From contig JAGDXH010000007.1 in assembly GCA_023256295.1 (NCBI GenBank), positions 1 through 23,397 of the forward strand: a DNA stretch of 23,397 bases, given 5' to 3'. The notes below the pieces were generated by a model. It was not told where the DNA came from. It did not search any database and was given only the letters and a program-made list of their open reading frames with translations. The position numbers and the translations under genes were made by a program. This stretch comes from Thermoproteati archaeon. GTDB lineage: Archaea > Thermoproteota > Thermoprotei_A > Marsarchaeales > UBA168. Positions 1 to 23,397 of the stretch are shown piece after piece; the stretch's first letter is position 1, and each line of letters begins with the position of its first letter.

Positions 1-203
1 GCCCCATCCCTTTGGGCGAAAGGTCCTTCCAGATCCAATCGCCTATTGGGGATTATCCTCAGTTTCCCGAGGTTATACCCATCGCGAGGGCAGGTTAACC
101 ACGCGTTACTGAGCCGTACGCCACGCGCGCAAGGGCGCGCGTCGACTTCCATGGCTTAGTCTTATCCCGATAGCAGTCAGGTCCGGCAGGATCAACCGGA
201 GTC
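1..203 (-). rRNA. 16S ribosomal RNA, 5' end (partial)
   Basis: Read on the minus strand, 200 down to 182 is the universal archaeal 16S start (TCCGGTTGATCCTGCCGGA). It is followed by typical helix sequences such as GACTAAGCCATGGAAGTC and ACGGCTCAGTAACGCGTGG. The gene runs off the left edge of the window, so only about the first 200 nt are present. The wording GACTGCTATCGGGAT just after the start resembles crenarchaeal and thaumarchaeal 16S genes, which is the main basis for the lineage guess. The exact 5' end (about 201-204) is approximate. Confidence 0.97.
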
Positions 204-384
204 GACCGTTGAAACTTTAGGGATTTGTGCGGATACCCTCCTCCGATCTGAGCATCAGCTCAGGTCGCCATCACCTAATCATATTCTCCATCGCTGGAGG
301 CGACAACTTCATCCCCGGCCATTCTCGGCCTTTGGTCGTGCCGCACCGCCGCACGGTGGAGGCAATTAATTTCCCGCCGCCCTG

Positions 385-393
385 CATTTAAGC
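385..393 (-). promoter_or_regulatory. Candidate TATA box for the rRNA transcript
   Basis: The minus strand reads GCTTAAATG, similar to other TATA-like boxes in this window. A transcript would start near 360 and give a leader of about 155 nt. A competing candidate is GTTTAAGTC at 57-65 nt farther upstream (457-465). The sequence alone does not decide between them. Confidence 0.3.
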
Positions 394-548
394 GCTTCGC
401 TGAACTCAGCGCATCACCACCCGAGCGAACTGCTCGAGGTCTCTTGGACAACCCTTGACTTAAACCCAACCCAGAGTCGCCAACCGAAAAATCGGATTTG
501 TTTCCGCCCACAAAAACCGCAACTGTCTACCACTTGATCGCAAAGGCC

Positions 549-556
549 TTATAAAA
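549..556 (+). promoter_or_regulatory. TATA box of the ABC ATPase gene
   Basis: TTATAAAA lies 28 nt before the TTG start at 577, so transcription should begin at or next to the start codon. This predicts a leaderless mRNA beginning with TTG. Confidence 0.55.
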
Positions 557-576
557 AGGGGCATGCAGAACTTGCC

Positions 577-1713
577 TTGCCCTCAGTCAAGCTCCAGAAC
601 ATCTGGAAAAGCTTCGGCAAAACGCAGGTACTAAAGGGCATAAACCTCGAAGTAAATGATGGTGAGTTCATGGTTCTTCTTGGGCCATCTGGATCTGGAA
701 AGACCACAGCTCTCAGGACCGTGGCTGGTCTTGAAGAACAAGATGCGGGTCATGTCTGGATCGGCGATAAGCTGGTAGACGATCTTGCCCCCAGGGAAAG
801 AAACATAGCCATGGTTTTCCAGAACTACGCACTCTACCCTCACAAAACAGTTAGAGAAAACATCGAGATGCCCTTGAGAGCCCAGAAGATCAGCAAGGAC
901 GTCATGGCTGAAAGCGTGGCAGATGTTGCAAAGAGACTTGAAATAAGCGACCTGCTGGACAGATACCCGCGTCAGCTGAGCGGGGGGCAGCAACAAAGGG
1001 TGGCTCTAGCAAGGGCCCTGGTGAGGAGACCGTCTGCTTTCCTTCTAGATGAACCTCTTTCCAACCTAGATGCGAAACTCAGGGTGTCTGCTAGGACGTT
1101 TCTCAAGTCCCTTCAAAAGGAAATGAAGATAACTACAATCTACGTCACGCATGATCAAGCGGAAGCCATGGCAATGGCTGACAGAATAGCCCTGATCTCA
1201 GAGGGCGCCATACAACAGGTGGGAGAGCCGGAACGTGTCTACTTTTATCCTGATAACGTTTTCGTGGCAGGCTTCCTGGGGAGCCCTTCCATAAACTTCT
1301 TCGATGCAAGACTTGAAGGACATCGGCTGACCTTTCTGGGACATGAGTTTTCACTGAAAGACGAACTAGACGTATCAGGGGAAGTAACCGTCGGGATCAG
1401 GCCCGAAGATGTCTCTCTCTCATCCTCAAACGACGGCTTGCAGGCCAAAGTCCTAGTGGTAGAACCCTTGGGGCACGAATTCATCCTAACGCTTAAGATA
1501 GGAAGCTGGGTATTCAAAAGCCGGATATTCGGAAGAGAATCACCCGCTCCAGGAGAAAACGTAAGGGTGACTTGGGACCAGCAAGCCATCATGGTCTTCC
1601 ACCAAGGAAAAAGAGTCTGGCCTCGCCTAGAGGTCAAACATCTGCGAGCCGGGTCAACCTTTCACGGCACCAAACCAAAGCCCCTTGATTATGTAGCGCT
1701 GCAGCACCGCTGA
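577..1713 (+). CDS. ABC sugar-type importer ATPase (MalK/UgpC-like)
   Basis: This 378-residue protein should energise a carbohydrate-type ABC importer by hydrolysing ATP at the inner face of the membrane. All nucleotide-binding motifs are intact: Walker A GPSGSGKTT (36-44), Q-loop FQNYALYPH (Q82), signature LSGGQQQ (134-140), Walker B FLLDEP with Glu159, and switch His192 in YVTHDQ. Residues from about 235 on form a regulatory TOBE/OB-type region containing VGIRPEDVSL, as in the MalK/UgpC family, and the length fits that family. Start is TTG; no upstream in-frame start fits the TATA box at 549-556. It most likely serves the binding protein and permease encoded on the opposite strand just downstream. 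Its last 60 nt overlap the 3' end of the convergent permease gene, so the final 20 residues may be poorly conserved. The substrate cannot be read from the sequence. Confidence 0.93.
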   Translation: MPSVKLQNIWKSFGKTQVLKGINLEVNDGEFMVLLGPSGSGKTTALRTVAGLEEQDAGHVWIGDKLVDDLAPRERNIAMVFQNYALYPHKTVRENIEMPLRAQKISKDVMAESVADVAKRLEISDLLDRYPRQLSGGQQQRVALARALVRRPSAFLLDEPLSNLDAKLRVSARTFLKSLQKEMKITTIYVTHDQAEAMAMADRIALISEGAIQQVGEPERVYFYPDNVFVAGFLGSPSINFFDARLEGHRLTFLGHEFSLKDELDVSGEVTVGIRPEDVSLSSSNDGLQAKVLVVEPLGHEFILTLKIGSWVFKSRIFGRESPAPGENVRVTWDQQAIMVFHQGKRVWPRLEVKHLRAGSTFHGTKPKPLDYVALQHR

Positions 1714-3468
1714 GGCCACGATCACGGGAATCGAAACCAACAAACCAGCGGCTGAAAGCATGGCGTAGTTTATTGGATGCCCAGCCCCGAAGGTCACGCC
1801 TATTGCAACGAATACAGTAGCCGTCTCTGCCCCCGTTGGCGGAAAGTTGAAGAGATAAGGTGTCTGTCCAAGCGTAAGCGCGAACATGAACTCGCTGTAA
1901 CTTGCAAGGATTGAGAAGAAGGCCACGACCGCAAGTGCTGGTCTGATTATGGGCAATATCACGTCAAAAAATGCGCCTATCCTGCTCTTCCCGTCTATTA
2001 GAGCTGCCTCGTCAACCTCTCTCGGGACGTCGTTGTAGAAACCCACCAGTATCCAAACTGCCAAGGGGAGCGTAAAGATCGGATATACCAGCATCAACGC
2101 CCACCACGTGTTCATCAAGCCAACGCGACTCACAAGAGAGTAAAGTGGGACAAGAAAAACTATGGATGGTATCGCGTAAACGTATAGGTTCCATGCCAAT
2201 ATCTTGGTTCCTCCCACCTTGTACCTGGCTATGGCATAGGCCGCAGGAGCAGCCACAAGCATGGTGATAACCGCCACGACGGGAGCAACAACAAGGCTAC
2301 TCGCCAAGTAACCGGCACCTTGTCTTATCGCTGCAACATAGTTCTCCAGCCCAATGCTGCTTGGAAGTAAAGACGTGATGACCCCAGAGGTGTTGAGACT
2401 GGTGACGAAGGCCCACGCGAGTGGGAACAAAGACATGAAGGCCGCCGCAAGGAGGACGACGTATGATGACCATAGCGAAACCGAGGGAGGCACGTTAAAC
2501 GAGGGAATCTTAGCCCAAGAGAGAAGTCCCTTTAGGACTTTCTTGGATCTCTTCTTCAAACCCTGCCACATGTTTTTGCCTTCACTGGAGAGACCCAGCC
2601 TGTCTCTGAGCCCTATGGCGCTTACAAAGAACATGGCAAAGACCGTCGCTATAACTGCTATCACCATTATGCCAGCCATGGCCACCCCCTGAAATCCGGG
2701 AATGAAGGCAAAGTCGTAAGAAAAGTACATCAACAACGCGTTTGCCGGGTTAAAGCCCCCTTGGTCTACCATGAAGAGCACGTCGAAAACCCTGAAGGAA
2801 TTTATCAACGCAAGTATGAAGGAGACCGCGAAGGCAGGAAGTATCATTGGAAGTGTGACCTCTTGGAATGCCTCCGATGTGGAAAGACCATCGACTTTCG
2901 CGGCTTCTTTGAGCTGGGGCGGTATTGACTGGACTCCAGCCAACATCAGCAAAAAAGTGAAGGGAGCTGTTTGCCAAATAGTTATCACGGCTAGGCTGAA
3001 GAGCTCCAACTTGGGGTCAGCCAACCATCCGACGTTGCCAAAGCCCAAAGCTTTAGTCAAAAAGTCAAGTGGGCCGACGTAAGGAGCCATTATGACCTCC
3101 CAGATCGCCCCAACTACTACGGCTGGAAGTATCATGGGAGACATCAGAGCAGTCGTGAAAAATGACTTGGCCCGGCTGACCCTATCAAGGGCAAGAGCCA
3201 AAACGAGACCCAAAGCCATGTCCGCCAACACTACGGCAGCCACGAAGAGCAAAGTATTGACAAAAGTCTGCCAGAAAAACGGATCCGCGACTAGCAACTC
3301 ATAGTTCCGAAGTCCTACGAGTCCTCCGAAACCATAAGACAGGGTTACCTTTGAGAAGCTGAGCAAGGCTGAGTCGAAAATCGGATAACCCGTGAAAAAC
3401 AACAAGTATGCTACTAGAGGTAAGACGAGAAGAAAAGCTGCGTGCCTCTCAGTCCAGCTACCCCTCAA
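1654..3468 (-). CDS. Fused two-domain ABC permease (MalF-MalG-like)
   Basis: This 604-residue membrane protein contains two complete binding-protein-dependent permease domains. Domain 1 (about 1-290) carries the ATPase-contacting EAA loop EAAKVDGLSTSEAF starting at residue 188. Domain 2 (about 330-604) carries a second, EAALIDGKSRIGAF, starting at 487. A charged, Lys-rich linker (about 296-322) joins them. In most carbohydrate importers these are two genes, so this is a natural MalF-MalG type fusion; each half has the usual size and about six hydrophobic segments. Translation probably starts at TTG 3468, inside the last codons of the binding-protein gene (11-nt overlap), indicating translational coupling. 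The 3' end overlaps the convergent ATPase gene. The fusion is read through one open frame with no sign of a recent frameshift. Confidence 0.92.
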   Translation of the reverse strand: MRGSWTERHAAFLLVLPLVAYLLFFTGYPIFDSALLSFSKVTLSYGFGGLVGLRNYELLVADPFFWQTFVNTLLFVAAVVLADMALGLVLALALDRVSRAKSFFTTALMSPMILPAVVVGAIWEVIMAPYVGPLDFLTKALGFGNVGWLADPKLELFSLAVITIWQTAPFTFLLMLAGVQSIPPQLKEAAKVDGLSTSEAFQEVTLPMILPAFAVSFILALINSFRVFDVLFMVDQGGFNPANALLMYFSYDFAFIPGFQGVAMAGIMVIAVIATVFAMFFVSAIGLRDRLGLSSEGKNMWQGLKKRSKKVLKGLLSWAKIPSFNVPPSVSLWSSYVVLLAAAFMSLFPLAWAFVTSLNTSGVITSLLPSSIGLENYVAAIRQGAGYLASSLVVAPVVAVITMLVAAPAAYAIARYKVGGTKILAWNLYVYAIPSIVFLVPLYSLVSRVGLMNTWWALMLVYPIFTLPLAVWILVGFYNDVPREVDEAALIDGKSRIGAFFDVILPIIRPALAVVAFFSILASYSEFMFALTLGQTPYLFNFPPTGAETATVFVAIGVTFGAGHPINYAMLSAAGLLVSIPVIVASAVLQRYIIKGLWFGAVKG

Positions 3469-4900
3469 CCGATCGTTCCACCAGCTTTAGAGCAGAAGCC
3501 CACTGAGAGGCAGCTGTCTGCAACGCCACCTGAGGGCTGATCGTTGCACCGCTTATGTAGTTATTGATGGCATCGTTGAACTCAGGAACGAGGACGGTTG
3601 AGGATATGGAAAGGAAAGGTGGGTTCGCATACGCCACCAACGTACCCTTGTATTGCAAAGAGATAAAGGAAGCTATGGTGTTGTTCTTGCCAAGCTGTTG
3701 CAGTGCTCCGAGCTCCGTTGGTACAAATCCACCCGCATAGTACTCCTTCACAGCTTCGGCGTTAGAGGTCAGAAACTCCAAGAATTGGAACGCAGCGGTC
3801 TTGTTGCTGGCATACTTGGCGATGCCCATGATGCAACCACCAGCCTCGGTATACCCTCCGGGCAGAAGCGCCTCGCCAACTTTTCCAGCAACGGCTGGAA
3901 AGACCTTCGAGTTGTTGAACGAAGATGCATACTCAGTCCAACCTATTTCAGCAGCTGCCTTCCCACTCCCGAATATGGACTCAAGCGTATTGTAATTCAC
4001 CACTTCTATGCTGGGTAAAGGATCTCCGTACTCCACCAGTTGCTTGTATATCTCCAGTGCTGCAACTCCATCTGGACCTGCGAAGTCTGGCTGCCCAGAC
4101 ACGGTGAACATTACGTTGTAACCAGGCAGACCGCCCTTCGTGCCCCCGTTTAATGAAGAGTTGGATCTATACCACCAGTAAAAGACTGCTGGAAAGGCGT
4201 CTATCATGCCATGGCTTGGATTATCATCAATCAGCATCCCATATTGCGCCAAGCCCTTGCTCAGCACGAATTGATCAGCCCAGATGGCCTCTGTCCAATT
4301 CGACCACTGGGTGGGATTAAAGGGAGCGTGGTATTCGGCCTCGAACTCCTTTGCAAGGGTCTCGTTGTCAAAGATGCTCTTGAGGTAATACAGCGTGTAT
4401 ATGCTCGTGTCGATTGGAAAACCGATTATCTCCGTGCTCTTAGACGTAGCGTTGTAGTACTCAGCACCCGAAGAAAGCATCCCCTGCGCAAAGTTGGACA
4501 TGTTATATCCAGATGAGGAGATCATGGCGTTAAGCGGAAGCACGTAGGAAGCGATTGGACCCGACGACGTGGGACTCCACGTGAATATGTCGTACGAGGA
4601 AGCATTTACCTGAGACTCAGCAACAGTCTCCTTCTCAAGGTAGTTTCCAAACGTCGTTATGATCAAGTTGATGTGAACGTCTGGATGAAGAGCTTCGTAA
4701 TCATCTGCTGCGACTTGTACGGTTCTCTGGTTCCACCCACCTACAACCACTATGTTAAGTGTTATCCCCGATGTCTTGGAGGGCTTTCTTGACCCCTGAT
4801 AAGCCATGTAGCCGCCTACACCAGCCAACAAAACGATTAGGATGATCAATATGGAAAAAATTGCCCCGCGCGTAGATACAGCCTTCCGCGCTTTATACAT
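3458..4900 (-). CDS. Extracellular solute-binding protein of the sugar-type ABC importer
   Basis: This 480-residue protein is a family-1 type extracellular binding protein, which captures substrate outside the cell and hands it to the permease encoded next. It has one hydrophobic segment at the N-terminus (about 15-33) preceded by basic residues (RKAVSTRG), then a large polar domain rich in Asn/Ser/Thr with many N-glycosylation-type sequons. The basic stretch directly followed by a hydrophobic helix resembles class III (pilin-like) signal sequences known from Sulfolobus sugar-binding proteins; there is no lipobox Cys. Start is ATG at 4900 with a TATA-like box about 20 nt upstream, consistent with a leaderless mRNA. 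It is first gene of the operon with the fused permease. The substrate is unknown; a sugar or oligosaccharide is the family-based guess. Confidence 0.88.
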   Translation of the reverse strand: MYKARKAVSTRGAIFSILIILIVLLAGVGGYMAYQGSRKPSKTSGITLNIVVVGGWNQRTVQVAADDYEALHPDVHINLIITTFGNYLEKETVAESQVNASSYDIFTWSPTSSGPIASYVLPLNAMISSSGYNMSNFAQGMLSSGAEYYNATSKSTEIIGFPIDTSIYTLYYLKSIFDNETLAKEFEAEYHAPFNPTQWSNWTEAIWADQFVLSKGLAQYGMLIDDNPSHGMIDAFPAVFYWWYRSNSSLNGGTKGGLPGYNVMFTVSGQPDFAGPDGVAALEIYKQLVEYGDPLPSIEVVNYNTLESIFGSGKAAAEIGWTEYASSFNNSKVFPAVAGKVGEALLPGGYTEAGGCIMGIAKYASNKTAAFQFLEFLTSNAEAVKEYYAGGFVPTELGALQQLGKNNTIASFISLQYKGTLVAYANPPFLSISSTVLVPEFNDAINNYISGATISPQVALQTAASQWASALKLVERSVEG

Positions 4901-4917
4901 GTTTGTTTCGTCTCCGA

Positions 4918-4927
4918 GATATATAAG
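4918..4927 (-). promoter_or_regulatory. TATA box of the binding-protein/permease operon
   Basis: The minus strand reads CTTATATATC, about 18-27 nt before the ATG at 4900. The position predicts transcription starting at or just before the start codon. Confidence 0.55.
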
Positions 4928-5054
4928 TGTATGGCACCTTCTTCCTTGCCCGACACCAACATCAGCAAAAAGGTAGCTTCTTCACCAAGCAGGTTTCAGG
5001 GCGCAGAACCCTTCCCGGACGTCGCATTAGCGCCTCTCCGCCTTCAGAAAGACA
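4928..5054. other. Non-coding stretch between binding-protein promoter and phosphoribosyltransferase promoter
   Basis: An open frame crosses this stretch, but its residues look random and it precedes the likely TATA box of the next gene. I see no RNA gene, repeat or clear regulatory element in it. Confidence 0.45.
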
Positions 5055-5073
5055 TTTATCGAAGATCGATAAA
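5055..5073 (+). promoter_or_regulatory. Inverted repeat overlapping the TATA-like box of the phosphoribosyltransferase gene
   Basis: The sequence tttatcgaagatcgataaa is a perfect 8-bp inverted repeat with a 3-nt centre. Its left arm is also the best TATA-like element for the ATG at 5086 (centre to start about 28 nt). A protein bound here would block TBP or polymerase, so it looks like a repressor operator. The gene's own C-terminal winged-helix-like region makes autoregulation possible, but this is inference. Confidence 0.4.
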
Positions 5074-5085
5074 ACTCTGTCCGAA

Positions 5086-5781
5086 ATGGTGGAAAAAATC
5101 CCATGCCGCATGCTGTCGTGGAAAGACGTCCAGGCCATGAGCCTCGACCTCGCGAAGAAAGTACAATCGGCTGGTTTCAAGCCAGACGTCATAGTCGCAG
5201 TTGCTCGCGGAGGACTTATAGGAGCGAGGTTGGTCGCTGACGTCCTCGGGGTACCGGATTTCACGTGCCTACGCATAGCCCATTGGGGAGAGACCGCCGT
5301 GAGAGGAAAGGAAGCCGTCCTGGAAAGAGGGATAGGAGGAAGCGTCGAAGGCAAGAACGTTCTTCTGGTCGACGATATAACTGATACGGGAAAGAGCCTA
5401 AGTGTCGCGAAGTCCTACCTTGAAACGCTGAAGCCCGCTCAGGTCAAGACGGCGGCGCTTCAGCACATAAGTGGATCCAGTTTTCGCCCAGATTTCTTTG
5501 GAAAGGAGGAAAAAAAGTGGGCTTGGTTCAGCTATCCGTGGAACAGGTGGGAAGACTTGCGCAGCTTAACCAAAAGATTGATGTTAGAAACAGGAAAAAC
5601 TTTGACCATTGATGAAATCCAGGCCGGGTTCAAACAGTACTTTGGGATAGAGTTAAGCCGTACTCTAGTGAAAAGAACTCTAAGAGATCTGCAAGAGAAG
5701 GGCTTCGGACAGATCAAATCAAATGCATTTGAACTTCAAGAAGTGGGCCCGCGGCGAGTTTCACCCCCTTTTGGGCTTTGA
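5086..5781 (+). CDS. Purine-type phosphoribosyltransferase with C-terminal winged-helix-like region
   Basis: This 231-residue protein belongs to the type I phosphoribosyltransferases, which join a base and PRPP to give a nucleotide. The PRPP loop is VLLVDDITDTGKSL (about 92-105), preceded by the conserved IVAVARGGLIGARL (36-49). The overall pattern resembles archaeal hypoxanthine/xanthine enzymes (COG2236 type). Residues about 161-217 read as a helix-turn-helix-like extension (TIDEIQAGFKQYFGIEL then RTLVKRTLRDLQEKG), suggesting DNA binding. The open frame extends up to 4927, but its first 53 residues look non-coding and lie upstream of the TATA-like box, so ATG 5086 is preferred; ATG 5110 is possible. 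The last 12 residues are encoded by the antisense of the tRNA-Ile gene, so the true functional C-terminus may end before them. Confidence 0.82.
   Translation: MVEKIPCRMLSWKDVQAMSLDLAKKVQSAGFKPDVIVAVARGGLIGARLVADVLGVPDFTCLRIAHWGETAVRGKEAVLERGIGGSVEGKNVLLVDDITDTGKSLSVAKSYLETLKPAQVKTAALQHISGSSFRPDFFGKEEKKWAWFSYPWNRWEDLRSLTKRLMLETGKTLTIDEIQAGFKQYFGIELSRTLVKRTLRDLQEKGFGQIKSNAFELQEVGPRRVSPPFGL
5758..5776 (-). other. tRNA intron 3 (T-loop, 59/60)
   Basis: The 19-nt intron GCCCAAAAGGGGGTGAAAC lies in a full bulge-helix-bulge. The outer helix is the T-stem CGGCG/CGCCG, the central helix TTCA/TGAA, the bulges AAG and ACT, and the inner helix CCC/GGG. Removal restores TTCAAAT exactly. Confidence 0.9.
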
Positions 5782-5798
5782 ACGCCGGACCTTTCGAT

Positions 5799-5815
5799 CT
5801 CTGACCCAGCAGGGC
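5799..5815 (-). other. tRNA intron 2 (canonical 37/38)
   Basis: The 17-nt intron GCCCTGCTGGGTCAGAG lies in a full bulge-helix-bulge. The outer helix is TTCGA/TCGAA, the central 4-bp helix CTGA/TCAG, the bulges TAG and AGA, and the inner helix CCC/GGG. Cutting after the second bulge base gives the mature loop CTGATAA. Confidence 0.88.
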
Positions 5816-5820
5816 TATCA

Positions 5821-5834
5821 GTTTCGTCCCGACG
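5821..5834 (-). other. tRNA intron 1 (anticodon loop, non-canonical)
   Basis: The 14-nt intron CGTCGGGACGAAAC splits nucleotides 32 and 33. The 4-bp helix TTCG/CGAA is flanked by 3-nt bulges ACC and ACT, each cut after its second base, but on the inner side there is only a loop and no second helix. This is a relaxed bulge-helix-loop form. The CGAA arm pairs with bases of the mature anticodon stem. Confidence 0.75.
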
Positions 5835-5912
5835 GTCGAACGCTCTAACCATGCTGAGCTACGGGCCCATGGCGCATGACGCCATTTCAAAGTTTTATGC
5901 GATATTTATCCC

Positions 5913-6401
5913 TTGCGGCCAGATGAAATTTCTAGAAAAGCATATGAGCTGATGCATAATTCGGGTATGCTTTCGGCAAAGGAAATCATGAGCGCTTTGG
6001 GAAAAGAGGTCTCGATAAACCCCTTCAGGGAAGATCAGATCGGGCCTGCAAGTTACGACTTGACCTCCTCGCAAGAACTAACGATCAGCCCTCACCATTG
6101 GCAGCTGACCTCGACCTCGGAACGCGTGAGCCTTGGAATCGACTTAGCTGCATCCCTGTTCATAAGGTCTTCTTTTGCGAGGGAGGGCCTGTTTGCCAGC
6201 TTGGCACTGGTAGACCCTGGCTTTGATGGAAACCTGACCATCTCGATTTTTAACGGAGGCGACAAGGACGTAGTTATTCACAAAGGGGAAAGGTTTCTGC
6301 AGATATCTTTTTTCCGGCTTGGAACCCCCACGAACAAACCGTATGCTGGAAGATACCAGCACAGCTTAGGCACCGTTGAAAGCAGGAGGGAAAAATCATG
6401 A
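5913..6401 (+). CDS. dCTP deaminase/dUTPase-fold protein, probably dUTPase-like
   Basis: This protein (162 residues from TTG 5913) belongs to the dCTP deaminase/dUTPase superfamily, which keeps uracil out of DNA. It has GPASYDL (44-50), the phosphate-binding IRSSFAREGL (84-93), LVDPGFDGNL (99-108) and a C-terminal Gly/Tyr tail (YAGRYQHS). In dCTP deaminases the motif after DPGFxG contains a catalytic Glu (LEF/LEL); here that position is Ser111. Asp101, which aligns with the water-activating Asp of dUTPases, is kept. A dUTPase or other non-deaminating role is therefore more likely than dCTP deamination. The start is uncertain: ATG 5952 or ATG 5967 (MLSAKEI, like the usual family N-terminus) also fit, with TATA-like TTTTATGC/ATATTTAT at 5892-5909. 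It is translationally coupled to the next gene by ATGA. Confidence 0.8.
   Translation: MRPDEISRKAYELMHNSGMLSAKEIMSALGKEVSINPFREDQIGPASYDLTSSQELTISPHHWQLTSTSERVSLGIDLAASLFIRSSFAREGLFASLALVDPGFDGNLTISIFNGGDKDVVIHKGERFLQISFFRLGTPTNKPYAGRYQHSLGTVESRREKS
6385..6390 (+). promoter_or_regulatory. Shine-Dalgarno site of the HTH phosphoribosyltransferase gene
   Basis: GGAGGG lies 7 nt before ATG 6398, inside the upstream gene. It shows that internal operon genes use ribosome binding sites while first genes appear leaderless. Confidence 0.6.
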
Positions 6402-7123
6402 GAGATCTTTATGATGAAACCAAGAAGAAACTAGAACTCATAGAATTCTTAAAGATGGTTAAGACCCAAGAGACCTATGAATCTCTCTCGAGCAAGTTGA
6501 GCCACGTAAAGCTTTCGCCAGCCATAATGAGCCGCTACGTCAACGGTAGGGTCCTGCCATCAGGTAAAAGGGCTGAAGAGTTGATGAAGATGCTCAGAGA
6601 AGCTTATCCAACAGAAACGCTCGTTGAAACAAACATAAGCGTAGACGAAAGAGGGGTCGTTGATGATACGAAGATAATATCGAATCCATCTTTGATCAGA
6701 CTTCTTGCAGCGGATTGCCACAGCGCTCTTGATGTCACACCAGATGTGACCCTAACGGTTGCCGCAGACGGGATCCCTTTCGCTTACGAGCTCTCGATGG
6801 TGTTTGGGACTCGGCTTGCCATAGCTAAGAAAGAAAGAGAGGCAGGCGTGGATCAATTTTACGAGCAAACTGAGCTCTCTCTTTCAAGCGGGGTAAAGGA
6901 GGGTTTTTACCTGCCAAAGAGCATGCTCTTTAAGGGAGAAAGGGTTCTGGTGGCGGACGACTTGGCAAGAACAGGTAGGACGATACACGTCTTGATGGGT
7001 CTGGCGAAGCAAGCAGGAGCCCTGCCAGTCGGGCTGGCCCTGATAATATCGACCAAAGAGGCTGTTTCGGGCCTGAGCGGAATTCCCACTTACGTCGGCC
7101 ACTACGTCCGAGACCCGCGATGA
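6398..7123 (+). CDS. HTH-phosphoribosyltransferase, PyrE-like regulator or salvage enzyme
   Basis: This 241-residue protein has an N-terminal helix-turn-helix-like region (about 25-65, including LSPAIMSRYVNGRVLPSG) and a type I phosphoribosyltransferase domain with PRPP loop RVLVADDLARTGRTI (182-196) and a VAADGIPFAYEL segment (121-132). The architecture matches the archaeal group of PyrE-like transcription factors and enzymes (COG0856/GfcR type), which sense nucleotides or PRPP, but an adenine phosphoribosyltransferase activity is equally possible. The ATG overlaps the stop of the dUTPase-fold gene (ATGA), and the cobD-like gene starts 1 nt after its stop, so the three form one operon. It is the second HTH-linked phosphoribosyltransferase within 2 kb. 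A role in controlling this operon is inference. Confidence 0.8.
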   Translation: MRDLYDETKKKLELIEFLKMVKTQETYESLSSKLSHVKLSPAIMSRYVNGRVLPSGKRAEELMKMLREAYPTETLVETNISVDERGVVDDTKIISNPSLIRLLAADCHSALDVTPDVTLTVAADGIPFAYELSMVFGTRLAIAKKEREAGVDQFYEQTELSLSSGVKEGFYLPKSMLFKGERVLVADDLARTGRTIHVLMGLAKQAGALPVGLALIISTKEAVSGLSGIPTYVGHYVRDPR

Positions 7124-7124
7124 T

Positions 7125-8195
7125 ATGAGCATGGCAGAGCATGGCGCGGACGTTTGGAGAGATGGGGTGCGCCTTCCCTTATTGGATTTTTCAAGCAACG
7201 TGAACCCCCTCGCTCCGCCAAAGGGTCTCTTAAAGGAGGCCCACCATCTGATTAGGCTAGCTTATGACTACCCTGAACCTGAGTCTTCATCCCTTCAACG
7301 CTTTCTGGCGGAGTACCACGACGTGCAGCCAGCTCAGGTCCTTGCTACAAACGGGGCAAACGAGGCAATATATCTCGCGACCGCGAAGGCACCCCCAGGG
7401 GTGGCCCTTATAATTGCCCCAACCTATAGCGAGTATCAAAGGGCTGCCGAAGGATTCGGGCACAAGGCGACCTACGTGCGTCTCAGACATCCGTTCGAAC
7501 TCAAGGCATCCCGCATCATATTGCCAGAGCACACTTCAATGATATATCTGTGCAATCCCAACAACCCGACTGGCACGATCACGCCAAAGGCGGATGTACT
7601 TGCTCTCCACGAAAAGGCCAAGGCGATGGGAGCCATCCTCCTCGTAGATGAGGTCCACATGGATCTGGCTGAGAACGAGGAAGACTCTGTGATCAAAGAA
7701 GTGGATGACCACATGATTGTCATTCGTTCACCCGCCAAACTGCTCGGAATACCTGGGCTGAGGGTAGGCTACGCGGTCTCTTCAGCAAACAGGATAGCCA
7801 GCATTGCCTCAATCAGACCCACTTGGGACGTCAACGTGATTGCCTCGGAGCTAGTCAAGCACTGGATGAAGAGAGATTATCAAGAAGAGAGCCGGCACTA
7901 CGTCTCGAAGGAGAGAAAGAGAATTGTAAACCGTCTCCTTCGCATGGGCTTTACCGTGTACCCTTCAAAGACCAACTTCCTGCTACTCAGGAAACCAGGC
8001 ATCAACTCCGCGAAGTTGAAGATGCGGTTGATGGAAAGAGGGTACCTGATAAGGGACGCATCCTCCTTCGAGGGTTTAGACCACACTTACATCAGGATTG
8101 GAATCATGAGGGCTAGGCAAAATGACGAGCTGCTGAACGCCCTTAAAGCGTTCTTCGGGGAAGCAAAACCACATGAAACACAGGGTCGTTCTTGA
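7125..8195 (+). CDS. cobD: CobD-like L-threonine-O-3-phosphate decarboxylase
   Basis: This 356-residue PLP enzyme of aminotransferase fold class I should decarboxylate threonine phosphate to aminopropanol phosphate for the cobalamin lower-loop linker. The N-terminus EHGADVWRDGV with LLDFSSNVNPLAPP (19-32) is the CobD/CobC signature, rather than HisC. Further family marks are NGANEAIYL (76-84), CNPNNPTG (143-150), the cofactor-contacting Asp175 in LLVDEVHMDL, and PLP Lys205 in SPAKLLGIPGLRVGY. Start ATG 7125 is 1 nt after the previous stop; ATG 7131 is possible. Its neighbour on the opposite strand is a BtuFCD-type importer, which supports a role in corrinoid salvage or synthesis. The last 53 nt overlap the 3' end of the convergent btuD-like gene. 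Histidinol-phosphate aminotransferase is the main alternative. Confidence 0.82.
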   Translation: MSMAEHGADVWRDGVRLPLLDFSSNVNPLAPPKGLLKEAHHLIRLAYDYPEPESSSLQRFLAEYHDVQPAQVLATNGANEAIYLATAKAPPGVALIIAPTYSEYQRAAEGFGHKATYVRLRHPFELKASRIILPEHTSMIYLCNPNNPTGTITPKADVLALHEKAKAMGAILLVDEVHMDLAENEEDSVIKEVDDHMIVIRSPAKLLGIPGLRVGYAVSSANRIASIASIRPTWDVNVIASELVKHWMKRDYQEESRHYVSKERKRIVNRLLRMGFTVYPSKTNFLLLRKPGINSAKLKMRLMERGYLIRDASSFEGLDHTYIRIGIMRARQNDELLNALKAFFGEAKPHETQGRS

Positions 8196-8919
8196 CCAAC
8201 ACCCTTACTCCATAAACTGCCTCGATTACCTCTGGTGTAAGCACGTCCTGTGGCTCTCCAGAGGCAAACTGCCTGCCTTGCTTGAGCACAATCACCTTCT
8301 TCGAGAAGCGGCCAGCCAGTGTCAGATCGTGAAAGCTGGCTAAAACAGCTCTCTTTCCCTCAAGCTTCCCTATTTGCCTCATGACTTCCTGCTGAGCCTT
8401 AAGGTCCAAGTGAGAAGTTGGCTCATCAAGAAGCATCAGGTGCGAGGCTTGGGCAACTGCTCTTGCCAAGAGCACCCCCTGAAGCTCACCCCCACTGAGA
8501 GAATCCAAGCGCCTTCCGCTCAGATGACCCACCCCGAACAATTCCATGGCAGACTTGACCGCCGCCTTGTCCTCAGGGCCCTCGTCTCCCCAGCGATCCA
8601 GGTGCGCGTACCTGCCAAGCATGATGTAGTCGTAGACCAACAGCTGAGAACTGGGGGGCTCCTGCGGGACGACGGAAAGAAAAGACGCCACCTGCCTCCT
8701 GCCCATCTGCTTCTCATCGCGCCCAGCGAGGCGCACCGAGCCTGTGTAAGGGACAAAACCAGCAATTGCCCTTATCAGCGTCGTCTTTCCGGAACCGTTT
8801 GGGCCAACTAGCCCAACTAAATCTCCCTCCCCGACGACGAGGTTTATGTGATCAAGTACGTCTCTATCTCCCAGCTTGACCGAAAGGTCTTCACACTCGA
8901 GAAGGGGCAAGCAGCTCAC
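8143..8919 (-). CDS. btuD: Corrinoid/iron-siderophore-type ABC importer ATPase (BtuD-like)
   Basis: This protein of about 258 residues is the ATPase of a BtuCD/FecCDE-type importer. It has Walker A GPNGSGKTT (39-47), signature LSGGE (141-145), Walker B LMLLDEP with Glu166, and switch His197 in ASFHDLTLAGRF. The open frame extends back to 9204, but those extra residues overlap the permease gene and match nothing. The GTG at 8919 overlaps the permease stop (GTGA), gives the usual family length and marks translational coupling. The importer type alone does not separate corrinoids from ferric siderophores or haem; the convergent cobD-like gene favours corrinoids. The gene ends inside the cobD-like gene on the other strand. 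Confidence 0.87.
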   Translation of the reverse strand: MSCLPLLECEDLSVKLGDRDVLDHINLVVGEGDLVGLVGPNGSGKTTLIRAIAGFVPYTGSVRLAGRDEKQMGRRQVASFLSVVPQEPPSSQLLVYDYIMLGRYAHLDRWGDEGPEDKAAVKSAMELFGVGHLSGRRLDSLSGGELQGVLLARAVAQASHLMLLDEPTSHLDLKAQQEVMRQIGKLEGKRAVLASFHDLTLAGRFSKKVIVLKQGRQFASGEPQDVLTPEVIEAVYGVRVLVKNDPVFHVVLLPRRTL

Positions 8920-9929
8920 CTCTTGAGCGAACCTTTCATCAACAAGAAGAAGAACGGAACGCCTATGAGGGCGGTTATTATGCCAATTGGAATTTCGAGA
9001 GGCGCCATAGCCGTCCGAGCAACGTCGTCGCATAGCAGCAAAAAGATCGCTCCCATCAAGGCGCTGGCTGGTAGCAACACCTTGTGAGCCGACCCGAACG
9101 TCATCCTGGCCATATGCGGGATCATGAGACCGACGAAGCCAATTAGCCCGCTCACTGAGACGGCAGAGGCAACCATCAGCGCAGTAACCGAAAGAACGAA
9201 CCACTTAGCTGTTCTGACGTTTACTCCAACGTAATGCGCTTCCTCCTCGCCAAGGCTCAGGGCATCAAGCTCACGACGGAAAAGGAACAATGCCAAGGAA
9301 CAGGCAAGCACAATCCCCGTTACAAGGGGCAACTCCTGCCAGTTTGCACCCGATAAGCTCCCAAGGAGCCAAAAAATGACTTCTGGCCTCTGCGATGCCT
9401 TTGTGTATAGCAGAAAGGATGAGAGAGCTCCGAAGAGAAGACTTACCGCAACGCCAGAAAGAAGCAGTACGCCAGCCGGCGTACCCACAGACGAGCTGTA
9501 AGAAACGGAGCGAGCCAAAGCGTAAACGAGCAGGACCGACAGCAACGAAAACAAAAAAGCCATGAGTTGCAAGCCATATTCATAGGCCTCCAGAAACGGA
9601 AACGCAATGGCCAGCGAAGCACCCAAAGCAGCTCCGCTTGATATACCGATGACGTATGGCTCGGCCATCGGGTTCCTGAAGATCGCCTGCACCGATGTCC
9701 CGCCGAGAGCAAGAGCGGCCCCTACCACCAGGGCAAGGATGACTCTCGGCAGCCTCAGATAGTAAATTATCTCCCAATATAACTCCGGAGGTTTTGAGGA
9801 CAACCTCGCGGCGTAAAGTAACGAACGGATGACGTACTGGGGCATGATCGGGATCGGGCCGAAGTCAAGCGACAAAAAAACTGCCAGAAACGCCAAAAAA
9901 AGGCCAGCGGCCCATCTTACCTTCAACAA
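8916..9929 (-). CDS. btuC: Corrinoid/siderophore-type ABC permease (BtuC-like)
   Basis: This 337-residue polytopic membrane protein of the FecCD/BtuC family would form the dimeric channel of the importer. The family signature is clear: RLPRVILALVVGAALALGG (about 59-77), then FRNPMAEPYVIGISSGAALG (about 83-102), and the C-terminal LIGFVGLMIPHMARM. The hydrophobic segments fit the usual nine to ten membrane helices. Translation probably starts at TTG 9929, 3 nt after the stop of the binding-protein gene, and the downstream ATPase gene overlaps its stop codon. The order SBP-permease-ATPase is the standard operon. Confidence 0.9.
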   Translation of the reverse strand: MLKVRWAAGLFLAFLAVFLSLDFGPIPIMPQYVIRSLLYAARLSSKPPELYWEIIYYLRLPRVILALVVGAALALGGTSVQAIFRNPMAEPYVIGISSGAALGASLAIAFPFLEAYEYGLQLMAFLFSLLSVLLVYALARSVSYSSSVGTPAGVLLLSGVAVSLLFGALSSFLLYTKASQRPEVIFWLLGSLSGANWQELPLVTGIVLACSLALFLFRRELDALSLGEEEAHYVGVNVRTAKWFVLSVTALMVASAVSVSGLIGFVGLMIPHMARMTFGSAHKVLLPASALMGAIFLLLCDDVARTAMAPLEIPIGIITALIGVPFFFLLMKGSLKR

Positions 9930-9932
9930 GGT

Positions 9933-11048
9933 TCACTTTGAGGGCTCGTTTTGCTTCACGCGATCCGCTTTTTTTCTAAGATACCAGTAAGACAGAACAC
10001 CCAGCAGAGCCAGCACGACGATCACACCGGCCGCTTCAACGTAACCAGGAACAGAGGACTGAGCTGGTACCAAGGACTTGGGCTGAGGAATGGCCTCAGT
10101 ACCCGTGTAGGCCGGGCATTGCGGAGGCACATAGCCTTTCATGGCAGAGGGGTGAAGCACCTCTGCCAACCAAACGATGCCATAGATTAGCCTATACGTG
10201 GGCTGATCGAACCATCCCTCGTGTGGAAGCACATATACCCTTCCATCCTTCACTGCAGGCATCGCGTTAAATGGAGCTTGGCCAACCACTGAGGCGTTCA
10301 CGTATTGGTCAAGAAGAAGCGTTTGAGGCCGATCTGCGAGCAGACTTTCTGGACTGATCGTCCCCCAGCCTTCAACGCCAGACGCAACGTTCGTACCACC
10401 AGCCAGCTCTATCATCGAGTTCATAAATGTGTCATTTCCAGCGGTCCAATAGCCCCCAGATGTGTCTAGCAGATAAAATGCGCTTACCTTGTTGGAGGGC
10501 AGACGGGATTGAACCTGAGATATGACTGTATTCATCCAAGCTACGATCTCTTGCGCCTTAGCCTGTGTTCCCGTAGCGTTTCCGACCAACACGATGTCCC
10601 GTTCAACCCCGCTTATGTTGGTCGGATTCAGCACGATTACAGTCAAGTTCATGGACCTCAGTTTTTCTACCTGCTGCTCGCTGTTGATCCCTGACGCAAG
10701 TATCAGCTGTGGTTTAAGCGCAAGTATCTCATCGTAATCAAGGCCATAATAAGAGCCAACCGAAGTCAGATTGCTTGCGATTGGAACTATGGTCGAACAC
10801 ACGTACTCGTTACCCAATCCACCTACGAGTTCACTTCCAAGCCCCAGCCCATACGCTATCACGGTGTTACTCGGAGCCAACGAGATGATCCTCGTGGGCC
10901 TCTGCAGTATGTGGACTACGGCCCCATCATCGTCGATTACCGTTACCGGCCTCCAAGAACTGCTTTGGGCCGCCGCTGTCTCGAACGGAATCACGAAAGC
11001 TGAGACAACAAGAATGAAAACAACCACTGCCAAGAGCCTCTTCAGCAT
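9933..11048 (-). CDS. btuF: Corrinoid/siderophore-type binding protein with C-terminal membrane anchor (BtuF-like)
   Basis: This 371-residue class III periplasmic-type binding protein presents substrate to the BtuC-like permease from outside the cell. It has a Sec signal peptide (1 to about 27, ending FETAAAQ), the family start RPVTVIDDDGAVV...PTRIISLAPSNTV, and the DEILALKPQLIL segment. A membrane helix (about 338-358) followed by RKK at the C-terminus anchors it, as common in archaea. Start is ATG 11048 with a TATA-like box about 21 nt upstream, so the mRNA is probably leaderless. A dyad shared with the nrdD promoter sits just upstream of that box. Corrinoid specificity is inferred from the cobD-like neighbour and not proven by residues. 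Confidence 0.87.
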   Translation of the reverse strand: MLKRLLAVVVFILVVSAFVIPFETAAAQSSSWRPVTVIDDDGAVVHILQRPTRIISLAPSNTVIAYGLGLGSELVGGLGNEYVCSTIVPIASNLTSVGSYYGLDYDEILALKPQLILASGINSEQQVEKLRSMNLTVIVLNPTNISGVERDIVLVGNATGTQAKAQEIVAWMNTVISQVQSRLPSNKVSAFYLLDTSGGYWTAGNDTFMNSMIELAGGTNVASGVEGWGTISPESLLADRPQTLLLDQYVNASVVGQAPFNAMPAVKDGRVYVLPHEGWFDQPTYRLIYGIVWLAEVLHPSAMKGYVPPQCPAYTGTEAIPQPKSLVPAQSSVPGYVEAAGVIVVLALLGVLSYWYLRKKADRVKQNEPSK

Positions 11049-11067
11049 ACGCGTGGGAAAAACTCAG

Positions 11068-11075
11068 CTATAAGC
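11068..11075 (-). promoter_or_regulatory. TATA box of the btuFCD operon
   Basis: The minus strand reads GCTTATAG, about 21 nt before ATG 11048. It lies between the shared dyad and the start codon, just beyond the 3' end of nrdG. Confidence 0.55.
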
Positions 11076-11076
11076 C

Positions 11077-11095
11077 TTTGGATAATCTATCCAGC
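11077..11095. promoter_or_regulatory. Putative operator shared with nrdD (btuF copy)
   Basis: The plus strand reads tttggataatctatccagc, with dyad core GGATA-atc-TATCC. It matches the nrdD copy at 13616-13634 in 17 of 19 positions. It sits 2 nt upstream of the TATAAG/CTTATA element, exactly as at nrdD. It overlaps the last codons of nrdG. Confidence 0.6.
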
Positions 11096-11761
11096 CTTGA
11101 AGCAGTGCTCCTCGCACCAGGCTTTGTCTCTTGGATCCGTGAGCGGTGGCCCGAGCAGTTTGTTCCAAATCACAGTGCTGTGCTTGGGAGAGTGCTCAAG
11201 GGCTACCGTCAGGACTTCCTGGTAACGAGATTCTGGAAAACCGCGAGCATAAGGAACTCTTAGCTCAAGCGCTATGCCAGCCTCTTTCAAGATGTCCAGC
11301 GATTGAAGGAAGCTGCGGAAGAGAACCGCCCGGATTGTCTCATCAACCCCGTAAAACTCAGGAAGCTTCACATCCGTGGCTACGTGATCTAGATAAGGAA
11401 GCACGAGCTTCAACGATGACGGTAGCGTGAGATTGGAGTTGACAGATATTTTGACCTGGTATTTCTTTATCTTCCCCAAGAGGACGGCAAGAGCAGGAGC
11501 TTGGACGAGCGGTTCGCCACCAGTTATGTGAACGTAGTCGATCAGCGAAAGCGAGCTTTTGATCTCCCCAAGCAGCGCTTCCTCTTGAAGCGGACCGCAG
11601 ACCGAACGATCGGATTCCGCTAACCTCCAGTTATGACAAAAAGGACACTTCAAGTTGCAGCCGCAAAGCCAAAGAGTAAAGGTGACCGCTCCCTTCACGT
11701 CGACCATGGAAAGTGGCTTCCACCCTGCTGTCATCAGTGGCCTTGGTGATTCAGAGGACAT
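11087..11761 (-). CDS. nrdG: Anaerobic ribonucleotide reductase activating enzyme (radical SAM)
   Basis: This 224-residue radical SAM protein should place the glycyl radical on NrdD. The 4Fe-4S cluster motif is Cys35-x3-Cys39-x2-Cys42 (CNLKCPFCHNW), and the SAM-binding TGGEPLVQ segment follows around residue 80. FTLWLCGCNLKC is the usual pattern of NrdG-type activases. The ATG overlaps the end of nrdD by 11 nt, which fits coupled synthesis of reductase and activase. Its stop lies within the shared dyad of the next promoter. As an oxygen-sensitive system it implies life without oxygen at least part of the time. Confidence 0.9.
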   Translation of the reverse strand: MSSESPRPLMTAGWKPLSMVDVKGAVTFTLWLCGCNLKCPFCHNWRLAESDRSVCGPLQEEALLGEIKSSLSLIDYVHITGGEPLVQAPALAVLLGKIKKYQVKISVNSNLTLPSSLKLVLPYLDHVATDVKLPEFYGVDETIRAVLFRSFLQSLDILKEAGIALELRVPYARGFPESRYQEVLTVALEHSPKHSTVIWNKLLGPPLTDPRDKAWCEEHCFKAG

Positions 11762-13586
11762 ACTCGTTCCGCGTCCAGAACTCCTTCTGCCTAGCTGGAT
11801 TCCAGTTCTTGAGGGGTCTGTAATAGCCTATTATCCTGCTCCAAATCTCAACGTCTTCGGATCCGCAACGAGGGCAAGTCGAATGTATGCCGACTGACGT
11901 GTGCCCGCACGCTCTGCATACCGTTAGAGCTGGGGTATAGCTCCAGTAGACTAGATCAGTCTGAATCAGTTTTTTCGTCAGACTGGCAAGGGCCTCCGGA
12001 TCTGGCTCTTCACCCAAGAAAATGTGCATCATAACCCCTCCAGTGAAGCTCTTCTGTACCTTGGCTTCTATCTCGATCCTGTCTGGAAGCTCAACCACTC
12101 CATAGTAGGGGGCGATGCTAGTACTATATATGGGATCTGTGTCTTTCGGAAGAAAATCTCTCAGTCTAGGGAAATCCCTGGCATCCGAAAGAGCAAGTTT
12201 GGGTGCTGCAGATTCGCCCGGTACTTCCTCAACGTTCCATGGAACGCCTGTCTCCGTCATCCAACGCCTGGCGTGATCGACTGCAAATGTGACAAGTTTC
12301 TTCATCAGCTCTGCGGCTTCTAGCCAGTCCTTCCTGTTGCCCTCATACCAGAGGTCTGGCTTGTTCATCAAAATCGATGCAGCTTCTGGAAGCCCCAGAA
12401 GCCCGATGGTATTGAAGTGATTCTGAGGGAACTCTGGCAGATATGTTCTGATTGCCCAGTAAAAACCGGGATATCTGGATATATAAGTGGTATACCTATT
12501 CCTCAGCCACTCCTCGGCCGCGCGGACCAACTCGAGCTTTTCCTCATAAAGCTCCCAGAAATCACTCTCATTGGGAGCTTCCATGGCAATCCTAGGCAAG
12601 TTGACGTCCGTGGCATTTACAGAGCCAGTAGCATCAGGAATTGCCCAAATCCCACCGAAACGTGCCTTGTCATCCCGCGGTTCTTCTTTCGACAACCCAT
12701 AAGCAAACGCCAGCTCGTTCCTATCTATATTGATCCTGCAACACATCGCGAAGCTTGCATCTGGATCCACCACTCTGGTGTTCAACCAATAGAAGCTTCC
12801 TTTCTTGGACGCCGTCTTGAACACCTGATCGTGGATCTCTGGATCATCCCACAGCATTGGAGCCGTGGCCATCAGCGTTGGAATGGGAAACGTGAAAGGG
12901 GCACCAGCGGAGTCCCCTTCCATCAATAGCGATATGAGGGCCAGCACAAAGGACCTTGCTTCGACCTCGTATGTACCAAGAGGGCCGGCCTTTTGACCTC
13001 CTATCAGAGCTTGATCTCCTTCCAGCATCTTCTTCGACGCATCCAAGGAAATCGTGAAGTTCGTGAAGGGAGTTTGCATGCCGACCCGGCTGGGATAGTT
13101 CAGGTTGAAAAGCAACCTTTGCACGTTCTGCTTTACCCCCTGGAACGACAGGCCATCCGACTTGATGAACGGACCTGAATACCACTCTACGGAGGACGCA
13201 GCTTGAGCACCCGTGAAGAAGTGCTGCAAGGTTATCAGATAGTTGGCCAAATGGTCGACGAAGGTATCCATATGCCTGGCTGGTCTTGAAGATACCGTAG
13301 ACGTGACCAAACCCTTGCTCAGAAGCGTCTGCATTGAGTGACCGCTGCAGTAAGGCAGGTAAACGCTCAGGGGTAACTTGTGGACATATATGTCCTTTCC
13401 GTGAGCGAGAAGTAGCTCTTCAGGGAACTCTTCCTGAACGTCTTTCCAGATGGCTCTCTCCGCAGCAAAAGAAAAGTAGCCAGTTGGGCCTTCGTACTTG
13501 TTCGCGTTCTCAAGCACGTCCATGTCTTCTCTCTTGACATACTCAGCAAAGGCAGAACCCCTTCCTAGAGCAGACCTCTGTGCCAT
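11751..13586 (-). CDS. nrdD: Anaerobic (class III) ribonucleoside-triphosphate reductase
   Basis: This 611-residue glycyl-radical enzyme makes deoxyribonucleotides under anoxic conditions. The C-terminal marks are a four-Cys zinc site (Cys557, 560, 571, 574; CRACG and CPRCG) and the radical loop RIIGYYRPLKNWN with Gly587. The core contains LPYCSGHSM with Cys80 and the segment YPSRVGMQTPFTNFTIS. The protein starts directly at the core; there is no recognisable N-terminal ATP-cone, so dATP feedback through that domain is probably missing. Start is ATG 13586 with a strong TATA box 22 nt upstream, predicting a leaderless mRNA. nrdG follows with an 11-nt overlap. Confidence 0.94.
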   Translation of the reverse strand: MAQRSALGRGSAFAEYVKREDMDVLENANKYEGPTGYFSFAAERAIWKDVQEEFPEELLLAHGKDIYVHKLPLSVYLPYCSGHSMQTLLSKGLVTSTVSSRPARHMDTFVDHLANYLITLQHFFTGAQAASSVEWYSGPFIKSDGLSFQGVKQNVQRLLFNLNYPSRVGMQTPFTNFTISLDASKKMLEGDQALIGGQKAGPLGTYEVEARSFVLALISLLMEGDSAGAPFTFPIPTLMATAPMLWDDPEIHDQVFKTASKKGSFYWLNTRVVDPDASFAMCCRINIDRNELAFAYGLSKEEPRDDKARFGGIWAIPDATGSVNATDVNLPRIAMEAPNESDFWELYEEKLELVRAAEEWLRNRYTTYISRYPGFYWAIRTYLPEFPQNHFNTIGLLGLPEAASILMNKPDLWYEGNRKDWLEAAELMKKLVTFAVDHARRWMTETGVPWNVEEVPGESAAPKLALSDARDFPRLRDFLPKDTDPIYSTSIAPYYGVVELPDRIEIEAKVQKSFTGGVMMHIFLGEEPDPEALASLTKKLIQTDLVYWSYTPALTVCRACGHTSVGIHSTCPRCGSEDVEIWSRIIGYYRPLKNWNPARQKEFWTRNEYVL

Positions 13587-13605
13587 GCGCTCCCTTCAGA
13601 GGCCC

Positions 13606-13613
13606 AATATAAA
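13606..13613 (-). promoter_or_regulatory. TATA box of the nrdDG operon
   Basis: The minus strand reads TTTATATT, with its near edge 20 nt before ATG 13586. This is one of the best TATA matches in the window. Confidence 0.6.
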
Positions 13614-13615
13614 CG

Positions 13616-13634
13616 TTTGGATAATTTATCCAAC
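13616..13634. promoter_or_regulatory. Putative operator shared with btuF (nrdD copy)
   Basis: The plus strand reads tttggataatttatccaac. Inside it TTGGATAA-t-TTATCCAA is a perfect 8-bp dyad with one central base. It lies 2 nt upstream of the TATA element of nrdD and touches the stop codon of the upstream gene. The copy at 11077-11095 has the same spacing. Confidence 0.65.
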
Positions 13635-14014
13635 TACTGAGTCTGCGCAGGCAGCACATATATGCGAACAATCAACATGGGAGTCCCATCCTTGGGGCAT
13701 GCTTCTGCTTGTTTTCCCACATAGTCACCGACGGCGAACTCACGGGTCACCTGATAACCGCAGGTAGGGCAGCGCAAAACCGTAAAGGTTTTTTCTGGAA
13801 TGTGAGAAGAATAGTAGCTGATCCTGTAGTAATTCATAACGCTCAGGTATATGAGTGCGCCTGCTGCTAAGTAACTCGCAACTCCGAGCAAGATCCCAGA
13901 AAGACCTTGGGTGAACGACTGAGACCCAATTATGATGAGCATAGCAGCGAGCACAAGACCAATGACCAAATTCGCGTACTTCGCAGCAGAACTCGGCCTC
14001 TTTGGGGCAGACAT
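13634..14014 (-). CDS. Small membrane protein with zinc-ribbon-like C-terminus, function unknown
   Basis: I do not recognise this 126-residue protein. It has two hydrophobic segments (about 14-31 and 37-60) and then a soluble tail with CPTCG (Cys82, Cys85) and CPKDG (Cys106), so a zinc ribbon in which Asp109 replaces the usual fourth Cys is plausible. It starts with ATG directly after the stop of the DUF1512 gene (no gap), so the two are co-transcribed and may work together at the membrane. The nrdD promoter begins right after its stop. There is no basis for naming a function. Confidence 0.65.
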   Translation of the reverse strand: MSAPKRPSSAAKYANLVIGLVLAAMLIIIGSQSFTQGLSGILLGVASYLAAGALIYLSVMNYYRISYYSSHIPEKTFTVLRCPTCGYQVTREFAVGDYVGKQAEACPKDGTPMLIVRIYVLPAQTQ

Positions 14015-15127
14015 TCAAGCCACCCCTATGGTATTCCCGATTCCCGCTATCAGGACCGAATCCCCTTCCTTGGTCTGTTCCCTTATTACCTGACGGACCT
14101 TGTCGGCGGCAGCTGGAATTGCATCAGAGATCTCCTTCTTCATGCCGGTTATGGCTTCATCCATAGACTCCTTCACGATGATTGCAAGCAACGGGATGTG
14201 ATGAGTTCTGGCCGCCTCCTCTATCTTGAACTTCTCCGGACCGGGATCACCTATTGCAGCCCCTACGCCTTCCGCGACTTGACCCGTCTTCTCTCCCTCG
14301 AGTTTGAGCGCCGCGTCTACGGTAACCACTAGCTTGACATCCTTGGCCTCGTCCTCTATGAGCTTCAGCAGACCTAGTCCTGGCTTCCCGACCCTCCCTC
14401 CCGGTCCCTTTGCCTTTAGGAGAAAGAGCTTTCTTCCCTCGAACTCGGCAACCGCATATGCTGTCTTGGTTCCCTCTATGTCCTTGAACTCAGCCTGCCC
14501 TGCCAATTCCCTGATCACCATGGGCCCAGCAGCATCGCCAATCGGCTTCCCTGCCACGAACGCATCAAAGGCCTTTCCGTAACTTTCCGCCAACTCTCTG
14601 ATCTGGCCCAAACTCATGGCTACTTGCATCAAGATCATCCAATTTCCTTGCTTCTTGCCCAGGATCAAGTAATGCTGCACTACCTTGTATATGAAGTTCA
14701 GAGCCATCGCTGCTTCCATAGCCACCCCTAGGTTTGCCTGCACCTCCGAAGAGGCACCAGGAGCCAGCCGAGCCATCTCTTGGTCAAACCTGTTATCCCT
14801 GACATCAAGGATGTACTCAAGGCGGGTCAGCACGCCTGCCGGATCCTTGTCGACGGGTTCTATGGCGAAGAAATCCAAGAAATCCCTCACCCTTTGGCTG
14901 GGATCCATGGGAGGCTTACCTTCGCTAACGATGGTAGAGATGAGCTTACCCGTGGCAGAATCGGTCATGGACTTGACTTCTCTCAAGAAACCCTCTATCT
15001 GACCCTGCCAGATCCTAGCCTGAAGCTTTTGACCGTAAAACATGAAGTAAATCCAAAATACCGTTATCAGACCGTAAACTATCCATCCAGCTGTGCTGCT
15101 GGGAAGAAACGAGCTAACTGCGCTCAA
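14015..15127 (-). CDS. DUF1512 family protein with N-terminal membrane anchor
   Basis: This 370-residue protein resembles the archaeal DUF1512 family, whose function is unknown. A single hydrophobic helix (about 12-32) is followed by a long soluble domain. The C-terminal half has Gly-rich, nucleotide-fold-like stretches (GPGGRVGKPGLGLLKLIED and SVLIAGIGNTIGVA), but no motif that proves nucleotide binding. Start is TTG at 15127 with TATA-like TATTTAAG at 15156-15163 (CTTAAATA on the minus strand). It is followed without gap by the small zinc-ribbon membrane protein, and is divergent from coaD. The family assignment is from memory of its overall pattern and should be checked. Confidence 0.7.
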   Translation of the reverse strand: MSAVSSFLPSSTAGWIVYGLITVFWIYFMFYGQKLQARIWQGQIEGFLREVKSMTDSATGKLISTIVSEGKPPMDPSQRVRDFLDFFAIEPVDKDPAGVLTRLEYILDVRDNRFDQEMARLAPGASSEVQANLGVAMEAAMALNFIYKVVQHYLILGKKQGNWMILMQVAMSLGQIRELAESYGKAFDAFVAGKPIGDAAGPMVIRELAGQAEFKDIEGTKTAYAVAEFEGRKLFLLKAKGPGGRVGKPGLGLLKLIEDEAKDVKLVVTVDAALKLEGEKTGQVAEGVGAAIGDPGPEKFKIEEAARTHHIPLLAIIVKESMDEAITGMKKEISDAIPAAADKVRQVIREQTKEGDSVLIAGIGNTIGVA

Positions 15128-15155
15128 CTTTCAGTCCAGATCTTAAAACTCTCCG

Positions 15156-15163
15156 TATTTAAG
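15156..15163 (-). promoter_or_regulatory. Candidate TATA box of the DUF1512 gene
   Basis: The minus strand reads CTTAAATA, 29 nt before TTG 15127. A weaker TTTTAAGA element at 15141-15148 is closer than usual. Confidence 0.4.
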
Positions 15164-15212
15164 CATAGGCACGTCTGCCATCTCCCTCAAGCTCAGTATG
15201 CGATCGAAACGA

Positions 15213-15220
15213 CTATAAAT
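15213..15220 (+). promoter_or_regulatory. TATA box of the coaD-pheST operon
   Basis: CTATAAAT lies 25 nt before ATG 15238, which predicts a leaderless mRNA. It supports this ATG as the true start. Confidence 0.6.
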
Positions 15221-15237
15221 AGCAGAGGACCTGACCC

Positions 15238-15693
15238 ATGGTCTGCTTCAGACGCTTGGTGCTTGGAGGCACCTTCGAGACGCTTCACAAAGGACACAAA
15301 GAACTTCTCAGCCTAGCTTTTTCCCTTTCAGAGAAAGTTACAATCGGGCTTTCAACTGACGACTTTGCAGCCGAAAGAGGGAAAAAAGCCTCTCCTTACG
15401 ATAAAAGAGCCAAGCGCCTGCAAGAACTCCTGGTGACTTGGGGTTTTTCCAACCGCTTTGAGATAGTCCCCATATCAGACCCAATAGGTCCCGCGCTTGG
15501 GGAATTCGATGCAATTTTGGTCAGTCAAGAGACCGAGACAGGCGCTGATCTTGTGAACTCTGCCAGGATATCCGCTGGAAAAAAACCTCTTGTGAAGGTA
15601 GTCATGCCAATGGTAGTTGCAGAAGACAAAATCCCTATCTCTTCAAGCAGAATCCAAGCTGGAGAAATAGACGAAGAGGGAAATAAAATATGA
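15238..15693 (+). CDS. coaD: Phosphopantetheine adenylyltransferase, archaeal type
   Basis: This 151-residue nucleotidyltransferase should make dephospho-CoA from 4'-phosphopantetheine and ATP, the fourth step of CoA synthesis. The nucleotide-binding GGTFETLHKGHKELL (10-24) contains the Thr/His-x-Gly-His signature, and ISSSRIQAGEID near the C-terminus is the second conserved element. The size and pattern match archaeal and eukaryotic PPAT, which differs from bacterial CoaD. Start is ATG, with a TATA box 25 nt upstream. Its stop overlaps the pheS start (ATGA), so it is the first gene of a three-gene operon with the phenylalanyl-tRNA synthetase genes. Confidence 0.92.
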   Translation: MVCFRRLVLGGTFETLHKGHKELLSLAFSLSEKVTIGLSTDDFAAERGKKASPYDKRAKRLQELLVTWGFSNRFEIVPISDPIGPALGEFDAILVSQETETGADLVNSARISAGKKPLVKVVMPMVVAEDKIPISSSRIQAGEIDEEGNKI

Positions 15694-17078
15694 GCGAGGA
15701 TCTAAAGCAGAGGCTGCTGGAGTCTGCCCCGAAAGGGGAGATTGATCTTGGGCAGTGGGCAGCGCAGCTGGGCGTGAGCGAGGCTACCCTATCATCGTTG
15801 CTAGAAAGGATGAGGCTCGACGGGATTCTCGAGTACTCAAAGAGGGAGGAAGAGGTCTACGAACTGACTGAGCGCGGAAAATCATACCAAAAAGATGGAT
15901 TGCCAGAAGGCAGGCTGTATGCCTTGCTGCTGTCTTCGCCTGGTCTAGAGGTTGGGAGCGCATTGCAGCAGTTAGGAGAAGAGGGGAGCGCGGCGCTCTC
16001 TTGGGCAGTCAGAAAAAGGTTGGTGAGGCTAGAGAAAGACGACGGAAGAAGGTTGCTTTTTCCCCTTGAGGCTAAGCACATAGATACCGTTGAATCTCTC
16101 CTTGCAGCCAACCCCGCAGAGGCTCTAGCTAGGGGCATAGCAGTTAAGAAAACAAGGAAACTATACACAATAAGGATCAAGGGACAACGTGAAAGCAATC
16201 CAAAAAGAGAAATGACAGTGCTTACTCATATCGACATAATAAACGGGAGCTGGAAAGAAACTGTTCCTAAACCGTATGACGTAACCATCTTTCCGCCCCC
16301 TTCAAGAGGCGGTAGAAAGAACTTCTTCCAAGAGTTTCTGGACGAAGTGCGGGAAATACTGGAGTCCATGGGTTTTGAAGAGATGATGGGCCCATACATA
16401 GAGTCAGAATTCTGGAACTTTGACGCACTCTTCCAGCCTCAAAATCATCCGGCCAGAGAGCTCCACGACGTGCTGTCCATAAAAGGGCACACTAGGCTTC
16501 CTAGCCCTCAAATAGTTGAACGCGTGGCAGCTGCTCACGAGGAGTACTGGGGATACAGGTGGGATCCCTCAAAGGCAGCATCGCTGATCCTTAGATCGCA
16601 AAACACTGCGGTCTCAGCCAGATACCTAGCAGAGCGTGGGTCGCGCGAAGATCGGCTGAAGATGTATTGCGTAGACAGAGTTTTCAGAAAAGATGAAATA
16701 GATCCCAGACACCACGTAGAGTTTTACCAAAGCGAAGGCATCGTGATGGACGAAGGGCTTGGAGTAAGAGATCTTCTTGGTTTTCTGTCTGCCTTTGCTG
16801 ACAAGCTTGGTTTCAAGGAAATCAAGTTCTTTCCCAGCTATTTCCCCTTCACAGAACCAAGTGTCGAGGGCTACGTCCGCCATCCAAAGCTCGGTTGGAT
16901 GGAAACTCTCCCAGGCGGTGTGCTTAGGCCGCAAGTCACAAGGCCGCTGGGGATAAGTAAGCCTGTCATAGCCTGGGGCATAGGGATCAGCAGGCTAGCC
17001 ATGGCCAAGTTTGAGATAGACGACATTAGGCTTCTTTATTCCCCAGACTTGGGCGTCCTAGAAACGAGGGTGCTGTAG
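15690..17078 (+). CDS. pheS: Phenylalanyl-tRNA synthetase alpha subunit
   Basis: This 462-residue class II synthetase subunit activates phenylalanine and charges tRNA-Phe. The N-terminal part (about 1-140) holds winged-helix repeats (VSEATLSSLLERMRLDG) typical of archaeal and eukaryotic alpha chains. The catalytic part follows: motif 2 region MYCVDRVFRKDEIDPRHHVE (around residues 325-345) and motif 3 WGIGISRLAM (about 429-438). The FFQEFLDEVREIL segment precedes the phenylalanine site. The ATG overlaps the coaD stop and a GAGGG site lies about 10 nt upstream. The beta subunit follows with no gap, as needed for the heterotetramer. Confidence 0.96.
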   Translation: MSEDLKQRLLESAPKGEIDLGQWAAQLGVSEATLSSLLERMRLDGILEYSKREEEVYELTERGKSYQKDGLPEGRLYALLLSSPGLEVGSALQQLGEEGSAALSWAVRKRLVRLEKDDGRRLLFPLEAKHIDTVESLLAANPAEALARGIAVKKTRKLYTIRIKGQRESNPKREMTVLTHIDIINGSWKETVPKPYDVTIFPPPSRGGRKNFFQEFLDEVREILESMGFEEMMGPYIESEFWNFDALFQPQNHPARELHDVLSIKGHTRLPSPQIVERVAAAHEEYWGYRWDPSKAASLILRSQNTAVSARYLAERGSREDRLKMYCVDRVFRKDEIDPRHHVEFYQSEGIVMDEGLGVRDLLGFLSAFADKLGFKEIKFFPSYFPFTEPSVEGYVRHPKLGWMETLPGGVLRPQVTRPLGISKPVIAWGIGISRLAMAKFEIDDIRLLYSPDLGVLETRVL

Positions 17079-18689
17079 ATGCCATCAGCAAAGATAAACT
17101 TGGCGAAACTAGCTGAAAACGTCAGAGCCAGCGAGGAGGACTTGATTGAGGTCCTCCCAAGCTTGAAGGTCTCGGTTGAACACAGAGATGGAGATGAGGC
17201 AGACGTCGAGGTTACCTCTGACCGGCCAGACCTGCTTGGTCAGTACGGCCTAACCCAGGCAGTAAGCAGTTATCTGAGCAAGGAAGAGCATCCTCTAGCC
17301 ACTTATCGCGAAGATACCTTAGTTGTACAGGATCCCTCAACTCTTCCCTTCAGAGGAAACTTCGAAGCGTTCTTCGTCAAAGACCTGAACTTGGATTCGG
17401 AAGACGTCGAGCGGCTCATGAACTTTCAAGAATTGCTGCACAGGACATATTGCAGAAACCGCGAGTTGGCTTCCATAGGTATTCACGATGCCAGTGGGAT
17501 CAATGAGGTGACCTACACTACACAGGACGTCAACACTTTGGCCTTTACGCCCTTGGGAAGCGAAAAGATCATGCCAGCCTCAAGAATCCTTTCAGATACC
17601 GAAAAAGGCCGTGAGTTCTCCAAGCTTCTCCCAGCGGGGGTGGCGCTAGTCTTGAAGTCAAACCAGGGAATAATGTCAATGCCTCCCATCATAAACTCTT
17701 CTTCAACGGCTGTACGCGAGCAAACAAAAAGACTTTTTGTTGATGTTGAAGGGAAGGATCAAAAAGTGGTACGCATGATGTCAGCTCTAATGGTTAGAGA
17801 ACTTTCTTGGCTTGGTAAGATCGGCACGATAGAACTCCAGACTCCAGACGGCAAGCGCCTAAGCCCCAAACTGGAGCCGTCAACCATGCGCGTCAACCTA
17901 CAAGACCTTGAAGGTTTGCTGGGTCTGAAACTAGATGTCTTGCAAACTCAGGCCGCCCTGCGCCGGACTGGCATCAATTCTGTTCCAAACAGAAACCACC
18001 TAGACGTCCTGATACCTTACTATAGATTCGATATCTTCGATTGGACTGACATCGCTGAAGAGGTCATGATAGGAACTGGGCTAGATGCCCTTGCCCCGCG
18101 GCTACCTAGTGGCTATACTGTAGGTAGCAAGAGCCAAATATCTAAGCTGACACGGAGGGCCAGAGACCTCATGGTAGGGTTGGGCTACCTTGAGATCACT
18201 TCGACGCTCCTTACGGACGGAGCATCCCAATCACGCTTCTACGGTACGATCCCAGTCAACCTGTTGAATCCGGTAAGTGCCTCCTACGATTCGGCTCGGC
18301 TTGGTCTCATGCCAGACCTTCTTCAAGCCCTCAAGCAAAACCAAAAGAAACAGATGCCTCTTCGTTTCTTCGAGGTAGGTCCAGTTCTTGTACCAAGAAA
18401 CAACAAGGCGGATCAACTTCTTCTTCTTGCTGGGATCATAAGCGACTTTTCCGTCAGCATCGACCAAGTTCAGTCTGATCTAGCCGCGCTATCCAAGGAC
18501 CTCGGGTTTAACCTAAAAACGGACCCTCATGACTTCCCATTCGCCATACCGGGGCGCTCAGGAAGACTTCAACACGGCTGGTTCGCCGAGATCAACCCAG
18601 CAGTTCTTCTTGACTATGGATACGAATTCCCTGCGGTCGCCTTCGAACTTCAGCTTAGCGAGCAATTTGAGGTTGAAGTCGCAGATTGA
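17079..18689 (+). CDS. pheT: Phenylalanyl-tRNA synthetase beta subunit
   Basis: This 536-residue subunit pairs with PheS to bind tRNA-Phe and edit mischarged tyrosine. It has the short archaeal/eukaryotic form without the bacterial N-terminal EMAP-like domain. The start MPSAKINLAKL, the SDRPDLLGQYGL element (about 46-57), the B3/B4-type editing region in the middle, a B5-like region (about 270-345) and the C-terminal catalytic-like fold are recognisable. The ATG follows the pheS stop directly. A hairpin with a T-run lies 11 nt after its stop, consistent with the operon ending there. Confidence 0.95.
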   Translation: MPSAKINLAKLAENVRASEEDLIEVLPSLKVSVEHRDGDEADVEVTSDRPDLLGQYGLTQAVSSYLSKEEHPLATYREDTLVVQDPSTLPFRGNFEAFFVKDLNLDSEDVERLMNFQELLHRTYCRNRELASIGIHDASGINEVTYTTQDVNTLAFTPLGSEKIMPASRILSDTEKGREFSKLLPAGVALVLKSNQGIMSMPPIINSSSTAVREQTKRLFVDVEGKDQKVVRMMSALMVRELSWLGKIGTIELQTPDGKRLSPKLEPSTMRVNLQDLEGLLGLKLDVLQTQAALRRTGINSVPNRNHLDVLIPYYRFDIFDWTDIAEEVMIGTGLDALAPRLPSGYTVGSKSQISKLTRRARDLMVGLGYLEITSTLLTDGASQSRFYGTIPVNLLNPVSASYDSARLGLMPDLLQALKQNQKKQMPLRFFEVGPVLVPRNNKADQLLLLAGIISDFSVSIDQVQSDLAALSKDLGFNLKTDPHDFPFAIPGRSGRLQHGWFAEINPAVLLDYGYEFPAVAFELQLSEQFEVEVAD

Positions 18690-18700
18690 TACGCTTAACT

Positions 18701-18719
18701 TTTGGCTTTGCCAAATTTT
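18701..18719 (+). terminator. Terminator-like hairpin after pheT
   Basis: TTTGGC-TTT-GCCAAA is a perfect 6-bp stem followed directly by TTTT, 11 nt after the pheT stop. Archaeal termination depends mainly on T-runs, so the stem may be accessory. Confidence 0.45.
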
Positions 18720-18796
18720 GCCTTGGACCCTTCTAGGAGCCGAGGAGGTGGCCTACGGCCGACTATGATATCGGATGCAAAAAGGGCCCAAGGCAA
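18718..18796. ncRNA. Candidate structured RNA between pheT and tyrS
   Basis: A long inverted repeat joins TTGCCTTGGACCC (18718-18730) to GGGCCCAAGGCAA (18784-18796): 12 of 13 pairs on the plus strand, all 13 on the minus strand if G-U is allowed. The 53-nt loop contains smaller stems CCGA/TCGG (18740-18743 with 18771-18774) and GGCC/GGCC (18750-18753 with 18757-18760). It lies outside the predicted leaderless tyrS mRNA. It could be a small RNA, an H/ACA-like guide (an ACA follows at 18796-18798, but the pocket spacing is not convincing) or a processing signal. It is not a tRNA, as no T-arm is present. Confidence 0.3.
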
Positions 18797-18806
18797 CAAG
18801 CGCTGA

Positions 18807-18814
18807 CCTTAATT
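18807..18814 (+). promoter_or_regulatory. Candidate TATA box of tyrS
   Basis: CCTTAATT lies 30 nt before the TTG at 18837 and fits a leaderless or nearly leaderless mRNA. Confidence 0.4.
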
Positions 18815-18836
18815 CTCGCTCTGAACAGTTCCTGTA

Positions 18837-19940
18837 TTGGAACAATCTGTAAGCGAGAAGCTTAAGACGTTCGAAGAGGTCGCTGAAGAGATAATCACTA
18901 GGGAAGAGCTGGCTTCTCTGCTCGCTGAAAAGGAGCATCCATTGGCGTACGATGGCTTTGAACCGTCAGGACTTGCACATCTACCGCTACTTTACAGAGC
19001 CATCACCGTCAAAAAACTGCTCACCACTGGGGTTCGCTTCAAGTTCTTTTTAGCAGATTGGCACGCCTGGCTCAACGGCAAGCTGGGTGGAAACCTCGAG
19101 GCCATACGGGATACGGGGCGCTACTTCGTGGAGGTATGGAGGGCAGCAGGAGTCCCCGTTAACACGGAACAGGTCCAGATCGTATGGGCCTCTGACATCT
19201 TGGATCAGGATTACCTGACCTTAATGCTGAGGGTAGCCAACTTGACAACCGTAAGCAGGGCATCAAGGGCTCTTCCCATAATGGGTAGAAACGAGGTAGA
19301 GGGAGGTAAGCTGGCCTACCTGATGTATCCACTGATGCAGGTCACGGACATATTTGTGCTCGGCGTGGATATCTGCCAACTCGGAATGGATCAAAGGAAA
19401 GCCAACATGCTGGCCAGAGAAGTTGCAAATAAGCTGGGATTCAAGAAACCCGTAGGCGTTCATCACCACATTTTGACAGGGCTTGAGGGCTTAAAGAAGG
19501 ATCAAGTTGGGAGAGAAGAAGATCTAATGATTCAAAGCAAGATGTCCAAATCAAAGCCAAAATCAACGATCTTCTTAAACGATTCGCCAGAGTCTGTCAG
19601 GGACAAGATCATGAGAGCGGCCTGCCCACCTGCCCAAGTCGAAAACAATCCAGTACTGGAATATAACAAGTTCATACTGTTTCCAACATTCGAGAAAATA
19701 CAGGTAAGCAGGAGTGCACAGCATGGTGGCGACGTTTTTTATGGAAGCTACCAAGAGCTAGAACGCGACTACCTATCAGGGAAGCTTCACCCGCTAGACC
19801 TCAAAGAAGCTACGGCCAAGTACCTCAACCTAGCAATCGATCCCATAAGAAGGCACTTTGAGCAAAACTCACACGCAAGGGAATTGCTAGAACGCGTTAG
19901 GTTGGCTTCGGCTGGGACGCGACGCGCCAGTTGCTGGTGA
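18837..19940 (+). CDS. tyrS: Tyrosyl-tRNA synthetase
   Basis: This 367-residue class I synthetase charges tRNA-Tyr. It shows the archaeal TyrRS pattern: YDGFEPSGLAHL (38-49, tyrosine- and ATP-binding, in place of HIGH), YPLMQVTDIF (164-173), GMDQRK (183-188) and KMSKS (235-239). TrpRS is excluded by the tyrosine-site residues and the length. Start TTG 18837 is chosen because no nearby in-frame ATG exists before the catalytic domain and a TATA-like box is well placed. The C-terminal residues after about 355 (TRRASCW) look less typical of the family, so a small terminal change is possible. Confidence 0.94.
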   Translation: MEQSVSEKLKTFEEVAEEIITREELASLLAEKEHPLAYDGFEPSGLAHLPLLYRAITVKKLLTTGVRFKFFLADWHAWLNGKLGGNLEAIRDTGRYFVEVWRAAGVPVNTEQVQIVWASDILDQDYLTLMLRVANLTTVSRASRALPIMGRNEVEGGKLAYLMYPLMQVTDIFVLGVDICQLGMDQRKANMLAREVANKLGFKKPVGVHHHILTGLEGLKKDQVGREEDLMIQSKMSKSKPKSTIFLNDSPESVRDKIMRAACPPAQVENNPVLEYNKFILFPTFEKIQVSRSAQHGGDVFYGSYQELERDYLSGKLHPLDLKEATAKYLNLAIDPIRRHFEQNSHARELLERVRLASAGTRRASCW

Positions 19941-20060
19941 TGCTGTACTGGGAGTGATTTTTGCCAAGTTGTCTCTTACACCCGGCAGCTTTTGCGCGCT
20001 AGGAGAACGTGACGAGAGAAACTAAGCAAGCCATAAGCATCAATCAGACGACCGCTATGC

Positions 20061-20068
20061 GTTTAAGG
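20061..20068 (+). promoter_or_regulatory. Candidate TATA box of the Sec61beta gene
   Basis: GTTTAAGG lies 26 nt before ATG 20087, which supports that start over the longer open frame from 20009. An SD-like AAGGAGGT overlaps it, but is too far from the ATG to be a normal ribosome site. Confidence 0.4.
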
Positions 20069-20086
20069 AGGTCCGTCTGGCTTCTT

Positions 20087-20287
20087 ATGAGCAAGAGGAA
20101 GAAGAAAGAGGGACCAGCCCCCATGAGCTCAGCGGGCCTTGTCAGGTACTACGAGGAAGACAAGGGAATCAACATTTCGCCTGGCATAGTCATAGCGATA
20201 TCGATTGCCTTCGCCGTCCTCGTTGTCCTAGGTGATGCTGGCGTTTTCTCTGCGCTCGGATTGCGAAGGCGTAGGCGCTTCAGTTGA
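20087..20287 (+). CDS. secG: Sec61beta/SecG-type preprotein translocase subunit
   Basis: This 66-residue protein is the small non-essential subunit of the Sec translocon. MSKRKKKEGPAPMSSAGLVRYYEED is the conserved cytosolic N-terminus of archaeal Sec61beta, followed by INISP and a single membrane helix (about 34-52). The frame stays open upstream to 20009, but those 26 residues are not part of the family and precede the TATA-like box. The stop overlaps the TTG start of the DUF2070 gene, so both are probably translated from one mRNA. Confidence 0.9.
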   Translation: MSKRKKKEGPAPMSSAGLVRYYEEDKGINISPGIVIAISIAFAVLVVLGDAGVFSALGLRRRRRFS

Positions 20288-21975
20288 GTCCAGAAGAAAC
20301 AGCTAATGAGATCGAAAAACGGAAGAGCGTGCTCTTCCGTGTCCCAGTACCCACTTGGCTGGCTTACGGTATATCCTTTCTAGAGACCTATGCCATCCTT
20401 TCTGTCCGTTTCAGCGCTTGGCTTTCCATCATCGGTTCTATCGCAGAAGTTTTGTGCCTGACCTTCCTTCTTCCAGCTTCGCAGAGGAAAAGGTTACTAG
20501 GACCTAGGCAGTCCAATCTCACCTTTAACGTATTCGCAGCGGCGCCACTTGTGGTGCTACTGATGACCAGAAATGCATACTTTCTTGGCCCGATTGCTGC
20601 CCTGGTGGTTCTGGCAGCGCTGCTTACGGCTGCCGCGTCAGGCAACCCTCTGATCGGATTCCTTGACCTAGCCATTCTATATGCTCCTTTTCTGGCCGTG
20701 GCAACCGGTGCTGAGTTTTTGTTACTTGTTGCTTTGATCTTGGTCGGGTCGATCAGCGCCCTGCAAATAATGCATGCAATCGATAAGAAACTATTCAGCT
20801 CTCTTGGCGTGAAAGCCACGTCGCTTGGCATAAGTTTCTTCAGAGCCTGGTTTAATAAACACGACCCGGAGTACGAAGAGCTGCTCAAGAACATATCGAG
20901 CCAGTCAAAGATAAAGACTGTTATCGCCTCTTTTTTCTCCATCGATGGAACCAGTTTACTGGGCTCTCTTGTCATATCCGACGCTCATCCTGGACCCTTC
21001 CACGAGGTGGGCAGCAGTATGCTCCCAAAGATTATATCAGATGAGTTTGAAAGGCAAACCGGAGCACCATGCGTTGTTTTACGCGGTGTAGGAGGACATG
21101 AAAACGATATGCCGAGCCGTGCAGACGCGACCGCGTTTGCATCCGCACTGGCCTCCAGCGCGAAGACGTTCGCCAAAGAAGGCCTCCTCAGCAAGGTAGA
21201 TGTATCGCAGTCAAAAGCCGGAAACTTCACGCTCACTCATCTTGATTTTGGGGTCCAAAGCGCCTTCATACTCAGCAAGGCTCCTCAGCCCTGCGACGAT
21301 ATTCCAGAGGAGGTAGCCGCAAGACTGGAAGGAACCATCAAGAACTGCAAGCTGTCTGACGCGCACAATTCAGGTCCAGATGACGGTAAGTCCACTCTAA
21401 GCTATTTTCCTGAGAGCGATGTCGAAGCGATTCAGAGTTCCATAAAGTCATGGCAATCCGTGACCAGAGGGTTCTCAGCTGGATTCTCACACATAGATTT
21501 ACCTTCGTCCTTGCAGACTGGCATCTGCGACGGCGGAGTAGCGGCCATATCCATAAGCAATGAGGCAGGTTCTGCAGTACTGGTTTCGTTCCAGGGAAAC
21601 AACATGATAAGGGGGCTAAGGGACAAAATAATATCTGAACTCAGAAAAGCTGGGTTTTCTACCGCTGAGGTTGCAACCACCGACAATCACCAGCTTTCGA
21701 CTTCACTGAAATCTGTCAACTCATATACCATGGTAGGGGGCTCAAACCCTGAAGAAGTCCTTAGGCTCGCCCTTGATGCTGCCAACCAAGCAAGGTCATC
21801 TGAAAGACCTGCCGCCGTTGCCGTGCAAGAGGTCACCCAAGATGTAAGGGTCGTAGGCGCAGAGGGCCTGAATAAACTAAACGCGTCGATAAAATCAGGA
21901 GTTCTCATCCTGGAGAAGTTACTAGCCGCTTGGACCATCGCGTGCTTGTTGCTGGTCGCGATCACACTGGCTTGA
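20284..21975 (+). CDS. DUF2070 family polytopic membrane protein
   Basis: This 563-residue protein matches the archaeal DUF2070 family, of unknown function. The N-terminal third holds about six hydrophobic segments (about 22-165). A large soluble domain follows, with conserved-looking His and Asp motifs: SDAHPGPFHEVGSSMLP (about 231-247), LRGVGGHENDMPSRADA (about 263-279), SDAHNS (about 355-360) and TTDNHQ near 460. These suggest a metal- or phosphate-handling domain, but this is inference. A last hydrophobic segment ends the protein (about 540-562). Start TTG overlaps the Sec61beta stop, so it is coupled to the translocon subunit. It converges on the MscS-type gene with a 4-nt gap. Confidence 0.86.
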   Translation: MSPEETANEIEKRKSVLFRVPVPTWLAYGISFLETYAILSVRFSAWLSIIGSIAEVLCLTFLLPASQRKRLLGPRQSNLTFNVFAAAPLVVLLMTRNAYFLGPIAALVVLAALLTAAASGNPLIGFLDLAILYAPFLAVATGAEFLLLVALILVGSISALQIMHAIDKKLFSSLGVKATSLGISFFRAWFNKHDPEYEELLKNISSQSKIKTVIASFFSIDGTSLLGSLVISDAHPGPFHEVGSSMLPKIISDEFERQTGAPCVVLRGVGGHENDMPSRADATAFASALASSAKTFAKEGLLSKVDVSQSKAGNFTLTHLDFGVQSAFILSKAPQPCDDIPEEVAARLEGTIKNCKLSDAHNSGPDDGKSTLSYFPESDVEAIQSSIKSWQSVTRGFSAGFSHIDLPSSLQTGICDGGVAAISISNEAGSAVLVSFQGNNMIRGLRDKIISELRKAGFSTAEVATTDNHQLSTSLKSVNSYTMVGGSNPEEVLRLALDAANQARSSERPAAVAVQEVTQDVRVVGAEGLNKLNASIKSGVLILEKLLAAWTIACLLLVAITLA

Positions 21976-21979
21976 ATTT

Positions 21980-22951
21980 TCAGGCTGACCCTTGAGCTTT
22001 ATAAGCAAGCTCAAGGAGCTTGCTCTTGACCTCTTTGAAGTGCTCTTGGTCCGCGTCGACTTCGACGTTCAACACGGCAGTTTCCCCATCAAGCGAAGAT
22101 AAAAGTACCTCAGCGCCTGCCTCTTCCAGAGCTTTTTTCACCTTGTCTACGTTCTTTAAGACCTTGAGGTCAAACCTCATTTTGCCCCGGCCTGAGTTGA
22201 CCACAAACGCTCCCCCAGTCATCAGGGAATAAGAGGGCAGTATAAGTGCCCCCTTGTCCGTATCTACCGATGTGTACACCTCGTTGACTTCAGAAATTGG
22301 GCCTCCCACGTTCAGTGCAGGTACAAACACCATATCCCCTTTGTGATGTTTCATGACTGACTTCTCTCCTGGCGCTGCGCGAGATATCAAAAAGTAACCT
22401 TGCACGATGGCGGAGTTAGGTATTATGAGTTCTGTTCCTCCCTCGGTCTTGATGAGGGTATACATGGCCGTTATGCTCATGACCCTACCAGGCACGTTGC
22501 CCACAAAGATGCTGTCTCCAACTTTGATCGGAAAAGCGGCATATATCAGCGCACTCGAAATCAGGTTTCCAGCGAGGGTAGAGACGGCCAGGCCTATGAC
22601 TATGGCCGCCAACCCCCCGCTTACGAGCAAGGTAGTCGCACTTACGCGCATTATGGCTAAGATGGAAAGGACGCCTGCCGTGACTACTGTGGCTTCCATT
22701 ATCATCGTCAGCAACCCAGCCATGTGAGGTCCTACATAGCTGGAAAGAGCGCGCGAGAGACTCTTGAGCACATAGACCAATCCGACCGTGACCAATATGG
22801 CGACGATCAAATGAAAATCGGCCCTGACGCTTTCTTTGAGACCGAATGCTGGGGCAATATAGGAATCGAACAGAAGCAAAAAGAGCAAAGTAGCCGCGAT
22901 CACAACTATGGCCTTGATCAGAATTGACTTGAGGGCAGAGACAAAACCCAT
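21980..22951 (-). CDS. MscS-family mechanosensitive channel
   Basis: This 323-residue membrane protein belongs to the small-conductance mechanosensitive channel family, which releases solutes on osmotic downshock. Hydrophobic helices fill about 1-135; the pore-lining helix is the Gly/Ala-rich LLVSGGLAAIVIGLAVSTLAGNLISS segment (about 108-133). The beta-domain follows, with FPIKVGDSIFVGNVPGRVMSI and TELIIPNSAIV, both diagnostic. The C-terminal part (about 190-323) is a mixed alpha/beta cytosolic region. Start is ATG, with a TATA-like element about 20 nt upstream shared with the divergent SWIM gene region. Confidence 0.93.
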   Translation of the reverse strand: MGFVSALKSILIKAIVVIAATLLFLLLFDSYIAPAFGLKESVRADFHLIVAILVTVGLVYVLKSLSRALSSYVGPHMAGLLTMIMEATVVTAGVLSILAIMRVSATTLLVSGGLAAIVIGLAVSTLAGNLISSALIYAAFPIKVGDSIFVGNVPGRVMSITAMYTLIKTEGGTELIIPNSAIVQGYFLISRAAPGEKSVMKHHKGDMVFVPALNVGGPISEVNEVYTSVDTDKGALILPSYSLMTGGAFVVNSGRGKMRFDLKVLKNVDKVKKALEEAGAEVLLSSLDGETAVLNVEVDADQEHFKEVKSKLLELAYKAQGSA

Positions 22952-22968
22952 AAGTGAAGTGCGGTCTC

Positions 22969-22977
22969 ACTTAAATA
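22969..22977 (-). promoter_or_regulatory. TATA box of the MscS-type gene
   Basis: The minus strand reads CTATTTAAG, about 18-26 nt before ATG 22951. The same A/T stretch lies too close to the divergent ATG at 22985 to serve it. Confidence 0.45.
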
Positions 22978-22984
22978 GTTGACC

Positions 22985-23397
22985 ATGAATACAAAGGTAG
23001 GACAAGTCCTCCGTAGAGCCCAGGAAGACCTATCATCGCTTGGGAAACAAGAAGTCTTTCGTTACGTCGAGCATGAATTCGGCAGCAGAGGGAGAAGAGC
23101 CGTACGCGACTATCTGGCTGGATCAAAAGCAACAAAAATGCCGATTGCTGACATCTATTTCATCAAGGGCAAGAGCTCTTACTACACTTTGGTTGGCTAC
23201 GATTTTTGCAGCTGCGAAGACTTCTACATGAATGATGTGCTAAGGGGCACTGCTACCCCATGCCATCATCAGCTGATATTACTGTTGTGCAAGACGTTGA
23301 GGGATGACATCAGACAAGCTTCCGATGCCGAAAGTAGGGACCTTATCCTGCACTCCTTTCCTTTGAACCAGCGAATAACTCATGCCTACCAGCAAGG
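22985..23397 (+). CDS. SWIM zinc-finger protein, N-terminal part (cut by window end)
   Basis: An open frame from ATG 22985 runs off the window; 137 codons are visible. It begins MNTKVGQVLRRAQEDL. The SWIM signature is present: Cys75-x-Cys77 (DFCSCEDF), then Cys93-His94-His95 (TPCHHQLILL), the CxC...CxH pattern. The preceding HVEF-like and YFIKGKSSYYTLVGY strands are usual just before a SWIM finger. Archaeal proteins of this type are related to Sws1, a partner of Rad51/RadA paralogs in recombination, so a DNA-repair role is a family-based guess. Its own promoter is unclear: ATAAGTGA near 22950 is the only candidate at a usable distance. The C-terminus is not visible. Confidence 0.75.
   Translation, partial: MNTKVGQVLRRAQEDLSSLGKQEVFRYVEHEFGSRGRRAVRDYLAGSKATKMPIADIYFIKGKSSYYTLVGYDFCSCEDFYMNDVLRGTATPCHHQLILLLCKTLRDDIRQASDAESRDLILHSFPLNQRITHAYQQ

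Follow-up and report, generated by a model that had tools for sequence, protein, structure and literature searches.

A dyad common to the nrdD and btuF promoters of an archaeal locus fits a B12/cobalt operator, with DUF4443 as the candidate regulator

Background

In bacteria, ribonucleotide reductase genes are regulated by NrdR, and archaeal regulators of the TrmBL1/SurR type act by position, as activators from sites above the BRE and as repressors from sites below the TATA box. B12 is produced or required by many archaea, with ammonia-oxidising archaea regarded as an important marine source. A DNA signal at B12 genes of some archaea, the "CBL-box", was reportedly predicted by Rodionov et al. 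in 2003 (J Biol Chem) and attributed to a hypothetical B12 regulator that was left unnamed. According to section 5.3.1 of PMC7689651, the bacterial cobalamin riboswitch lets B12 control its own uptake, the supply of cobalt and isoenzymes independent of B12. In the literature searched, no B12-sensing regulator was found for archaea.

The locus described here resembles the CBL-box in having a DNA signal at archaeal B12 genes, and its dyad is plausibly that predicted box, the two being likened by description and not by consensus; if they are the same motif, the operator was already known as a prediction. Beyond the predicted CBL-box, we add a candidate regulator (DUF4443), the reach into Thermoproteota, the pairing with nrdD in one genus and a spacing rule; neither these nor the term "CBL-box" together with archaea and cobalamin were found in the literature searched, which left most subscription journals outside its scope. 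The control logic proposed is the same as that of the cobalamin riboswitch; the latter, however, is an RNA, whereas the site here is a DNA dyad, and no riboswitch was matched in the window by Rfam at the gathering threshold, the sole match being SSU rRNA. NrdR likewise controls reductase genes, but its box differs and it is not known to be tied to cobalt or B12 genes. The TrmBL1/SurR-type regulators share the position-dependent action considered below in a two-way reading, but differ in motifs, protein families and signals.

Organization of the nrdD-btuF locus

The window, i.e. the whole stretch of 23,397 nt analysed, is part of a draft genome (G000) of 750,054 bases in 70 contigs that is 69% complete, and carries archaeal SSU rRNA at 1-202 (Rfam). 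The relevant features were as follows.

8143..9204, minus strand: btuD-like ATPase (corrinoid ABC ATPase NF007082 and F420-0 ABC ATPase, below cut-off)
8916..9929, minus strand: btuC-like permease (best NCBIfam match NF007081 BtuC, below cut-off)
9933..11048, minus strand: btuF-like substrate-binding protein (NCBIfam TIGR04281 and BtuF NF002894, both below cut-off)
11067..11074, minus strand: weak TATA-like box of btuF, CTTATAGC, 3 nt after the dyad
11078..11094, no strand assigned: dyad (putative operator) before btuF, CTGGATAGATTATCCAA in gene direction, its outer half overlapping the nrdG end
11087..11761, minus strand: nrdG, radical-SAM activase of NrdD (TIGR02495 NrdG2 above cut-off)
11751..13586, minus strand: nrdD, class III (anaerobic) ribonucleotide reductase (NCBIfam NF006358 and TIGR02487 above cut-off; PF13597)
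13606..13613, minus strand: TATA-like box of nrdD, TTTATATT, 3 nt after the dyad
13617..13633, no strand assigned: dyad (putative operator) before nrdD, TTGGATAAATTATCCAA read in gene direction

The genes nrdD-nrdG-btuF-btuC-btuD all run in one direction on the minus strand, with nrdG between nrdD and btuF. The names btuF, btuC and btuD rest on matches under the curated cut-offs, and the btuD-like frame is given as listed, the family match starting about 100 residues inside it. The match to a TATA box was good at nrdD and poor at btuF (CTTATAGC, score 4.6), and, counted from its first base, the box was 27 nt (nrdD) and 26 nt (btuF) from the ATG. The sequence-only reading of this DNA had pointed to an alternative, B12-dependent class II reductase; such an NrdJ is indeed encoded in G000 (NF006417 above cut-off), and PF02867 was present in all four genomes of the genus. 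The genome thus holds both a B12-using and a B12-free route to deoxynucleotides.

The two dyads and their rarity

Two 19-nt sites, at 11077-11095 and 13616-13634, had been described as dyads sharing 17 positions and lying in the same phase in non-coding DNA. Both were present, with identity at 17/19 positions. The nrdD dyad was near-perfect, with self-complementarity at 16 of its 17 positions, the most that an odd length allows; the btuF dyad was imperfect (12/15). Their distance to the TATA element was equal in both promoters, although the 2 nt given before becomes 3 nt when counted from the full 17-mer. The outer half of the btuF site coincides with the final codons and the stop codon of nrdG, so that "non-coding" is wrong for this half.

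Searching the window with the pattern from the sequence-only reading at up to three mismatches revealed three matches, two exact and one corresponding to the nrdD site in reverse reading, versus 0.09 expected from dinucleotide shuffles. Throughout the 750-kb G000 (69% complete), the nrdD and btuF sites were the only zero-mismatch matches; a third place had two mismatches, and the reversed control pattern gave one match. These figures agree with the claim that the identity is unlikely by chance.

Conservation within the genus

Three other genomes of the same genus were searched (G001, G002 and G003; UBA168, KMA_Bin27, SpSt-1254). The site pair was found at nrdD and btuF in each of them, about 2.6 kb apart. 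Both sites were free of mismatches in G001 and G003; in G002 one was, and the other had a single mismatch. In these three genomes the entire btuF dyad lay within the 3′ end of nrdG, with the codons in one frame, and the btuF dyad of the window lay in another frame of nrdG, so that the DNA word was kept and the frame was not. The gap between dyad and TATA box was 3 nt in 7 of the 8 promoters of the genus and 2 nt in the eighth. A search for a dyad before nrdJ at up to two mismatches gave none at L217 and L220 and one, far from the start, at L218; the nrdJ start of G003 was off its contig.

The dyad and the dyad-TATA composite in Thermoproteota

The strict 17-mer was found in 11 of 398 Thermoproteota genomes, and its reversed control in 2. 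Seven of the 10 strict dyads outside the genome of the window were located within about 1.5 kb of a DUF4443 gene, three of them between this gene and a divergent cbtB-cbtA cobalt transporter and the other four at a membrane gene resembling an ECF S-component (Pfam support none or sub-threshold), next to a DUF4430-type gene (above cut-off in L234 and L265, below in L270). Two of the remaining three fell within coding frames and appear to be due to chance, and the third, L226, was beside a similar small gene without a Pfam match. Variant forms of the dyad were TTGGATAAATTATCCAA and TTGGATAAACCATCCAA.

When dyad and TATA box were combined into one pattern (TTGGAY-N5-RTCCAA-N3-YTTAWA), 56 places in 50 of the 398 genomes were retrieved, against 1 with the reversed control. 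Thirty of these loci were read, and all 30 were at cobalt/corrinoid genes: 25 at cbtB (by BLAST, two Pfam-confirmed), one at cbiM, three between cbiB and cobN (in genomes closely related to each other, one locus Pfam-checked) and one, L332, with a masked stretch and then cbtA behind it. Seven of the other 26 places were seen separately, namely the nrdD of the window and six cbtB promoters. The 3-nt gap was present in 18/18 cbtB promoters where the dyad had been found, and the cbtB of L252 (G425), first thought to be dyad-less, also matched the composite. It was also noticed that the dyad was downstream of the TATA box at the S-component-type genes f21 and f56 and in G005, G007 and G008. Across archaea, the cobalamin transport and synthesis promoters bearing the dyad were those of btuF, btuC, cobT-like genes, cbtB, cbiM and cbiB/cobN.

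The dyad in Thermococci and their phylum

In a scan of 51 loci of NrdD relatives, several from Thermococci had the dyad in front of nrdD, and none was matched at the loci labelled Desulfurococcales, several of which hold little upstream DNA. Ten Thermococci genomes were scanned, nine of them selected for the presence of the dyad at their nrdD locus; with at most one mismatch allowed, 53 places were found, against 4 for the reversed control. Forty-seven of these were read (G157:C75, G157:C173, G157:C198 and G156:C30 were left out, and G152:C65 and G153:C75 were covered only by the scan of nrdD loci above). At 33 of the 47, the dyad was at ribonucleotide reductase or cobalamin-linked genes: nrdD (11), class II reductase (4), the large (5) and small (4) subunits of methylmalonyl-CoA mutase, meaB (2), carboxylase-type genes (2), cbiB (1), btuF/cobT-like intergenic regions (3) and btuC (1). 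NCBIfam was used to check a single example of each mutase subunit, of MeaB, of CobT (TIGR00303) and of an intein-bearing NrdJ; BtuF and BtuC were confirmed at family level only, and the remainder were assigned by eye. Eight places were linked indirectly, at ADP-forming acyl-CoA synthetase (6, mostly paired with an ArsR-like gene), a CitMHS-type transporter adjoining an ArsR gene (1) and a PHP-domain gene (1); the other six were without a clear B12 link. In a sample of 61 genomes of the phylum of Thermococci, which includes G158, the strict 17-mer was found at 19 places in 14 genomes, with none for the reversed control; 14 of these places were read by eye, being nrdD (9), the mutase small subunit (3), btuF (1) and ArsR/CitMHS (1).

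Taken by the genes that it accompanies, the dyad fits a B12/cobalt operator. The rarity of the sites, their conservation in the genus and their company at distant B12 genes support the idea that one regulator links the class III reductase with corrinoids. As the sites are near-unique, kept in the genus and common to distant B12 genes, neither the scatter of unrelated matches nor the lack of conservation in close relatives that had been named as arguments against this idea was observed. Given this operator-like behaviour at B12 and cobalt genes, a regulon of a new kind is improbable, and for the regulator there is a concrete candidate. The core of the sequence-only reading was supported, and the reading as a whole partly so.

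DUF4443 as the candidate regulator

The candidate is a winged-helix protein of about 200 aa that belongs by Pfam match to the DUF4443 family (PF14544), to which PDB 2P8T (PH0730) is assigned. PF14544 was above cut-off in G000-G003, each of these four genomes having one DUF4443 gene, and P0001, 95% identical to the DUF4443 protein of G000, carries PF22167 and PF14544. The nearest solved sequence was 2P8T (E 2.7e-9 from L233), the record of which reads "hypothetical protein PH0730" and gives no function; in the literature searched, one paper names PH0730, and only as a winged-helix family. Matches to "2p8t" in the literature were unrelated by title, and no paper with DUF4443 or any of five dyad strings was found by a search that left most subscription journals outside its scope. 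If the assignment is true, this unexplained structure gains a role.

DUF4443 was found in 28 of the 30 genomes of one scan, including 9/10 Thermococci, and in 309/398 Thermoproteota genomes, so its presence alone is weak evidence. Because the family had been picked after the motif loci were seen, we examined 29 loci (L277-L305) taken from the best-scoring DUF4443 matches irrespective of the motif. Allowing one mismatch, the core dyad occurred 12 times and its reversed control 0 times; allowing two, the figures were 28 and 2. These counts are not independent, since many of the genomes are close kin. At 16 of the 29, the core dyad was at the cbtB promoter or, in one (L304, Peripla_BP_2), at a binding-protein promoter, and the other 13 had no dyad or two-mismatch matches elsewhere only. 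The DUF4443 gene often faces cbtB across the dyad. Comparison of the genome lists by eye showed DUF4443 in 49/50 composite-bearing genomes vs 260/348 others (Fisher 3.7e-5, which ignores kinship); the exception, G332, and also G154 have dyad sites with no DUF4443 detected. Among relatives in the order, a core dyad with one mismatch was found near DUF4443, at an S-component-like gene, in G005, G007 and G008, and G004, G006 and G009 have DUF4443 with no recognisable dyad nearby. We regard DUF4443 as the best candidate for the protein that recognises the dyad.

In the four genomes of the genus itself, no dyad was near DUF4443, and the DUF4443 gene did not adjoin nrdD or btuF, which leaves some room for an operator that is real and linked to B12 or cobalt but bound by another protein; on balance we consider this rather unlikely. 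One such protein is a phosphoribosyltransferase with an N-terminal HTH-like segment, encoded at 6398-7123 beside btuD, the gene of which is convergent with the btu genes in the window and G001 and has relatives of 37-40% identity in 7/8 Thermococci genomes searched; all seven Thermococci loci, however, were without the dyad (0/7), and the protein was rejected as the regulator. Another is the ArsR-like protein of Thermococci, whose gene shares an intergenic region with the dyad at six loci (L115, L122, L127, L130, L133 and L135), but the genus of the window has no ortholog, only weak HTH matches (E 1e-5 or worse) being found there, and it was rejected likewise. In Nitrosopumilus-type genomes, neither of the two is tied to the dyads, whereas DUF4443 is. 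A regulator with the B12-binding domain PF02310 was also considered and set aside; the matches were the mutase subunit, proteins of about 430-550 aa and a few weak ones.

Proposed mode of action

We consider it fairly probable that a dimer of the DUF4443 protein binds the dyads, reports the supply of corrinoid or cobalt and represses nrdD-nrdG and btuFCD when the supply suffices. With enough supply, the dimer would occupy the dyad, which extends into the BRE/TATA region, and by covering the BRE upstream of the TATA box would keep TFB/TBP off both promoters. The cell with plentiful B12 would then rely on the B12-dependent NrdJ and halt corrinoid import; in shortage the dyads would be vacated, and the B12-free reductase and the importer would both be made. 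To judge from the genes concerned, B12 sufficiency most likely shuts off B12-free reductase and B12 import together; the two would share a control site because they answer the same shortage. The signal could be cobalt rather than B12, and oxygen need not be a signal, as the gene set is explained by B12 supply. The operator is short, and together with the spacing rule and the gene set it can be checked in culturable Thermococcus.

Dyad positions in Thermococci differed by gene class. The proximal nrdD dyads preceded the start codon used by 9-16 nt; in 6/8 they followed a TATA box, mostly a weak one, and in 2 no separate box was called. At mutase/carboxylase genes the dyad was 30-33 nt upstream of the TATA box in 10/11, and at nrdJ it was 169-170 nt before the ATG in 4/4, with no clear box. 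Exceptions to the position rule were meaB (downstream), the cobT-like L138 (upstream) and acyl-CoA synthetase (both kinds). A protein bound downstream of the TATA box would block initiation, and one bound far upstream of B12 enzymes would be suited to activation; binding in the presence of B12 would thus make sense of all three classes of position. By extension, DUF4443 may fill the place of the missing B12/cobalt regulator of archaea, as a protein that does what the cobalamin riboswitch does in bacteria, and be common to Thermococci and Thermoproteota including ammonia-oxidising archaea; it would turn B12-free reductase and uptake off from beside or below the TATA box and B12-using enzymes on from 30-33 nt above it; we give this wider reading roughly even chances, if not slightly less.

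The sequence-only reading had found the position just upstream of the TATA/BRE suited to an activator or a modified TFB contact. On an activator reading, DUF4443 or another protein would bind there in B12 shortage and recruit TFB/TBP to nrdD and btuF. The near-invariant 3-nt gap in the genus and in cbtB promoters is as expected of a protein-protein contact with TFB, and the mutase/carboxylase dyads of Thermococci resemble activator positions. However, at S-component-type genes elsewhere and at nrdD and btuF of Thermococci, the dyad is below the TATA box or just before the start, and one protein repressing nrdD there and activating it here would need reversed logic. As the uptake-type dyads are on either side of the TATA box and the nrdD dyad of Thermococci is right before the start, repression fits better, and activation at the two promoters of the window appears unlikely. 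That the two sites are alike by chance or as a copied promoter with no regulatory role is scarcely credible: they are just 2.5 kb apart, and the btuF site of G001-G003 overlaps nrdG codons, but the shuffle expectation was 0.09, the sequences flanking the two promoters are unlike each other, and in two phyla the dyad recurs beside genes of the same classes, where the controls gave next to none.

Dyads in other archaeal genomes

In three Thermococci genomes (loci L101, L129 and L136), nrdD is preceded by two copies of the 17-bp dyad, the candidate B12/cobalt operator, with a spacing of about 90–110 bp, each pair being located between nrdD and a gene for a TPR protein. This arrangement suggests paired or looping binding at these three nrdD genes. 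In L115 and L348, a CitMHS-type transporter gene beside the ArsR-like gene also has a dyad directly at its start, and a link to B12 is not obvious there. In a Thermococcus genome, the class II reductase contained intein ends (TIGR01445 and TIGR01443; L118, 1–2282).

In the Thermoproteota genome G332, the composite element was present at cbtB-cbtA (L317), and a search of that genome for DUF4443, the candidate regulator family, detected none.

Genes neighbouring nrdD and btuD in the window

Two adjoining genes were located upstream of nrdD:

13634–14014, minus strand, 126-aa gene
14015–15127, DUF1512 gene

The former had no matches in Pfam or NCBIfam. Relatives of both were found at the same position in the same-genus genome G002, and a relative of the DUF1512 gene was so placed in G001.

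Convergent with btuD was a group of overlapping or abutting genes, likely one operon, which was conserved in G001 (L215, 8180–10370):

5913–8195, plus strand, genes for dCTP deaminase, a phosphoribosyltransferase whose N-terminus is HTH-like, and a CobD/HisC-like aminotransferase

Two further features were noticed, the C-terminal part of the first having, as judged by eye, a winged-helix look:

4927–5781, plus strand, second phosphoribosyltransferase (PRTase matches below cut-off)
1–202, minus strand, archaeal SSU rRNA gene, 5′ end (SSU rRNA match), truncated at the window edge
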